Shown here one piece after another: positions 1 through 64,000 of a stretch of 64,000 nt of DNA (positions within the stretch are counted from its first letter, which is position 1; each line of letters opens with the position of its first letter). Below the pieces are notes generated by a model that had not been told where the DNA came from, did not search any database, and saw only the letters and a list, made by a program, of their open reading frames with translations. A program made the position numbers and the translations under genes. Source of the stretch: Pseudanabaena yagii GIHE-NHR1 (GTDB taxonomy: Bacteria > Cyanobacteriota > Cyanobacteriia > Pseudanabaenales > Pseudanabaenaceae); contig NZ_JAAVJL010000001.1 of the NCBI RefSeq assembly GCF_012863495.1, positions 2,909,501-2,973,500 on the forward strand, written 5' to 3'.

Positions 1-143
1 ATGGCGTAGACTACCCAATCCATCGAAACAATTGTGACAGTAGTTTCTCAAGATAAGTCCCTATCTACTATTCCCACAAATACTCTCAACTCATCCTTAA
101 GCAATAGATAAAATTTGTATAGAACAAACTCACAAAATCGTCT

Positions 144-182
144 AAGTAGCTGGGCTTTATATTTAATTGCGCCCAGCTACTT
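144..182. repeat. 12-bp inverted repeat with AT-rich loop
   Basis: AAGTAGCTGGGC (144-155) pairs perfectly with GCCCAGCTACTT (171-182) around an AT-rich loop. The loop plus right arm is repeated almost exactly at about 57913-57939, and a diverged reverse-complement copy lies near 32094-32118. It is therefore a dispersed repeat as well as a possible hairpin. Confidence 0.7.
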
Positions 183-211
183 AAAAGGCGATGCAAAGCA
201 TCGCCTTTTTT
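183..211 (-). terminator. Rho-independent-type terminator after the secreted hypothetical gene
   Basis: AAAAGGCGATGC (183-194), loop AAA, GCATCGCCTTTT (198-209) form a perfect 12-bp stem flanked by A and T runs on either side. It abuts the stop codon of the minus-strand gene that ends at 210, so it is placed to terminate that gene, and it could also act in the other direction. Confidence 0.75.
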
Positions 212-821
212 ATGGAGTAGCAGCGCTTGGGCGCACATACTGAGCATCGACAAAACCTAATTCAAACAACTGCTGATAAGCTTGTTGTCCTAAGTCACGG
301 GTTGGGGCTTGACTACGGATCAATTGAATTAATAACGGCACAGCTAGCTCAGGCTGATTCTTAGCCCGATAGACTACTGCAAGTTGATAGGTTGCTTCAT
401 CTCGTAATTGAGCCGTTTGTAAAGCTTTACGACGATGGCTATCAGAAATGCGATTATCAATTCCAGAAAAGCTAGTGGTTAGCTCTTGGTAAAAATTTGA
501 TAATTGATTAAATACTTGACGAGCATCTTGCAGCTTGGTGACAGCCAGATCATAATTTTGCTGACTAACTGCGGTGGTTGCTTCTGACATCAAACGCTGC
601 CCACCTGAAATGCTAAACACACTACTTTCAAGGGCATTGGGTTTAGTAGATTCTACAGGCTGAGCTTGAGGCTTCTGCGGGGAAGCATTTTGCGCAATCG
701 CCCCTAAAGGCAACAAAGCAGCAGAGGAAATAACAGACAAAACTGCGGCTTGGAAAGCAAACTGAAACGAGCGGGGCTTAGCAAAAGGTGTGGACATAGG
801 TTGCAAATTCTGGATGCTCAC
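210..821 (-). CDS. Exported hypothetical protein with TPR-like helices
   Basis: 203-residue protein whose function I do not recognise. The N-terminus has a hydrophobic stretch at about residues 22-43 ending in a plausible signal-peptidase site (AIAQNA), so it is probably exported. The rest is predominantly helical and Ala/Gln-rich; the segment around residues 140-190 (YQLAVVYRAKNQPELAVPLL) looks like one TPR-type helical hairpin. It is transcribed away from the ATP synthase operon and ends at a strong hairpin terminator. A scaffold or chaperone-like role is possible but is only inference. Confidence 0.75.
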   Translation of the reverse strand: MSIQNLQPMSTPFAKPRSFQFAFQAAVLSVISSAALLPLGAIAQNASPQKPQAQPVESTKPNALESSVFSISGGQRLMSEATTAVSQQNYDLAVTKLQDARQVFNQLSNFYQELTTSFSGIDNRISDSHRRKALQTAQLRDEATYQLAVVYRAKNQPELAVPLLIQLIRSQAPTRDLGQQAYQQLFELGFVDAQYVRPSAATP

Positions 822-1191
822 AAAAAGTAATGAGTTTTAGATGATGGCTGAGAATACTTCAAACCTTAAAAAATTTCTCAAGAAAAATTTTAAGAAATCT
901 TTAGAAAACTTGGCAGCCTTAGTCTAAAACTTTTTGTTATGGTAACACCCCAACATAGACGAAATACCTAGTTAAAAATATCCGTCATATCTGTCAAAAA
1001 GTATAGGAGCGCGCTTCAGCCCCCTAATCACTTATTTTGTTGAAGAGTTGTAAAGCAAATGTGACATCTTGCGTGATATGCTTAGCAACGGTGTAGGCAG
1101 CTACATCCAAGTTTTGGATACCCATTTGAGTACTGTCTTAAGTACTGGTTCTTCACTCAAAATAATCAGCAATTTTCGCTAAAAGTCAACA
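822..1191. promoter_or_regulatory. Divergent intergenic region upstream of the atp operon
   Basis: 370 bp between the minus-strand exported protein and atp1. It must hold the promoters for both directions, but I cannot assign -10/-35 boxes with confidence. A small inverted repeat ATCCAA-GTT-TTGGAT (1107-1121) and two AGTACT palindromes just downstream are the only structure I see. No ORF or RNA gene is evident. Confidence 0.4.
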
Positions 1192-1626
1192 GTGAAGATT
1201 ATCCCCGCAAAAAACAGTGCAGCTTCGCAGACGGTTGTCGAAAACTCCTCCGTATCAGTTACTGATGCTCTGGAAGAGTATAACCGCCTTAAGAGGAAGC
1301 TGTTAATGCTAACCCTTGCCTCTGGATTGATTATCGGTCTAGTGGTCTGGTGCGTGTATGGACAAAAGATCGCACTTAGCTATTTTATAGGTACATTGTT
1401 TGGTGCTATCTATCTCAGAATGCTGGCTAAAGGAGTAGATCGGCTTGGAAAGCAGTCCAAGCGTCTCGGTTATGCTCGATTTGCTGTATTTGTCATCCTG
1501 ATTGCGATCGCTGCCAAGTCCGAACAATTGCAGGTTTTACCCGCTTTTTTTGGCTTTATGACCTATAAAGTCGCTGTAATTGCGATTCTTGCTCAAGATT
1601 TGACAAGTAAGTCCGATTCTCGCTGA
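1192..1626 (+). CDS. atp1: ATP synthase-associated protein Atp1 (AtpI/UncI-like)
   Basis: 144-residue membrane protein, first gene of the ATP synthase operon. It has four hydrophobic segments (roughly residues 36-54, 61-80, 93-108 and 115-132), as in the UncI family. In other bacteria this protein helps assemble the c-ring and may take part in Mg/Ca uptake; the role here is inferred from the family and its place in the operon. The frame opens with GTG at 1192. The next gene, subunit a, begins 32 bp after the stop. Confidence 0.85.
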   Translation: MKIIPAKNSAASQTVVENSSVSVTDALEEYNRLKRKLLMLTLASGLIIGLVVWCVYGQKIALSYFIGTLFGAIYLRMLAKGVDRLGKQSKRLGYARFAVFVILIAIAAKSEQLQVLPAFFGFMTYKVAVIAILAQDLTSKSDSR

Positions 1627-1658
1627 TTTGACCTCCTATAGGTTGTAACATATCGAAC

Positions 1659-2420
1659 ATGATCGATCCATTAATTTTTAGCCAACAAAACAGTTTTGCC
1701 GCGCTAGAAGTGGGCAAACACCTTTATTGGCAGTTCGGTAACCTAGCGGTACACGCTCAAGTATTAATCGTGAGTTGGATTGTAATGGGCGTAGTCATCG
1801 TTGCTGCAATCATTGGGTCCAGCACCGCCAAAGCTGACCAGCGCGTCCCCGCAGGTTTTCAAAACTTCATGGAATATGCTCTGGAGTATGTCCAGAGCAT
1901 TGCCAAAGACCAAATCGGCGAGAAGCATTATAGAGAATGGGTACCATTTGTTGGTAGTCTGTTCTTGTTTATCTTCGTATCAAATTGGTCTGGAGCACTA
2001 ATTCCTTGGAAGCTAATTAAATTGCCAGAAGGTGAGCTTTCTGCCCCTACGGGTGATATTAACACCACTGTCGCATTGGCTCTGTTAGTCTCCCTAGCCT
2101 ATTTCTACGGGGGATTGAAGAAACGTGGACTGGAATTCTTTACCAGATACGTTCAAGCGTCTCCGTTCCTTCTTCCTTTGTGGGTTCTAGAAGATTTCAC
2201 CAAGCCTCTATCCCTTAGCTTCCGTCTTTTCGGAAACATCCTCGCTGATGAGCTAGTGGTAGGTGTTATGGTTCTGCTAGTACCTTTATTTGTTCCTCTG
2301 CCATTAATGGTTTTGGGACTATTTACCAGTGCCATCCAAGCACTAATTTTCTCAACATTGGCAGCTTCTTACATTGGTGAAGCAATGGAAGGTCATGGAG
2401 ATGAACATCACGAGCATTAG
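1659..2420 (+). CDS. atpI: ATP synthase F0 subunit a
   Basis: 253-residue polytopic subunit a of the thylakoid F0 sector, forming the proton half-channels against the c-ring. The diagnostic segment [18 protein letters not shown] carries the essential arginine, followed by the last two hydrophobic helices ([21 protein letters not shown] and beyond). It ends with a His/Glu-rich tail. It lies between atp1 and the c subunit, the normal cyanobacterial order. In cyanobacteria this gene is called atpI (atpB in E. coli). Confidence 0.95.
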
Positions 2421-2543
2421 ATCGCATTCTTGCCATTTAATTCTCTATTTGTGTCTTCAATTTTAACTTTTCATCATTTATAACTTCACGAGTGTATTTT
2501 GCTCCTGAATTTCGTAAATTCTACTCTCAAACAAATTAACTAA

Positions 2544-2807
<264 letters not shown>

Positions 2808-2890
2808 GAGTTAATTCACAAGAAGCTATGAGCCAATGCTCTTAGCTTCTTAAATTGACCTAGCAACCGAATTTTTTTGGCAAAATACCT

Positions 2891-3388
2891 ATGATACTTT
2901 TGAACTTTGTCTCAAATGTCCTGCTTGCTGCGGAAGCTGTTGAGCAGAAGGGTGGCTTATTTGATGTTAATGCCACTCTCCCGATAATGGCGGTGCAGTT
3001 CATCGTTTTTGTAGCTATCCTTAACGCTATTTTCTTTAAGCCTCTAACCAAAGCGATCGATGATCGTGATGATTATATTAGAGAACAAATTATAACCGCG
3101 AAGGAACGGCTAGAAAAGGCAGAACTAGTTGTAAAGCAATATGAGCAAGAGCTAGCTACTGCTCGTAAGGCAACTCAAAATGTTTTGGCTAGTGCTCAGG
3201 CTGAAGCAAACAGAATTCGTAAAGAACGTATTGATGCAGCTACAGCAGAAGCAAGAGCAAAAGTTGCTAGCGCTAAAGCTGAAATTGAAAAACAAAAGCA
3301 AGATGCCACAGCATCTTTGGATGCAGAAGTAGAATCACTCAGTCGCCAAGTTCTCGAAAAGCTACTAGGTAATTTAGTAAGATCCTAG
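2891..3388 (+). CDS. atpG: ATP synthase F0 subunit b'
   Basis: 165-residue peripheral-stalk subunit. One membrane helix near residues 30-50 (MAVQFIVFVAILNAIFFKPL) is followed by a long charged, Ala-rich coiled coil, as expected for the divergent b' subunit of photosynthetic organisms. It pairs with the b subunit encoded next; the presence of both b and b' is typical of cyanobacteria and chloroplasts. About 15 residues precede the family core, so translation may start slightly downstream. Confidence 0.93.
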   Translation: MILLNFVSNVLLAAEAVEQKGGLFDVNATLPIMAVQFIVFVAILNAIFFKPLTKAIDDRDDYIREQIITAKERLEKAELVVKQYEQELATARKATQNVLASAQAEANRIRKERIDAATAEARAKVASAKAEIEKQKQDATASLDAEVESLSRQVLEKLLGNLVRS

Positions 3389-3454
3389 TCTTCATAATCC
3401 TATGATAGTTTCTGTCTGGCTTCTGGCTGATATTGAGTAATAGAAATAACGTTT

Positions 3455-3988
3455 ATGATTAGCAATTTCGTTTTACTTGCTAGCGAAGCAGGCGAGTCTT
3501 CAGGAATTCGGTTAAATACCGATATTCTTGAAACTAATGTAATTAACTTAGTAATTGTCCTAGCTTTTCTGGTATATGCGGGTCGCGGGTTTCTTGGCAA
3601 AATTCTTTCATCACGTTTAGAGTCGATTCAATCGGCAATTGGTGATGCAGAGAAGCGTCAAAGTGAAGCTTCGGCTAAGCTTGCCGAACAGCAAAATAAA
3701 TTGGCTCAGGCTCAGTCTGAGGCAGACAAATTGCGCCAGCAAGCTGAAGTCGATGCAAAACATGCGGCAGATTTAATTTTAGCGACGGTTGATGCTGATA
3801 TTGCACGTTTGCATGAAGCTGCCGATCAAGAAATTGCTACTGAGCAAGAACGTGTCATTGTGCAATTGCGTCAGCAAGTTGCTGAGAAATCTCTTGCCAG
3901 TGTACAGGCTTATTTTGATCGCGGTTTAAGTGAAGATACGCAGATCGAATTAATTGACCGTAGCATTGCCCTTTTGAGTTCTGACTAG
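3455..3988 (+). CDS. atpF: ATP synthase F0 subunit b
   Basis: 177-residue b subunit of the peripheral stalk. A single membrane helix at about residues 29-48 (VINLVIVLAFLVYAGRGFLG) leads into a long heptad-rich coiled coil (residues 55-150) that would dimerise with b' and reach the delta subunit. It ends 8 bp before the delta gene, which has its own GGAG Shine-Dalgarno in that gap, so the two are almost certainly cotranscribed. Confidence 0.95.
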   Translation: MISNFVLLASEAGESSGIRLNTDILETNVINLVIVLAFLVYAGRGFLGKILSSRLESIQSAIGDAEKRQSEASAKLAEQQNKLAQAQSEADKLRQQAEVDAKHAADLILATVDADIARLHEAADQEIATEQERVIVQLRQQVAEKSLASVQAYFDRGLSEDTQIELIDRSIALLSSD

Positions 3989-3996
3989 GAGAAAAC

Positions 3997-4551
3997 ATGA
4001 AATCTAATTCTGTTAGTCAAGCAGTCGTTGCCCCCTATGCCGACGCTTTGATCTCTTTGGCTCAAGAGCAAAATAGTCTCGATGCGATCGCTAGAGATGT
4101 GCGACTAATTGGCGATACTCTTAGTGATTCCGTTGAATTAAGTCAACTATTTGCAAGTCCTCTTATTGGCGAAAATGTCAAGAAAGGCGTAATTGAAAGT
4201 GTTTTTGGTTCGCAAGTAAGTGCATTGACCAAAAGCTTTTTACTGCTATTAGTTGATCGCAAACGCATCGCCTTTTTAAGTGAGATCGTTAAGCAGTTCC
4301 AATCTCTTTTGCGCGTGATTGATGGTGTTGCTCTTGCCGAAGTTACCTCTGCTTTTCAATTGAGTAGAGCGCAAGAAGATTCCTTACGCGATCGAGTCAA
4401 GAAACTGACAGGTGCTAAGGCAGTCGAACTTTCAATTACAGTTAATTCCGACTTAATTGGTGGTGTCATCATTAAAGTTGGTTCTCAGGTAGTAGATGCC
4501 AGCATTCGTGGACAACTGCGCCGTATTAAGAGCAGCCTAGCTGCTGCCTAG
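3997..4551 (+). CDS. atpD: ATP synthase F1 subunit delta
   Basis: 184-residue OSCP/delta subunit linking the peripheral stalk to F1. The N-terminal helical half begins AVVAPYADALISLA, and the C-terminal half has the family signature GGVIIKVGSQVVDASIRGQL, close to the C-terminus. It sits in the canonical place between b and alpha. Cyanobacterial usage names it atpD (atpH in E. coli). Confidence 0.95.
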   Translation: MKSNSVSQAVVAPYADALISLAQEQNSLDAIARDVRLIGDTLSDSVELSQLFASPLIGENVKKGVIESVFGSQVSALTKSFLLLLVDRKRIAFLSEIVKQFQSLLRVIDGVALAEVTSAFQLSRAQEDSLRDRVKKLTGAKAVELSITVNSDLIGGVIIKVGSQVVDASIRGQLRRIKSSLAAA

Positions 4552-4582
4552 TAAGGAAACGGGTAAAAGGCATAAGGAAAAA

Positions 4583-4660
4583 GTAATTACCAATCCGCAA
4601 TCACCAATTACCCATCACCAATTCCCAATAGCTAACAGCTAATCACTAATAGCTAACCCC
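4583..4660 (+). repeat. Degenerate short tandem repeats between atpD and atpA
   Basis: The atpD-atpA spacer contains repeated, slightly varied words of the type ATCACCAATTACCC and TAGCTAAC/AGCTAATCAC. Such degenerate heptamer-like repeats are widespread in cyanobacterial spacers. Here they lengthen the gap inside an operon that is otherwise compact. Confidence 0.6.
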
Positions 4661-4700
4661 TCAAATATTAAAAACAAAATCGATCGCTGATAACTGGTAA

Positions 4701-6227
<1,527 letters not shown>

Positions 6228-6267
6228 TTCCTCAACTGATACATTGCTAATTAGCTAATTAATAGAT

Positions 6268-6311
6268 AAACAAAAAATGTAGATGTAAGATTGCATCTAC
6301 ATTTTTTGTTT
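6268..6311 (+). terminator. Terminator of the ATP synthase operon
   Basis: A perfect 18-bp stem: left arm 6268-6285 (ends GTAGATG), 8-nt loop, right arm 6294-6311 (begins CATCTAC and runs into TTTTTTGTTT). The A-rich and T-rich outer parts make it a bidirectional-looking Rho-independent terminator placed 40 bp after atpA. Confidence 0.85.
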
Positions 6312-6338
6312 TCAAATGAGCGTATGTCCATTTGAAAA
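6309..6338. promoter_or_regulatory. 10-bp inverted repeat before nadC
   Basis: TTTTCAAATG (6309-6318) and CATTTGAAAA (6329-6338) form a perfect palindrome with a 10-nt spacer, directly downstream of the atp terminator and 37 bp before the preferred nadC start. The 30-bp size and position would suit an operator for a dimeric regulator, but it could also be an mRNA hairpin. Confidence 0.45.
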
Positions 6339-6375
6339 CTGTTATAAAGAGTCATATTTAAACAAGCAGCAAATT

Positions 6376-7230
6376 ATGCTCCCCCCTTTTATTGTTTTAG
6401 ATCCTATCCTTGAAGACTGGTTGCGCGAAGATATTGGACGTGGCGATCGCAGTACTAGTGGTTTATTTCCCGATGGTAATGCACCCATTGGTAAAGCGGT
6501 GTGGATTGCTAAGGCGGATGGTGTGGTGGCAGGATTACCGATCGCTGCGAGGGTTTTTAAATTACTAGATGACTCAGTAAATTTTGTGATGATCGCACAG
6601 GATGGACAACCTGTAAAATCTGGCGATCTACTTGCTGAAATTAATGGTAGTCTTGCCACATTACTAATGGGTGAAAGAGTTGCTTTAAATTTGGTGATGC
6701 GCTTATCGGGAATTGCTAGCACGACTGCGGAATATGTCAAAGCGATCGCTAGTTCCAAAACACATCTGGTCGATACTCGCAAAACCATCCCCGGCATGAG
6801 ACTACTCGAAAAATATGCCACATTTATTGGTGGGGCAATCAATCATCGCTATGGATTAGATGATGCTGTAATGCTCAAGGATAACCACATTGCAGCAGCA
6901 GGGGGCATTACCGAAGCAGTACAACGAGTGCGGGAACATATTCCATTTACAACATCGATTGAGGTAGAAACGGAATCAATCGTGCAGGTAAAAGAAGCTA
7001 TGCATCTCAATCTAGATGTGATTATGTTAGATAATATGTCCTTGTCAATGATGCGTGAGGCGATCGCGCTCATTCGCCAACATACCCCACATACCAAAAT
7101 TGAAGCTTCAGGCAATATTATGCTCAATACGATCGCACAGGTAGCAGAGTTAGGAGTAGATTATATTTCCACGTCGGCAATGGTTACGCGATCGCATTGG
7201 CTGGATATTAGTATGAGAATTAGAAACTAA
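6376..7230 (+). CDS. nadC: Nicotinate-nucleotide pyrophosphorylase (quinolinate phosphoribosyltransferase)
   Basis: 284 residues from the preferred ATG at 6376 (the frame is open from 6316). It converts quinolinate and PRPP to nicotinate mononucleotide, CO2 and PPi in de novo NAD synthesis. Visible family features: REDIGRGDRST near the N-terminus, VDTRKTIPGMRLLEKYA in the middle, the HRYGLDDAVMLKDNH segment, and EASGNI and STSAMV near the C-terminus. I chose 6376 because the family begins close to MLPPFIVLDPILEDWL and because the upstream ATG at 6316 lies inside an inverted repeat just after a terminator. Confidence 0.95.
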   Translation: MLPPFIVLDPILEDWLREDIGRGDRSTSGLFPDGNAPIGKAVWIAKADGVVAGLPIAARVFKLLDDSVNFVMIAQDGQPVKSGDLLAEINGSLATLLMGERVALNLVMRLSGIASTTAEYVKAIASSKTHLVDTRKTIPGMRLLEKYATFIGGAINHRYGLDDAVMLKDNHIAAAGGITEAVQRVREHIPFTTSIEVETESIVQVKEAMHLNLDVIMLDNMSLSMMREAIALIRQHTPHTKIEASGNIMLNTIAQVAELGVDYISTSAMVTRSHWLDISMRIRN

Positions 7231-7287
7231 TATGCTATTTTTTTGCACCGTTTATACTAAAAGTATGTAACTACAGGATTTCTAGCG

Positions 7288-7767
7288 ATGAGTCTGACAA
7301 TTACCAATGAATCATTAGCAACAACAAACTTAGAAAACACCTCTCTCTATGATCTTGACTATTGTGTATGGATTGAATCCATGAGCCAATTTCTACGAGA
7401 AGGTAAGTTCACGGAACTAGATATTCCGAATCTATTAGAAGAACTTGACGATATGAGTGGTAGTCAAAGAGATGCTCTGGAAAGTAATTTAGAAATAGTT
7501 TTGATGCACTTATTAAAATATCGCTTTCAGCCACAATTACGATCTCGTAGTTGGCTGTTAACAATTTTTGAGCATCGTAATCGTTTGAAGAAAGCCTTTA
7601 AACGTAGTCCTAGCCTGCAACGTTACTATCAAGAAGTTTTTCCAGAATGTTACCAAACTGCTCGAAAGATGGCATCACTTGAAACTGGGTTAATGATGTC
7701 GGATTTTCCTGAAATTAGTCCCTTTACAGCAGAACAGAGCTTAGATATAGATTATTTACCAGATTAA
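7288..7767 (+). CDS. DUF29 family protein
   Basis: 159 residues matching the DUF29 family, common in cyanobacteria: an N-terminal LYDLDYCVWIESMSQFLREG segment, then LDIPNLLEELDDMSGSQRDALESNL and a conserved HLLKYRFQP region followed by ..RNRLKKAF.. helices. The molecular function of DUF29 is unknown. The stop is only 12 bp before the Hsp70-like gene, so the two are likely cotranscribed; I see no sequence evidence for what they do together. Confidence 0.85.
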   Translation: MSLTITNESLATTNLENTSLYDLDYCVWIESMSQFLREGKFTELDIPNLLEELDDMSGSQRDALESNLEIVLMHLLKYRFQPQLRSRSWLLTIFEHRNRLKKAFKRSPSLQRYYQEVFPECYQTARKMASLETGLMMSDFPEISPFTAEQSLDIDYLPD

Positions 7768-7779
7768 AAGACAACACTC

Positions 7780-9381
7780 ATGGAATATGCGATCGACTTT
7801 GGTACGAGTAATACTGTTGTTGCAAGAATTAATGAGGATGGGGTGATTGAGACTGTTAAGTTAGCTGATTACAGTAGTCTCATTGCGAATAATCCATCAT
7901 TAGTTCCTAGCTTTGTTTACGTGCAGGATGCCAACAAAGAGCAAGTATTAATTGGTCAGGAGGTAAGTGATCGCGGTTTAGATAGCAAGAATTCTAAAGG
8001 CGAACAGCGATTTTTTAAGGCTTTCAAAAGAGCGATCGGTTCTAATGTTTCGATGTTTGTCCCAGAACTTGATGGGCGCGAAGTCGAATTTGAACTAGTG
8101 GGAGAATGGTTTTTAAAGAGAATTATTGAGCGCTTACCTGATGTAGATTCGTTGATTTTTACGGTTCCCGTTGATAGTTTTGAGTCCTATCGCAATTGGC
8201 TCGGTGGGGTCTGCGAGAAGCTAACTGTCAATCAGGTGCGAATCATTGATGAACCGACTGCGGCAGCGCTGGGCTATGGCATTAATGGTGGAGGGGAGAC
8301 TCTATTAGTAGTAGATTTTGGTGGTGGAACCTTAGATTTATCTTTAGTGAAGTTATCCTTTGCTCAAGTGCAAATAGAATCTAATCAGCCGAAATCTCCG
8401 CTTGGTTTTCTATTAAAATGGGGCAATCGCACTATCAAAAATACTGCTACATCTCATAACCAAAGTTCCCAAACTGCTAAAGTCCTCGCAAAAACAGGGC
8501 AAAATCTCGGTGGCATTGATATCGATAATTGGATTATTGATTACTTGCATCGAGAGTTAGGATTACCGAAAAATTCTCTCGTAACTCGTTTAGCGGAACG
8601 GATTAAAATAGCTCTTTCTAGTAGTGAATCTGTGATAGAAGTTTTCTTTAATGATCAAACCTTTGAGTCCTATGATTTAACTTTGACGCGATCGCAATTC
8701 AACCAAATTCTAGAACAACAGCAATTTTTTGTAAATCTTGATCTTGCCCTTGATCGCATTCGTCAACAAGCAACTCGCCAAAACCTTGATCTAGATCAGA
8801 TTGATGCGATTCTCTTAGTGGGTGGAACTTCCCAAATCCCTGCTGTAAAGGAATGGGCATTAAAACATTTCCCTAGCGAGAAAGTAAAAGCAGATAAACC
8901 CTTCGAAGCGATCGCACATGGTGCAATTTCCCAAGGTTGGGAACTCAAAGACTTTCTCTATCATAGCTATGGGATTCGCTATTGGGATAAGCGATATAAA
9001 AAACATAACTGGCATACTATCGTGAAATCTGGTACAACCTATCCCTTAGAAAAGCCAGTCGAACTAACTCTTGGTGCATCAGTTCCCAATCAGCCAAGCA
9101 TTGAGCTAGTCATTGGTGAATTAGGAGAAACCAATGTGGAAGTTTATTTTGAAGATCAACGCCTTGTCACCCGTGTGCTAGAGGGCAAGCAAGTTGCAGT
9201 CCAGATTCTCAATGAAAATAGTAAAGTGATTGCCAATCTCGATCCTCTGGGTCAAACAGGTAGCGATCGCATTAAAGTCTTTTTCCAAGTTGACGAAAAG
9301 CGTACTTTACGAATTACGGTTACTGATTTACTAACCAAGCAAAATTTATTGAGTAATGCTGCTGTTGCCCAACTAATGTAA
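7780..9381 (+). CDS. Hsp70-family (DnaK-like) ATPase, short form
   Basis: 533 residues. The actin-fold ATPase motifs are intact: phosphate-1 DFGTSNTVVARI (residues 5-16), DEPTAAALGYG, phosphate-2 VVDFGGGTLDLSLVKL, and adenosine motif LLVGGTSQIPAVKEW. After the ATPase domain only about 130 residues remain, much less than the substrate domain plus lid of DnaK (about 250), so it resembles the short divergent Hsp70 proteins of cyanobacteria. An insertion-like linker (residues about 205-240) follows phosphate-2. It lies 12 bp after the DUF29 gene. It may be a specialised chaperone; the substrate is unknown. Confidence 0.9.
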   Translation: MEYAIDFGTSNTVVARINEDGVIETVKLADYSSLIANNPSLVPSFVYVQDANKEQVLIGQEVSDRGLDSKNSKGEQRFFKAFKRAIGSNVSMFVPELDGREVEFELVGEWFLKRIIERLPDVDSLIFTVPVDSFESYRNWLGGVCEKLTVNQVRIIDEPTAAALGYGINGGGETLLVVDFGGGTLDLSLVKLSFAQVQIESNQPKSPLGFLLKWGNRTIKNTATSHNQSSQTAKVLAKTGQNLGGIDIDNWIIDYLHRELGLPKNSLVTRLAERIKIALSSSESVIEVFFNDQTFESYDLTLTRSQFNQILEQQQFFVNLDLALDRIRQQATRQNLDLDQIDAILLVGGTSQIPAVKEWALKHFPSEKVKADKPFEAIAHGAISQGWELKDFLYHSYGIRYWDKRYKKHNWHTIVKSGTTYPLEKPVELTLGASVPNQPSIELVIGELGETNVEVYFEDQRLVTRVLEGKQVAVQILNENSKVIANLDPLGQTGSDRIKVFFQVDEKRTLRITVTDLLTKQNLLSNAAVAQLM

Positions 9382-9954
9382 TTGTCGCTTTATTGCTCCA
9401 ATTCTGTGGATAAAACAGATTTAAGTACCCAGAATTGGGAGGCTTAGAGGAGTATATTCCTAGACTTTTAAATAAAAGTCTATAGCATTTAATTCTTAAA
9501 ACTTTTCCAAGGCTTTAATAATCTGAAATTAATTTACAAAAAAATGAATGGTCATCCAATAGTAGAAAACCATTCATACAGGGGTAGTTAAATAATTGCA
9601 ATTAGTTTAGCAAATTAAACTAATTACAGATGGGTAAGAGTTAAACTGTGCCTAAGACATTTAAATAGTCTAGTCTGTCTAATGATATGATTTACCTCCC
9701 TTATTTACTAGTAGTTTGTAATGGAAATATTTCAATTAGTAAGATCATAAAACACGCAAGAATAATTTACAAGCTTACATATTTAAACCTATTCCCATTA
9801 AGATATTATCATATTTTTTATAATTATTAAACATCTACAAACAAAAAAATTGCATTTTGCAGGAGTAATTAATTTATTTTTATCTATATATTACTAATTC
9901 TTAAATCTATGATTAATTCTCTATGAAAATTATTATAAAACCATTAATGACAGC
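9382..9954. other. AT-rich convergent spacer
   Basis: 573 bp between the convergent Hsp70-like gene and the cold-shock-like cluster. A hairpin TAGACTTTTA-AA-TAAAAGTCTA (9461-9482) may stop transcription after the Hsp70-like gene, although it lacks a clear T tract. The remainder is strongly AT-rich with no convincing ORF, RNA gene or mobile element. Confidence 0.5.
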
Positions 9955-10701
9955 CTAGAACGCAAAATAAGAAAAAACAAAAAAGCAAAGTATTGTCATA
10001 GGGAATAGACAGACACCCACTACCAAAGTTACATTTTTTAAACTACCTTTTCCAGCAATTTGTTTCTGTATCATATAAAGAGTATAAATACTACAAATAA
10101 CGGAAGTGGAAACAAATATAAATAATTGGCATTGCATCGTAAATGGAATCACAAATTGTGACGTACTAAACTCATCGGCATTGCTTTCGATAAGTAATTG
10201 GTTTAGCCTATTTAGATAGGATGATAAAATTTTATTTATAGCTAAGCAGACAGAAACAACAAATAATATACAAAATGATATGCCAACCTGTATTAAAGTA
10301 TTGATTCTTATTTTCAATTTGGATTGCTGAAAATATTTATACTTAATTTCTTTATATGATTGATTGTCAGGGGAACTATAATCATCAATAAAGTCGAAAT
10401 TGTTTATATTCTCAATAAATTCATCGAAATCATCGTTACTACTTTTTAACTTATAGTATCTATCCATATCTAGATCATATTTCCTATCAGATTCTAGTTT
10501 TATATATCTAGATGGTAAAACCATAGAAATTGAGCGCACATAAAATGGATTTTTACCAACTTCAAAATCAACTGACATACCTACAGTAATTGGTAATAAT
10601 CCATAATAATTATAGGCGTTGAATTGATAGACTTTGCCAAAGCTATCACGGATAAATCCCCTTTGAGTTTCAATATTAAATTTGATAATTGTGCCTTGCA
10701 T
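9955..10701 (-). CDS. Cold-shock-like domain fused to a three-helix membrane domain
   Basis: 248 residues. Residues 1-75 (MQGTIIKFNIETQRGFI, YQFNAYN, VGMSVDFEVGKN) match the two small proteins encoded just upstream and have the rhythm of an OB/cold-shock fold: short strands around G-x-I-x-x-F and G-F-I. An acidic linker (DDFDEFIENINNFDFIDDY) follows, then three hydrophobic helices at about residues 136-159, 185-212 and 222-248. The layout resembles known proteins that couple a cold-shock domain to a DUF1294 membrane domain, but the membrane part does not look like DUF1294. Function unknown; possibly a membrane-tethered RNA- or ssDNA-binding protein. Confidence 0.7.
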   Translation of the reverse strand: MQGTIIKFNIETQRGFIRDSFGKVYQFNAYNYYGLLPITVGMSVDFEVGKNPFYVRSISMVLPSRYIKLESDRKYDLDMDRYYKLKSSNDDFDEFIENINNFDFIDDYSSPDNQSYKEIKYKYFQQSKLKIRINTLIQVGISFCILFVVSVCLAINKILSSYLNRLNQLLIESNADEFSTSQFVIPFTMQCQLFIFVSTSVICSIYTLYMIQKQIAGKGSLKNVTLVVGVCLFPMTILCFFVFSYFAF

Positions 10702-10740
10702 TGTAATACTTAATTAACAATAAATTTATTAACCATAGTT

Positions 10741-10974
10741 TTAATAAGATTCAAGATTTTTATCATTTCCTATTTTTACAAATCTAGACGACAAAATCAC
10801 ATAGATTGAATGCACATCAGATAAGTTTCCAGAAACTTGAAAAATAACCTTCTCCCCCACTAGATTGGGTAAATTGTGACAATTATGTGCATTAAATTTA
10901 TAAATATTACCAAGATCACATTTAATTAATCCTTCTTGGGATTCATAATCAAATCCAATAATTCTACCCTGCAT
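10741..10974 (-). CDS. Small cold-shock-like protein, paralogue 2
   Basis: 77 residues, starting MQGRIIGFDYESQEGLI with a GGAG Shine-Dalgarno 5 nt before the ATG. It aligns along its whole length with its neighbours: MQGxIIxF, QxGxI, YxFNAHN, VG, FxV, then SSRFVKI. This is the spacing of a single OB-type cold-shock domain, but the usual aromatic RNP1 motif (KGFGFI) is not present, so nucleic-acid binding is uncertain. It lies 39 bp upstream of the membrane-fused paralogue. Confidence 0.65.
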   Translation of the reverse strand: MQGRIIGFDYESQEGLIKCDLGNIYKFNAHNCHNLPNLVGEKVIFQVSGNLSDVHSIYVILSSRFVKIGNDKNLESY

Positions 10975-10993
10975 TTTATCTCCTAATTAATAA

Positions 10994-11224
10994 TTACGAA
11001 TCAGGAGTTTCAGTCATTAATCTTACATATCTAGCTAATAAAACCACATAGAGTGAGTGTATTTTGGATGAATCTTTATCAACTTCAAAGCTAGCAATTT
11101 CACCTACAAGAGTTGGCGATAGAGAAGGATAGTTATAGCAATTAAATTTATAAACATTACCCGAATCAGAACGAATTAATCCTTCTTGAGTATGAGTGTC
11201 AAAACTAATAATCCTTCCTTGCAT
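10994..11224 (-). CDS. Small cold-shock-like protein, paralogue 1
   Basis: 76 residues from the ATG at 11224 (MQGRIISFDTHTQEGLI). The frame is open to 11260, but 11224 is preferred: a strong GGGAGG Shine-Dalgarno sits 4 nt upstream, and the start then matches both paralogues. The shared blocks are YKFNCYN, LVGEIASFEV and ARYVRL. The stop is 19 bp from the next paralogue, so all three genes probably form one transcript read toward 9955. Confidence 0.65.
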   Translation of the reverse strand: MQGRIISFDTHTQEGLIRSDSGNVYKFNCYNYPSLSPTLVGEIASFEVDKDSSKIHSLYVVLLARYVRLMTETPDS

Positions 11225-11261
11225 TTTACCCTCCCAGTCATCATAAAACTCCTCAAACATA

Positions 11262-11522
11262 TCAATACCTATCTATAAAATCATCAAACCCTTCTTGCAA
11301 AAAATTTATCAATATGACAATTTTTCCAATTTTATTAAATACTTTAAATTTTTTAAAAAACTTTACTGATATGCTGGACTTCTGGAGTCCAGAATTATAG
11401 ACAATATTATTTATTTTATTGCGTGATTTAATCATATGTTTAAAATTATTTGTCCGTATATATTCAGACCTACAATTAACGTCTATTTCTAGATATGGCA
11501 AACTCACACTTATTGCTAACAA
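11262..11522 (-). CDS. Doubtful small ORF upstream of the cold-shock-like cluster
   Basis: An 86-codon frame rich in Lys, Ile and Phe in AT-rich DNA, ending 37 bp before the start of paralogue 1. It resembles no family I know and has no clear Shine-Dalgarno. Its last residues (EGFDDFIDRY) resemble the acidic linker of the membrane-fused paralogue (DDFDEFIENI), so it could be a decayed relative; more likely it is a chance frame. Confidence 0.2.
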   Translation of the reverse strand: MLAISVSLPYLEIDVNCRSEYIRTNNFKHMIKSRNKINNIVYNSGLQKSSISVKFFKKFKVFNKIGKIVILINFLQEGFDDFIDRY

Positions 11523-12093
11523 TCACTTAAATGCTTGTAATAAGTTATTTTTGTTTTGTATATGAGTTGTTTACGTTTTCTTAGCTTTGAAATAGGTATG
11601 AAATAACTAACACCCGCTATCTAAGTAGCGTAAGCACCTAGATATATCTAAGTTTCAAGGAGATTTAATAACTTTGAAAAACAATATAAATCGCAACTTT
11701 TGTTTGCGTAAGCAGCACTTAGTTAGATAAAGCTAAGTGACCAGTGAGGAACCTAAGGACTTTAACTATTTAGATATCTGAATGTAACCCACCCGTTATT
11801 AGGAATTTATTTCTTGCCATAAAACCCTATATATACACAACATATCACAGTATTACAGAATATTGCAAATAAAATATCTGTAATTGATTAGTTGAAATAT
11901 GACTTCAAACTAGGATTTTCAATTAGGAGAGTTTGGATACGATTACATTGTTATTGTATCCAAACTCTCCTAATATTACTCCGAAAATCTGCCTGATATC
12001 ACCATTTTTAGTAAATGTCCAATCAGAACTGCCAATAAGTTTCTTCTTGTTTTCGCTATTTTCTCACAAAAGTGAGCGTCACCTTTATTAATT
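11523..12093. other. Structured AT-rich spacer
   Basis: 571 bp without a convincing gene. Between about 11610 and 11760 several small hairpins sit close together: GCTA-TCTAAG-TAGC, the palindrome TAGATATATCTA, and CACTTAG-10 nt-CTAAGTG (11716-11739). The clustering would suit a leader or small RNA, but I cannot match it to a known riboswitch. The large palindrome at 11922-11974 is listed separately. Confidence 0.35.
11922..11974. repeat. 19-bp perfect inverted repeat
   Basis: ATTAGGAGAGTTTGGATAC (11922-11940) is the exact reverse complement of 11956-11974, around a 15-nt loop. It lies downstream of livG (minus strand) and could end that transcript, but has no T tract. It could also be a small non-autonomous palindromic element. 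Confidence 0.7.
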
Positions 12094-12873
12094 TTAACCC
12101 TCATCGCCAAGATATGCCTCAATCACTGCCCGATCGCTTTTGACAATTTCAGGTTGACCGATCGCAATTAGTTGTCCAAAATCCAACACAGCAATGCGAT
12201 CGCATAGCCCCATCACTAAAGGAACATGATGCTCAATTAATAAAATCGTCAGATTAAAGCGATCTCGTAAGCTCCGAATGAAATCACTTAGTTGCCCCTT
12301 TTCGCTAGGATTCATCCCTGCGGCAGGTTCGTCTAAAAGTAATAACTTGGGTTGCAGGGCAAGTGCACGCGCAATCTCAAGGCGGCGTTGATCGCCATAG
12401 GAGAAGTTTCTGGCTTTGACATCACTACGATCGCTTAGTCCTACAAGTTCTAATAATTCATAGGCGCGATCGTAGGTTTGCTTTTCTTCTTTATGGGTGG
12501 GTGGTAAACCTAAAATTCCATTCCAAATACCCGTAGTAGTACTCAAATGCCTAGCGATCGCCACATTTTCTAAAGCAGAAAGTTCACCAAACAAACGAAT
12601 GTTTTGAAACGTGCGGGCAATGCCACATTTCGCAATTTGATGAGGACGACGATTAGTGATTTCTTGTCCATCGAAGATAACTTGACCGCTACTAGGAGCA
12701 ATTAATCCTGTAATCGTATTAAACAATGTAGTTTTGCCAGCGCCATTAGGACCAATCACCCCAAAGATCTCATTTTCCTGCACATCAAAAGATACTTCAT
12801 TGACCGCTACCAAGCCACCAAAGCGACGGGTTACTTGTTTAATTCCTAAGGTTGTTTTACTACTCTCGTCCAT
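12094..12873 (-). CDS. livG: Branched-chain amino acid ABC transporter ATP-binding protein LivG
   Basis: 259 residues, one of the two ATPases of a branched-chain/neutral amino acid importer. Walker A is GPNGAGKTT, the signature is FSYGDQRRLEIARAL (the LivG-type variant of LSGGQ), Walker B is LLLLDEPAAGM, and the switch histidine is in LLIEHHV. The long insert between Walker A and signature and the C-terminal IEAYLG are also LivG-like. No permease, LivF or binding protein genes are adjacent, so the rest of the transporter is encoded elsewhere, which is common in cyanobacteria. Confidence 0.9.
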   Translation of the reverse strand: MDESSKTTLGIKQVTRRFGGLVAVNEVSFDVQENEIFGVIGPNGAGKTTLFNTITGLIAPSSGQVIFDGQEITNRRPHQIAKCGIARTFQNIRLFGELSALENVAIARHLSTTTGIWNGILGLPPTHKEEKQTYDRAYELLELVGLSDRSDVKARNFSYGDQRRLEIARALALQPKLLLLDEPAAGMNPSEKGQLSDFIRSLRDRFNLTILLIEHHVPLVMGLCDRIAVLDFGQLIAIGQPEIVKSDRAVIEAYLGDEG

Positions 12874-12990
12874 TTATAACTTTTGTATAACTAATTGATG
12901 TATTTACGAAGTTGTTTTACCTAATATAGCCTGCGATAATCATTAGAAGTATAAAAAAGTTCTTTCTGGTAGAAAGACGGGGGTACTAAA

Positions 12991-13677
12991 ATGAAAATTT
13001 CTCAATTGATAGGTAGCACTTTCACTTTGTCGGGGATTGTTACTTTATCAGTGCTCTCCTCTCCTCTGATGGCAAACGCTGCTTCTTTTAGCTTTAGCAA
13101 TATTAATGGCGGCGACACAGTTGGAGATACACTAAATGGAGGGCTGTCACTGAGTGTAGAACAAATAGGTACTGATTTAACCTTCAAGTTCTTCAACAAC
13201 ATCACCAGCCCTACAAATACCTTTATTGGCACAATCTATATTGATGCTGTGCCTGCTCTTCTAGGTGCTAGCAACAATAATATTTCTTTCTTTAATGCAA
13301 GTACCCCAATTACTGGAACCAACATAGGCTTTTCTGGCGGTCTCAGTAACGCTAACTTCCCTCAAGGAAACATCATTGGTTTTAGCACCGACTACGCCTT
13401 TGATGCTAACAATGGTGGTGGCAATAAGTATGCTATTCAAAGCGGTGAAGCTCTTGGTATAACTTTTGCTGGTGTAGGTACAAATTACACCAGTGTTGTT
13501 GATGGTTTAAATAACGGTACATTCCGAGTTGGCTATCACTTACAAAATGTCTTTAATAGCAGCGATTCTTACGTTTCCACTAAACCTGTTCCTGTTCCCA
13601 GCCTGTTATTTGGAATCATGGCAGCAGGTGCATTAGGTGGTTCACGTTTGCTGAAAAACAAGAAACAATCTGCTTAA
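12991..13677 (+). CDS. Exported protein with PEP-CTERM-like sorting signal
   Basis: 228 residues. It has a signal peptide (residues 1-30, cleavage near NANA-A), a Gly/Asn/Ser-rich beta-type middle, and a C-terminal tripartite tail: KPVPVPSLLFG, a hydrophobic helix (IMAAGALGGSRLL) and a basic end (KNKK). This is the layout of PEP-CTERM proteins processed by exosortase, though VPVPS replaces the usual VPEPS. It is probably a surface or extracellular protein; the function of the body is unknown. A large palindrome follows the stop. Confidence 0.75.
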   Translation: MKISQLIGSTFTLSGIVTLSVLSSPLMANAASFSFSNINGGDTVGDTLNGGLSLSVEQIGTDLTFKFFNNITSPTNTFIGTIYIDAVPALLGASNNNISFFNASTPITGTNIGFSGGLSNANFPQGNIIGFSTDYAFDANNGGGNKYAIQSGEALGITFAGVGTNYTSVVDGLNNGTFRVGYHLQNVFNSSDSYVSTKPVPVPSLLFGIMAAGALGGSRLLKNKKQSA

Positions 13678-13710
13678 TTATTTTTAATTACAACGCTTTG
13701 CACTTTCTTA

Positions 13711-13769
13711 AAAACAGATAAGTCATCAAAAAGCTTGCGAAGCAAGCTTTTTGATGACTTATCTGTTTT
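13711..13769. repeat. 28-bp perfect palindrome with GAA loop
   Basis: Left arm 13711-13738 (starts AAAACAGATAAG, ends AGCTTGC), loop GAA (13739-13741), and an exactly complementary right arm 13742-13769. It is placed to act as the terminator of the PEP-CTERM-like gene, and belongs to the long triloop palindromes found across the window. Confidence 0.85.
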
Positions 13770-13856
13770 ACTGGAGTTTAGACTAAAAAATGTAAGCAAG
13801 GCAGAGTAAAAGAGATACAAGCTACCTAAAGTAGATGAAAAGAATGAAAAGAAACA

Positions 13857-14177
13857 GGCGTTGCACAAATGAAAGATGAATCAAGCAAAAGAAGGAAATG
13901 ATTTGTACTTAAGATAGTGAATTAACAAACGAATTGAATACCGCAACATTTCTTCCGATTTTGAATAACATAAAGTTTTTCTGTGCAATCGGTCTAAATA
14001 ATGTCTCAGTCTCGTATTCTCACCCTCAATTCTAGTCATGTAGGTCTTGCTGATAATTTGGTCTTCCAAGTTGATAAACATTTTGTAGACGCAGTAACCA
14101 TCAGTAACCCAGAAATAGCATTACCAAACTTTAATCAATGTCCACAAGTTTTCAAAGGTTTGGCTACTCCTATCCCC
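13857..14177 (-). pseudogene. IS1-family transposase, 3' remnant
   Basis: Reading the minus strand from 14177 gives GDRSSQTFENLW, then a stop, then CYFWVTDGYCVYKMF and ISKTYMTRIEGENTRLRHY, LHRKTLCYSKSEEML, ending at 13881. These are the C-terminal IS1-type transposase motifs (WVTDGY, R-x-E-G-x-N, RKTLCYSK). An in-frame TAA (KVW-stop-CYFW) and the missing N-terminal half make it dead. GGCGTTGCACAAAT at 13857-13870 may be the old element end. The upstream end coincides with the insertion point of the IS5-family copy. Confidence 0.75.
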
Positions 14178-14180
14178 TAA

Positions 14181-15054
14181 GAAAGCATTTAAGAAAGCAA
14201 GGGCGGACTAAAACAGGTATGAATACTGATGAAGTCTAGTATCAGCCAGCCAAAATGCGCCAACCCTATAATACCGATTTATCCAATGAAGAGTGGGAAA
14301 TAATTGCACCAATGATGCCAAAACCATCAAAATTGGGGAGACCACCAAAAACAAATTTTCGGGAAGTGATGAATGGAATTTTCTACATAGCCAAGAATGG
14401 TTGTACATGGGAAAATCTGCCCCATGATTTGCCACCATATTCAACGGTCTACTTCTACTTTCAAAGATGGACAAAAACAGGAGTTATAGCTGAAATCAAT
14501 TACCAGATAAGCACACAAGTACGATTAGCAGATGGTCGAGAAGCAACACCGAGTCTAGCCAGTCTCGATAGTCAAAGTATTAAAACAATGGATAGTGCAG
14601 GTAGTCGTGGTATTGATGGTGGAAAAAAGGTTAAGGGTCGCAAACGATTCATCATGGTTGATACGTTAGGGTTAGTCTTCGGTGCTCTCGTCTGCCCAGC
14701 AAATGTTGGCGAGAGAGCAGGAGCGATGAGACTATTAGCAAATCTCAAGTATCCACTGAGACGCTTACAAAAGATATTAGTTGACAAGGGATTCTCTGGC
14801 GAGGATATCACCCAGTGGGTTAAAGACAACTTTAGTTGCACTTGGGAAGTAAGCAAACGGGCTGAAGCGCAGAAAGGGTTTGTGGTTGAATCAAAGCGTT
14901 GGGTAGTGGAGAGAACCTTCGCTTGGATAGACAAATATCGTAGACTTAGCAAGGACTATGAATTTTATGAGAATATCTCAGAGTCGTTTATTTATATAGC
15001 TTTGATCCGAAAAATGCTTAAAAATCTTACTGCTGTCAATTCTTAAATGCTTTC
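14181..15054 (+). mobile_element. IS5-family insertion sequence (IS1031-like), complete
   Basis: 874 bp bounded by perfect 15-bp terminal inverted repeats GAAAGCATTTAAGAA (14181-14195) and TTCTTAAATGCTTTC (15040-15054). The flanking TAA at 14178-14180 and 15055-15057 fits the 3-bp TNA target duplication of the IS1031 group. It lies between an IS1 remnant and a pentapeptide-repeat gene, whose 3' end it alters. Confidence 0.85.
14255..15046 (+). CDS. IS5-family transposase
   Basis: 263 residues, apparently intact. The N-terminal DUF4096-like segment is present (LSNEEWEIIAPMMPKPSKLGRPP, NGIFYIAKNGCTWENLP). The DDE catalytic core shows ASLDSQSIK (first D), LVDKGFSGEDI (second D) and VVERTFAWIDKYRRL (E). 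The stop lies within the right terminal repeat. Nothing suggests inactivation, so this copy may still be mobile. Confidence 0.92.
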   Translation: MRQPYNTDLSNEEWEIIAPMMPKPSKLGRPPKTNFREVMNGIFYIAKNGCTWENLPHDLPPYSTVYFYFQRWTKTGVIAEINYQISTQVRLADGREATPSLASLDSQSIKTMDSAGSRGIDGGKKVKGRKRFIMVDTLGLVFGALVCPANVGERAGAMRLLANLKYPLRRLQKILVDKGFSGEDITQWVKDNFSCTWEVSKRAEAQKGFVVESKRWVVERTFAWIDKYRRLSKDYEFYENISESFIYIALIRKMLKNLTAVNS

Positions 15055-15430
15055 TAAAAGAGGAATTTGATAGATTAGCTCCACTTAAATCTGTATTGTT
15101 AAAGTTGCATTGATCAAGCCGACAATAAGATAAATTGGCTAATCGAAGATTACAATCTTTAAAAATAGAGCCAGTTAAATCAACTTTAAAAGTCGAAGTT
15201 GATTTGCTAAATACGATAGCAGTAAGATTTGAACCTGTAAGGATGACTCCTCGCAAGTCAAGATATTTAGTTTCCTTGTCTACAATATCTACTGTCACCC
15301 CACGCAAATCTGAGCCAGAGAAATTGCGATGTCCTTGTTGATATAGTTCAAGTAAGGCTTCAAGAGTTCTTACAGGTTTAGCTGGTTGAGCCTCTGGAGT
15401 AGCCTGATTCGAGTTAGTTATTTCTGTCAT
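14978..15430 (-). CDS. Pentapeptide-repeat protein with IS-altered C-terminus
   Basis: 150 codons from the ATG at 15430. After a Pro-rich start come pentapeptide-type repeats of the A(D/N)LXX kind (NFSGSDLRGV, LDLRGVILTGSNLTA, VDLTGSIFKDCNLRLANL, NFNNTDLSGANLSNSSF). The IS5 copy enters right after SSF. Joining the flanks without the IS gives SSFRG-stop, so the IS appears to replace a two-residue tail by about 24 residues read from IS sequence. The fold should survive. These short beta-helix proteins are frequent in cyanobacteria; the role is unknown. Confidence 0.7.
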   Translation of the reverse strand: MTEITNSNQATPEAQPAKPVRTLEALLELYQQGHRNFSGSDLRGVTVDIVDKETKYLDLRGVILTGSNLTAIVFSKSTSTFKVDLTGSIFKDCNLRLANLSYCRLDQCNFNNTDLSGANLSNSSFRKHLRIDSSKIFKHFSDQSYINKRL

Positions 15431-15574
15431 GCTTAAAAACTAATTGCCTAAACATTTATAGCTAAAAATCATTTTACTGATTTCTACACCCCTTCTCTAA
15501 AAATAGCATTAATTTATGATTGTTTAACGGAAATAATAGCAACGAGTTATGTTCACCATTGGCGGGATATTTGC

Positions 15575-15633
15575 GAAGAGTTGAAGAGAATGGGAAAAAA
15601 GCGATCGCTTTTACTACTTACGAGACTTACCGA
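15575..15633 (+). repeat. 60-bp repeat, copy 1 (before the DUF4258 locus)
   Basis: GAAGAG..AGAATGGGAAAAAAGCG..CTTTTACTACTTACGAGACTTACCGA shares most positions with copies at 16219-16278 and 17035-17094. Translated on the plus strand all copies resemble E-E-(I/L)-(K/R)-x-M-x-K-x-A-I-A-F-T-T-x-E-T-Y-R. Copy 1 is preceded by an open stretch (VHHWRDICEELKRM), so the repeat may be the decayed 3' end of a gene. Confidence 0.65.
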
Positions 15634-15659
15634 CTTAAAATACTACTCAATATTTACAC

Positions 15660-15967
15660 ATGCCTATGATTGAAGATATTCAGACCAAAATTGCCAACGA
15701 ACAATATGAGTTTTCTAAACATGCCGTCGAGCAATCCATTATTCGCCAAATTCGTTTGCACGAGATCGTAGAAGCGATCGCTAATGGTCAATATCCCAAC
15801 GACAAATACGCTCCTAGCTGTCTCATTTGTGGCATAACTCAAACTGGTAGATTCATATCCAAACCAGCTATCCTAGCCGCCCATTGGTTAAAATCATTAC
15901 AGTCTATGAACCTGATCCGAATAAATGGAATAACGATTTCACAGTAAGGAGAAAAAACAATGAATAA
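15660..15967 (+). pseudogene. DUF4258 toxin-like gene, frameshifted
   Basis: The first frame gives FSKHAVEQSIIRQIRLHEIVEAIANG and APSCLICGITQTGRF, typical of DUF4258 (RelE/BrnT-like fold). At about 15852-15854 the family sequence continues only in the -1 frame: HIQTSYPSRPLVKIITVYEPDPNKW, then NNE-stop at 15967, which implies a one-base deletion. The segment between NGQ and YPNDKY also looks about four residues short compared with NGEVIExYP in relatives. The repaired gene would overlap the next start codon (15960) by 8 bases, as expected in a toxin-antitoxin operon. Confidence 0.75.
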
Positions 15968-16178
15968 TGAAGAGCAACTTGTCGAAAAGTATGTAACCTA
16001 CTCATTAGAACTAAATGGTAAATTCATCCTGATTGAGAACGTTCCTGCTCGCGTAAATGAAGAAACAGGAGAACAATTCTTTGCTCCGTCAACTGTGATG
16101 TTGTTACAAAAAATTATTTTGGATGGACAAGAACCAAAGCGTGTAATTCAAACACCTGTTTATAGCTACGCCGCCTAA
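15960..16178 (+). CDS. YgiT-like antitoxin-type partner of DUF4258, without zinc finger
   Basis: 72 residues. The middle part GKFILIENVPARVNEETGEQFFAPSTV matches the segment that follows the CxxC zinc finger in YgiT/MqsA-type antitoxins (V-P-A-x-V-x-x-x-T-G-E-x-F). The cysteines are absent, as in a known cyanobacterial subgroup paired with DUF4258. The start overlaps the end of the ancestral toxin frame and is preceded by AAGGAG. With the toxin frameshifted, this partner may now be redundant. Confidence 0.65.
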   Translation: MNNEEQLVEKYVTYSLELNGKFILIENVPARVNEETGEQFFAPSTVMLLQKIILDGQEPKRVIQTPVYSYAA

Positions 16179-16218
16179 TTCTAGAACCTAACTTTTTCGC
16201 CATTAGTTGGATATTTTG

Positions 16219-16278
16219 GAAGAGATAAAAGTGATGGGAAAATAGGCGATCGCTTTTACTACCTGCGAGACTTAGTGA
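16219..16278 (+). repeat. 60-bp repeat, copy 2 (before DUF433/DUF5615)
   Basis: GAAGAGATAAAAGTGATGGG followed by an A-rich stretch and CGATCGCTTTTACTACCTGCGAGACTTA. It is about 80% identical by eye to copies 1 and 3. Two in-frame stops interrupt the shared reading frame, so it is not coding now. Confidence 0.65.
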
Positions 16279-16390
16279 TCTGAATTGTTAATTTGGCGAT
16301 TAGATAGGCAACAATGTTATGTGAAATAATTAGAGAAATAACGATTTAGTAATTTATGCAATTCGATTAAAATCAAAGAACAATACAACT

Positions 16391-16639
16391 ATGAAACGAG
16401 TAGAACTTCTCAATCGCATCTCAGTCGATCCAAATATCTGCTTTGGGAAACCCTGTATTCGAGGACATCGCATTTGGGTATCCCTAATCCTTGATTTTCT
16501 AGCGAATGGTACTAGCATCCCTGAACTGCTAGAAGAATATCCCCAACTGCAATCAGAAGATATTTATGCCTGTATTGCTTATGGGGCAGCAATGTCAAGC
16601 GATCGCTATGTTGATATTCCCATCGAAAAATCAGCATGA
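16391..16639 (+). CDS. DUF433 antitoxin
   Basis: 82 residues of the DUF433 family (helix-turn-helix-like VapB-type antitoxin): ISVDPNICFGKPCIRGHRIWV, then LILDFLANGTSIPELLEEYPQL and EDIYACIAYGA. The pair DUF433 plus a DUF5615 PIN-like protein is a recurrent toxin-antitoxin module. Stop and next start overlap (ATGA at 16636-16639), giving translational coupling. Confidence 0.9.
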   Translation: MKRVELLNRISVDPNICFGKPCIRGHRIWVSLILDFLANGTSIPELLEEYPQLQSEDIYACIAYGAAMSSDRYVDIPIEKSA

Positions 16640-17004
16640 AATTCAAACTAGATGAGAATATTGGTCAAAGGGGCATAAACCAACTAAAACAAGCAGGCTA
16701 CGATGTTTCTACTGTCCTTGAGCAAGGACTAACTTCAGCTTCAGATCCCACCGTCATAAAAGTTTGCCAGCAAGAAGATCGCTGTCTGGTTACTCTCGAC
16801 TTAGATTTTAGCAATCCTCTCCAATATGTACCTTCACAATACAAAGGAATAGCTGTTTTAAGATTACCTCCTAGAGCAACTATAGACGATCTGACAGATG
16901 CGATTCAGACTCTAGTTAATGGATTAGAACGTGAAGATATTACAGGAAAACTCTGGATCATTCAACGTGGACGCATTCGTATTTATCAGCAAAGTGATGA
17001 CTAG
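16636..17004 (+). CDS. DUF5615 PIN-like toxin
   Basis: 122 residues of the DUF5615 PIN-like family, presumed RNase toxin paired with the DUF433 protein. PIN-type acidic residues are visible: KFKLDENIG at the N-terminus, DVSTVLEQGL, ASDPTVIKVCQQEDRCLVTLDLDFSNP in the middle and GIAVLRLP. The reading frame is intact. It overlaps the antitoxin stop by 4 bp. The toxin activity is known for PIN relatives, not shown here. Confidence 0.9.
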   Translation: MKFKLDENIGQRGINQLKQAGYDVSTVLEQGLTSASDPTVIKVCQQEDRCLVTLDLDFSNPLQYVPSQYKGIAVLRLPPRATIDDLTDAIQTLVNGLEREDITGKLWIIQRGRIRIYQQSDD

Positions 17005-17034
17005 AAAATTAACATAGACAATATCTACATTTGA

Positions 17035-17094
17035 GAAGAGATAAGAGTGATGCGAGAAAAAGCGATCGCTTTTACTACCTGCGAGACTTACCGA
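17035..17094 (+). repeat. 60-bp repeat, copy 3 (before the Uma2 gene)
   Basis: GAAGAGATAAGAGTGATGCG then AGAAAAAGCGATCGC and TTTTACTACCTGCGAGACTTACCGA. It is closest to copy 2. The frame reads EEIRVMREKAIAFTTCETYR-stop. Its position, 58 bp before the Uma2 start, mirrors the placement of the other two copies before small accessory genes. Confidence 0.65.
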
Positions 17095-17151
17095 TAGGAA
17101 ATCAGGATTCGCATTTGTTAAAATATAAAAAATCTCCCGTTCCCTAAAAAC

Positions 17152-17459
17152 ATGATTGCGGCTAGAGAAAAATTTCCCAAGCTCACCCCTCAAGAATACT
17201 TTGCTTGGGAAGAAAAGCAACTACATAAGCATGAGTATATCGAAGGTGAAGTCTATGCCAAGAGTGGCGGTAGTGTTAATCATGGACGGATAGCTGTCCG
17301 ATTTACTTCCATGTTTGACTCTCATTTAGAGGGTAGCAGTTGCATCATCGGAAACTCTGACATCAAGATTAAGATTGTCAAAGCCGAAAAATACACTTAT
17401 CCTGATGTCAGTGTCACCTGCGACGATCGCGACAAAACTACCACTCAATACATTACCTA
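17152..17459 (+). pseudogene. Uma2-family nuclease-like gene, 5' part
   Basis: N-terminal part of a Uma2/DUF820 (PD-(D/E)XK-like) protein: KLTPQEYFAWEEKQLHKHEYIEGEVYA, GSVNHGRIAV, CIIGNSDIKIKI and YTYPDVSVTCDDRD, with the acidic residues of the fold. The genuine frame runs to ITY at 17459, where the IS630 element enters; the ORF then reads ten IS-derived residues to a stop at 17493. Joining 17459 to 18579 restores ITYPSLIVEVLSPST in frame. Confidence 0.85.
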
Positions 17460-18576
17460 TACCTTGACAGGGGGTAGACTTTATTTTTTATAAGAGTAAA
17501 GATGGAAGAAACGTTAACTTTTCTCCAAGATGCTCCGAATAACATTTACCAAAGAAGAAATAGATGCGCTACATTACGAAAGATTCCATCACCCGCATCC
17601 ACGAGTGCAGAGAAAAATGGAAGCACTATACCTAAAAAGCCAGAAATACCCACACAAGGAAATTACGAAACTGCTAAGAATCAGTGAACCGACACTGTTG
17701 AACTATTTACGAGATTATAAAGAAGGTGGGATAAGCAAACTGAAAGAACTGACCTTTAATCGCCCCCAGAGTGAACTAAAAAAGCATCAAGAAAGTTTAG
17801 AGATATATTTTCGAGAACATCCACCTAAAACGCTGGCTCATGCAGCAGCAAAAATTACTGAGTTGACAGGGATTGTCCGTAGTCGAGAACAGGTGCGTCA
17901 TTTCCTGAAATCGATGGGAATGAGTTGTCGTCGAGTGGGGCTAATACCTGCAAAGGCTGACCCAGCAGCACAAGAGGAATTTCTTAAAAAAAACTAGAAC
18001 CGCGCTTAGAGGAAGCTAAATCTGGACAAAGAGCCGTTTTCTTTGTTGATGCTGCTCACTTTGTCCTTGGAGCCTATTTAGGCTTTTTGTGGTGTTTTGA
18101 ACGCTTGTTTCTTAAATCTGGGACGGGAAGACAGCGTTTTAATGTCCTCGGTGCACTTAATGCTGTTACTCATGAGTTGATTACTGTGACTAATGATTCT
18201 TACATCAATGCTCAAAGTGTTTGTGACTTACTCCACAAACTTGCGGCTTTGGGTTTGACTATACCCATTACTCTTGTCTTGGATAATGCTCGTTATCAAA
18301 AGTGTGTTTTAGTTTTTGAGTTGGCTCAGTCATTAAATATCGAGCTTCTTTATTTGACTACTTACTCTCCAAACTTAAACTTGATTGAGCGTCTTTGGAA
18401 ATTTGTGAAGAAACAGTGTCTCTACTCCGTCTATTACCCTGATTTTGATTCTTTCAAGTTTGCTATTGCTTCTTGCCTTGAGAATTCCCGCACTACTCAT
18501 AAAGCAGCTTTGGATTCTTTATTGACTTTGCGCTTTCAGTCTTTTGATAATGTTAAGTCTATTCCCTGTTAAGGTA
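17460..18576 (+). mobile_element. IS630-family insertion sequence, complete
   Basis: 1117 bp with imperfect terminal inverted repeats, beginning TACCTTGACAGGGGGTAGAC and ending with the complement of TACCTTAACAGGGAATAGAC. A TA duplication flanks it (17458-17459 and 18577-18578), as expected for IS630/Tc1 elements. Precise removal with one TA restores the Uma2 reading frame, which fixes the borders. Confidence 0.92.
17530..18572 (+). CDS. IS630-family transposase, two frames joined by -1 frameshift
   Basis: ORF A (17530-17997) encodes the helix-turn-helix part (HPRVQRKMEALYLKSQ, ITKLLRISEPTLLNYLRDYKEGG). ORF B, in the -1 frame and open from before 18087, carries the DDE core: FFVDAAHFVLGA (D), LVLDNARYQK (D) and TYSPNLNLIERLWKFVK (E). 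A run of eight A at 17986-17993 precedes the ORF A stop (17995-17997); slipping back one base there gives LKKKLEPRLEEAKSG in one protein of about 346 residues. Programmed frameshifting at A runs is common in this family. Confidence 0.85.
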
Positions 18577-18876
18577 TATCCATCCCTAATCGTTGAAGTT
18601 TTATCACCAAGTACCGAAGCCTACGATCGCGGTGGGAAGTTCAGACTATATCGCAACAATCCTGCATTAATAGATTATTTGCTAGTTAGTTCTACCAGCA
18701 TCGAAATAGACCTCTATCACAAAAAAGATAATGGGGAATGGATAATCATTAACTATGAAGAGGGTGACATGATCGAGCTAAAGAGCATTAATCTCACCTT
18801 TGCGATCGCTCAAATTTATCGAGGACTCACACTGACTCCTGAATTAACTCCAGAAAATGATGTAGCGCAGGCTTAG
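18577..18876 (+). pseudogene. Uma2-family nuclease-like gene, 3' part
   Basis: C-terminal part of the split Uma2 gene: PSLIVEVLSPSTEAYDRGGKFRLYR, IDYLLVSSTSIEIDLYHKK, then a short acidic tail ending at 18876. The EVLSPST-x-x-x-DRGGKF block is the most conserved part of the family. The frame is continuous with 17152-17459 once the IS is removed. The piece has no start of its own other than the IS-derived ATG at 18544. Confidence 0.85.
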
Positions 18877-18888
18877 CATTTGCCATAT

Positions 18889-21264
18889 CTATATTTTCTG
18901 AATTGGTGCAATTTTGGGATCAATAATTTTTTTGCCTTGACCTGCGAAGGAAACCGCTAAATACATCTTGTCGCCAGTACCTAACAAATTCGCGACTTGA
19001 CCTTCGCCAAACTTATCATGCATCACGCGATCGCCTACTTGCCAATTAACACTAGGCTTGGGTTTGACGGCATTGACCTTAGGTGGTGCGACAGTACGGA
19101 GAGACCCACGCACACTAGTAGCTTCGGCGCGTTGACTTGCCTTACTGATAAATTTATCGATGCCATGTCCTGTGAGATATTCTTTAGGAAGTTCGGCAAG
19201 GAATTGGGAAGGGATAGCATATTCGCGATTGCCATAGAGACGACGGGCTTGAGCATGGCTCAGGAAGAGTTTCTCTTGGGCGCGAGTGATGCCCACATAC
19301 ATCAGGCGACGCTCTTCTTCTAATGCCATTGGATCATTAATGGAACGAAAACTCGGAAATAGTCCTTGCTCTAAACCAACGAGAAATACTACAGGAAATT
19401 CTAAACCCTTAGCGGCATGAAGTGTCATCAGTGTCACTTTCTCCGCATTCTCGCTACTGTCATCGAGGCTAGAGGCTAGGGCAGCATTAGCTAAAAAGGC
19501 ATCAAGGGAAGCATCTTCATTTTCTTCAGCAAATTGCACAGCCGCATTATAGAGTTCTTGTAAGTTCGCAATGCGATCGTTTGCCTCATCATTGCTTTGA
19601 GCCTTCAGTTCATCGACATAGCCAGATTCTTGGAGAATCCCTTGAATGATATCCGCCGCAGGAGTGACGGGTACTTTCGCTTGCCATTTCTGCATCAATT
19701 CCACAAAGGAGAGAACACCACGCGCCGATCGCCCTGCGAGGGTTTTAACTGTAGTTTCATCGCTGATGATTTCCCAGATGGGGACGCTGAGTTCTTGGGC
19801 AGCCTGTTGCAGCTTATCGAGGGTTGCCTTGCCGATGCTGCGTTTAGGAACATTAATGATTCGCATCAAGCCAAGGGTATCGGATGGGTTCGATAGCAGG
19901 CGCAAATAGGAGAGAATATCTTTAATTTCTTTGCGATCGTAAAATCGTAAGCCACCTACGACTTTGTAAGGGATATTCCAACGCACTAGCATTTCCTCAA
20001 AGGGACGGGATTGGGCGTTAGTGCGGTAGAGAATGGCGAAATGTCCAAGATTGGCGCTTGGAGTTTTGGACTTAACCCGACGAATTTGTTCAATTACAAA
20101 CTGGGCTTCATCCACTTCATCATCGGCACGATATAGCTCGATCAGGTCGCCATCGGGACGGGTTGCTTTGAGAACTTTATCAATACGTTGGGAATTATTA
20201 TCAATCAGTTGGTTGGCAATTTCGAGAATATTCGCTACAGAACGATAATTCTCTTCGAGCTTGATCATCGTTTTGGTATGGGCATCGGGCAAGCGATCGC
20301 CAAAAGCCTCTTGGAATTCCATCAAGATTGTGAAGTCGGCAGAACGGAAACTGTAAATCGATTGATCCGCGTCACCGACGACAAAAATAGAACGATTCTC
20401 CCAAGTGGGCTGATCGTCATTGGTGGATAGTAAGCGAATCAAATCATACTGGGTGCGATTGGTATCTTGATATTCGTCAACGAGAATATGTGTAAAGCGA
20501 TCGTGCCAATATTTAAGGACTTCAGGATTTTGCTGAAACAGTCGCACTGGCAAAAAGATTAAATCATCAAAATCGAGGGCATTATTGGTGGCGAGCTGAT
20601 TTTGATAGAGATTGTAAACTTGCGCGATCGCCCGTTTGCGATAGGGAGAATCATCGCTTTGTTTTTCGTATTCCTCAGGAGTCCAGCCTTTGTTTTTAGC
20701 ATTGCCGATCGCAAAGCGTACCGACTTTGGCTCAAATTTCTTTTCATCCAGATTTAGTTGATTCACCACAATATCTTTGACTAAAGATTGCGCGTCCGAA
20801 TCATCAAAAATCGAAAAATTCTTTGCCCAACTTCTACCATTGCTATCTTTGTATTTATCAATATCTAGCCGTAAAATTCGACAGCACATGCTATGGAAAG
20901 TCCCCATCCAGAGACCATCTTCAGCAAAACTATTGACATAGCGCTTATAAACTTTCTTCCGTAGCCTCTCCTGTTCTAAGTCAGAGATTTCACTCAAAGC
21001 CTTACCTAATTCTCTTTGGGCTATTTCTTGGGTTAACAAAGATTGAATTCGCTCATTCATTTCTTTGCCCGCTTTATTGGTGAAAGTCACTGCAAGGATT
21101 TGCTCAGGTGCAACACCGTGATTGAGCATTAAGTTGGCAATACGATAGGTCAATGTTCTGGTTTTCCCTGACCCCGCACCTGCAACTACTAGCATTGGCC
21201 CGTGAAGATGGCTGGCTGCTTTTTGTTGAGTAGGGTTGAGATGATGCAAAAAATTGGAACTCAT
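18889..21264 (-). CDS. pcrA: ATP-dependent DNA helicase PcrA/UvrD
   Basis: 791 residues, a full-length superfamily 1A 3'-5' helicase for nucleotide excision repair, recombination control and replication restart. Motifs: Q motif LNPTQQKA, Walker A VVAGAGSGKTRTLTYRI, motif Ia AVTFTNKAGKEM, motif II LVDEYQDTNRTQY, motif III VGDADQSIYSFR, motif IV EENYRSVANI, motif V VTLMTLHAAKGLEF, and motif VI EERRLMYVGITRAQEKL. The C-terminal domain VGDRVMHDKFGEG..A is the Tudor-like fold that in PcrA contacts RNA polymerase. It is convergent with the Uma2 remnant. Confidence 0.96.
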   Translation of the reverse strand: MSSNFLHHLNPTQQKAASHLHGPMLVVAGAGSGKTRTLTYRIANLMLNHGVAPEQILAVTFTNKAGKEMNERIQSLLTQEIAQRELGKALSEISDLEQERLRKKVYKRYVNSFAEDGLWMGTFHSMCCRILRLDIDKYKDSNGRSWAKNFSIFDDSDAQSLVKDIVVNQLNLDEKKFEPKSVRFAIGNAKNKGWTPEEYEKQSDDSPYRKRAIAQVYNLYQNQLATNNALDFDDLIFLPVRLFQQNPEVLKYWHDRFTHILVDEYQDTNRTQYDLIRLLSTNDDQPTWENRSIFVVGDADQSIYSFRSADFTILMEFQEAFGDRLPDAHTKTMIKLEENYRSVANILEIANQLIDNNSQRIDKVLKATRPDGDLIELYRADDEVDEAQFVIEQIRRVKSKTPSANLGHFAILYRTNAQSRPFEEMLVRWNIPYKVVGGLRFYDRKEIKDILSYLRLLSNPSDTLGLMRIINVPKRSIGKATLDKLQQAAQELSVPIWEIISDETTVKTLAGRSARGVLSFVELMQKWQAKVPVTPAADIIQGILQESGYVDELKAQSNDEANDRIANLQELYNAAVQFAEENEDASLDAFLANAALASSLDDSSENAEKVTLMTLHAAKGLEFPVVFLVGLEQGLFPSFRSINDPMALEEERRLMYVGITRAQEKLFLSHAQARRLYGNREYAIPSQFLAELPKEYLTGHGIDKFISKASQRAEATSVRGSLRTVAPPKVNAVKPKPSVNWQVGDRVMHDKFGEGQVANLLGTGDKMYLAVSFAGQGKKIIDPKIAPIQKI

Positions 21265-21336
21265 GGGTGCAGGAGGGGAAAACTTAGGTAGACTCTAATA
21301 CAGTATGCCAAAAATGTTTACTCATACGTTTGCACA

Positions 21337-22791
21337 GTGGATATTTACTGCACGCGCCCCAATTGTACTAAGCCTTTAAATTCCTTTGCTGACCTTGATA
21401 GTGGCAATACCCTCAAAACAATTACCCAAAAGTTTTGTACGAGTTGCGGGATGCCCCTATTGCTGGGTGGGCGCTATATTGTCGAAAGTCCGATCGCCAG
21501 AGGTGGTTTTGGTGCGACCTTTTTAGCCCGCGATCGCTATACGCCTGCGATGAAGCGCTGTGTGGTGAAGCTATTGCAGCCCATTGGTTTTACGAGCGCT
21601 CAGATGGTGGTTGCTAAGCAAATGTTTGAGCGCGAGGCAACGGTTTTAGAAGATTTGGGGACACATCCCCAAATCCCTGATCTGCTTGCTTATTTTGAGG
21701 TGCAGTCGGGACAGGATGAATTTTTTTATTTAGTCCAAGAATTTGTCGATGGCTTTACCCTAGAGCAAATTGTCGAGCAGCATGGGGCGATCGCCGAGGC
21801 AGATGTTTTAGAAATTATGCACAGCCTCTTGCCTGTCTTGACATTTATTCATGACAAAGGCTCGATCCATCGTGATATTAAACCTGCCAATATCATGGTT
21901 CGTAAGTCCGATCAGTCCTACTTTCTCTTGGATTTTGGTGCGGTTAAACAAGTGGCAGGAGTTGCCCAAGGTCAAAAATCTACGGGCATCTTTACCCCCG
22001 GCTATGGCGCACCTGAGCAGATGCGCGGCGATACTGTATTTCCCTCAACGGATCTCTATGCCTTTGCCGTGACCTGTCTCTTTTTATTAACAGGCAAGGA
22101 GCCAGACGAATTATTCGATGTGAGTTACAACAAATGGCAGTGGGATCGCTTTGTCAAGCTCAGCCCTAATTTTAATAATGTGTTACATAAAATGTTGGAG
22201 TCAGCTCCCAGCGATCGCTTCACTTCGGCAGCAGATGTCCTCCAAGCCCTGAGTTCTCAAGCATCAGTACCAATGGTGCAACCATCAGTACAAACACCTG
22301 TAAAACCAGCGCATCAGACCAGTATCCAAGTTCCTGTTCCTGTGCCTCTGCCTAATTTTGCCCCCGCAGTCCCCAAACCTGCGGCCTCGCGATCGCAAAA
22401 AACGCCTTGGTTACTATCTGCATCGATTCCTACTCAATTTATTGGCGCTTTTTTGTTAGGTGTAGAGGCGATGTTGCTATGGCAAGTAAGTACAACAGTT
22501 GGCATAGCTGTGATCGGTACTCCAGCTAATTTAATTTCTTTTGCGGCTGTATTACTAGGCATCATTCTGCTGAGAATTAGTTCTATTCTCGACAATAAAG
22601 ATCTATTTGTATTCGTCAATTTGCTAAGTTTTGCCGCAGTCTGGGGAGGTCAAATATTTGCCAAAGTTCAGTTTCAGAACTTCCCAAATTGGATCGAAAT
22701 TGCTCAATATTGTGGAATTGCAGGATTTAGTGCGATCGCTCTGATGGCAGCCTTCCGCCTCATCTTCCAATTGCTCTATTCCTTATTGTAA
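21337..22791 (+). CDS. Ser/Thr protein kinase with N-terminal zinc ribbon and C-terminal membrane helices
   Basis: 484 residues, GTG start. A small Cys4 ribbon comes first (C5, C10, C34, C37). The kinase domain is complete: Gly loop ARGGFGATF (54-62), Lys78, catalytic HRDIKPAN (178-185), DFGAV (199) and APE motif GAPEQM. A Pro/Val-rich linker follows (about 310-350), then three or four hydrophobic helices from residue 365 to the end. The zinc-ribbon plus kinase layout is typical of cyanobacterial Pkn-type kinases. The membrane part has no sensor domain that I recognise. Confidence 0.9.
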   Translation: MDIYCTRPNCTKPLNSFADLDSGNTLKTITQKFCTSCGMPLLLGGRYIVESPIARGGFGATFLARDRYTPAMKRCVVKLLQPIGFTSAQMVVAKQMFEREATVLEDLGTHPQIPDLLAYFEVQSGQDEFFYLVQEFVDGFTLEQIVEQHGAIAEADVLEIMHSLLPVLTFIHDKGSIHRDIKPANIMVRKSDQSYFLLDFGAVKQVAGVAQGQKSTGIFTPGYGAPEQMRGDTVFPSTDLYAFAVTCLFLLTGKEPDELFDVSYNKWQWDRFVKLSPNFNNVLHKMLESAPSDRFTSAADVLQALSSQASVPMVQPSVQTPVKPAHQTSIQVPVPVPLPNFAPAVPKPAASRSQKTPWLLSASIPTQFIGAFLLGVEAMLLWQVSTTVGIAVIGTPANLISFAAVLLGIILLRISSILDNKDLFVFVNLLSFAAVWGGQIFAKVQFQNFPNWIEIAQYCGIAGFSAIALMAAFRLIFQLLYSLL

Positions 22792-22807
22792 AATTAGGAT
22801 CTTTGGG

Positions 22808-23191
22808 CTATAGATAATTCAAATAAAAACTACAGCTTCGACTTCGCTCAGCTAGCTTACACCGAGGGCTGAGCGAAGTCGAAGCCCATGTGCAAGTTAT
22901 TTAAAGCAATTATATGTCTATATGTATTTGTGGATAATTGCTCCATCCACAAGGGCGAAAATATCTCAACTTTGATTGCGGCGGCTGGTGCTACCCTCAT
23001 CTATCTGCCTCCCTATTCTCCTGACTTTTCACCTATTGAGAATTGAGTGCTAGGGATCACATATCTAGCAGATATGAAACACAAGTATAGCAGTTCTAAA
23101 TAAGTTAAAAGAGGCTTCGACTCCGCTCAGCCAACGTATATAGATGGCTGAGCGGAGTCGAAGCCCTATTTTTTATTTGAATTATCTATAG
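22808..23191. repeat. Composite inverted-repeat element around a transposase scrap
   Basis: Outer ends CTATAGATAATTCAAATA (from 22808) and its complement (to 23191) bracket two palindromes: GCTTCGACTTCGCTCAGC paired at 22835-22852/22868-22885, and GGCTTCGACTCCGCTCAGCC paired at 23113-23132/23146-23165. A third copy of the same palindrome lies at 62239-62283. Between them sits an IS630 fragment. The whole 384 bp looks like a non-autonomous element or two nested copies. Confidence 0.65.
22930..23046 (+). pseudogene. IS630-family transposase fragment
   Basis: The plus strand reads VDNCSIHKGENISTLI, then AAAGATLIYLPPYSPDFSPIEN and a stop. This is the second-D to E block of the IS630 DDE domain (DNxxxHK ... 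LPPYSPDxxPIE). Only about 39 codons survive, so it is a dead scrap. Confidence 0.8.
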
Positions 23192-23288
23192 TCCAAGCCA
23201 CATCTACCTAAGAACAAATAAGCTCGATTGTCTTGCATAAGTCCTAAGTGCTGACACCTCAGTCTAACAAAAACAAAAGAAGATCAAT

Positions 23289-24926
23289 CTAGTGTACAGC
23301 CCATAAAGAAGATGCACCGCCCAACCACCAAGGAGTAAATGAGTCAGTAAGGGAGTCATTACTACGAGAAATGGAAACTAATTTGGGCTTACTACTAGCT
23401 CCAAGCTCAACACTAGACTTTATAGATGAGACATCAAAGCTAAAATCAGAGCTGAATTGTTGTAGGTCAAACACAGATAAATTAGAGTTTTGAAAATCTG
23501 AATAGGATTGGAATCCTGAAGTATTGATGAATTGAGAAGAATCAAAACTGTCAAAGTTAGCAAAAAAATCCGCACCAACTAACATTCCAGTTTCAGAATT
23601 ACCAGTAAGGGAAATCAAATCATTAACAGTCTGGCTATTGGAAGGAGCATTGCCATCAAAAAGTGGCAAAGACTCGATATCACCACCCTCAATGGAGTCG
23701 AAAATCGCTTCTTCGCCAAAAGCTCCCTTAACTCCCTGCCACCAGCCACCTGTGCGGGCAAAATATTCTTGCCACCAGCCGCCTGTGCGAGCATAAAACT
23801 CTTGCCACCATGTACCTGTGCGGGCTTGAAGAGATGGATTTGCGATCGTTTTAGGCATGTAGATGTCAGAGTTGTCAAACATCAATGCCATTGCACTATT
23901 GATATTTTGCGTTGTCTTTTGACTAGCAATTTGCTTGGATTCTATTTCTAGCTGAGCATAATTGATGGTTTTATTAATACCACCTGTGGCAATGTCCCAA
24001 CCGATCGCATCAAAAGCAATCAAATCTAAACCTGTGATTGCGGTGGTCTGACCACGCTGAACTTCCGCATCCATGATTCCGCCAGACTGCCAATGACTTG
24101 CTTGAAAGCCATTGCCACCTCTGGTCTTATCCACGCCATTATCAAAGCTACCAACAAAAGTCGTACCATTAGTCCCAAGTCCAAAGTATTGATTGCCACC
24201 AACACTTAAATCTATGTTTGTTTTGCTTCCAACCCTACTTTTATTGGAATAGCGGAAAAGGTCTAGAGGAGATGCTTCATTAACACGCTCCTTTAGCCCT
24301 GAATTATATTCTAAGCTACTTAAATTACTAGCACCAACCCATGGGCTATCGATACTGCTTTGAAAGCCTAAAACATGACCAATTTCATGAACGGCTACAC
24401 CAATAAAATCTACTGACGTGGCTGGAACTGTATTTTGACGGTTGAAGTTATAACTCCAACTCGTATTCGTCCCAGTCAGGTCACGCATGACAATGTAGCC
24501 ATCAAGTACATTACTGGCTTTAGTATCTATTCCTCTTCCTACTGACCCCACTGATTTGGCGTTAGCACTGTTGATACTTAGTTTGGAGCCAGTCTGTTGT
24601 GAACTCACAAGCTGATTAGAGACTATAGCATCATATCTTGCTTCAAATGAACTGCTATTAACAGTCTGTGATCTAACTACTGTTTGATCGGTGCTGGTGG
24701 GATCAGCATCATTTTTAAGGGCATTAGCATAGGTACTAAACGAGTAATCGTTAGTTCGAGCAATAGCGCCAGCGATGGTATTGCCAACAAAGTCTTTTTG
24801 GACATCAACAGCAATATTGATGGTCACGTTGTCAGTTAGGTATGAAGACCAGATTTTGCCAGCCATCTCAAATGCAGCGATTTGAGTCTGAGAAGCACTT
24901 GGTGCATATGTGAAATTAAATTGCAT
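23289..24926 (-). CDS. Matrixin-like zinc metalloprotease (NF038122-type)
   Basis: 545 residues. The zinc motif HEIGHVLGF lies at residues 180-188 (His180, Glu181, His184) and is followed by a SHWQSGGIMD block (278-287) typical of this metalloprotease group, with ITGLDLIAFDAIGWD after it. No signal peptide is visible, so export, if any, would use a leaderless route. Residues 368-397 hold three copies of ARTGxWWQE(F/Y)(Y/F). The last 150 residues are Ser/Asp/Asn-rich. The role is probably extracellular proteolysis; the substrate is unknown. Confidence 0.8.
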   Translation of the reverse strand: MQFNFTYAPSASQTQIAAFEMAGKIWSSYLTDNVTINIAVDVQKDFVGNTIAGAIARTNDYSFSTYANALKNDADPTSTDQTVVRSQTVNSSSFEARYDAIVSNQLVSSQQTGSKLSINSANAKSVGSVGRGIDTKASNVLDGYIVMRDLTGTNTSWSYNFNRQNTVPATSVDFIGVAVHEIGHVLGFQSSIDSPWVGASNLSSLEYNSGLKERVNEASPLDLFRYSNKSRVGSKTNIDLSVGGNQYFGLGTNGTTFVGSFDNGVDKTRGGNGFQASHWQSGGIMDAEVQRGQTTAITGLDLIAFDAIGWDIATGGINKTINYAQLEIESKQIASQKTTQNINSAMALMFDNSDIYMPKTIANPSLQARTGTWWQEFYARTGGWWQEYFARTGGWWQGVKGAFGEEAIFDSIEGGDIESLPLFDGNAPSNSQTVNDLISLTGNSETGMLVGADFFANFDSFDSSQFINTSGFQSYSDFQNSNLSVFDLQQFSSDFSFDVSSIKSSVELGASSKPKLVSISRSNDSLTDSFTPWWLGGASSLWAVH

Positions 24927-25184
24927 GACTATCCTGACCCCAAATTTTTAAGTTAGTTTTCCCCCAACATCAATCCATTAAAGACACAGTCCAAAAAGCT
25001 CATGTGAATTAACTAAATTAATAGCTAACAGATTTGATTGCGTATGCATGGTAACTCAATCATAAAGCTGTTGTCACTACCAAAAAGTTATCAGAAAGTT
25101 AGTACATATGACAGCTATAGCAAATATCATACTAGTGAGATAAATTGTAGAAAGAAAGAGAGGATTTTTTATCCATAACTGAGT

Positions 25185-25451
25185 ATGAAAGCCTATTCAA
25201 TAGACTTACCGCAATTTCCGATCAAACGAACCACAAGAAAAATTTTGAAAACGTTGCTTTGCAACGTTTTCAAAATTTTTCTTGGTTTGGTTTTGAGCGC
25301 AAAACGCTGTAAGAGCAAAAATAATCAAACTGTATGAAGAAGGTAAAATATCACAACGAAAGTTAGCTGAGAAATTTTGAGAGGAATCCTTGCCAAGGAC
25401 ATGATTTTTATAGATGAGTCAGGCATAAATTTAGCTCTCACCAGAAGATTG
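25185..25451 (+). pseudogene. IS630-family transposase remnant in pieces
   Basis: Three pieces in order: MKAYSIDLPQ (25185-25214), KIIKLYEEGKISQRKLAEKF-stop (from 25318) and MIFIDESGINLALTRRL (25401-25451). These correspond to the N-terminus, the helix-turn-helix and the first-D block of an IS630 transposase, with large internal losses. A 49-bp palindrome separates the first two pieces. Confidence 0.75.
25235..25283. repeat. 23-bp perfect palindrome inside the IS630 remnant
   Basis: Left arm 25235-25257 (starts AAGAAAAATTTTG, ends ACGTTGC), loop TTT, exact complement 25261-25283. It sits between the N-terminus and helix-turn-helix pieces of the transposase remnant, which indicates that the palindrome moved into the transposase gene. 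Confidence 0.8.
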
Positions 25452-25570
25452 TTTGACTGTTCTGTAGGGGACAGGAACACGACGATCAATCAAAACCGAC
25501 GATGTCGATTCGTGATTGGAAGCCTGCTCTTAATCGCTTTGCCATCCTCTTTGAAGATCGTTTCCACATC

Positions 25571-25686
25571 TATAGCAGTGTAAGAGATAGCTAGGACAAA
25601 TCAAAACCAAAATAAGTGAAGGCGGCACGAAGTGCCGCCTTCACTTATTTTGGTTTTATGTCCTAAGCAAACCTTACATTGCTATA
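25571..25686. repeat. Nested palindromic element with TATAGCA ends
   Basis: The inner palindrome has a perfect 26-bp stem (25603-25628 and 25632-25657; starts AAAACCAAAATAAG, tip GGCGGCAC-GAA-GTGCCGCC). It is bracketed by imperfect outer repeats TATAGCAGTGTAAG (25571) and the complement of TATAGCAATGTAAG (to 25686), both running into TAGGACA. The left outer repeat recurs next to the palindrome at 28692-28750. Confidence 0.8.
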
Positions 25687-25721
25687 GCTTCTAGACTTTA
25701 CACATTTTGCTTAACAGTCTT

Positions 25722-25758
25722 AAAAGCGGAGGTAATTCATGAATTACCTCCGCTTTTT
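25722..25758 (-). terminator. Terminator after the PSII S4-domain gene
   Basis: AAAAGCGGAGGTAATTC (25722-25738), 2-nt loop, GAATTACCTCCGCTTTTT (25741-25758): a perfect 17-bp stem with A/T ends, 18 bp beyond the stop of the minus-strand gene. Confidence 0.75.
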
Positions 25759-25775
25759 GGTATTGAATTTTGATA

Positions 25776-26552
25776 TTAAACTGATCGCGTCATTTGCACT
25801 CGATAGCGTTCTTTCTTAGTAATCATAATATCGCCGATGGTGACTCGTCCTTTACCGCGAATTGCGATCAGATCACCTGTTTTCACTTGATAGCTTGGCT
25901 GGGAAATAGTTTTCCAATTGACACGCACATCTTCGCCATTAATTAAGTCCACCATTTTGCTGCGAGACATACCAAAACCGAAAGAAGCGATCGCATCGAG
26001 ACGCAAGGATGCCTCAGTAGAAGTTAGTTCTTTAGTTACAGGGATGCGAATCTTTAACTCTTCCCAAGCGATCGCATTGACCTTCACGGGAACTGTCCGC
26101 ACCTGATTGAAATGCAGTTGCAAATATTCCACTAATTCAGGCACGACGATCGCCTGTGCACCTTTTTCGCCTAAGACATTGATATCGCCTACTTTTTGGC
26201 GTTCTAGTCCCGTACCTAGCAATGCTCCCAAAAAATCGCGATGGGTTGCGGTATCAAATAGGAAATTTCCTGAAATTGAGATTGGTGTGAGGCTGACTTG
26301 CGATGGATCGAGGGGTAACTCACTGCGGGCGATCGCTAATCTCTGGCGTTCGGCTTGCTCATAGCCACCCCATGCTAAGCAATGGATTTCGGTCATCATG
26401 CCGAATACTTGCAAAGCTTCGGTAATTTCGGGTGGTGATAGGAAATCACTACATACAACTTCCCATGTTTGAATTGCGCGATCACCCAAATCTAGCAAAC
26501 GGCTAAGGGTGTCGCGATTTTCAACATGATTCAATAGGTCACGGGGTAGCAT
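25776..26552 (-). CDS. Photosystem II S4-domain RNA-binding protein (YlmH-like)
   Basis: 258 residues matching the PSII S4 family found in cyanobacteria and plastids (TIGR03069 type). It has an N-terminal YlmH-like domain (residues about 1-90) and a middle domain (HRDFLGALLGTGLERQKVGDI, GAQAIVVPEL). The C-terminal S4 domain (residues about 180-245) has RLDAIASFGFGMSRSKMVDLI and VRVNWKTISQPSYQVKTGDLI. It probably binds RNA; a link to PSII is suggested by the family name and distribution only. Its ATG overlaps the stop of the PRC-barrel gene (TAATG), so the two are cotranslated. Confidence 0.9.
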   Translation of the reverse strand: MLPRDLLNHVENRDTLSRLLDLGDRAIQTWEVVCSDFLSPPEITEALQVFGMMTEIHCLAWGGYEQAERQRLAIARSELPLDPSQVSLTPISISGNFLFDTATHRDFLGALLGTGLERQKVGDINVLGEKGAQAIVVPELVEYLQLHFNQVRTVPVKVNAIAWEELKIRIPVTKELTSTEASLRLDAIASFGFGMSRSKMVDLINGEDVRVNWKTISQPSYQVKTGDLIAIRGKGRVTIGDIMITKKERYRVQMTRSV

Positions 26553-27550
26553 TAGATTTCGTCAAATTCCTCTTCGGGAATACGTTGTTTGGACTTGTCA
26601 GGAATTTTAGGTTCGCCCCAAGCATCACGGATTTGCTGTTGGGTTTCATTACGGAAATCGGGCTTTGAGGTGGTGGGATAGTCATCCTCAAAATCATCGT
26701 AATCGTCATCGTAATTATCGATGGGCTTTGGTGGTGGGGCGATCGGGCGCGATGGCTCAGGACGGAATTCGGCTCTAGCTTGACGACGTTGTTGCTGTGG
26801 TGGATTTACGGGAACGCGCTCCTCTGCCCAATTGTCGCCATCATCCCATGATTGTTCTTGGCGATAGACGGGGCGTTGTTGCTGTGGTGGTGGCGAATAG
26901 GTGCTTCTGGCTCCCGATGATAGGGCATTATCACGAATGGTGGTGGTGGGTGGCAGATAGTCATCATCGAAATCATCTTCCCAAGGTGCTTTGCCTAAAC
27001 CGAGACGCTCCAATAAGCCTTTGCTCAGTTGGGTCATCCGATCTTCCATGCCCTCTGTAACGATGATGCGATCGCGTCCCACGGCAATGATTTCATTGAC
27101 ATCAATTTCGTAGGTGCTGATTAAGCTTGCAGGAATAATCGGATTACCAACCGAAGCCACAATCAAGAACATGAGATCCCCTGTTTCAGGATCAAATTTA
27201 AAATCGCGTACCTTACCAAGCAATTCCCCTGACTCAGTTACCACTTCGTTATTAATTAGAGTGGTATAACGCTCAGTGATTAAAATATCTTCAAGGACTG
27301 ATTCATCATCAACCAAAATCGCATCGGGTCCCAACAAATCAATATTGTCAAGAGCCATGAAAAATGTGTCACCAATGCCAATCGGCGTGCCAGGGACAAA
27401 GCGCTCAGCGACAGTCACACCCGTAACACGACGCTGATCGACATCTAGCCAGATTTGCGTGACGATGCCAAGCCGAATGGCTGATCGCTTGCTAAAGACC
27501 TGCAAACCTAAAACGGCGGCACGTTGACGAAGATTTTCCGATTGCATCAT
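26552..27550 (-). CDS. PRC-barrel domain protein
   Basis: 332 residues with two PRC-barrel domains. The first spans about 10-85 (VLGLQVFSKRSAIRLGIVTQI, VTGVTVAERF) and the second about 90-165 (VVTESGELLGKVRDFKFDPETGDLMFLIV). A low-complexity Pro/Gln/Asp tail with the acidic run DNYDDDYDDFEDDYP follows. PRC barrels occur in photosynthetic reaction centre H subunits and RNA-processing proteins. It overlaps the S4-domain gene by one base, and linkage to an RNA-binding PSII-related protein makes a photosystem assembly role plausible. Confidence 0.85.
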   Translation of the reverse strand: MMQSENLRQRAAVLGLQVFSKRSAIRLGIVTQIWLDVDQRRVTGVTVAERFVPGTPIGIGDTFFMALDNIDLLGPDAILVDDESVLEDILITERYTTLINNEVVTESGELLGKVRDFKFDPETGDLMFLIVASVGNPIIPASLISTYEIDVNEIIAVGRDRIIVTEGMEDRMTQLSKGLLERLGLGKAPWEDDFDDDYLPPTTTIRDNALSSGARSTYSPPPQQQRPVYRQEQSWDDGDNWAEERVPVNPPQQQRRQARAEFRPEPSRPIAPPPKPIDNYDDDYDDFEDDYPTTSKPDFRNETQQQIRDAWGEPKIPDKSKQRIPEEEFDEI

Positions 27551-27734
27551 GGCGGTGACGTGGCTCTATATGATTCCTTACAAGTGGGATGTCCTACAAG
27601 TGGGGTATTAACTAAATAGGAGGGTAAATACCTAGCCCTGATTCTAGCAGACTAGATCCCCGTCGGTATTTTAACGTTTAACGACTTTTTGCTTATGGAA
27701 GACTGCCTTACAGCGCGTTGCACTGAATTAAAAC

Positions 27735-27787
27735 CCAGAGAAATTTTTGAAAGCGTGGCGAAGCCGCACTTTCAAAAATTTCTCTGG
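27735..27787. repeat. 25-bp palindrome with GAA loop
   Basis: CCAGAGAAATTTTTGAAAGC.. (27735-27759), loop GAA, complement 27763-27787 with two mismatches near the tip. It ends 7 bp before the SGNH hydrolase stop and is placed as its terminator. The arm closely resembles the palindrome at 30476-30540. Confidence 0.8.
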
Positions 27788-27793
27788 AATATT

Positions 27794-28492
27794 TCAAGCC
27801 TCAACCTGTAATTGCATTAATGGTTGCCAGTTGCGAATATCCTCTAAAAGTGATAGATACCCTTTTGTGTTTGGGTGCAAACCATCTGCACAGATGTGAT
27901 CGCACATCCAAGTTTGTCCCCGTTCTTGCCATAGATCAAATATATCGAGGTAGGGAATATCGCGTATTTGGCAAGCCGATTTCGTGAATTCTTTATAGCG
28001 AAATTGATCTTCGTGATTGAAATGCAAACAATCGAGAAACGGCATTTTTGATTCATTTACGGGAACCATGCCCACAAAGATGACGGGACAGAGGCTCTGA
28101 GATTTGTCGAGTAAGTTACCGATTTCTAGGGTAAAGCGATCGTAATCCGTAATGCTTTTGCCGTCACGCTTAGCCACCCGTGCCGAATCATTGACCCCAA
28201 CGGACAAAATCATTAAATCGGGAATTTTATTCCGAAGTTCGCCACGCAGTAAAAATTCTCGCTCTAGGCGTTGATTGACATGGGCAGATGTATCACCTCT
28301 GACTCCTAAGTTATAGAGAACATGACCAGTTGCTGTTCCCATCCATTGCCGCCGCAGTTGTTCTACCCAACCACCATTAACAGGATCGCCGTAGCCATAG
28401 ATAATGCTGTCGCCAAAAGCTGTCACCCTTAGAGGTTGCTGACTGCGAGGAGAAACATTCGGAGCTTGCAAAAGGTTTAAGGTTGTCATCAA
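27794..28492 (-). CDS. SGNH/GDSL-type lipase or esterase
   Basis: 232 residues. The SGNH hydrolase blocks are all visible: block I VTAFGDSIIYGYGD (nucleophile Ser28), block II Gly in LGVRGDTS, block III SVGVNDSAR (Asn of GxND) and block V CADGLHPNTKGY (catalytic Asp/His). There is no signal peptide, so it is probably cytoplasmic. Activity on acyl or acetyl esters is expected from the family; the substrate cannot be told. Confidence 0.92.
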   Translation of the reverse strand: MMTTLNLLQAPNVSPRSQQPLRVTAFGDSIIYGYGDPVNGGWVEQLRRQWMGTATGHVLYNLGVRGDTSAHVNQRLEREFLLRGELRNKIPDLMILSVGVNDSARVAKRDGKSITDYDRFTLEIGNLLDKSQSLCPVIFVGMVPVNESKMPFLDCLHFNHEDQFRYKEFTKSACQIRDIPYLDIFDLWQERGQTWMCDHICADGLHPNTKGYLSLLEDIRNWQPLMQLQVEA

Positions 28493-28884
28493 AAAATGCG
28501 CTTAGGGAAAATGATTAATTGGTGATTTTACAAAACTACATTAAGGTTAGCGCAACTAAGTACTTTTACTTGATATTTCTTTAGCTGGATCTTTCCATAC
28601 CCTCACATATTCACTTTTCAAAGAAGATTAGTGGTGTGGGGCAAAGTAACACACCACATTTATATATAGCAATGTAAGTTTTGCTTAGGACATCAAACCC
28701 AAATAGTGTAAGGCGGCACTTCGTGCCGCCTTACACTATTTGGGTTTGATACAAGTGAAAATGGGCTTTGAGAGTTTTTTTGCTACACAAATCCTCTCAA
28801 AGTCCAAAAACAAAAGCCTTTCTTTTGGGCTTATAACCTGATTTTGTCAGGGCGAAATACTCTGTAGCAGTTCAAGCGATCGCT
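28493..28884. other. Spacer with one palindrome
   Basis: 392 bp without a gene. The half 28670-28755 carries the palindrome described separately, preceded by TATAGCAATGTAAG. Nothing else stands out. Confidence 0.5.
28692..28750. repeat. 28-bp perfect palindrome with TTC loop
   Basis: ATCAAACCCAAATAGTGTAA.. (28692-28719), loop TTC (28720-28722), exact complement 28723-28750. The tip GGCGGCAC-TTC-GTGCCGCC is the same as in the 25603 palindrome although the outer arms differ. The left flank repeats the TATAGCAATGTAAG...TAGGACA border found there. Confidence 0.85.
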
Positions 28885-30279
28885 TTATCGACCATTGTTC
28901 AGGATTTTTTTAATTAACTTACGCAATTCCAAAGCTTCTTGGTATTGAGGCTGTTCTTTTAATACTTTCTCCACTGCCAAAAGCGATTCACTATAACGTC
29001 TTGCACGGTATAGTGTTGCCGCCAAAGCATATTGGGTATCAATCTTGGCAATGCCTCCCCATAATATATTTGCTTTGAGAGAGCGCGTATAGGCATCGAT
29101 CGCTTCTGCATCTTTATTCTGATCGTAAAAAATCACGCCACGATTGTGCCAGACTTCAGAGAAACCACCTGACCAATATATCGCCTTCTCATATGCTTTT
29201 AGGGCTTCTTCCTTGCGGTCTAACTTCCGCAGTACATTACCCTTTTTGTACCAAGAGGGATAGTCATCAGGTTCAAGGGCAATAACCCGCTCGTAGGCAG
29301 CGATCGCTTCAGGATAAAGCTTTAAAGCAGTTAGGGCATCTGCTTTGCCATACCAAGCATTGGTGTAACTTGGATTTTGGGCAATCAATTGTTCAAAAAC
29401 AGTTAACGCCTTTTTGTTTTCACCTTGATCGAGCAGTCGAATCCCATCAATGTAAGTCTCATAAAAATTTTCACTGCTATTGTCGTCAAAGAACTTAACT
29501 TGAGGGTTTTCGCTACGAATTTTTTGACCTCGCTCAAAGGCTTGAATAGTATCTTTATAACTACCAAGTCGGGATTTTGCCTCAGCTTCGCCATAGTAAA
29601 TTACATAGTCTTGAACACTGAGTAGATCTTTAGAAGCGATATAGGGAGTATTGGGAGATAGTAAGATAGCGCGGCGATAAGCAGCTCTCGATTCTTCATA
29701 GCGTTCCAATCGGAATAATGCGAGTCCGCGAAAGAACCACACAAAACTGTAGTTAGGCTGAATCTTGATGGATTGATCTAAAGAAGCGATCGCCTCTTCA
29801 TAGCGCTTGAGATCCACTAAGGCAGTCCCGCGATTAAACCACCATAGATAATAATCTTCGGCTTTTACTGGAGGTTCAACGCGATCAACAAAAGTTGCCC
29901 CCGGCTTAATTTGCAAGGCTTTATCGTAGGAAGCGATCGCTTGATCAAACTTTTTTAACCCAGCTAAAGCTAAACCGTGATTGTTCCACAGTTCAGGATC
30001 TTTCATTCCGCGTTCATCTTTTAAAGCTAGTTCAAAGCAATCAAGAGCATCGTGAAAAAGGTTCTGTTTCAAAAAAATATTGCCTAATAGTTTGTAATTA
30101 CCAGGATGCTTGGGACTTGAGCCAATATTACAAACCTGTGTTTGACTATAGGCAGCTTGATCTTTGCTGGCTATTAAAAAAATTTCTATGGTGAAACCTG
30201 ACAAAAGCAAGTAATAAGTGAACGACCTAAGAATTAAAGATTGAACATTGATCATCTTTATTTTGGGAGAAGAGTACAT
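28885..30279 (-). CDS. Membrane-anchored TPR-repeat protein
   Basis: 464 residues. An N-terminal hydrophobic stretch (residues 14-40, ILRSFTYYLLLSGFTIEIFLIAS) acts as signal or anchor. About nine TPR units follow, with clear consensus in LFHDALDCFELAL, FDQAIASYDKALQIKP, YEEAIASLDQSIKIQPN, YPEAIAAYERVIALEP and KEEALKAYEKAI. It is presumably a periplasmic or lumenal protein-interaction scaffold. It lies upstream of no obvious partner, but two minus-strand neighbours (a degenerate kinase and a TPR-CHAT protein) belong to the same signalling-scaffold style. The start could also be Met9 (30255). Confidence 0.85.
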   Translation of the reverse strand: MYSSPKIKMINVQSLILRSFTYYLLLSGFTIEIFLIASKDQAAYSQTQVCNIGSSPKHPGNYKLLGNIFLKQNLFHDALDCFELALKDERGMKDPELWNNHGLALAGLKKFDQAIASYDKALQIKPGATFVDRVEPPVKAEDYYLWWFNRGTALVDLKRYEEAIASLDQSIKIQPNYSFVWFFRGLALFRLERYEESRAAYRRAILLSPNTPYIASKDLLSVQDYVIYYGEAEAKSRLGSYKDTIQAFERGQKIRSENPQVKFFDDNSSENFYETYIDGIRLLDQGENKKALTVFEQLIAQNPSYTNAWYGKADALTALKLYPEAIAAYERVIALEPDDYPSWYKKGNVLRKLDRKEEALKAYEKAIYWSGGFSEVWHNRGVIFYDQNKDAEAIDAYTRSLKANILWGGIAKIDTQYALAATLYRARRYSESLLAVEKVLKEQPQYQEALELRKLIKKILNNGR

Positions 30280-30475
30280 TTTGGTTTGAACGCTACGTTG
30301 CCTTATAGGTGTCGCGAAAGTCTGGGAACCTGCATTATAATGCGATCCCGACTTGCGACAGGTTTCTAACAGCCTTAAATCAAAGCCTTGCCAATAGGCT
30401 ATTTCAAGATGTTAATTTAGCAAATAAAGACTCAAATGGGGTATCAAAGATTTTGCTTAACCCTTGTAAAGCCCG

Positions 30476-30540
30476 TTAAACCCAGAGAGATTTTTGAAAG
30501 TGTAGCATCGCCACACTTTCAAAAATCTCTCTGGGTTTAA
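30476..30540. repeat. 31-bp palindrome with ATC loop
   Basis: TTAAACCCAGAGAGATTTTT.. (30476-30506), loop ATC, complement 30510-30540 with a single mismatch. It abuts the stop of the degenerate kinase gene (30543). The arms resemble those at 27735-27787. Confidence 0.85.
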
Positions 30541-30542
30541 GG

Positions 30543-32003
30543 CTAATTAGCTACACGGGGTGCTGGTGGTATCGGCAAGCCTGACGATCTTTCTACGGTA
30601 GGCTTATACGATGTCTCTACAGGAGGTACATAGGCTTCTACGGGAGGGGTAGATGTCTCTGCGGGGGGGACATAGGCTTCCGTAGTTGAACTGCTAGGAA
30701 TATCTGTGGTTGTTAATGAGGAGGATGTCGCAGATGTGGTTGATAGTGCAACTGTTGGCTCAGGCAGTTTTTGCTTGGCTTCTTCTATCACATTCTTGCC
30801 ACGGGACTGCCAATCAGGAGATGGGGAAATGCTTTTAAAAGTATCGAGCGCGGATTGTACTTTCTCAGTTTGGACTGCTGCACCTAATTTTTGGATAAGG
30901 TCACTGCCTTTCTTAGCTTCTGTCGATTGGTTTAAAAATTGTTCAGCTTTGGCACGCATCCGACTACCAAACGGGATTGTTTGTAAGATCGTTTTTGAGC
31001 TACTCAAACTACCTATATTGGCATCCTTATCTTTGCTTAGGGCAACTAGTTGATCTTTGTTGACATCAGCTTTTTTTGCTTCATACACATGGGCAATTGC
31101 TTTATCCATTGATTGATTGACCACATTGGCAAGCTCTACATCACTCTTGGCATTATTAGCAATTTTGGGCTTCATATAAAAATAAGAGCCAACAGCGCCG
31201 CTAATAGTTGTGCCAAAGCCTAACAGGATCGCAACTAAGATGGGTATGCCCCGTTTAGGATTTGCTGCTTGCGGTGCTTTCTGGGCAAATCTTGCTTTTC
31301 TATAAATCTGTGAATTGGGGAAATTGATCTTAAGTTTTTTGTCCTTAGGCTTTTGGGTTTTGTTATGGTTCGGTTCTAAAGTTAATATTTCTAGGGAATG
31401 GGTTTCCGCAGATGGTGAACCTGAGGCTAGAGACTTTTGTACTGCTGAAGTTTGGGCAGGAATGGCTATTAATGAGCGTGTTGGATTAGTGAGAGGAGTG
31501 AGGGTTGATGGGGCATGGCTCATCTCTGGTTGGAGCGATCGCAACATTTGTCCTGCATTGACGAAGCGAAAGGCAGGTTCAGCTAGGAGCGCCGTATTAA
31601 GAATTTGCTGTAATTGATCACTGACGTTGCAATGTTCTTGCCAAGTCCATGTATTATTTTCAGCTTTTAGTGATTCTGGGGGTAAGCCTGTTAGTAACTC
31701 GATGAGCGATATGCCGAGTGCGTAAATATCGGCTGCGGGGGTTACTTGTTGTGTTTGTGAAATTTCTGGAGCTAGATAAATTGGATGATTTTCCGCATCT
31801 GCTGTTAGCAGAATAATCTCCATCCGCTTGTAATCATAGGCAACTGTATCTAAGGAGATTGCCCCATGAGCTTGCTGGTGATCGTGCAAGTCGTTTAGAC
31901 AAGAGAGTATTTGACGCAAGATATCTTGTGCTTCCGCCTCAGAAATTCCCTGCCCAGATACTTGGGCAAGCAATGTGCGATAAGTTGAATATTGCGCTTG
32001 CAT
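30543..32003 (-). CDS. Degenerate Ser/Thr kinase-like (pseudokinase) membrane protein
   Basis: 486 residues. Only the C-lobe half of a kinase fold is present (residues 15-158): the HRD motif is replaced by AHGAISLDTVAYD (46-58), DFG is not recognisable, and the APE helix (YLAPEIS, 77-82) and F helix (DIYALGISLIELLTG, 92-106) remain. The glycine loop and lysine region is missing. A basic linker leads to one membrane helix (253-277) and a coiled/Pro-Val-rich C-terminal part on the other side. Catalysis looks impossible; a regulatory or binding role is inferred. Confidence 0.75.
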   Translation of the reverse strand: MQAQYSTYRTLLAQVSGQGISEAEAQDILRQILSCLNDLHDHQQAHGAISLDTVAYDYKRMEIILLTADAENHPIYLAPEISQTQQVTPAADIYALGISLIELLTGLPPESLKAENNTWTWQEHCNVSDQLQQILNTALLAEPAFRFVNAGQMLRSLQPEMSHAPSTLTPLTNPTRSLIAIPAQTSAVQKSLASGSPSAETHSLEILTLEPNHNKTQKPKDKKLKINFPNSQIYRKARFAQKAPQAANPKRGIPILVAILLGFGTTISGAVGSYFYMKPKIANNAKSDVELANVVNQSMDKAIAHVYEAKKADVNKDQLVALSKDKDANIGSLSSSKTILQTIPFGSRMRAKAEQFLNQSTEAKKGSDLIQKLGAAVQTEKVQSALDTFKSISPSPDWQSRGKNVIEEAKQKLPEPTVALSTTSATSSSLTTTDIPSSSTTEAYVPPAETSTPPVEAYVPPVETSYKPTVERSSGLPIPPAPRVAN

Positions 32004-32167
32004 AACTTCTCAACTCCATTACTTTGGATTATAGGTTGCAATCACGATTTAAAAGTTATAAAAAGTTATAAAAAAGTTATATAGCATTTTCTAAGTGGCT
32101 CAGCGCAATAAATATAAAGCCGCCAAATCGAAGACCCACAATCCTCATATTTTGAGGCTTTTAGGTG

Positions 32168-32203
32168 ATTTTTAAAGGCGCGGTTTCGTCCCGCGTTTAA
32201 AAA
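32168..32203. repeat. Imperfect palindrome near the TPR-CHAT gene end
   Basis: ATTTTTAAA-GGCGCGG, a short loop TTTCGTC, then CCGCG-TTTAAAAAT. It lies 26 bp downstream of the TPR-CHAT stop (minus strand) and may terminate it. A diverged copy of the 144-182 repeat lies just before it (about 32094-32118). Confidence 0.5.
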
Positions 32204-32228
32204 TTTTTCCGTCATTATGCTTAGTCAC

Positions 32229-34886
32229 TTATAAGCCATTGCCGATCGCAAAGAACGCCGACCAGTAACTAGGATGCTTGAACTCCGATGACTTGATTAG
32301 AGTAACTTGCGCCCTATGTAATGCCTCGGTGGGTGTGACATCGCCTTTTTTGAGTTCCTGATAAAATGCTTCCATCAAAGCCTGAGTGCCTTCGTCATTG
32401 ACAGACCAGAGTGAGGCGATCGCCTGTTTTGCCCCTGCCTTCTGGATTTGATAGCCAAAGCCCAAAATTTCTACCCCACTGCCCAGTTTGCCTACTCCAG
32501 TTTGACAAGCACTGAGTACGATTAACTCCACATTAGGAATTTGCCAATCGGTAATTTCACTCAAACGGATTTCATCGCCATTGCCAAAAATGATGAAAGA
32601 GTTGTCAGGTACACCAAGATTAAACTCAGCATGGGTAGCAAAATGGAGGATATTGTAGTTTTTGAATTTTGCTTCAGTAGTCGCACGGCTAAAGTCATTT
32701 TCGAGTAAAGCCAAAGAGTTATCGAAAGAATTGGCGATCGCTTGGACTTCTTTAATTGTGGCAGGTAAGGCAATTTGCCCGAATTTTCTTTCTCCAGCTT
32801 TACCCCCAAATGCTCCTGCAAGAATACTGGGTTGAGATTTAGGTTGAGGTGAAAAATCTGTCAGCGTATAAGCAATGAGATTACTAATCCGATATTTCTC
32901 CGCAAACCATTGTTTGCCGTCATAGAGTGCTGCAAGTGGGATATATCTTAAGATGCCATCAGGAGCATAAAGAATTGTCTGTGTTTTGGTTTGGGCAAGT
33001 TCGGCTTCGATGGGTTTAATCAATAAGTTATACATTGCCTTAGCAGGTTCCTTGTAGTCTTCAGAACCTTCATCCCTTAGCCCTGCTTTAAATTCAGTGA
33101 CGAGGGATTCTAATTTGTCTTGAGTAATTTTGACAGTGCGGTGAATGGGGAGGTTGTTGGGTGAGAAGAGAATGATTTCGAGTCTGTTGCCTAAAATAAA
33201 TGGATAGAGTAGTACGGTTCCCTGTGGGATTTGGTTGAGATAGTCGGGGACTTTGTTGATTTCTGTTTTGGGAAGTTGTTGGATTTGATTAGCAAGTTGG
33301 CTACTGATTTCTTTGCTATTGTCAAAGCTAACGGCTAATAGCTTATTGCTAAGAGCTTTCTCTGGTTCTAAAAGCTGAACACCTTGCGCCGATCTATCGC
33401 TACCTTTGATGGTTTTGAGATAGTCTTCGAGTTCTTGGACTTTGAGAAGGTCGAGGATTTGTAGGGCTTCGATGATGCGGTCTTGTTGGAGTAGCAGGTC
33501 GGCGAGGTTACGGTAATCTTTTTCAACTGTAGAGAGATAGGATTGTTGTTCTTCTTTGCTTAGTTTTTTAATGTCTTTGCGGATGGATTCGCGCACGTTG
33601 ACGGATTGTTTATAGAAGAGAATGGCGATTTCAGTTTGGTTGAGCTTGTTAAAAATTGCACCCATATTACTGAGTGTACGTCCTTCTCCAGCGCGATCTC
33701 CGATTTGCTGAAGGAGCGCAAGGGATTGCTGATAGTATTCAATCGCTTTCTGGTACTGTCCGAGACTGTTGTAGGCATAGCCTAGATTACCGATTACTAA
33801 TGCTTTTCCAGCGCGATCGCCGATTTGCTGAAGGATTGCAAGGGATTGTTGATAGTATTCAATCGCCTTCTGGTACTGTCCAAGACTGTTATAGGCATTG
33901 CCTAGATTACTGATTGAACGTCCTATACCATTGCGATTGCCGATTTTCTTGAAGATCTCTAAAGATTGCTGATAGAAAGCAATTGATTTTTGGTAATGTC
34001 CGAGACTGTTATAGTCAAGTCCTAGACTCATGATTAAACCTGCTTCACCATTGCGATCGCCGATTTCCTTCTTGATCGCAAGGGATTGCTGATGATATTC
34101 AAGCGCTTTCTGGTACTGTCCGAGACTGTAGTAGGCATAGCCTAGATTATTGATTACATTTGCTGCATTATTACGATTATCAATTTGCTGAAAGATCGTA
34201 AGGGATTGCTGATAGTATTCAATCGCTTTCTGGTACTGTCCGAGCCTGTCATAGGTAATGCCTAGATTATTGATTGCATTTGCTTTACCATTGCGATCGC
34301 CGATTTGCTGAGAGATCGCAAGGGATTGCTGAAAGTATTCAATCGCTTTTTGGTACTGTCCGAGATTTTCGTAGGCAAGTCCTAGATTATTGATTGCATT
34401 TGCTTTACCATTGTGATCACCGATTTGCTGAAATATCGCAATAGATTGCTGAAAGTATGTAATTGCTTTCTGATATTGTCCGAAGTTTCTGTAGGCAAGT
34501 CCTAGACTATTGATTGAATCTGCTTCACCATTGCGATCGCCGATTTGCTGAAATATCGCAATAGATTGCTGATAATATTCAATCGCTTTCTGATATTGTC
34601 CGAGACTTTTGTAGCCAATGCCTAGATTATTAATTGAATTTGCTTCACCCTTGCGATCTTGAATCTCGTGATAAATCTTTAAAGATTTTTCCCAAGCTTG
34701 CATAGCTTCTCGATATCGGCTAACCTGATATAACTGATTCCCTTGTTCTAAGAGTCGAACCGCCTCTGCTTTGCGGTCTTGCGTTGTTTGCGCTTGGACG
34801 CTTTCAGCGATGATCGGCATAGGCAAACCAGACAACAAAGCCACCATCACCAAACCGATTACCCTATTCATCACCAAAATCCTCAC
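32229..34886 (-). CDS. TPR-CHAT protein (caspase-like protease domain)
   Basis: 885 residues. A signal peptide (about 1-32, ending VQAQT) is followed by ten 40-residue TPR units from about residue 38. Units 2-9 are nearly identical (core NLGxAYxSLGQYQKAIEYYQ and QSLAIxQQIGDRxG). A linker leads to a C-terminal CHAT domain: catalytic His752 in HFATHAEF and Cys794 in VLSACQTGVG, then GFGYQIQKAGAKQAIASLW. CHAT domains are caspase-fold peptidases; related TPR-CHAT proteins act in effector systems such as gRAMP/Craspase. An export signal points to a different role here. Substrate unknown. Confidence 0.9.
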   Translation of the reverse strand: MRILVMNRVIGLVMVALLSGLPMPIIAESVQAQTTQDRKAEAVRLLEQGNQLYQVSRYREAMQAWEKSLKIYHEIQDRKGEANSINNLGIGYKSLGQYQKAIEYYQQSIAIFQQIGDRNGEADSINSLGLAYRNFGQYQKAITYFQQSIAIFQQIGDHNGKANAINNLGLAYENLGQYQKAIEYFQQSLAISQQIGDRNGKANAINNLGITYDRLGQYQKAIEYYQQSLTIFQQIDNRNNAANVINNLGYAYYSLGQYQKALEYHQQSLAIKKEIGDRNGEAGLIMSLGLDYNSLGHYQKSIAFYQQSLEIFKKIGNRNGIGRSISNLGNAYNSLGQYQKAIEYYQQSLAILQQIGDRAGKALVIGNLGYAYNSLGQYQKAIEYYQQSLALLQQIGDRAGEGRTLSNMGAIFNKLNQTEIAILFYKQSVNVRESIRKDIKKLSKEEQQSYLSTVEKDYRNLADLLLQQDRIIEALQILDLLKVQELEDYLKTIKGSDRSAQGVQLLEPEKALSNKLLAVSFDNSKEISSQLANQIQQLPKTEINKVPDYLNQIPQGTVLLYPFILGNRLEIILFSPNNLPIHRTVKITQDKLESLVTEFKAGLRDEGSEDYKEPAKAMYNLLIKPIEAELAQTKTQTILYAPDGILRYIPLAALYDGKQWFAEKYRISNLIAYTLTDFSPQPKSQPSILAGAFGGKAGERKFGQIALPATIKEVQAIANSFDNSLALLENDFSRATTEAKFKNYNILHFATHAEFNLGVPDNSFIIFGNGDEIRLSEITDWQIPNVELIVLSACQTGVGKLGSGVEILGFGYQIQKAGAKQAIASLWSVNDEGTQALMEAFYQELKKGDVTPTEALHRAQVTLIKSSEFKHPSYWSAFFAIGNGL

Positions 34887-35121
34887 ACTGACATCTCAAT
34901 CTGCGATCGCCTACTCCAAAGCATAAATCTGGCTTCCCCCAACCAATCAGTAATTACAAAAAATTTAACCAAAACCCTTTAGCCCTGCATAGCAATGTAG
35001 GGACACTTTATCTATGGATCTCGAAGAGGATTACTTGCATGGCGATCGCGTACAAGCGATCGCACTCATCAGGTTCTACATTAGGAACTTTCGCAAAAAC
35101 CTTATATGAGCAGGATGATCG
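32229..35121 (-). repeat. 120-bp tandem repeats in the TPR-CHAT gene (about 33660-34640)
   Basis: The TPR region is built of direct 120-bp units with words such as GATTGCTGATAGTATTCAAT and CTTTCTGGTACTGTCC recurring at about 33715, 33835, 33955, 34075, 34195, 34315, 34435 and 34555. Near identity at DNA level suggests recent expansion or gene conversion among units. Only 33660-34640 is repetitive; the surrounding span is given for context with the upstream 235-bp spacer (34887-35121), in which I see no gene. Confidence 0.6.
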
Positions 35122-35883
35122 CTACAAAATCTGTGACAAGAACTTCTTAGTGCGTTCTTCTTTGGGATTTTGGAAAAACTCTTCAGGAGTTGCCTCCTCA
35201 ACGATCACACCGCCATCCATAAACACAATGCGATCGGCAACCTCACGGGCAAAGCCAACCTCATGGGTAACTACCACCATCGTCATTCCCGAATCAGCAA
35301 GCGATCGCATCACATCTAAAACCTCGCGTACCATTTCAGGATCGAGAGCAGAAGTAGGTTCATCAAAGAGCATGATTTTTGGTTGCATCGCTAAAGCTCT
35401 GGCGATCGCTACCCGTTGCTGCTGCCCACCCGATAGTTGTAAGGGATATTTATGAGCTTGCTGAGCAATACCGACACGTTCTAGTAACTGGGTCGCCACC
35501 TCTGAAGCCTTAGTCTTTGACCATTTGCGAACCCATGATGGTGCAAGGGTAATATTCTGAAAAACCGTGAGGTGAGGGAAGAGATTAAACTGCTGAAACA
35601 CCATTCCCACTTCACGACGGATCGCATCAATATTGCGATGATTCTCAGGCGATAACTCAAATCCATCAATAAAGATTTTACCCTGTTGATATTCTTCTAA
35701 GGCATTAAAAGTACGGGCAAAAGTGGATTTACCTGAACCCGAAGGTCCCATAATCACAACCACCTCACCACGATTCACAGTCAGACTGACACCCTTAAGC
35801 ACATGGAAGCTGCCATACCACTTATGCACATTTTGCGCGACAATCATCGGCTCAGTCAGATTCGGGGTTGATGTTTCTTGCAT
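35122..35883 (-). CDS. Polar amino acid ABC transporter ATP-binding protein
   Basis: 253 residues, GlnQ/HisP-type ATPase. Walker [13 protein letters not shown]-loop [14 protein letters not shown], signature [15 protein letters not shown], Walker [17 protein letters not shown] and switch His in [10 protein letters not shown] are intact. It would energise uptake of glutamine, glutamate or basic amino acids. No permease or binding protein genes are beside it, so the partner genes lie elsewhere; in some cyanobacteria the cognate ATPase (BgtA) is likewise unlinked. Confidence 0.9.
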
Positions 35884-35950
35884 GATGGTTACTTGCCTTG
35901 GCTTAATTTAAAGAGAAGATAATTGTTGGCTTTATAAACAGATTGATCTT

Positions 35951-37783
35951 CTACAGGTTATTTTGATGGACAACACGGGCATCAAGACCAATTTCCGATC
36001 GCATAATTGTTTTTAAAACTTCAGCGCGATTGCGATCGGGATAGCCCTGCACCATAATGATATTCCCAAATCGCGAAGGAATAATTTTGGCGGTAGGGAC
36101 AGCGCTCTGCACTCGACTAAGCACATCACTATCTGCCGATGGAATCACCACCAAATAGGGAAATGCTTCACGGGCTGGGGGTGGGACGAGCGCTGCAACC
36201 TTAGCATTGTAAGGAACAGGACTAGGTTGAATATAGGTTGCGTAATTACTAGTATTGTTTGGGATTGAGGGCGTAGTTTGTGGGGTAGTGGGAATAAACT
36301 TAGATTGCGTTGGCGTAACAGGTGTTGGGGGGATGACAGGAACAGGATCGCGATCAATCAGAATATCGTTATTGATATTTTGAGAAGGTCGGATAGGAGT
36401 TGTTTTGGGTTTGGAATTGGGTGGTACAGAGGATAGCTGAGTAGGTGTTCCATTTGGCACGAATTTACTTGAGGAGATCGGCTGAGGGACATCGGGCAAA
36501 GGCTCAATTAGGGTGCTGTTATTAGAAGGTGGTAAAGCCTTGGGCGGAGACGCGGGTGGCGTAAAACGAGTCTGTGGCGATCGCGTAATTTCTACGCTAT
36601 CAACGGTGTTAGGAATAGTATTTGTAGAGGAATTTACAGGCGGATTGTTCGGAACAGGTGATCTCAAATTTGGAGATATTTTTGGCGATATTGATGGTAC
36701 AGGATTACTCGCAATCTGTGGTGCGGGAGTCGTTGGTGATTCTCCAACAAACGCAATATCGCCTGCAATTTTTTTTGGATCGAGTGTATTCCCTACCGCA
36801 ACTTGAGTCACTCCTGAATTGTTGTTTAGGTCTTTGCCTAGATTATTCCGAAAGGTATTCTTCCCTAAGTTAGTTGAAGTACCGAGATCAGGAGTGGGAT
36901 AGCCCTTGCGATCCCTGAGAATTACCACTCCATTGCGTTGATTATCGGCAATCAGGTTATTGCGTAATGTAGGTGCGGACAGATTAGAAATCACAATGCC
37001 ATCCACATTATTGAGAATATTGTTATCACTGACATTAACGCTTGACTTTTGCCCGATCGCTAAGCCAAACCCCGTACTCTCAAAAATATTATTGCGAATC
37101 TCTCCTGTACTACTGCCTACCGCCGAGAGTCCATTCGCACCATTTTTTCTAAACACATTTTCAGTAACGATCGCATTTGCCGTTCCTGTCAGAAATAGCC
37201 CCTCGCGATCGCTATTGATAAATGTATTATTGGCGATCGCTACTCGTTTACCAGATTCCACCCAAACTGCTGTCCCTCTCGTATTCGGATTAGTAATAGT
37301 CAGTCCTTCAATTCTGACATCATCATTCGCCAGCACTGTAATATTTTGACTAGCAAAGGAGGGGCTAATAAACTTGCCACTACCTTGAATAAAGGTATTT
37401 ACCCCTCTCACTGTCGGTTCTCCTCGGAGCGTTACGCCCGTAGGCAGTTTAATCGGAAATACTTCTCCTGTCGCAGCACTATAGACTCCCTGTTGCAATT
37501 GAATTACCGTGCCAGCAGCAGGTTTAGTTGCAAGGGCAGCCGTAATCGATGGATAGGGATTATTCGGGGAGCCATCACCATTAGCACGCGGGGCAACATA
37601 AATTAGTGTTGCCGTTTGGGGCAAGCTATTATCTGTTTGGCTAATTTTCCAACTCTGATCCTGTATTGGTAGCGGCTCTGGTCGCGCCAACATCGGAGGC
37701 GCGATCGCTAAAATCGTCATGCTTGTGGCGATCGCACTGAAGAAACTAGGCTTGCACCGCATACAGGAGATCCTCTTAACCAA
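35951..37783 (-). CDS. Exported right-handed beta-helix protein with DUF1565 domain
   Basis: 610 residues. Signal peptide (1-33, ending MLARPEP). A DUF1565-type start (IYVAPRANGDGSPNNPYPSI) leads into right-handed beta-helix repeats (about 130-330) with turns such as GLTITNPNTRGTAVWV, NNTFINSDREGLFL, ENVFRKNGANGL and NNIFESTGFGL. A long Pro/Thr/Ser/Asn linker (about 345-535) follows, then an approximately 70-residue SPOR-like end (YLVVIPSADSDVLSRV, GNIIMVQGYPDRNRAEVL). It may bind or modify a cell-wall polysaccharide; enzymatic activity is not evident. Confidence 0.8.
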   Translation of the reverse strand: MVKRISCMRCKPSFFSAIATSMTILAIAPPMLARPEPLPIQDQSWKISQTDNSLPQTATLIYVAPRANGDGSPNNPYPSITAALATKPAAGTVIQLQQGVYSAATGEVFPIKLPTGVTLRGEPTVRGVNTFIQGSGKFISPSFASQNITVLANDDVRIEGLTITNPNTRGTAVWVESGKRVAIANNTFINSDREGLFLTGTANAIVTENVFRKNGANGLSAVGSSTGEIRNNIFESTGFGLAIGQKSSVNVSDNNILNNVDGIVISNLSAPTLRNNLIADNQRNGVVILRDRKGYPTPDLGTSTNLGKNTFRNNLGKDLNNNSGVTQVAVGNTLDPKKIAGDIAFVGESPTTPAPQIASNPVPSISPKISPNLRSPVPNNPPVNSSTNTIPNTVDSVEITRSPQTRFTPPASPPKALPPSNNSTLIEPLPDVPQPISSSKFVPNGTPTQLSSVPPNSKPKTTPIRPSQNINNDILIDRDPVPVIPPTPVTPTQSKFIPTTPQTTPSIPNNTSNYATYIQPSPVPYNAKVAALVPPPAREAFPYLVVIPSADSDVLSRVQSAVPTAKIIPSRFGNIIMVQGYPDRNRAEVLKTIMRSEIGLDARVVHQNNL

Positions 37784-37864
37784 CGGACAAAATGCACATT
37801 ACAAGTGTGTGATTATGCCAATCAAAATACACGAAAAACCTGCCACTTGCAAAGATAGTAGGAT

Positions 37865-39577
37865 TTAAAGATTAGAATCAATCTTCCAAATGGCTGTGGC
37901 AACCTTGGCAAATTGGGTTTGTCTTGCTGATATTTTTGCCTCATTCCATTGATCGTAATGTTCGGGAATAGCTGAGGTAATTTTGAAGCAACTTGTCTTA
38001 AATGTCTCAATTTTTTCTGAGTAACCCTCATTACCAATCTTCCGATTAGCCTTCCTCTCGATCGGGGTCATATTCCCGATACGATAAATAAATTTATCTT
38101 GATTTTGTTCTTCGATATATGACCAAGCTTCGGAAGGATTTTCGGGGAGTATATGCTCCAAATTATATGTATCGCTTTCAAAGTCAAATCCCTGACCTGA
38201 AATTTGCTTTTCAATTTGGAACAGGATATATCGAACAATTTTCTTATTGCGTGAGTTGGTGGTTTTGAGTTCCTTATCTGCAAAGGCAGCTTTAAACACT
38301 TTATCGTCAGGATAGATCTCTTGGAGTTCCCCTAAAATTTCTGGCAAGTTTTTAAGTGTCTGGTCATCGATCTTGTAAGCAACCATGTTGTAGACTCTCT
38401 CCTGCTCTTGGGTTTGGAGATTACAGATCACGTTATAGCGAAAGGAGATAACCGCGATCGCCTGAAGTAGCTGCGTAAATACAGCCCGTTGACTATCGGC
38501 AAATTGGCGATAACCAGCCATTAGCATTGACATTGGCTGACGTACATTAAACATCAACAGTTGCTCTAGCGCTTTTCTTTCCTCTGGTTGCCAGATTGAC
38601 TCATGGGGATTCCGTAGCGCCGCATAGATTGACGCTGAGCGATCGAGTTCTCTCAGTAAACTAAAGGCTTGCTCCTTGGTGACAACATGACGACGAATGG
38701 TTTTAAACAGATCCGCTTTACGCACCAATCGATGACAACTGTTCCAATACACACGCAAAAAGTCGGGAAAGCTTTCGCTGCCCAGTTCCTCTACAATTCT
38801 CTGCCAACGTTCTTCTAGTGCTTTTAGTTCAGCTTCATGGGTATTACTTGCAGCAATAATCGAGAAAAGATAATTTTTGAGTAGATCGGTTGAGGACAGT
38901 CTGACTCCGCGAGCATTTAGAGTCTCAAATACTTTGAAAGCATTTAGCTCATCGGTAACGGAGATAGTTGTGAAAAAAAGTTTGTCAACAATCGTGTCCA
39001 CAAAGATCGCTACATTTTCACCGCTTTGTTGACTATGGGCAGCAACTTTGTCGCGAAACCAATTGAATGCTTTCCGAAGTTGATGCTCTGAAGCATTCAA
39101 TCCACGCACAGGCATGGCGACAAGCGGTACTAGATAGGTCTGATAAAAACGATTGTTATGACGGTTTAGTTCTAGTTTGGAACGCGGTACGAGTGATACA
39201 GGATCAACATAACCGATGTAACTATTTTGGAGGTTTTCTTTACGTCTTTGATTTTTTTCAGGCTCGATCGCTAGGTTAACCAATTTTTGCAAATGATCGA
39301 GAGCTGCGAGAATAAGAATGCTAATTGTGGTTAAGCGCTGTTGCCCATCGATGATGTCAAATTGCTTATTATTAGAGGATTGCAGCACTAGATAGCCCAT
39401 GTAATGAGCTGTTTCGCCATCTTCGGCAAATAGTCCGAGAATGTCTTGCCACAGGTCATCCCATTCTTCGTCTGTCCAAGAGTAATCGCGCTGAAATGGG
39501 GGCACACGATAGAGTAAGCCATTACCTAATAACTGACGCAAGGTTTGATTGGATGTATTAAAGTTCATTGCCGACAT
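37865..39577 (-). CDS. GmrSD-like DUF262/DUF1524 nuclease
   Basis: 570 residues, single-chain GmrS-GmrD arrangement. The N-terminal DUF262 (ParB/sulfiredoxin-like NTPase) has VPPFQRDYSWTDEEWDDLW and DIIDGQQRLTTISIL (the DGQQR motif). The C-terminal DUF1524 His-Me finger nuclease has YNLEHILPENP, GNMTPIERKANRKIGN and KIETFKTS. In characterised members (GmrSD, BrxU, SspE) such proteins restrict modified phage DNA. No methyltransferase, phosphorothioation or BREX genes accompany it. It is probably a stand-alone type IV defence enzyme. Confidence 0.88.
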   Translation of the reverse strand: MSAMNFNTSNQTLRQLLGNGLLYRVPPFQRDYSWTDEEWDDLWQDILGLFAEDGETAHYMGYLVLQSSNNKQFDIIDGQQRLTTISILILAALDHLQKLVNLAIEPEKNQRRKENLQNSYIGYVDPVSLVPRSKLELNRHNNRFYQTYLVPLVAMPVRGLNASEHQLRKAFNWFRDKVAAHSQQSGENVAIFVDTIVDKLFFTTISVTDELNAFKVFETLNARGVRLSSTDLLKNYLFSIIAASNTHEAELKALEERWQRIVEELGSESFPDFLRVYWNSCHRLVRKADLFKTIRRHVVTKEQAFSLLRELDRSASIYAALRNPHESIWQPEERKALEQLLMFNVRQPMSMLMAGYRQFADSQRAVFTQLLQAIAVISFRYNVICNLQTQEQERVYNMVAYKIDDQTLKNLPEILGELQEIYPDDKVFKAAFADKELKTTNSRNKKIVRYILFQIEKQISGQGFDFESDTYNLEHILPENPSEAWSYIEEQNQDKFIYRIGNMTPIERKANRKIGNEGYSEKIETFKTSCFKITSAIPEHYDQWNEAKISARQTQFAKVATAIWKIDSNL

Positions 39578-39724
39578 ATATCAATCCTCGATCGCTTCAG
39601 TTCTTGTCAGCGTCTTTAGGGATGCGCTAAATTCAACAGTTTATTTTCATTTTATACGAAGCTCAGTGAGGCGATTGTTACTCAAGCCTTGGGCTTGCCT
39701 GCTCTGCTGTTTGGGGAGCAATTA

Positions 39725-40048
39725 CTAACCATACCAACGCTGAGCTAAATCATCTAATTGCTCCAAAATAGTAATAAGTTCCTTTGCCTTTTCTGTTAAT
39801 CCATAGGTTACTTGGGGTGGAACCGTGGGCTCGTAGTGACGATATAAAATCTCTTCCTGTTCTAACATCCGCAGGCGTTCGGTTAGCATCTTTGTGGAGA
39901 TGCCTGCGATTTTGCGTTTCAAGGCTCCAAACCTTGTTGGTCCCGAATTTGAGAGCACCCACAAAATATACATAGTCCAAGGACCTGACAATAAGTTCGT
40001 CAAAGTACTCACGGGACAAGGATTAAGTTCTCGCGATCGCTGCACCAT
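39725..40048 (-). CDS. HxlR-family transcriptional regulator
   Basis: 107 residues, a winged helix-turn-helix of the HxlR/YodB/QorR family: PCPVSTLTNLLSGPWTMYILWVL, RFGALKRKIAGISTKMLTERLRMLE and VTYGLTEKAKEL. An N-terminal Cys (Cys11 in NPCPV) occupies the place of the redox-sensing Cys in YodB and QorR. It is transcribed divergently from a flavodoxin-like reductase, the usual arrangement for quinone- or oxidant-responsive control of a reductase. Confidence 0.9.
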   Translation of the reverse strand: MVQRSRELNPCPVSTLTNLLSGPWTMYILWVLSNSGPTRFGALKRKIAGISTKMLTERLRMLEQEEILYRHYEPTVPPQVTYGLTEKAKELITILEQLDDLAQRWYG

Positions 40049-40162
40049 GACTAGTTACCTGAAAGTGCCTATTAGTTACGAAAGAGTACCTACTTTACTT
40101 TCGTAGGTAGTTACTTTTAGTATCTAAATCATAACCCACATAAACAACTCACAGAGGTTGCT
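40049..40162. promoter_or_regulatory. Divergent promoter region with HxlR-type operator
   Basis: TACCTAC (40087-40093) and GTAGGTA (40103-40109) form an inverted repeat with a 9-nt spacer, overlapped by a second one, ACGAAAG...CTTTCGT. Three TAGTTAC words surround them. These lie between the two divergent starts and are good candidates for binding by the adjacent HxlR protein. Confidence 0.6.
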
Positions 40163-40771
40163 ATGACAACGATCGCCATTGTTTATTTTTCTGGTTCTGG
40201 TCACACTCACTTAACCGCCGAAGCGATCGCTGAGGGAGTTCGCAAAGTTGGTAATCAAGTGGACTTGCTTCGCATTACTGGAGAGCAAATTACCAATGGA
40301 CGCTGGAAAAATGACGAGATTATGGCAAAACTTGATCGTGCCGATGCGATCATCTTTGGTTCCCCAACCTACATGGGCGGAGTCGCTGCTCAATTCAAAG
40401 CATTTCTAGATGCAGCAAGCTCTGCTTGGTTTACTCAACAATGGAAAGATAAAATCGCTGCGGGATTTACCCACTCTAGTTCGCTCAGTGGCGATAAGCA
40501 GGGAACTCTGATGTATCTATCAATCTATGCAGCACAGCATGGCATGGTATGGGTAAGTGCAGGTGAGTTGCCTAGTCATTACCAAGGCAAAACCGATGGA
40601 GTCAATCGCTTAGGCTCTTTCCTTGGCATTATGGGGCAAACCCCTATGAATATGTCTGGAGGAAATCCAGTTCTAGACTCAGGCGATCGCCTAACCGCAG
40701 AATATTTCGGGCAACGCATTGCTCAAGCTACCAAGCGTTGGCATCTCGAAAAAGTGGCGATCGCCGCTTAA
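40163..40771 (+). CDS. Flavodoxin-fold NAD(P)H:quinone oxidoreductase-like protein
   Basis: 202 residues of the WrbA/flavodoxin family. The FMN phosphate loop is IVYFSGSGHTHLTAEAIAEG (residues 5-24), and the second FMN loop is IIFGSPTYMGGVAAQFKAFLD. A third segment is GFTHSSSLSGDKQGTL. It likely reduces quinones by two electrons with an NAD(P)H donor, avoiding semiquinones. It is divergent from the HxlR gene and is presumably induced by the compounds that gene senses. Confidence 0.88.
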   Translation: MTTIAIVYFSGSGHTHLTAEAIAEGVRKVGNQVDLLRITGEQITNGRWKNDEIMAKLDRADAIIFGSPTYMGGVAAQFKAFLDAASSAWFTQQWKDKIAAGFTHSSSLSGDKQGTLMYLSIYAAQHGMVWVSAGELPSHYQGKTDGVNRLGSFLGIMGQTPMNMSGGNPVLDSGDRLTAEYFGQRIAQATKRWHLEKVAIAA

Positions 40772-40829
40772 ATTAATTCCCAAGATAAATGCTAAAGAGG
40801 TGAACCAAATTTAGCAATCTAACTGCATT

Positions 40830-41861
40830 TTATACAAAGCTCAGCGATCGCTCTCCCGCGATGACTTCACCGATGCGATTGGTGGTAAATCCTTGATCTT
40901 GAAAATAGGCGATCGCCTGATCTGCTTTTTGGGGATCAATGACTACCGCCATACCAATACCCATATTAAAGGTATTGAACATATCCGATTCTGGAACTTC
41001 CCCTTGTGCTTGTAACCATTGGAATAGTGGCGGAATTTGCCAGCTATTGCGAGTAATCTGCACAGCTTGACCTTCTCCGAGGCAACGGGGCAAGTTTTCG
41101 GGTAAGCCGCCACCTGTGATGTGAGCAAGCCCATGAATCCCTAAATCAGCTTTGAGGGCAGCCAAAACGGGTTTGACGTAAATCTGGGTCGGTGTGAGAA
41201 ATACTTCGGCGAGGGTTGAGTCTGCGGTTTCGGGAGAAATAGCTAACTTCGCGCCCCAACTGTAACCTTTAGTTTCGATGATCTTACGGACAAGGCTGTA
41301 ACCATTGCTATGGATGCCCGAACTGGCTAGACCGATGACCACATCACCGATATTCACCTGTGTGCCATTGAGCATTTCTGATTTTTCAGCGATCGCCACA
41401 CAAAAACCTGCTGCGTCATATTCGCCCACGCCATAAAATCCGGGCATTTCCGCAGTTTCGCCACCAAGTAAGGCACAACCTGCCATCTGGCAACCATCAG
41501 CGATCCCCTTCACCACCTCAGCAAGTTGATCGGGTTCGAGCTTGCCTGTAGCTAAATAATCTAGGAAAAATAATGGCTCGGCTCCAGAGGTCAGCACATC
41601 GTTCACGCACATGGCTACTAAGTCAATCCCAATGGTGTCGTGCTTATTAGCAGCTTGAGCAATTTTGAGCTTTGTACCTACACCGTCCGTACCTGAAACC
41701 AGAACGGGTTGCCGATAGCCAGCAGGAATTTCAAAACAGCCGCCAAAACCACCGAGATCGCCTAATACACCTGCACGATGGGTTCTTGCCACTGAATCCC
41801 GAATTTTTTCCACGAAGGTGCGACCTGCTTCAATATCTACACCCGCCTGACGATAATCCAA
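40830..41861 (-). CDS. purM: Phosphoribosylformylglycinamidine cyclo-ligase
   Basis: 343 residues from the preferred TTG at 41861. It converts FGAM and ATP to AIR in purine synthesis. Motifs: GVDIEAG at the start, [42 protein letters not shown], and [13 protein letters not shown]. The frame is open upstream to another TTG (41900), giving 356 residues. I prefer 41861 because PurM proteins begin close to (M)[12 protein letters not shown] and a GGGAG/AGAGG Shine-Dalgarno lies just upstream. It follows proC closely on the same strand. Confidence 0.95.
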
Positions 41862-41920
41862 AACCTCTAACTCCCAAATTTCACGACCAAGCCATTGCAA
41901 CGCAATGGCTTAAAAAACTA

Positions 41921-42715
41921 CTATTTGCCTAACTCATCAGCACGACGAGTTGCCGCAAGTACGGCTTCTATCATAGCGGAACGCAAGCCCGCTTTTTCTA
42001 ACTGGGCGATCGCCGCAATCGTCGTACCCGCAGGACTCGTCACTTGATCCTTTAACTGCGCGGGATGGAGCTTTGTTTCGGTAATTAATTGGGCAGTCCC
42101 TAAAACGGTTTGGGTCGCGAGTTGCAGCGCGATCGCTCTGGGCAAGCCTGCGGCAACTCCACCGTCTGCCATAGCTTCAATCATTACTGCTACATAGGCA
42201 GGCCCTGAACCTGATAGTCCAGTTACAGCATTCATCAGCGATTCGGCAACTTCTACCACCGTGCCAACCGCACTAAAAATCTTTCGGGCTAACCCTAGAT
42301 GCTCACTTGTCGCCAAGGCGTTTGCCGCGATCGCAGTTACTCCTGCACCTACCTGCGCGGGTGTATTTGGCATTGCTCGGATAATTGCCTTAGAGGGAAA
42401 CATCGCCTCTAACTGAGCCAAAGTTACACCAGCTAAAATTGACACAACACAAGGTGCAGGAGAATCAGCTAGACCAATCGCCGCCGCGTTTAACGACTGA
42501 GGCTTTACTGCTAAAAGCATTATCTCTGCTTCGGCAGCCACTAAATTATTTGGCGTAACCTGCACGCCATATTTTTTAGCAAGGAGATCGCGACGCTCTG
42601 GCATCGGATCACTAACGCATATATCGGATGGTAAGTAAGCATTACTGGCAATCAGACGAGACAAAATTGCCTCACCCATCACGCCGCCACCGACAAGACC
42701 AAGTTGAAATTTCAA
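41921..42715 (-). CDS. proC: Pyrroline-5-carboxylate reductase
   Basis: 264 residues, full length. It reduces P5C to proline with NAD(P)H. The nucleotide-binding motif is LGLVGGGVMGEAILSRL at the N-terminus; the C-terminal signature runs MNAVTGLSGSGPAYVAVMIEAMADGGVAAGLPR, with DQVTSPAGTTIAAI near the end. It lies between sepF and purM, the sepF-proC order being common in cyanobacteria and Gram-positive bacteria. Confidence 0.96.
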   Translation of the reverse strand: MKFQLGLVGGGVMGEAILSRLIASNAYLPSDICVSDPMPERRDLLAKKYGVQVTPNNLVAAEAEIMLLAVKPQSLNAAAIGLADSPAPCVVSILAGVTLAQLEAMFPSKAIIRAMPNTPAQVGAGVTAIAANALATSEHLGLARKIFSAVGTVVEVAESLMNAVTGLSGSGPAYVAVMIEAMADGGVAAGLPRAIALQLATQTVLGTAQLITETKLHPAQLKDQVTSPAGTTIAAIAQLEKAGLRSAMIEAVLAATRRADELGK

Positions 42716-42737
42716 GAATCCACCAATAACTAACTAC

Positions 42738-42790
42738 AAACCAACAAGGTAGATGTAGCGCTAAGCGCCGCATCTACCCTATTGGTGTTT
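42738..42790. repeat. Imperfect palindrome between sepF and proC
   Basis: AAACCAACAAGGTAGATGTA.. (42738-42761), loop TAA, right arm 42765-42790. The central GGTAGATG/CATCTACC and GCGC/GCGC pair perfectly, with outer mismatches. It has the AAACC start of the long palindrome family and may attenuate or terminate between the two genes. Confidence 0.65.
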
Positions 42791-42832
42791 GATTGTTTTT
42801 AATCATAACGGCGATTGTTGTAATTAAGTTAA

Positions 42833-43420
42833 TTATTGAGCGAAACGGCTCACAGGTGCTTCAGCAGACCATGCAGGAGCAGGTGCAGCAGTTTGACGTG
42901 CTACACGAGGTTGAGACATAGGAGATTCGTTTAATACGGAAGACTGTGAAGTAACCTGAACGCAGGAAGGTGCAAAGAGGAAAATGCTATCGCCAATACG
43001 CTCTTGATGACCATCGAGGGCATAGGTTCCGCCTGCTACGAAGTCAACAGCACGCTGTGCTTGATCGGGGTCCATCATGGTGAGGTTCAGTACAACTGAT
43101 TTACGCTCACGTAATGCTTGGATCGCTTGAGGCATTTCTTCAAAGCTGCGAGGCTCCATAACCATTACTTGGGACAGACCATTTGCTGCACCAGGCATAC
43201 CAATTACATTGCTCATACCGTCAGAAGTAGCTCTTAATGTTGTAGGACGTTCACGGGTGCGGCGAGTTTGTGGCTCTTCTGGCTCTGGGGCTGCGATCGC
43301 ACCATTTTCTTCTTGGTACAAACCTTGGTATTCATTGCTAGATGCTTCATCGTACTCATATTCGTACTCTTGAGCTTCATTCAAACCAACAAAATCCTTG
43401 AGCTTTGTAAAAATTCCCAT
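42833..43420 (-). CDS. sepF: Cell division protein SepF
   Basis: 195 residues. SepF binds FtsZ and links it to the membrane. It has an N-terminal amphipathic membrane-targeting segment ([13 protein letters not shown]) and an acidic Tyr/Glu-rich linker. The conserved core (about 85-170) has [30 protein letters not shown] and [41 protein letters not shown] Shine-Dalgarno precedes the ATG. In cyanobacteria it is also known as Cdv2. Confidence 0.95.
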
Positions 43421-44294
43421 CGTAATTAACTCCTAGTGTTTGCTCCTCAGTTTTGGTTCGGAAACCGAAACATCATACTTCTAGACTAGATGAGGAGTGC
43501 AATCTATCTATTTAAAGCAATCTCATCAAGCAAAGAGTTGCTTTGTCTAGGTATGTTGGATTGTTTTTACTGTCTAAAACAGTATTGACAAAATGTTTAC
43601 CCGCAAACTTTAACCGATAACAGGGAAAAAAGATAGATAAACTTGTTAAATTTTTCAAATACGACAAAATACGACTTTTCGTTCATAAAGCCTTGTTGTA
43701 TATAGGACTTAACTACTTCAGTAAAGTGTTTACCTATGAAGATATCCTTTTAATACTTAACAAGTTTTTAATAATTGGGTAAACCTAGTTACTAATCAAG
43801 GATTCACGCAATTAAAATGGTTCGCATTAAGAGTGTCTATGTGAGTCTAAATGATGATAATAGGAGGATATGACATCACGATTTAGGTTGGCTCAAATAG
43901 GCAAACTTTGAGAGTCATTTGTATTAATCGTCGCAAAAGATTAAAAACATAACATAGAATTGTCTAGCAATTTTGGCTTAGAACTAAACATAATTGCTAA
44001 CTTTATGCTGTTATAAGTTTAGGTTGTCTGCTAAGTGTTCTAGGCTACAAAAACTACTGTAATTTAATGTTTTATTAGAAGATTTTCAAACTTACTGATG
44101 TAGAAATTTGACTTAACCCTCATGAATGTAAACATATTAACGATTAAATATTGATAGTGATTGTTTAGTTCAGAACGCTAAAACTTATAACAGGTTTGGG
44201 GATATATGGCAAGCATAAATTTTAAATATAGATAGATTTCTGGGTTTGTGGAAGTGCACTCCTTCGGGGTGTGCTTCCACAAACCATACGATTC
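43421..44294. other. Long AT-rich spacer upstream of sepF
   Basis: 874 bp with no convincing ORF. The part near 43421-43700 should hold the sepF promoter. At its far end a palindrome (44243-44285) serves the downstream kinase gene. I see no other repeat or RNA signature. Confidence 0.45.
44243..44285. repeat. 20-bp palindrome with TTC loop
   Basis: GGTTTGTGGAAGTGCACTCC (44243-44262), loop TTC, right arm 44266-44285 with two mismatches. The arms are almost the same as those at 55365-55409. It lies 10 bp past the stop of the hybrid kinase and can act as terminator. Confidence 0.8.
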
Positions 44295-47200
44295 TTAGGG
44301 AGGAGCTAGTAGTTCGGCAATTTTGTTGGCGAGTTGCCTAAGTTTGATTGGTTTGCTGAGATATTCATTTGCGCCTGCTTCTAGACATCGGGTTTCATCG
44401 CCCTCCATTGCTAGGGCTGTTAAGGCAATGATCGGGATATCGGCAATTTCGGCATCGGCACGAATTAGGCGGGTTGCCTCTAGTCCGTCCATGATCGGCA
44501 TTTGAATATCCATGAGGATGATATCGGGCTTTTCAGATTTCGCAAGGGCGATCGCCTCTTCCCCATTTTTCGCGGTGATCAAGCGGTAATTGAGTGCAGT
44601 GAGGTAGATACTAAAGTTGGAGATATTAGCTTCATTGTCCTCGGCAAGTAAAATGAGCGGAGCGATCGCTTCTTCAGATTTGACTTCTAGGGATTCTAAC
44701 TTTGTGGATTCGGAGGGGGCAGGCGCAATCGGCTCAGACATTTCATAGGGCAAAGCAACTGTGAAGACACTGCCTTTGCCGATTTCGCTCTCAACCATGA
44801 CTTGACCGCCATGCAACTCCACGATTTGCTTGACTAGAGCGAGTCCTAGTCCAGTGCCTTCGTATTGACGATTGAGGCTGCTATCGATCTGGACAAAGGG
44901 TTGAAAGAGTTGTGATAAGTTTTTGGCGGCAATGCCAATGCCATTATCTACTACTTGAAAGACAATCATTGGAGCATTTTGGAGTTTCAATTGCTGGGGA
45001 ATGGTTGCCTCTCCTTGCCATGTATCACCGCTACCGACAGATACGAGCAGACTGACTTGCCCTTGTCTGGGAGTGAATTTGACGGCATTAGTGAGGAGAT
45101 TAATTAATACCTGCTTGATCCGACGCTCATCGATATTGATGCTGTTTATATACGGAGGAATATAGCTATTAATTTGGATATTCTTTTGTAATGCTTGCTG
45201 TTTGACGAAGACCAGACTGACATTACAGATATTTTGGACTGAGACTGATGCAATATCTAGTACCATCGTCCCTGATGAGATTTTTGATAGATCGAGAATA
45301 TCGTTAATTAGGGCTAGGAGGTGTTCGCCGCTTGACTCCACTATGCGAATCGCCTTTAATTGCTTTTCATTCAGTGAACCTAAAATCTGTTCTTGAAGAG
45401 ATTCTGAGAGTCCTAGGATCGAATTTAGCGGCGTGCGGAGTTCATGGCTCATGTTGGCGAGAAACTCATCCTTGAGCTTGGTGGCACGAAGGAGCTGGTC
45501 ATTGATTTCTTGCAGTTGCAGTTCCGTCTGCTTACGATCGCTAATATCGGTTAATGTGCCAATGTAGCCCGTAAAAACGCCATCTTGATCTACTTCAGGT
45601 ATAGCTTGGCAATAGTAATAGCAAGTTGTTCCATCTGATTTGATACATCTTCCTTCACCTTGGTAATGTGCCTGTTGCTCGATCGCTTGAATCCATTGTT
45701 GATGGATCTGTTCGCGATCATCGGGATGAATGGTCTGAAGCCATCCATAGCCTAGAGCCATACTGGGTTCTTGTCCTGTAATTTGAGACCAAAACCCATT
45801 GACGTAGGTGCATTCGTTATTTGGATTAATTTGGAAAATCCCCACAGGAGCCGCCGACGCTAGACTCGCAAAACGTTTTTCGCTCTCTCTGAGACTTTCT
45901 TCGGCGAGTTTGCGATCGCTAATATCTTGTCTGACACTTAAAGTACCGATGGGTTGATCGTTGTCATCCTTAAGGACTGTCACCGATATGGATATTGGGA
46001 AGCGAGAGCCATCTTTACGGATATTGATCCACTCTTCATCAATCAAGCCTTGACTCGCCATAGATATTAACGCTTCAAACCCCACACCAATATCTTTGCC
46101 CAATATTTTTGATGCCTTGGTGATATTGTTGACGATCTCTTGAGGGTCGTGGAAAATTTCGGGTGTCACCTTTCCAACTACTTCTTCCTTGGTGTAGCCC
46201 AACATTTTTTCCGCACCAGCATTAAAAGTCTGAATGATGCCATTGAGGTCAGTGGAGATAATCGCGTAGTCTGTGCCATCGAGAATGGCGCGTTGCAGTT
46301 TATTGACTTGCCATAGTTCTTGGGTACGTTCTATGACTTTTGCTTCTAGAGATTGATTGAGCTGTAGCAGTTCTTGCTCTGCTCGTTTGCGATCGCTAAT
46401 ATTGCGAATGATCCACAACAGTTGAATCTGCTTGTTTGCAGGATTGATGTTTTTGGTGAGAATGATTTCCGCAGGAAAAGCCTTTCTCTGATAAGGGTTT
46501 AAGGTGATTTCCCAAGTTACGGCTGAATTGTCATTGGATAACATATAGCCGAGTTGGTTAAAGAAAATTTCTTGGTCGCGAGCGGCAACAAAGATCGCTA
46601 AAAATTTTTCTACAATATACTCACGGTTAACTCCGAGCAGATCTAAGATGACTTGATTTGCTTCTAAAATCCTGCCAACTGGATCTGTTACCAGATAACC
46701 ATCAGGAGCAAAGTTAAATAAATTTTGATAGCGAATCTGTTCGTACTCTAGTTGGCGTTGCTGATAGATCAGGTCTTCAGTGCTGACCCTCAGTTCTTCG
46801 ATCGTACATTCCAAGTCGCCACTTGTTTTTTCTAGGAGAGCATTGCGTTCTTCGATCTCTACTTGCTTGGTTAAGAGTAAAGCTTCGGCACGTTTGCGTT
46901 CTGCTAACTCAGTTTGGACTTGTTGATAGGTCAGTGCTTGCTGAATGCCGATCGCTAGCTGTACTGATAACTGCTGAAGCAACTGAATATCGGAATCTTG
47001 CCATATACGTGCAGTCGAACATTGATGCACAATCAGCAAACCCCACAAAATACGCTGGTCTGCGTTTGGCAATAGGATTGGGACAACGAGATTGGCGCGG
47101 ACTTGAAATCTTTCGAGCAGTTGCAAATGGCAATCGGTCAAATTTGCCTGATAAATATCATTGGCAACAAAGAACTTACCATCGCGATATGCGCCGCCTA

Positions 47201-47885
47201 GATTGTCTCGAAAGCAGGTATCTTCAACTTGGACATTTAAGCAGGGCTGCCAAGGGGCAATGATATCTTCGGCAACGATCGCACCACTCATGTCGGGGTT
47301 GAATTGATAAATAGCGGCGCGATCGGCTTTGATAAATTGACGTACTTCTTTGACGATCGCATTCGAGATCTCGGCTAAGTCTAGAGATTCGCGAATCCGT
47401 AATGCTATTTCGGCGATGACTGTTTGCTGTTGTTGCGATCGCCATAGTTGACGATTGAGAGTGGTTTCGCGTAGTACTTGCTTGACCCTGCTAGATAGCA
47501 AGTTAGTGGTGACATCTGCCTTAACCAAGTAATCTGAGGCTCCCGATTTCATCGACTGTACGGCTTTTTTCTCGTCCCCTTGCCCAGTCAACATGATCAC
47601 AGGAGTACGCTCACTCCTAGCAACTTCATTAATTGCTTCTAGAAATTCCAAGCCATCGCCATCGGGTAAGTTTAGATCGACGAGGGCAATATCAGGTTTC
47701 TGCGATCGCCATAGTTCTAGACCCTCTTCTAGGGTTTCTGCTTCGAGAAAGCGATAGGTGATATCCCTATCTGATTGGAGATAGCGCCTATAACTATCGC
47801 GATCGCCCTCCGAGTCATCAATGATCAAAACAGCGATCGTTGATGGCAAAGAATTGTTTGTAGAACCAAGGGGAGAAGGCGACAT
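44295..47885 (-). CDS. Hybrid sensor kinase with cyanobacteriochrome-type GAF (REC-GAF-PAS3-HK-REC)
   Basis: 1196 residues from the preferred ATG at 47885 (frame open to 47963). Order: receiver (17-135, phospho-Asp70 in VDLNLPDGDG); GAF (165-320) with DTCF (Cys224) and DCHLQLLERFQVRANLVVPI (Cys252), the paired-Cys pattern of DXCF cyanobacteriochromes; three PAS/PAC repeats ending in DISDRK; a histidine kinase with MSHELRTPLNSILG and ATPase motifs DNGIGIAAKN and GTGLGLAL; and a C-terminal receiver (LMDIQMPIMDG). The domain set predicts a soluble bilin-binding light sensor feeding a phosphorelay. It overlaps nothing if started at 47885. Confidence 0.85.
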   Translation of the reverse strand: MSPSPLGSTNNSLPSTIAVLIIDDSEGDRDSYRRYLQSDRDITYRFLEAETLEEGLELWRSQKPDIALVDLNLPDGDGLEFLEAINEVARSERTPVIMLTGQGDEKKAVQSMKSGASDYLVKADVTTNLLSSRVKQVLRETTLNRQLWRSQQQQTVIAEIALRIRESLDLAEISNAIVKEVRQFIKADRAAIYQFNPDMSGAIVAEDIIAPWQPCLNVQVEDTCFRDNLGGAYRDGKFFVANDIYQANLTDCHLQLLERFQVRANLVVPILLPNADQRILWGLLIVHQCSTARIWQDSDIQLLQQLSVQLAIGIQQALTYQQVQTELAERKRAEALLLTKQVEIEERNALLEKTSGDLECTIEELRVSTEDLIYQQRQLEYEQIRYQNLFNFAPDGYLVTDPVGRILEANQVILDLLGVNREYIVEKFLAIFVAARDQEIFFNQLGYMLSNDNSAVTWEITLNPYQRKAFPAEIILTKNINPANKQIQLLWIIRNISDRKRAEQELLQLNQSLEAKVIERTQELWQVNKLQRAILDGTDYAIISTDLNGIIQTFNAGAEKMLGYTKEEVVGKVTPEIFHDPQEIVNNITKASKILGKDIGVGFEALISMASQGLIDEEWINIRKDGSRFPISISVTVLKDDNDQPIGTLSVRQDISDRKLAEESLRESEKRFASLASAAPVGIFQINPNNECTYVNGFWSQITGQEPSMALGYGWLQTIHPDDREQIHQQWIQAIEQQAHYQGEGRCIKSDGTTCYYYCQAIPEVDQDGVFTGYIGTLTDISDRKQTELQLQEINDQLLRATKLKDEFLANMSHELRTPLNSILGLSESLQEQILGSLNEKQLKAIRIVESSGEHLLALINDILDLSKISSGTMVLDIASVSVQNICNVSLVFVKQQALQKNIQINSYIPPYINSINIDERRIKQVLINLLTNAVKFTPRQGQVSLLVSVGSGDTWQGEATIPQQLKLQNAPMIVFQVVDNGIGIAAKNLSQLFQPFVQIDSSLNRQYEGTGLGLALVKQIVELHGGQVMVESEIGKGSVFTVALPYEMSEPIAPAPSESTKLESLEVKSEEAIAPLILLAEDNEANISNFSIYLTALNYRLITAKNGEEAIALAKSEKPDIILMDIQMPIMDGLEATRLIRADAEIADIPIIALTALAMEGDETRCLEAGANEYLSKPIKLRQLANKIAELLAPP

Positions 47886-47940
47886 AGCTAGACAGTTGAG
47901 TGAAATTCTATTAGTCAATGTTAAACGGCAATAATCTAAG

Positions 47941-50900
47941 TTAATCACCCAATAATTCGGCAATTTTTAGAGCCAGTTGTTTTAGCCTAACAGGTTTACT
48001 GATATATTGATTTGCCCCTGCCTCTAAACATCTTTCGCGATCGCCTTGCATGGCTAGGGCTGTCAAGGCAATAATCGGAATATTTGCTATCTCGGCATCA
48101 GCACGAATTAAGCGGGTTGCCTCTAGTCCATCCATGATCGGCATTTGAATATCCATGAGGATAATATCGGGTTTTTCGGATTTGGCAAGGGCGATCGCTT
48201 GCTGTCCATTGTTAGCCACAATCAAGCGGTAATTGAGTGCCGTAAGGTAGATTGTAAAGTTGGAGACATTAGCTTCATTGTCTTCGGCAAGCAAAATAAG
48301 CGGGGCGATCGCATTTTCTGAAGATGCCATTACAGTAGTGGTTAACTCCGTTGTTGGTTGCAAGATGGATGGAGCTGACGTTTCGTAGGGTAGAGCCACC
48401 GTAAAGCAGCTTCCCTGTCCAAGTTGACTCTCGACCGTAACCTGTCCACCATGCAGTTCGACGATCTGCTTGACCATCGCTAGCCCTAGGCCAGTGCCTT
48501 CGTATTGACGATTGAGGTTGCTGTCCACCTGCACAAAGGGTTGGAAGAGTCGTGGTAAATTCTCGGCAGCAATGCCAATGCCCGTATCTGTGACTTGAAA
48601 TAGGATCATTGGCGCATTTTCAGCTCGGATTTGATTAGGGATTTGCGCTTCGCCTAGCCATGTATTGCCATAGCCAACAGCAACGGAGAAGTTAATCAGC
48701 CCATAATTCGGCGTGAATTTTACGGCATTGGTGAGGAGATTGATTAGTACCTGTTTGATGCGACGTTCATCTACATTCAGATCCCTGAGATTGGGCGGGA
48801 TATTGCTGATGATTTGAATATTCTTTTGAAATGCTTGTTGACGGACAAAGACCTCGCTAGAACTGCATAGATTGGTGATGGAAGTGGAGGTGCGATTCAG
48901 TACCATTTTGCCTGATGCGATTTTTGATAGATCGAGAATGTCATTAATCAGATCTAATAGATGTCGTCCACTTCTTTCGATATTGCCGATCGCTTTTTGT
49001 TGCCGTTCATTGATCGAACCAAGAACTTGATCGATGAGAGCTTCGGACATACCCAAAATTGCATTAAGTGGTGTCCGCAGTTCATGGCTCATATTGGCAA
49101 GAAATTCATCCTTGAGCTTGGTGGCGCGAAGTAGTTCGTTGTTAATTTGTTGGAGTTGGGCTTCGGCTTGTTTGCGATCGCTCAGATCGGTATGCGTACC
49201 CATCATCCGCAAGGCTTGACCATCGGCATTCACCTCAAACACTTTGCCACGCGCCAAAATCCATTTATAGTTACCATCTTTACAACGTAGTCGATGTTCG
49301 TTTTCATAGAGGAGAACCTCATGATTAAGGCATTTGTCGATATCCTCGTAGCATTTGGCGATATCGTCAGGGTGAACGAGATTTTCCCATGACTCAAATC
49401 TATTTTCGATTTCATCATCTGCATATCCCAGCAAAGCTTTCCATTGCTGCGAGAAGAAGACCTCATTGGTTTGAACATTCCAATCCCAAATACCATCACC
49501 AGCGCTTTCTAAGGCAAATTGCCAACGTTGATCGCTCTCTCTCAATGCGGTTTCGGCATATTTGCGATCGGTAATATCTTGAGCAGTGCCAATAATGATC
49601 TTGACTTGTCCCTCTGCATCTCGACTGAAGATTAAATCGCGACTGTGTAAATAGCGCCATTCACCATTGGCATGGCGAAGGCGATATTCATGGGAGAGGA
49701 TTTCGCTATCATTAGCCAGTTTCAATCTCTCAAAGTGTTCTAAGGTTGGCAGGAGATCATCTGGGTGGATTATAGTAGGCAGCCAAGATGCTCCCATTTC
49801 TTGGATCTCGATCGCCGAGTAACCGAGTGTCGCTAAAATCTCGCGATTAACATAGGTATTTCGTTGTTCTTGGAGATCATAAAGATAGAGGACATTTGGC
49901 GATGAATCAGCAATTTGTGTGATAAATCGATGATTTTCCAAAATTTCCTGTTCTGCTTTTTTGCGATCGTTAATGTCTGCCAAAATTCCTTGAGCACCAA
50001 TGGGGATACCGTCAGCATTAATAATCGGTGTGGTATTGACGCTTGCCCAAATGTAGTGACCATCTTGATGGAGATGGCGGAATTCAGCATTTTTAACCGT
50101 TTGTCCAGCTTGAATAGTCTGTATATATCCGCTAGTCATCCAATCGATATCTTCTGGATGGACAAGATCAACAAATGGTTTTCCGATCCAGTCATTGGGG
50201 TCAAAGCCAAAGATTGTTTGAAATTGGGGCGATAGATAGTCAAAAATCCCATGAACATCAGTTGACCAAGTCAAGTCATTAGCACCTTCCACTAAACGAC
50301 GGAATTTTGCTTCGCTCTCCGTTAAGGCAGATTCTATCCGCTTGCGATCGCTAATATCATAGTTAATCCCGATCATATCTTGGGGATTGCCCTGTTCGTC
50401 TCTGACTACCACCCCATAGGCTTTGATAAAGTGTACAGTACCATCGGGATGTACAACCCGAAATTCGGTATCATATTCTACTTCTCCTGAGATAGCTTGC
50501 TGGAGCAGGCTTTCGATAGAATCACGATCTTCAGGATGGAGTCTATTTGCCCAATCGTCATAATCTATGGAGCCATCAGCTTGTTTGGGGATTCCGTAAA
50601 GCTCGTACATCCGCTCGTCCCAAATTTTAGTCTTGTGAACAAGATCCCATTGCCAACAACCAAATGCTCCAGATTTGAGGGCTAAGGCAAGCCGTTCCGA
50701 TATTTGCTTAAGTTGTGCAGTGCGTTGCTCTACTTTAGCTTCTAGTTCTTGGTTAAGTTGCTGGAGTTCCAGTTCAGCGAGTTTGCGATCGCTAATATCA
50801 TTCGCACATCCAATCAAATGGGTAATATGACCTTGCTCATCTTTAACCACAGAAAGCCGCAAGCTAACGTAGAGGCGTTGTCCTGATTTAGAAATGACAA

Positions 50901-52158
50901 TAACTTCCGCAGTATGCTTCCCATTTGTCAATAGAGGTATAAGCACCTCTGCTTGTAGGGCTTCAGCATCTTCATACATAAAGTTGACATTTTGCCCTAA
51001 TACCTCTGCCTCTGTATAGCCATAAAGACTCTCTGCTCCATGATTCCAACTGAGAATTGCGCCTTCGAGGTCGGTCGTCACGACGGCATCATGAATTTCT
51101 TCTAAAACTTGAGATTGCAGTTGTAATTTTTGAGTGCGTTCCTGTACCTTCTCCTCTAGGAAGGAATTCATGGTTTGCAGATTTTGATATAGCTCAGCCT
51201 GTTGCAAGGCGATCGCCAAATGCACAGATAGCTGATGCAATAGCTGAATATCTTCTTCCTGCCATTGGCGTGGAGATGAGCATTGATGGACGATTAACAA
51301 GCCCCATAGAGCATTTGTGCCATTCAGGAGGATCGGCACTACCAGATTTGCCCTGATCTGAAATCTTTCGAGAAGTTGGATATGGCACTCGGTCAGATTA
51401 GCTTCGTAAATGTCGTGCGCCACAAAGATCTTGCCATTTTGGTATTCCCCACCAAGATTTTCCTGAAAGCAAGTATCTTCAATCTGACTATCCAAGCATG
51501 TCTCCCATTCAGGAAGTCCTGACTCGGCAACAATTGCCCCACTCATATCAGGATTAAATCGGTAAATAATCGCCCGATCCGCATCTAAAAAGCTGCGGAC
51601 TTCTTGGACGATCGCATTAGAAACATACTCAAATGAAACTGACCTACGGATGTGGAGCGACATTGAGGCAATTATTGTTTGCTGCTGTTGCGATCGCCGC
51701 AGTTGGCGGAGAAGTAAATTATTTTCTTGCACCTGATTGATGCAGGTGAGGAGCGAAATGTCTGTCACATCGCTTTTTACTAAATAGTCGGCTGCCCCCA
51801 GCTTCATCGCCCTTACTGCAATGCGTTCATCGCCCGATCCCGTCATCATGATCACAGGCAATTTATTGATTAATTGCTCAGTACCAATAGCTTCCAAAAA
51901 TTCCAAACCATCGCCATCGGGCAGATTGATATCGAGCAGTACGACATCTGGTTGCTGCGATCGCCACAGTTCCAAACCTTCCTCTAGTGTTTCTGCTTCG
52001 GTAATGTGATATTGCTGCTCTGGATCGGATTGGAGATAGCGCTTGAAACTAAAGCGATCGCTTTCCGCATCATCCACAATCAAAATTTTGAGCGTGGAAC
52101 TGCTTTGTACAGACGATTGCCAAGACTTAATCGTTGGGTTAGGTAGTGAATTGTCCAT
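47941..52158 (-). CDS. Giant hybrid sensor kinase with cyanobacteriochrome-type GAF (REC-GAF-PAS5-HK-REC)
   Basis: 1405 residues from the ATG at 52158 (frame open to 52260). The layout is as in its downstream paralogue but with five PAS/PAC units. Receiver Asp76 (LLDINLPDGDG); GAF with DTCF (Cys230) and ECHIQLLERFQIRANLVVPI (Cys258), again 28 residues apart; kinase MSHELRTPLNAILG, DTGIGIAAENL and GTGLGLAM; C-terminal receiver LMDIQMPIMDG. The preferred start lies inside the last codons of the upstream response regulator (20-bp overlap), implying translational coupling. It is likely a second blue/green-region light sensor. Confidence 0.85.
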   Translation of the reverse strand: MDNSLPNPTIKSWQSSVQSSSTLKILIVDDAESDRFSFKRYLQSDPEQQYHITEAETLEEGLELWRSQQPDVVLLDINLPDGDGLEFLEAIGTEQLINKLPVIMMTGSGDERIAVRAMKLGAADYLVKSDVTDISLLTCINQVQENNLLLRQLRRSQQQQTIIASMSLHIRRSVSFEYVSNAIVQEVRSFLDADRAIIYRFNPDMSGAIVAESGLPEWETCLDSQIEDTCFQENLGGEYQNGKIFVAHDIYEANLTECHIQLLERFQIRANLVVPILLNGTNALWGLLIVHQCSSPRQWQEEDIQLLHQLSVHLAIALQQAELYQNLQTMNSFLEEKVQERTQKLQLQSQVLEEIHDAVVTTDLEGAILSWNHGAESLYGYTEAEVLGQNVNFMYEDAEALQAEVLIPLLTNGKHTAEVIVISKSGQRLYVSLRLSVVKDEQGHITHLIGCANDISDRKLAELELQQLNQELEAKVEQRTAQLKQISERLALALKSGAFGCWQWDLVHKTKIWDERMYELYGIPKQADGSIDYDDWANRLHPEDRDSIESLLQQAISGEVEYDTEFRVVHPDGTVHFIKAYGVVVRDEQGNPQDMIGINYDISDRKRIESALTESEAKFRRLVEGANDLTWSTDVHGIFDYLSPQFQTIFGFDPNDWIGKPFVDLVHPEDIDWMTSGYIQTIQAGQTVKNAEFRHLHQDGHYIWASVNTTPIINADGIPIGAQGILADINDRKKAEQEILENHRFITQIADSSPNVLYLYDLQEQRNTYVNREILATLGYSAIEIQEMGASWLPTIIHPDDLLPTLEHFERLKLANDSEILSHEYRLRHANGEWRYLHSRDLIFSRDAEGQVKIIIGTAQDITDRKYAETALRESDQRWQFALESAGDGIWDWNVQTNEVFFSQQWKALLGYADDEIENRFESWENLVHPDDIAKCYEDIDKCLNHEVLLYENEHRLRCKDGNYKWILARGKVFEVNADGQALRMMGTHTDLSDRKQAEAQLQQINNELLRATKLKDEFLANMSHELRTPLNAILGMSEALIDQVLGSINERQQKAIGNIERSGRHLLDLINDILDLSKIASGKMVLNRTSTSITNLCSSSEVFVRQQAFQKNIQIISNIPPNLRDLNVDERRIKQVLINLLTNAVKFTPNYGLINFSVAVGYGNTWLGEAQIPNQIRAENAPMILFQVTDTGIGIAAENLPRLFQPFVQVDSNLNRQYEGTGLGLAMVKQIVELHGGQVTVESQLGQGSCFTVALPYETSAPSILQPTTELTTTVMASSENAIAPLILLAEDNEANVSNFTIYLTALNYRLIVANNGQQAIALAKSEKPDIILMDIQMPIMDGLEATRLIRADAEIANIPIIALTALAMQGDRERCLEAGANQYISKPVRLKQLALKIAELLGD

Positions 52159-52633
52159 AACTAGGTAAAACCGTAAATTGAAACCAATGTTGAAATAGAA
52201 TTTGAACAGTCTGCTGCATTTCACTAACCCCCATTGGTTTAAGCATGTAACAGTTTGCACCGTACTGATAGCAGGTTTGGATATCTTGCAGACTATTGGA
52301 AGTAGTCAATACAATAATTGGAATTATTTGCAGAATAGGAGTTTGCTTAACTGTGCGGATTACTTCTCGCCCATCGGTGTTGGGGAGATTGAGATCTAGC
52401 AAAATAGCAACGGGAAAAGCTGCATTGAGATCTTGATATTCGCCTTGTCGTAATAGATATTCCAAGGCTTCATCCCCATCTTCAAATCTTAGGAAATTGT
52501 AAGTCAATCTCTCTAGTAGATTGAGCTTTTGAGTAGCTCGCCAAAAACTATAGAAATCTTCGTCACTATCTTCGATAATGGCAATTACAGGATCGGTGAG
52601 ATTTTCCCAAGGAGAATTCAATAGCTTTTGCAT
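52139..52633 (-). CDS. Rcp-type response regulator of the phytochrome
   Basis: 164 residues, a single receiver domain of the Rcp1 group: acidic pair IEDSDED (21-27), phospho-Asp in AILLDLNLPNTDGREV, LTTSNS switch and LKPMGVSEM Lys. Rcp-type regulators have the inserted SFWRA-like segment and C-terminal extension used for dimerisation. It lies downstream of the phytochrome gene on the same strand, the usual cph-rcp pairing; with a CphB-type phytochrome this would be RcpB. A 297-bp repeat-rich spacer separates them. Confidence 0.88.
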   Translation of the reverse strand: MQKLLNSPWENLTDPVIAIIEDSDEDFYSFWRATQKLNLLERLTYNFLRFEDGDEALEYLLRQGEYQDLNAAFPVAILLDLNLPNTDGREVIRTVKQTPILQIIPIIVLTTSNSLQDIQTCYQYGANCYMLKPMGVSEMQQTVQILFQHWFQFTVLPSYGQFTT

Positions 52634-52930
52634 AAGTATGAGTTTAAGTTACAACTTGATATTACATTGAAGTTGTCAAGCCCCTCACCTCCCAGACTCC
52701 CCTGCTAAGGGAGAGGAGGAGTAAGACTTATTTCTTGTTCACCTCTCCCTTAGTGAGAGCTAAGGTGTACACACAAGTTATCAGCTAAGTTAGTTGCTAA
52801 TGATCCCCCTCAATCCCCCTTAAAAAGAGAAGAAAATTCTCCCCCCTTTTTAAGGGGGGCTGGGGGGGATCTACACCCTGAAACATAGACAGTGAGACTT
52901 GTGTGTACATATTCGCTTTTGGGATAGAGA
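52634..52930. repeat. Spacer occupied by a MITE-like element (TACACACAAGT ends)
   Basis: TGTACACACAAGT (52766-52778) and ACTTGTGTGTACA (52897-52909) are inverted ends around about 120 bp containing paired CCCCC/GGGGG-rich arms (AATCCCCCTTAAAAAG and CTTTTTAAGGGGGG-like). A second hairpin CTCCCCTGCTAAGGGAGAGG lies before it. The same end sequence bounds elements near 55806-55937 and 58593-58775. Confidence 0.7.
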
Positions 52931-55276
52931 CTAAGGGTGAGGATTTGATGTAATATCAGTCGCTATTTCAGGTATGACTGATGTATTTGATTCAATTGGT
53001 AAAGTAAACGAGAATACAGATCCCTGTCCATAAACTGACTGTACTTGAATTTTCCCTCCATGACGTTCAATAATTTTTTTGACAATGGTTAATCCCGCAC
53101 CTGTACCACCTCCATATTTGCTAGGAGCGTGTAATCGTTTAAAGATGCGGAACACCGAGTCTAAATGCTTCTCGCGAATACCGATGCCATTATCGCGGAT
53201 ATAGATAGTCACAAAATTAGGATCTTGTGAATTAGACTCGAGCCAGCCAACTTCTACCCATTTATCAGCTTGCTCATTGTATTTAAAGGCATTGGAAATG
53301 AGGTTGATAAATACTTCCTCAAGCAAAACGCGATCGCCTAATACCGTTGGTAGTGATTGGGGAACCCGAATCTGACAATTTGTCCATTGGGGATTGATCG
53401 CAAATAACTCAGTTACGGTTTTTAGCAATTGATCGAGCGCGATCGGATACATTTGCAACTCTTGTCTACCCAAGCGCGAAAACTTCAGCAATGAATCAAT
53501 CAATGACTCCATCCGCTTCGTCAACCGTACTAGGGTATTTAGTTTCTCAGCTCCATCTCCTTGGAGCATATCGCTATAGTCCTCTAACAAAAAAGTGGCA
53601 TAGTTATGAATGCCGCGCAAAGGTTCCTTCAAGTCGTGAGAAGCAATATAAGCAAAGGAATCTAACTCACTATTACTACGCTCTAGTTCGAGATTGATAT
53701 TGGCAAGATCTTCCGCTTGGCGTAATACGATATCAACGATCGCTTGCCGTAGTTCCAGCGCTCCCGCTATTTCGCAATCGAGCCAAGGACTAGACTTGCC
53801 ATTTACGGTTTCTTGCCATAACTCAAAAGACTGGCGCGGAAAGATCGTGATTGTCCCATCTTCTTCGAGTCGCTTGGGCTTGTCTGGGTTTCCTGCCCAG
53901 TTCACGGTTTGCAGCATTTCAGGACGAAACCAAATGATATAGCGATGCTGAATTTTGGAGATAGCCATTGCTAAGACTCCACTAGCGATCGCAGTATATT
54001 CCTCAGCTAGGGGATAGAGTCTAGACAGACTATCGGTGACAAAAATATCTTGGTTGTAATGCTCAAGTAACCAAGGCAGCAATGTTTTGATCTGCTCTAA
54101 GGTAGGAGTCTGTCCAATCAGAGTGATATCGACATTGCTTTGACAAACGGCAACCCCTGCGGCTCCTGTCAACTTCAGCAACGCCTCAGGATCAGCAATT
54201 AGTTCACTAACAAAATCATCGGTGCGGGCTAATCGCTCTACAAACTGTCCCTGAAGGGTTTTGAGATAGAGTTTGTAATCAAGGTTTTCGTTCGCTTCCT
54301 TATTGGCGATTTCCGTAGACATAAGCTGTCCCAAAAACTCGCAGATTGTGCGGATTTCATAGGGAATAAATTTGGGAGTGGAGTGATGACAGGAGATCAA
54401 TCCCCAAAGCTCCTGATTTTGAATGAGGGAAACTGACATGGATGCAGCCACTTCCATATTCTTGAGATATTCAATATGAATGGGAGAGACAGATCGCAAA
54501 CTGCAATAACTCATGTCCAGTTTTGGCAATGGTTCTGAGTCTTCCTCTTGATGGGTTGCTAGCCCGATCGCTTGATAGTTTATATCTGGAATTAGGCGCA
54601 ACCAATTAAGTGTATAGAGATGTTTTGCTTGTTTGGGAATGTCGGTGTCGGGAAAGTGCATTCCCAAAAATGCTTCTTGCTCATCTTGCTTAGCTTCGGC
54701 AATGACAGTACCATCGCCATTCTCATTAAAGCGATAGATCATCACCCGATCAAAACCTGTGATGGCTTGGATCTCTTGGACAATTAAGTTACATAGCTCT
54801 GTCAAATTAAGAGCCGTCTGCATTTTGGTGAGGGTGTTCTTAATTTGATGATAAAACTGAAAAAAGTCATTTTTAATTATGGAAACTGTTGGTTCCAATT
54901 CCAAAACTAGCTCACCAGTGATCGCACGGTGCACAATTCCGTTAAAGCTGAGAGGAGTGCTATCATCATCTGGCGTATAAAATTTGAGGGGAATGGGATT
55001 GATATGTTCAAAACTTCGATCTAAGCAGCTACTAATTGCTTCAATATGCTCACTACTAATAAATTCATCTAATCGGCGATCGAGCAATTCCGCAGGTGTA
55101 AGTCCCAAAAGATCAAAGGTGTTTTCGCTGACCTGCATAATTTTGATATCAGGTTCACTGAGCACGAGCAGTACTCCGTGGGGCTGGATCGAACTGGGGA
55201 CATGAATCGGTTCGCGATCGCAATTAGTGAGGTTAACTGCTTCTTCGTTATTGATGGGGAGATTGACGATTTGCAT
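52931..55276 (-). CDS. cphB: Biliverdin-type cyanobacterial phytochrome (CphB-like) histidine kinase
   Basis: 781 residues: PAS (20-125), GAF (155-315), PHY (330-510) and histidine kinase (530-765). The N-terminal Cys19 in TNCDREPIHVPSSIQPHG matches the biliverdin-binding Cys of bacteriophytochromes, while the GAF site used by Cph1 has Ile266 (SPIHIEYLKNM) instead of Cys. The DIP motif (PDTDIP, 209-214) and the PHY tongue PRQSFELW are intact. Kinase: ASHDLKEPLRG, DNGIGIREKH, GTGAGLTI. So it should be a red/far-red photoreceptor with biliverdin. It pairs with the Rcp-type regulator downstream. Confidence 0.93.
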   Translation of the reverse strand: MQIVNLPINNEEAVNLTNCDREPIHVPSSIQPHGVLLVLSEPDIKIMQVSENTFDLLGLTPAELLDRRLDEFISSEHIEAISSCLDRSFEHINPIPLKFYTPDDDSTPLSFNGIVHRAITGELVLELEPTVSIIKNDFFQFYHQIKNTLTKMQTALNLTELCNLIVQEIQAITGFDRVMIYRFNENGDGTVIAEAKQDEQEAFLGMHFPDTDIPKQAKHLYTLNWLRLIPDINYQAIGLATHQEEDSEPLPKLDMSYCSLRSVSPIHIEYLKNMEVAASMSVSLIQNQELWGLISCHHSTPKFIPYEIRTICEFLGQLMSTEIANKEANENLDYKLYLKTLQGQFVERLARTDDFVSELIADPEALLKLTGAAGVAVCQSNVDITLIGQTPTLEQIKTLLPWLLEHYNQDIFVTDSLSRLYPLAEEYTAIASGVLAMAISKIQHRYIIWFRPEMLQTVNWAGNPDKPKRLEEDGTITIFPRQSFELWQETVNGKSSPWLDCEIAGALELRQAIVDIVLRQAEDLANINLELERSNSELDSFAYIASHDLKEPLRGIHNYATFLLEDYSDMLQGDGAEKLNTLVRLTKRMESLIDSLLKFSRLGRQELQMYPIALDQLLKTVTELFAINPQWTNCQIRVPQSLPTVLGDRVLLEEVFINLISNAFKYNEQADKWVEVGWLESNSQDPNFVTIYIRDNGIGIREKHLDSVFRIFKRLHAPSKYGGGTGAGLTIVKKIIERHGGKIQVQSVYGQGSVFSFTLPIESNTSVIPEIATDITSNPHP

Positions 55277-55333
55277 CGAAGGTAAGGGGCTGAGCGATTA
55301 CGATATTGTTGCTTAGATTAATCTAAACTCTTG

Positions 55334-55424
55334 TATAGCAGTCCTAAATCATTTGTAGATTTTTGGGTTTGTGGAAGCGCACCCCGAAGGGGTGCGCTTC
55401 CACAAACCCTTTAGGATTGCTATA
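55334..55424. repeat. Nested palindromic element with TATAGCA ends
   Basis: Outer TATAGCAGTCCTAAA (55334-55348) pairs with TTTAGGATTGCTATA (55410-55424) with one mismatch. Inside is a perfect 21-bp palindrome GGGTTTGTGGAAGCGC..CCCC (55365-55385), loop GAA, 55389-55409. Complete example of the window's palindromic element family. Confidence 0.85.
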
Positions 55425-55680
55425 TAAATCACGAAAGTTTGATTACAAGAAATAGTAACAGTTAAAAATGAGGCAATTATGTAGTTCAGCATTTAATCGT
55501 AATTAAAAAGCTGTGACGCATAGAGTGCGGGCGTTACTTTTTTTGCACTATTTTTTAATTACTGATATTTAGACAAAACTTTATCCCCCAATTTTTTCTC
55601 CCGCAGGAGAAGAGTAGCAAATCCATATTAATGTTCTGTTGCTCCGATAAGAGCTTGTTTGAGAATAATTCTCTTTAGCA

Positions 55681-55806
55681 CTGATGTTACGTGGAAGGAA
55701 TTCCTGCGATATTGAAGGATCGGGGCTGGCACGGGGGCGCAGCCCCTACCGAAAATTTAAATTATTTAGGTAGGGGCAATCCCCCCGTGGTTGCCCTGCT
55801 GTGCTA
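55681..55806 (-). mobile_element. Truncated copy of the ~170-bp MITE
   Basis: Begins CTGATGTTACGTGGAAGGAA and contains the GGGGCTGGCACGGGGGC and TAGGGGCAATCCCCCCGTGG arms, in reverse orientation to the copies at 62337 and 62711. The far end (the part reading GAAATTCATACCCTGAGTT in full copies) is missing; the next repeat element starts immediately. Confidence 0.75.
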
Positions 55807-55937
55807 AATCAACAGTTAATCGCCCCCTAGCCCCCAATTCTGGGGGAACAAGAAAATAAAAGTCTTTCAAAGTCCCCCAGAATTGGGGGATTGAGGGGGC
55901 TTAGATATATTGAAACGAAGACAGTTAGACTTGTGTG
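55806..55937 (-). mobile_element. MITE-like element with CCCCCAATTCTGGGGG arms
   Basis: Reverse-oriented relative of 58593-58775: GATTAACTGTTG end, two copies of the 16-bp CCCCCAATTCTGGGGG palindrome, then the terminal GACTTGTGTGTACAGCG. It directly abuts the truncated MITE, showing insertion or deletion at the junction. Confidence 0.65.
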
Positions 55938-56015
55938 TACAGCGTAGCTACAAAAGGAGAGAGAATTTTCTTCTTCGCCCTTAAAAAGTGGAATTGAGGG
56001 GGATCATTACATCAA

Positions 56016-56459
56016 TTAGACATTAACCATCTTTCTTAAAATTTCTTCCTTTGTTAAAGCCAACTGATTTTCCAAACTTCCCGTGAGCCATTGATTGCCA
56101 ATCATAAGTTCTAGTTCCTCATTGGAGATGGGATGCCATTGAGGATTAAAGGCGATCGCTTGATGCCATTCAAATCTCACCTCACTATATTCTGTGCCAA
56201 TTGGACGGTTAGCATAATGGGGATCATGCTCAATCCAGACTAAGCTCTCAGGATTAAGATGAAACTCTCGCACGATTTGTGTAGCAAGTTTTGTTGTTTT
56301 GGATTCGATGAACCAACCAATTTCACAATTTTGCGGAGATACGATCACAATTTGTTGCCCGAATTGTTGATAAATGATGCGTAAATGGCATTGCAGTTGC
56401 CAAATATCAGTTTCTTGACCGAAAACATGGCATTGATAAAGGCGATCGATGTTTTTCAT
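56016..56459 (-). CDS. Hypothetical protein next to a DUF1816 gene
   Basis: 147 residues. I do not recognise a named family. The sequence has a DUF1816-like flavour in GWFIESKTTKLATQIVREFH, and a conserved-looking ending LELMIGNQWLTGSLENQL. It is probably soluble. It lies 52 bp after the DUF1816 gene on the same strand, within the sensor-kinase island, so the pair may assist phycobilisome or light-signalling functions; that is inference only. Confidence 0.6.
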   Translation of the reverse strand: MKNIDRLYQCHVFGQETDIWQLQCHLRIIYQQFGQQIVIVSPQNCEIGWFIESKTTKLATQIVREFHLNPESLVWIEHDPHYANRPIGTEYSEVRFEWHQAIAFNPQWHPISNEELELMIGNQWLTGSLENQLALTKEEILRKMVNV

Positions 56460-56511
56460 AATAGCAATAATCTAAAGTGCTTAAACCGATGTATTTGGGC
56501 AAACTGCAAAC

Positions 56512-56856
56512 TCAAACAAGTGGGGTTGCGGCAATTCTTCTGGGTTTAGGTAGTTTTCTAAATCCATGAATATGCGATCGCAAATCATCCCCTATCAAAG
56601 TTATCTGATTAGGTTGCAAAAATTGTAGGTTAGTCGAAAGGAGCAGTGCATTTTCCTGTAGGAGATCTTGGATAAATCCAGCTTGTTGGGCTTCTGCCTC
56701 TTGGCGACTTGTAAATGCACCAAAGTAGTATAGGCAGAGAGGTTGTGCAGTCAAAATTTCTAGCCACCAACCTAACTCACAAGTAGAGTTATTGACCGTA
56801 ATTTGATTCATAAACTTGATAATGGGGGTAAATAGCGGTGAGAGACCTAATAACAT
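56512..56856 (-). CDS. DUF1816 domain protein
   Basis: 114 residues (99 from the alternative ATG at 56811, MNQITVNNST). The DUF1816 core is clear: CELGWWLEILTAQPLCLYYFGAFTSRQEAEAQQAGFIQDL followed by LQPNQITLIGD. This cyanobacterial family is related by sequence to CpcD linker-like proteins and is often near light-responsive genes; its function is unknown. I leave the longer frame because neither start has a strong Shine-Dalgarno. Confidence 0.75.
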   Translation of the reverse strand: MLLGLSPLFTPIIKFMNQITVNNSTCELGWWLEILTAQPLCLYYFGAFTSRQEAEAQQAGFIQDLLQENALLLSTNLQFLQPNQITLIGDDLRSHIHGFRKLPKPRRIAATPLV

Positions 56857-57156
56857 CCCCTAGAGGCTATATTTAAACTCAAAAATGGAATTTAAGTTAG
56901 AATCCCAATTAAATCACTATCAGTGTTTTCCGCTAACAACAAATCTATAGTGAAAATTAACAGGTTAAAAAACATAGTTTTTGGGATCAGACTAACCTCA
57001 TTGATGGTTTAACAAATAGTCTATTTGTTTATTATAGGTTGAATATTTAGGTTAATATCCAAAAATGAGGAAATTCTGTGGATGGTGAAATATTACTATT
57101 TCAGTAACCTAATTTTTTTGGCATCACTTCGTCGCGCTACAAAAAATCTGCTTCCC
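56857..57156. other. AT-rich spacer
   Basis: 300 bp between the DUF1816 and HD-GYP genes. I see no gene, strong hairpin or repeat in it. Confidence 0.5.
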
Positions 57157-57774
57157 TTAGCGATGGTCAGTATGGGAAGAATATACAAATTCAACGATTT
57201 GTTCGATTAATAATGGCTGATACCAACCTTTGCGAGCTTCTTCTTGAATGATGGCGATCGCTACTAATGGACTAAAGGCGGGTTTGTAGCTACGTTTATG
57301 GGTTAAAGCCTCATAGATATCTAATATTTGGACAATCCTTGCTAAATGGGGAATTTCTTCTTTGCATAAACCATAGGGATAGCCTGAGCCATCCCATCGC
57401 TCGTGATGGCATTGGATAATTGGGATAATCGTCTCTAGCTCTTCGGGCAAATGTAGATCGGTATTGTCGATCATGGGATGGAGTTTCATGATCCCCCACT
57501 CTTCTAGATCTAAGGCGGTGGGTTTATGCAAAATGTTTGGAGAGATAAAGACTTTACCGATGTCATGGAAATAAGCCCCCCACATTAAAAGTTGCGTTTC
57601 TTGGTTTGATAATTGCAGGAACTTGCTGAAAGCTTTGGCTAGCAATGATAAGCGACAGCAATGTTGATAGGTCTCTGGATCTAGTTTGTAAATTAACTGT
57701 CTGGTTTTCGTAGGGACTATTTTCAGAATCCCTAAATCCTTCATGTCTCCATTCCTATATAGGTGTTTTTTCAT
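57157..57774 (-). CDS. HD-GYP domain protein (c-di-GMP phosphodiesterase-like)
   Basis: 205 residues, essentially a lone HD-GYP domain. Metal-binding motifs: CCRLSLLAKAFSKFL (first His region is degenerate, HCC), YFHDIGKVFI (HD), LHPMID, IQCHHERWDGSGYPYGL (HHExxDGxGYP) and DIYEALTHKRSYKPAF. The GYP signature is intact, so hydrolysis of c-di-GMP is plausible. There is no receiver domain; the adjacent single-domain response regulator at 58075-58458 could supply regulation. Confidence 0.85.
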   Translation of the reverse strand: MKKHLYRNGDMKDLGILKIVPTKTRQLIYKLDPETYQHCCRLSLLAKAFSKFLQLSNQETQLLMWGAYFHDIGKVFISPNILHKPTALDLEEWGIMKLHPMIDNTDLHLPEELETIIPIIQCHHERWDGSGYPYGLCKEEIPHLARIVQILDIYEALTHKRSYKPAFSPLVAIAIIQEEARKGWYQPLLIEQIVEFVYSSHTDHR

Positions 57775-57854
57775 TAAGTTTATTAATTCATAAATAATTT
57801 ATGAATGCGCCTCAAAAACTGTTCTACACAAGTGCGATCGAAATACTAAATAGC

Positions 57855-57916
57855 TAAAACCCAGAGACAAAACCTGTGGCGCACGCGCAGCGTGCGCCAC
57901 AGGTTTTGGGGTTTTA
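57855..57916. repeat. Long palindrome with GCA loop
   Basis: Core CAAAACCTGTGGCGCACGC (57868-57886), loop GCA, exact complement 57890-57908, with AAAACCC/GGGGTTTT outer ends. It merges with a copy of the right half of the 144-182 repeat at 57913-57939. Confidence 0.8.
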
Positions 57917-58020
57917 TATTTAATTGCGCCCAGCTACTTATTTACTTCGATGCAAATTAAGATATCAGCAGAAAATAAAGGAATTATGAGGTGTAAAGAT
58001 AGTTAATCTAGCCGAAGCAA

Positions 58021-58067
58021 ACCCAGAAGAGAATTGCGGCGCTTCGCGCCGCAATTCTCTTCTGGGT
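58021..58067. repeat. 22-bp perfect palindrome with TTC loop
   Basis: ACCCAGAAGAGAATTGCGGC.. (58021-58042), loop TTC, exact complement 58046-58067. It lies 8 bp downstream of the response-regulator stop (58075, minus strand) and is placed as its terminator. Confidence 0.85.
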
Positions 58068-58074
58068 ATAAATA

Positions 58075-58458
58075 CTACCAGCCCAATATCTGAGAAATTT
58101 CTGAAAATAATTTGACTGGATGGAACGGCTTGGCGATCGCACCATTAACTCCTAACTTGGCGATCGCTTGCGGATCTGTGAGATCTGCGCGAGCGGTTAA
58201 TAAAACAACAGGAATGTCAGCTATTTGGGGATTGGCTTGTAATTTTTTGAGAAAGGCAAATCCATCCATATTTGGCATCAAAATATCCAGCACAATTGCG
58301 TCAGGAGGATTTTCAGCAACTATGTCTAACCCTTCTTCCGCATAGAGTGTTGTAATGGCTTTACATCCCCCGAAAATTTCTAAGCAAGTCTTTAAGACAT
58401 CACAAATATAGTAGTCATCGTCTATTACTAAAATCGTTTTTTGAGCTATAACTTCCAT
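58075..58458 (-). CDS. Single-domain response regulator (CheY-like)
   Basis: 127 residues, one receiver domain: acidic pair IDDDY (12-16), phospho-Asp in AIVLDILMPNMDGFAF, switch Thr in LLTARAD and Lys in AKPFHP. It has no output domain. It resembles the receivers at 58845 and 61800 (shared KLG-V-G-IAKPF-P and ILGW ending), which suggests recent duplication. A partner of the nearby hybrid kinases is probable. Confidence 0.93.
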   Translation of the reverse strand: MEVIAQKTILVIDDDYYICDVLKTCLEIFGGCKAITTLYAEEGLDIVAENPPDAIVLDILMPNMDGFAFLKKLQANPQIADIPVVLLTARADLTDPQAIAKLGVNGAIAKPFHPVKLFSEISQILGW

Positions 58459-58844
58459 TTTGGATTTAAAGAAAAGTATTTCTTCTAATTAAGAATTTAA
58501 AAATATTGTAGTTACTAAAAATGAGAACAATCTGAGGATGGAGGAATTTACTAGTTTAATTGTATCCCTCACCCTTCAGCCCCCTCTCCCATTAAGCTAC
58601 CGTTTACACACAAGTCTATCTGTCTTCGTTTCAATGTATCTAAGCCCCCTAAATCCCCCAATTCTGGGGGACTTTGAAGAGATTTTATTTTCTTGTTCCC
58701 CCAGAATTGGGGGCTAGGGGGCGATTAATTGTTGACTTAGATAGGTTTTATGACTTGTGTGTACACGGTAGCTTAAAAAGGGGGAGAATTTTCTTCTTCC
58801 CCTTTTTTAAAGGGGATTGAGGTAAATCATTAGCAACTAATGAT
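58459..58844. other. Spacer dominated by a MITE-like element
   Basis: 386 bp; the element 58593-58775 fills its centre. The 58776-58843 segment (GGGGGAGAATTTTCTTCTTC, TTAAAGGGGATTGAGG) repeats sequence found near 55943-56013 and, inverted, near 52800-52860. No gene is seen. Confidence 0.6.
58593..58775. mobile_element. 183-bp MITE-like element, complete
   Basis: 24-bp terminal inverted repeats with one mismatch: TAAGCTACCGTTTACACACA.. (58593-58616) and ..TGTGTGTACACGGTAGCTTA (58752-58775). Inside, two 16-bp CCCCCAATTCTGGGGG-type arms form a hairpin. It encodes nothing, so any movement would need a transposase in trans. Confidence 0.8.
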
Positions 58845-59225
58845 TTACCAATTTAAAAGTTGAGCGATTTGGTCGGCGATCGCGATCGGATCAAAGGGTT
58901 TGGCGATTGTCCCTGCTACGCCTAGTTTGGCAAACTGTTCGCGATCGCTAGTTTGGACTTTAGCGGTTAATAGAATGACAGGAATATTTTGAGTATGGGA
59001 ATTGGTTTGTAGTTGTTGATAGACTTGAATCCCATCCATTTCGGGCATCATCACATCTAGCAAAATCGCATCAGGTTGCAGACTTTCCACAATGCTCAAA
59101 GCCTCTTTCCCAGAATTGCTGACGCGCACTGACCACCCCTTAAAGCTTTCTAAACATACGGCAATTACCGATGCGAGATTGGGTTCATCGTCAATTAATA
59201 ACAGTGATTTGGTATACATCGTCAT
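58845..59225 (-). CDS. Single-domain response regulator
   Basis: 126 residues, receiver domain only: LLIDDEPN, phospho-Asp in AILLDVMMPEMDGIQVY, Thr in LLTAKVQ, Lys in AKPFDP. It begins 5 bp after the stop of the sensor kinase (59231-61789) and is surely its operon partner. It shares the QxAKLGVxGxIAKPF segment with its neighbours. Confidence 0.94.
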   Translation of the reverse strand: MTMYTKSLLLIDDEPNLASVIAVCLESFKGWSVRVSNSGKEALSIVESLQPDAILLDVMMPEMDGIQVYQQLQTNSHTQNIPVILLTAKVQTSDREQFAKLGVAGTIAKPFDPIAIADQIAQLLNW

Positions 59226-59230
59226 TGCTC

Positions 59231-61789
59231 CTAACCTAGATGATGGGGAATCGTAAAGGAAAATGTACTGCCTTGGGATAGAACGCTCTCAGCCCAAATT
59301 TTACCGCCATGTTGCTGAATAATGCTGCGACAGATGGCTAAACCTAAGCCTGTGCCTCCCTTTTGGCGAGAGTCGGAGGCATCGACTTGATGAAACCGCT
59401 CAAAAACACTTTCTAAAGAGTTTTCAGGAATACCACGACCTTGATCGCTGATTTTAAACAGAATATCTTGGGTAGTTGAGTATACGTCAAAGCGAACTTC
59501 GCTATGGGGCGGAGAGAACTTGATCGCATTGCTAAGTAAATTGACAATGGTTTGGACAAGGCGATCGCGATCACACCAAATTTGTAAGGATGGGACATTG
59601 CTAACTATCTGGATTTGATGATCAGTAGTAAGCGTTTGCATTGTTTTCAGTGCTTGTTCGCATAGCTCGGTCACATCATACCAATGGCGATTGAGAGTGA
59701 TGCGACTAGATTCTAAACGTTCCAAATCCAGAATATCATTTACTAGTCGTACTAGCCTTTCGGTATCTGCCACCGCAATATTCAGCATATGTTTCGCTGT
59801 GTCAGGTTTTTCATCTAATACTCCCGAAGCCAGTAAACCTAATGCCCCGCGAATTGAAGATAAGGGCGTGCGGAGTTCATGGCTCACGATCGAAATAAAT
59901 TCACCTTTGATTTTGTCAACCTTTAACTTATCGGTAATGTCTTCGCCAATGCTGATTGTGCCGATAATTTTATTATTTGGATTGCGTAAGGGGGTATTGT
60001 TCCATGCAATCATGCGCTCTTCACCTGCTCTAGTGATGATCGGATTTTGATAGTAACGCGGGAAATTATTAAATATTGCGTCGTTAGCTAGGGCATCGAT
60101 GAAAGTTTGCTTAAGTTTTTCTTGGTCAATTTGCGGTAAAAAGTTATAAAACCAATCTTGCCCAATGACCTCGGCAAATTTATAACCCGTAATTTCTAAA
60201 AAGAAAGGATTTACATATTCCACAAGCCCCTGTGCTGTCAGTCCCACAACGATTAGACGCACATTATCAAGCAACGATTGCCAACGTTGATTGATTTCTT
60301 GGACAGCAATTTCTTTCAGTTTATTAGGGGTAATGTCTTGAAAAATAATTAACATGGTCGTAATTTCGCCATCATGGTTATATTCAGGAACAATGTAGAC
60401 TCTGTAATACTCCCTCTCTTTGCTCGTTGGTAATAAATAGCCAATCTCATAGGATTGCGAATTACCTGTTTCTAATAATTTAGTGACGGCAGCTTCTTGG
60501 AGGGCGAGATTTTCTTCAGGTATTCCCATTTCTCGCCCTGTTTTGCCTATAAATGCTTGTGCAGGAATTCCTGTTAATTTTTCTATTGCCGAGTTGATAT
60601 ATAGATAACGCATTTGGCGATCGAGACGACCAATAATGTTAGGCGAATTTTCGGCAAGGGAAAGAAATTCCTGTTGACTTTGATATAGCGCTGCTGTGCG
60701 CTCGGCTACACGCATTTCTAATAGAGCATTGGATTGCAGTAGTTCAATTTCGGCTTGGAGGCGATCTTGAATCTCTTTGGAGAGTAAGTTATTGGTAACT
60801 TGCAAACTGCGATATAGTTCAGCCTGTTGCAGGGCGATCGCTAACTGTACGGATAATTGCTGGAGCAGGCGAATATCAACTTCTTCCCAATGGCGTGGTT
60901 CAAAGCATTGATAGGCGCAGAGCAAGCCCCATAGACGATTGTTGTGATCTTGATTTTGGAGAATTGGTACGATCAGGCTGGCTCTGATGTGGAACTGCTC
61001 CAGTAATTGCAGATGACATTCACTGAGATTTGCTTGATATACATCAGGAGCGACAAAAACTCGTCCTTCGCGATAGGCTCCGCCCATAGTCTCAGGAAAA
61101 TGCTCATCACTGAGTTGTTTATGAAAACAAGCTTCCCAAGGTGGTAAGACGGATTCCGCCACGACCATGCCACTAAAGTCGGGATTAAATTGATAAATGA
61201 CAGTGCGATCGGCATTGAGAAAGGCGCGTACTTCTTGGACAATCACACTGAGAACATCTTCTAATTCTAGATATTTCCGAATCTTAAGGGAGATTTGAGC
61301 AATTAAAAGTTCCTGCTCTTGCGATCGCTTAAGTTGACGATTGATATGGATGCGATCGCATACTTGCCCTACACGGGTACAGAGGGAAATGGCAGTAAGC
61401 TCACCTTTTACCAAATAATCGGCAGCTCCTAGACGCATCGCCTTGACTGCAAGCTCATCATTGCCTTGACCAGTGAGCATGATGGTTTCTAGTTTGCCCA
61501 TGAGATTTTCTGTTCTCATCGCTTGCAAGATTTCTAAGCCATCACCATCGGGCAGAGCATAGTCAAGCAGCACAATGTCAGGATTTTGCGATCGCCATAG
61601 TGCTAGACCTTCCTCGATGGTTTCCGCTTCTAAAAATCTGTAGCGATGGTTTTGATCGCCCTGAAGATAGCGCATATAGGTAATGCGATCGGCTTCCGCA
61701 TCATCCACAATCAAAACTGTCATGATTGACTTAAACAGATAATCATTAGAGTTTGGAGTTAAGGTGGTCATGATTTTAGGAAGATGCAA
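59231..61789 (-). CDS. Sensor kinase with cyanobacteriochrome-type GAF lacking the second Cys (REC-GAF-PAS2-HK)
   Basis: 852 residues from a TTG at 61789; ATG starts at 61771 and 61723 are equally possible, the last beginning exactly at the receiver. Receiver (23-145, Asp76 in LLDYALPDGDG), GAF with SECHLQLLEQFHIRASLIVPI (Cys258) but DEHF (His230) where the paralogues have DTCF, two PAS/PAC units, then kinase FISIVSHELRTPLSSIRG and ATPase KISDQGRGIPENS, GTGLGLAI. No C-terminal receiver; the RR gene 5 bp downstream replaces it. Bilin binding at Cys258 is likely, with a different colour range. Confidence 0.85.
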   Translation of the reverse strand: MHLPKIMTTLTPNSNDYLFKSIMTVLIVDDAEADRITYMRYLQGDQNHRYRFLEAETIEEGLALWRSQNPDIVLLDYALPDGDGLEILQAMRTENLMGKLETIMLTGQGNDELAVKAMRLGAADYLVKGELTAISLCTRVGQVCDRIHINRQLKRSQEQELLIAQISLKIRKYLELEDVLSVIVQEVRAFLNADRTVIYQFNPDFSGMVVAESVLPPWEACFHKQLSDEHFPETMGGAYREGRVFVAPDVYQANLSECHLQLLEQFHIRASLIVPILQNQDHNNRLWGLLCAYQCFEPRHWEEVDIRLLQQLSVQLAIALQQAELYRSLQVTNNLLSKEIQDRLQAEIELLQSNALLEMRVAERTAALYQSQQEFLSLAENSPNIIGRLDRQMRYLYINSAIEKLTGIPAQAFIGKTGREMGIPEENLALQEAAVTKLLETGNSQSYEIGYLLPTSKEREYYRVYIVPEYNHDGEITTMLIIFQDITPNKLKEIAVQEINQRWQSLLDNVRLIVVGLTAQGLVEYVNPFFLEITGYKFAEVIGQDWFYNFLPQIDQEKLKQTFIDALANDAIFNNFPRYYQNPIITRAGEERMIAWNNTPLRNPNNKIIGTISIGEDITDKLKVDKIKGEFISIVSHELRTPLSSIRGALGLLASGVLDEKPDTAKHMLNIAVADTERLVRLVNDILDLERLESSRITLNRHWYDVTELCEQALKTMQTLTTDHQIQIVSNVPSLQIWCDRDRLVQTIVNLLSNAIKFSPPHSEVRFDVYSTTQDILFKISDQGRGIPENSLESVFERFHQVDASDSRQKGGTGLGLAICRSIIQQHGGKIWAESVLSQGSTFSFTIPHHLG

Positions 61790-61799
61790 GAGATCATCG

Positions 61800-62186
61800 C
61801 TACCAACCTAATATATAGGCAATTTGTGAAACAAGGGTGATCGGCTCAAAGGGTTTACTAATTACACCTTTGCATCCGAGATCTAACAGAGTTCTATGAC
61901 TGAGGAGAGTGGTACAGGATGTTAATAAGATGACGGGAATATGGGCGATTTCATCATCTGCTTGCAATTTTTCGAGAAAGTCAAACCCATTCATCTCTGG
62001 CATCATCATATCTAGCAAAATGGCATCGGGTTTAACTTGCGCGACGGTAGTTAATCCTTCTTTGCCTGATGTTGCGATCGTGGTTTTCCAATTACTCAGG
62101 TTTTCGAGACAAACCTGCACGACCTGACGAATCATATATTCATCATCAATGAGAAGTAGAGTTTTATCGGAACTAGCTGTAACCAT
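61800..62186 (-). CDS. Single-domain response regulator
   Basis: 128 residues, receiver domain: LLIDDEYM, phospho-Asp in AILLDMMMPEMNGFDF (DG replaced by NG), switch LLTSCT, Lys in SKPFEP. The stop is 10 bp before the kinase start, so RR-kinase-RR form one operon. The GCKGVISKPFEP and YILGW segments align with the other two receivers. Confidence 0.93.
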   Translation of the reverse strand: MVTASSDKTLLLIDDEYMIRQVVQVCLENLSNWKTTIATSGKEGLTTVAQVKPDAILLDMMMPEMNGFDFLEKLQADDEIAHIPVILLTSCTTLLSHRTLLDLGCKGVISKPFEPITLVSQIAYILGW

Positions 62187-62238
62187 AATATCGGGGTAAA
62201 AATTACCTTAGGAACTTGCTATTAATTAAAGTAACTGT

Positions 62239-62283
62239 GGCTTCGACTCCGCTCAGCTACCGTTGGCTGAGCGGAGTCGAAGC
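62239..62283. repeat. 18-bp palindrome, third copy of the 22.8/23.1-kb type
   Basis: GCTTCGACTCCGCTCAGC (62239-62256) and its complement (62266-62283), loop TACCGTTG. Same sequence family as 22835-22885 and 23113-23165. Confidence 0.75.
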
Positions 62284-62336
62284 TACCGTTGGTGGGACAT
62301 TTTTTATCCACAAGAGCCTTAGCTCAGAATTATGAA

Positions 62337-62505
62337 CTGGTGTTACGTGGAACTCAGGGTATGAATTTCTTACTGCTAGCACAGCAGGGCAACCACGGAG
62401 GGATTGCCCCTACCTAAATAATTTAAATTTTGGGTAGGGGCTGTGCCTCCGTCGTGCCAGCCCCGATCCTTCAACATTGCAGGAATTCCTTCCACGTAAC
62501 ATCAG
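62337..62505 (+). mobile_element. 169-bp MITE with 7-bp target duplication
   Basis: Ends CTGGTGTTACGTGGAA and TTCCACGTAACATCAG (one mismatch). Flanked by perfect TTATGAA repeats at 62330-62336 and 62506-62512. It contains GC-rich arms CGGAGGGATTGCCCCTACC / GGTAGGGGCTGTGCCTCCG. No coding capacity. Confidence 0.85.
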
Positions 62506-62613
62506 TTATGAATAGCCTAATCTAAGAAAATGAGAACAATCTGAGGACAATAGAAAGTTTTAGAAATCATTTCAGAATTCCATGACACATAAAATTGCGG
62601 CTAAAAGTCTAGC

Positions 62614-62692
62614 AATAAGCCCCCTAAATCCCCCAATTCTGGGGGACTTAAATCTGGTTCCCCCCAGAATTGGGGGGCTAGGGGGGCTAAGA
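62614..62692. repeat. CCCCCAATTCTGGGGG double hairpin
   Basis: AGCCCCCTAAATCCCCC followed by AATTCTGGGGGAC and, after a short spacer, CCCCCAGAATTGGGGGG-CTAGGGGGGCT. It is the inner part of the TACACACAAGT-type element without its ends. Confidence 0.7.
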
Positions 62693-62710
62693 TTACAGTT
62701 CGTTTATTTA

Positions 62711-62876
62711 CTGGTGTTATGTGGAACTCAGGGTATGAATTTCTTGCTGCTAGCACAGCAGGGCAACCACGGGGGGATTGCCCCTACCTGAATAATTTAA
62801 ATTTTGGGTAGGGGCTGTGCCCCCGTGCCAGCCCCGATCTTTCAACATCGCAGGTATTCCTTCCACGTAATATCAG
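62711..62876 (+). mobile_element. 166-bp MITE, second copy in the same orientation
   Basis: Ends CTGGTGTTATGTGGAA and TTCCACGTAATATCAG. About 90% identical by eye to 62337-62505. A 6-bp TATTTA flanks both sides (62705-62710 and 62877-62882), less certain than the TTATGAA of the other copy because the region is AT-rich. Confidence 0.8.
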
Positions 62877-62888
62877 TATTTATTTGTT

Positions 62889-64000
62889 TTAGCTGATTTG
62901 ATTGGGAATTGTGAATGAAAAGTTACTCCCCTCTGACCAAACGCTTTCTGCCCAGATCTTACCGCCATGCTGCTTGACGATAGTACGACAGATCGCTAAG
63001 CCTAAACCTGTCCCTCCCTGTCGAGAATCCGAGCCATTAACTTGACTGAAGCGGTCAAAAATCTTCTCTAGCATTTGTTCAGGAATGCCCCTTCCATGAT
63101 CTTGAATATGGAAAATAATCTCATGGGGCGATGACTCAACTGTAAGTAATACTTCACTCTGAGGCGGCGAAAACTTGACGGCATTGCTCAATAAATTCAC
63201 CAGAATTTGCACAAGCCGATCGCGATCGCCAAAAATTTGCAAGGATGGCACATGACTCGATAGCTTGACCTGACTTGTCTCAGCGATCGCTTGCAGGGTT
63301 TCTATGGCTTGCTGGCAGATCTCCGCCGTATCCCACCATTGGCGATCAAGGTTGATGATATTGGATTCTAAACGCTCTAAGTCGAGAATGTCATTGACTA
63401 GACGGACTAGGCGCTCTGTGTCAGAGGCTGCGATATTCAGCATATGTTGAGATGTATCAGGTTGATTGGCTAACACTCCTGAGGCGAGTAAACCTAGTGC
63501 CCCGCGAATTGAAGATAGGGGTGTTCGCAATTCATGACTGACTACCGAGATAAATTCACTCTTAAGCTTTTCTACTGCCAACTTATCGGTAATATCTTCA
63601 CCGATGCTTAATGTGCCAATAATATTGCCCGTGCTATCGCGCATTGCAGTGTTATTCCAAGCGATCGCTAATAGCTCACCTGCCTTGGTCAAAATCTTAT
63701 TTTGAAAGTGAGGATATTCACCACTTGTAATTAGTTCATCAAATGCTAACTTTGATGCTTTTGCTTGTTCGCCTTGCAACAATAAGGTAAAGACATCTTG
63801 ACCAATTACCTCATCTAATGTGTAACCTGTTTCTGCCAGAAAAAATGGATTAACATATTCGATGCAGCCCTCATGATTGATACCAATCACTAATAGACGC
63901 ACATTGTCTAGCAATGATTGCCAACGACGGTTAAGGTTTTCTAGTTCGATTTGGCGTTGAGACAACTCCGCAGTGCGATCGGCAACCCTAATTTCGAGTT
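62889..64000 (-). CDS. Sensor histidine kinase, C-terminal part (continues past the window)
   Basis: The frame is open to the last base; 5' end missing. Visible: a coiled linker (LEIRVADRTAEL), a PAS/PAC unit (WQSLLDNVRLLVIGINHEG, SIGEDITDKL), kinase core FISVVSHELRTPLSSIRG, N box LVNLLSNAVKFSPPQ, HIQDHGRGIPEQM and GTGLGLAICR. It is closely similar to the end of the kinase at 59231-61789, so it is probably another REC-GAF-PAS kinase paralogue; whether its GAF has the bilin Cys cannot be seen. Confidence 0.93.
   Translation of the reverse strand, partial: LEIRVADRTAELSQRQIELENLNRRWQSLLDNVRLLVIGINHEGCIEYVNPFFLAETGYTLDEVIGQDVFTLLLQGEQAKASKLAFDELITSGEYPHFQNKILTKAGELLAIAWNNTAMRDSTGNIIGTLSIGEDITDKLAVEKLKSEFISVVSHELRTPLSSIRGALGLLASGVLANQPDTSQHMLNIAASDTERLVRLVNDILDLERLESNIINLDRQWWDTAEICQQAIETLQAIAETSQVKLSSHVPSLQIFGDRDRLVQILVNLLSNAVKFSPPQSEVLLTVESSPHEIIFHIQDHGRGIPEQMLEKIFDRFSQVNGSDSRQGGTGLGLAICRTIVKQHGGKIWAESVWSEGSNFSFTIPNQIS

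Follow-up and report, generated by a model that had tools for sequence, protein, structure and literature searches.

The canonical marks of a cold-shock domain (CSD) are the aromatic residues of RNP1 together with W11, and an RNP2 motif of the form V-F-V-H-F. Among the bacterial proteins that carry such a domain at the N-terminus are SO_1732 and SO_0733 of Shewanella oneidensis, and proteins of this type we take to be CSD-DUF1294 membrane proteins. Each is described as a CSD whose C-terminal extension is without known relatives, and a Shewanella CSD protein with a C-terminal extension is placed outside the cold response (PMC3168786). For the protein Unr, CSDs without the RNA-contact residues are reported not to bind RNA and to make interdomain contacts instead (PMC7383231).

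Here, we compare with these systems a row of three genes, A, B, and C, from Pseudanabaena yagii, located in a stretch of 64,000 nucleotides that was analysed as a whole (the window). The N-terminal module shared by the three proteins resembles the cold-shock proteins of PF00313 (CspA 1mjc, TmCsp 1g6p) in its predicted five-stranded OB barrel, its length, its G-x-I register, and its profile and structure matches; it differs from them in lacking the RNP1 aromatics, W11, and H33, and in being missed by the Pfam model, and protein C differs further by the addition of a linker and membrane segments. SO_1732 and SO_0733 have a similar arrangement of N-terminal CSD and C-terminal extension, and the CSD of SO_1732 (2kcm) is what the family profile matches best by sequence in the PDB; however, 2kcm keeps Y, F, F, H, and F at the RNP positions and is followed by a different C-terminal part. 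The non-canonical CSDs of Unr, or pseudo-RNA-binding domains (pseudo-RBDs), are alike in having a CSD fold without RNA-contact residues and possibly in a domain-contact role (PMC7383231), but Unr is eukaryotic, multi-domain, and without a membrane anchor, and we do not claim that the degeneration reflects common descent. Bacterial TM2 (PF05154), DUF805 (PF05656), and DUF4234 (PF14018) proteins have the same N-terminal module and a similar small size, whereas the anchor of C resembles Yip1 (PF04893), at a score below the Pfam cut-off.

What is new here is the recurrent adjacency of module genes, with unlike anchors in 6 of 11 cases and seemingly separate duplications. The comparison outlines a domain family in which A–C have no Pfam, NCBIfam, or PHROGs model and whose members head small uncharacterised TM2-type and DUF805-type membrane proteins, and it raises the question of what role a cold-shock fold has on a membrane after losing most of its RNA-binding residues. 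Because side-by-side module genes occur in unrelated bacteria too, there are hints that the domain has been reused for docking.

Three adjacent genes share an N-terminal module

The first-pass annotation of this DNA had reported three consecutive genes with a common N-terminal module, two of them stand-alone and the third continued by an acidic linker and three membrane segments. Open frames on the minus strand and tblastn within the genome bear out both parts of this description, with a common module of ~62 residues (Table 1). Searched against its own genome, protein A finds B at E 1.6e-18 and C at E 5.6e-15; no further module copy was found in the 5.57-Mb genome, where the next tblastn row (E up to 1) has an E of 0.36 and two internal stops. 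The modules of A and B are identical at 35 of 61 aligned residues, and those of A and C at 30 of 62. Coding constraint on all three genes is supported at the sequence level; pairwise dN/dS (NG86) is 0.36–0.53 among A, B, and C, at dS 0.78–1.16, and 0.25 between the solo relatives from two other Pseudanabaena species.

Good ribosome-binding sites precede genes A and B: GGGAGGG at 11229-11235, just 5' of the start codon of A, and AGGAG at 10980-10984, upstream of the start of B; no clear site was seen in the sequence upstream of C. An upstream ATG at 11260 is an alternative start for A that would give a protein of 88 aa. The gaps across A-B-C are 19 nt and 39 nt, and this spacing suggests that the three genes form one operon. 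Promoter-like sites are fewer than in shuffled sequence.

Table 1. Features of the module gene cluster (positions in the window)
Feature	Position	Strand	Basis or remark
Gene A, stand-alone module protein, 76 aa	10994..11224	-	ATG at 11224
Module of A, residues 1-62, very probably a non-canonical cold-shock domain	11039..11224	-	model, structure comparison, profiles
Gene B, stand-alone module protein, 77 aa	10741..10974	-	
Gene C, module, linker, and three hydrophobic segments, 248 aa	9955..10701	-	
Module of C, residues 1-62	10516..10701	-	full-length C model
Linker of C, residues 63-110, mostly acidic	10372..10515	-	model confidence low
Membrane part of C with its three hydrophobic segments, residues 131-248	9958..10311	-	
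AT-rich interval; close relatives lack a counterpart between these flanking genes	9382..11881		comparison with genus

The module is very probably a divergent cold-shock domain

From the strand pattern, the module had been read as an OB fold like that of cold-shock proteins, and a structural model, Foldseek, VIA-align, and profiles of relatives all agree with this reading. A predicted structure other than an OB barrel had been set beforehand as a refutation, and none was obtained: the AlphaFold2 model is a five-stranded barrel with a pLDDT of 81.5 (block means of 93, 92, 92, 76, 91, and 85 over residues 1-60). The top Foldseek match of this model is CspA (1mjc; E 3.7e-3, probability 1.00), with no match at E<=0.001 and with other OB folds (IF-1, CusF) ranking close behind. 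In VIA-align, the first 13 rows (Z 9.0–7.8) are all cold-shock domains, and 49 of the 50 listed rows are titled as, or known to be, CSD proteins, Unr chains included, most of them at a Z below 8, which may reflect just a common arrangement.

Single sequences of A, B, and C gave no convincing match in Pfam, NCBIfam, PHROGs, or the PDB, and none of the three matches PF00313 at the Pfam gathering score. Weak matches of single sequences to RNase P component 2 and DTX3L (E 0.05–0.7) were unsupported by wider profiles and were set aside. A profile of 22 relatives, built without the window rows, matches 2kcm in the PDB at E 9.5e-6, and cold-shock proteins account for 16 of its 19 matches up to E 1; for a profile of 33 rows, they make up 26 of 31 matches, three of them below E 0.01. 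With hhalign, the Pseudanabaena-type rows align to the wider relatives at 98.2% (E 3.2e-14) and to four cold-shock proteins at 32.1, against 21.4 for the best of 60 column shuffles and 12.0 for reversal; the other family rows reach 43.7 against cold-shock proteins, where the best of 60 shuffles is 14.5. When the five Pseudanabaena-type rows alone were used in an hmmsearch of the PDB, cold-shock matches were not significant (E 0.91 for the best CSD and 0.17 for an RNase P component). An NCBIfam scan of 15 full-length relatives found one match to CspF (E 0.0031) and one to CspH (E 0.029).

With structural Z scores mostly below 8, it is the sequence evidence that makes common descent of the module and the cold-shock proteins likely. 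Fold and family are well supported, and the reading of the module as a non-canonical, or 'pseudo', cold-shock domain is very probable from model, structure comparison, and profiles together. The first-pass annotation had not recognised the family; it is right that no Pfam, NCBIfam, or PHROG model covers A–C, but the module appears to belong to a divergent branch of the cold-shock domains found in several phyla. We found no description of it in the open-licence PMC literature, a search in which spaced versus hyphenated spellings can miss papers and which does not establish absence from print. PF00313 finds nothing in the host genome at E<=0.1, in a search that was positive in 10 of 14 control genomes.

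Most residues for single-strand binding are replaced

The absence of an RNP motif, also proposed from the sequence at the outset, holds for RNP1, whose aromatics are lost, and no intact motif is present, but for RNP2 the result is partly register-dependent. We compared residues by aligning 26 family rows to three cold-shock proteins (MAFFT, CspA numbering). W11 of CspA is replaced in 26/26 rows, the positions of F18 (two of these being gaps) and H33 are likewise lost in 26/26, and that of F20 is aromatic in just five of the 26, module C, with F, among them. At F34, 25 of the 26 rows have F in the MAFFT register; a HMMER alignment to TmCsp places Y and F on the F31 and F34 positions, and a gapless HMMER alignment to 2kcm keeps neither. 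Since the outcome at F31 and F34 varies with the alignment register, RNP2 is not plainly lost. By this alignment, the module has kept the barrel and lost most single-strand-binding residues, with part of RNP2 uncertain.

Protein C combines the module with a membrane anchor

The hydrophobic segments of C span residues 131-163, 184-202, and 220-248, and its linker has a net charge of -6 over residues 71-125. In a full-length model (pTM 0.42), the barrel is followed by the linker and three long helices, with block-mean pLDDT of 89–97 across residues 1-60. Five K/R residues lie within residues 111-130, before the first segment, and a K-rich stretch follows the second, so that the positive-inside rule predicts a cytoplasmic N-terminus, and the module of C would then lie at the cytoplasmic face of the membrane. 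The anchor is related to a longer Yip1-like membrane protein in two cyanobacteria, G087 and G101, in which the module was not seen. Against Pfam Yip1 (PF04893), C scores 13.2 bits and the G087 relative 21.3 bits, both below the gathering score of 28.6.

Relatives head small membrane proteins in several phyla

In the genome_contigs collection, 81 stretches match a search pattern, and 31 of these encode a relative of the module: 18 from Alphaproteobacteria or labelled Proteobacteria (mainly Brevundimonas), five from Acinetobacter, three from Verrucomicrobia, three from Campylobacterota, one from Trichodesmium, and one labelled Pseudanabaena biceps. Hydrophobic segments follow the module in 29 of the 31, the other two (L063 and L081) being short frames, and a Pfam scan of 15 full-length relatives assigns DUF805 to seven, TM2 to five, and DUF4234 to one. 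Judged by these sequences, the module is apparently a divergent cold-shock-domain branch at the N-terminus of small membrane proteins. A loop motif around SGDDGxRYxF is conserved in the wider family; its SGDDG part is not kept in copies A–C.

Six of 386 sampled cyanobacterial genomes have a module match at E<=0.001, one of the six being an ordinary CSD protein. In another search, which gave matches in 25 genomes, partial matches (for instance, in the genus g32, covering residues within 24-60 only) were not counted as module proteins, and the matches in G016 and G044 were left out as ordinary CSDs by eye. Within the genus Pseudanabaena, 4 of 26 genomes have a match, one of them apparently contamination, and within the family, 5 of 38; two other Pseudanabaena species have a single soluble copy each.

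The module profile also reached two ordinary-looking CSDs in other settings, one ending a long repeat-rich protein (L019, from G016) and one ending a small cysteine-rich protein (L022, from G044). The locus filed as Pseudanabaena biceps (L078, and L044 of genome G387) encodes a module-DUF805-like protein similar to that of a Brevundimonas locus (L076); given a contamination of 6% in G387, L078/L044 is probably a Brevundimonas-type stray contig.

Module genes recur side by side

Of the 31 genome_contigs loci, 11 have a second module gene next to the first. Genome-wide, at least two module matches occur in 15 of the 31 genomes, with two copies 0.6–1.2 kb apart in 11 of these 15, and the remaining 16 genomes have a single copy. 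In two multi-copy genomes, G431 and G449, both without a neighbouring pair, the second copy is a weak match (E 9e-7 and 3e-7) in a long frame. Adjacency is far commoner than expected by chance, at a p of 3e-25 that treats species as independent and is a rough scale only. Neighbouring copies occur in about six lineages: Acinetobacter, Brevundimonas, one verrucomicrobial genome, one member of the Helicobacteraceae, the cyanobacterium G187, and the window. The first-pass annotation had pointed to other cyanobacteria as the place to look for conserved clusters; G187, with two module genes in one row and one gene between them, fits this expectation, but otherwise the module is rare there and neighbouring module genes recur outside the cyanobacteria.

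The two members of a pair have different kinds of anchor in 6 of the 11 genomes. TM2 and DUF805 module proteins are encoded convergently in four of five Acinetobacter genomes (all four pairs), the verrucomicrobial pair has modules identical at 44 of 57 positions and anchors that differ (one without a Pfam match, one weakly DUF2628-like at 17.6 bits, cut-off 23), and the Helicobacteraceae pair has two unlike hydrophobic parts. Pairing on unlike anchors is not a rule, because there are also single copies, solo soluble copies, and five Brevundimonas pairs that combine DUF805 with DUF805 where scanned (both members in L064 and L070, one in L066).

A tree of the modules, with few columns and partial resolution, places A, B, and C with the solo Pseudanabaena copies (99/96) and clusters the members of a pair together in the verrucomicrobial genome (96/96), the Helicobacteraceae (91/89), and G187 (91/75). 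The TM2 modules of Acinetobacter form one group (98/86) and its DUF805 modules two small groups, and in Brevundimonas the two positions tend to part (96/96, 84/74), with L070 placed otherwise. On these groupings, the copies seem to have arisen by separate duplications in several lineages and to have remained adjacent across species in two genera.

When the ORFs of the 31 loci were compared between groups, no partner gene common to several genera was found besides the module genes; two clusters (of three and two members) span groups, and one of them consists of frames antisense to module genes. The comparison took Brevundimonas and other Caulobacteraceae as one group and so speaks to neighbours shared between groups rather than within that one. 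Six other cyanobacterial loci have only module genes, an ABC-type match, and a kinase-type match in common with window positions 1-22000.

A candidate role in protein docking and its alternatives

We consider docking the most likely working mode of the module. Protein C would hold one pseudo-CSD at the cytoplasmic membrane face, and A and B would be soluble copies from what the spacing suggests is the same operon; module-module contacts, or contacts with a common partner, would bring soluble A and B to the anchor C, or, alternatively, A and B would compete with C for the contact. A precedent exists in Unr, whose non-canonical CSDs act by interdomain contact rather than by RNA binding, and docking gains indirect support from other bacteria, where module genes are found next to each other time and again. 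However, adjacency is also expected from tandem duplication, and the single copies in 16 of 31 genomes, the solo soluble copies in two species of the genus, and the lack of a cross-genus partner gene among the loci compared count against it. The whole explanation, a pseudo-CSD module at the membrane working by protein docking, is a tentative one to which we give somewhat less than an even chance. A bacterial docking system at large, with one pseudo-CSD placed on several anchors and in soluble forms, repeatedly duplicated, and with copies that recognise each other or a common partner, is a speculative extension and on balance rather unlikely; if it were true, each locus would be a small matched set of soluble and membrane-bound parts, and the pseudo-RNA-binding-domain idea, shown for eukaryotic Unr, would reach bacteria.

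The module might instead bind RNA or ssDNA, through the remainder of RNP2 or another face, with C localising transcripts or ribosomes at the membrane and A and B acting as soluble versions. Such a binder would agree with the CSD fold, with the two RNP2 aromatic positions perhaps kept in one register, with the net charge of +3 for the module of C (residues 1-70), and with a genome in which no CSD is detectable by Pfam and in which the modules could fill that place. The losses of W11, F18, and H33 in 26/26 rows and of F20 in 21/26 appear to lower the odds of a canonical RNA chaperone, however, and A and B have net charges of -2 and -1; further, the Shewanella CSD protein SO1732 is described as not cold-induced and as dispensable for growth in the cold (PMC3168786). 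We regard a membrane-tethered nucleic-acid binder as unlikely. A small-molecule or ion sensor, in which a ligand in the barrel switches the attached membrane domain and soluble copies serve as buffers or decoys, would explain why one module heads several anchor kinds, as sensor domains do, and would suit the conserved loop motif of the wider family, but the window copies have lost the SGDDG part of that motif, stand-alone copies fit poorly, and we know of no ligand for the module; we judge it improbable.

Under neutral or selfish duplication, the module gene would have been duplicated locally within a laterally gained AT-rich segment, leaving A and B without a present role. This would account for an AT-rich interval that close relatives lack at this site and for the few matches within the genus, yet all the dN/dS values given above are below 1, the ribosome-binding sites of A and B are good, and adjacent pairs have been retained across several Acinetobacter and Brevundimonas species, and we attach little probability to it. 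An anti-phage or toxin-antitoxin unit, with C as a membrane-disrupting effector and A and B as antitoxins that carry the same recognition module, would suit a short AT-rich gene row of patchy occurrence in which a membrane protein is accompanied by small soluble proteins. One of 15 relatives scanned weakly matches the PADLOC model 'TPR fused to cold shock-like domain' (E 0.0027), PADLOC 4TM effector models appear at E 0.013–0.02 in the same scan, and a retron effector family of NCBIfam is weakly matched (E 0.066). A, B, and C themselves, however, have no PADLOC match up to E 1, and the conserved flanks of the cluster give no evident defence island, so that a defence unit seems very unlikely.

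Genomic setting of the cluster

GC content is 29% over 9955-11260, compared with 42% for the window. The flanking genes, Hsp70-like and livG-type ABC, are present in 26/26 and 25/26 genomes of the genus, and in 8 of the 25 other genus genomes they lie ~30 bp to 2.2 kb apart; the module is absent from all eight. The gap between the flanks is ~580 bp in three genomes (G399, G346, and G406). It holds a DUF29 gene in G399 (E 6.6e-53), and window positions 11882-12066 are a remnant ~75% identical to part of this gene; the remnant aligns likewise in G346 and G406. The cluster is either a lineage-specific gain or a segment lost by the others. A phage or plasmid origin was rejected, as protein A alone, searched by tblastn against 50,697 phage and 72,556 plasmid records, had no match.

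Three further features lie close by. At 11922-11974, inside the DUF29 remnant, is an inverted repeat with 26-nt arms that are 92% complementary and 1 nt apart, perhaps a MITE or a hairpin. A DUF29 protein adjoins an Hsp70/MreB-like ATPase of 533 aa at 7288-9381, and this ATPase is found in 26/26 genomes of the genus. Finally, a transposase of the IS4/5 kind (DUF4096 and DDE domain) is encoded at 14255-15046, ~3 kb from the cluster.
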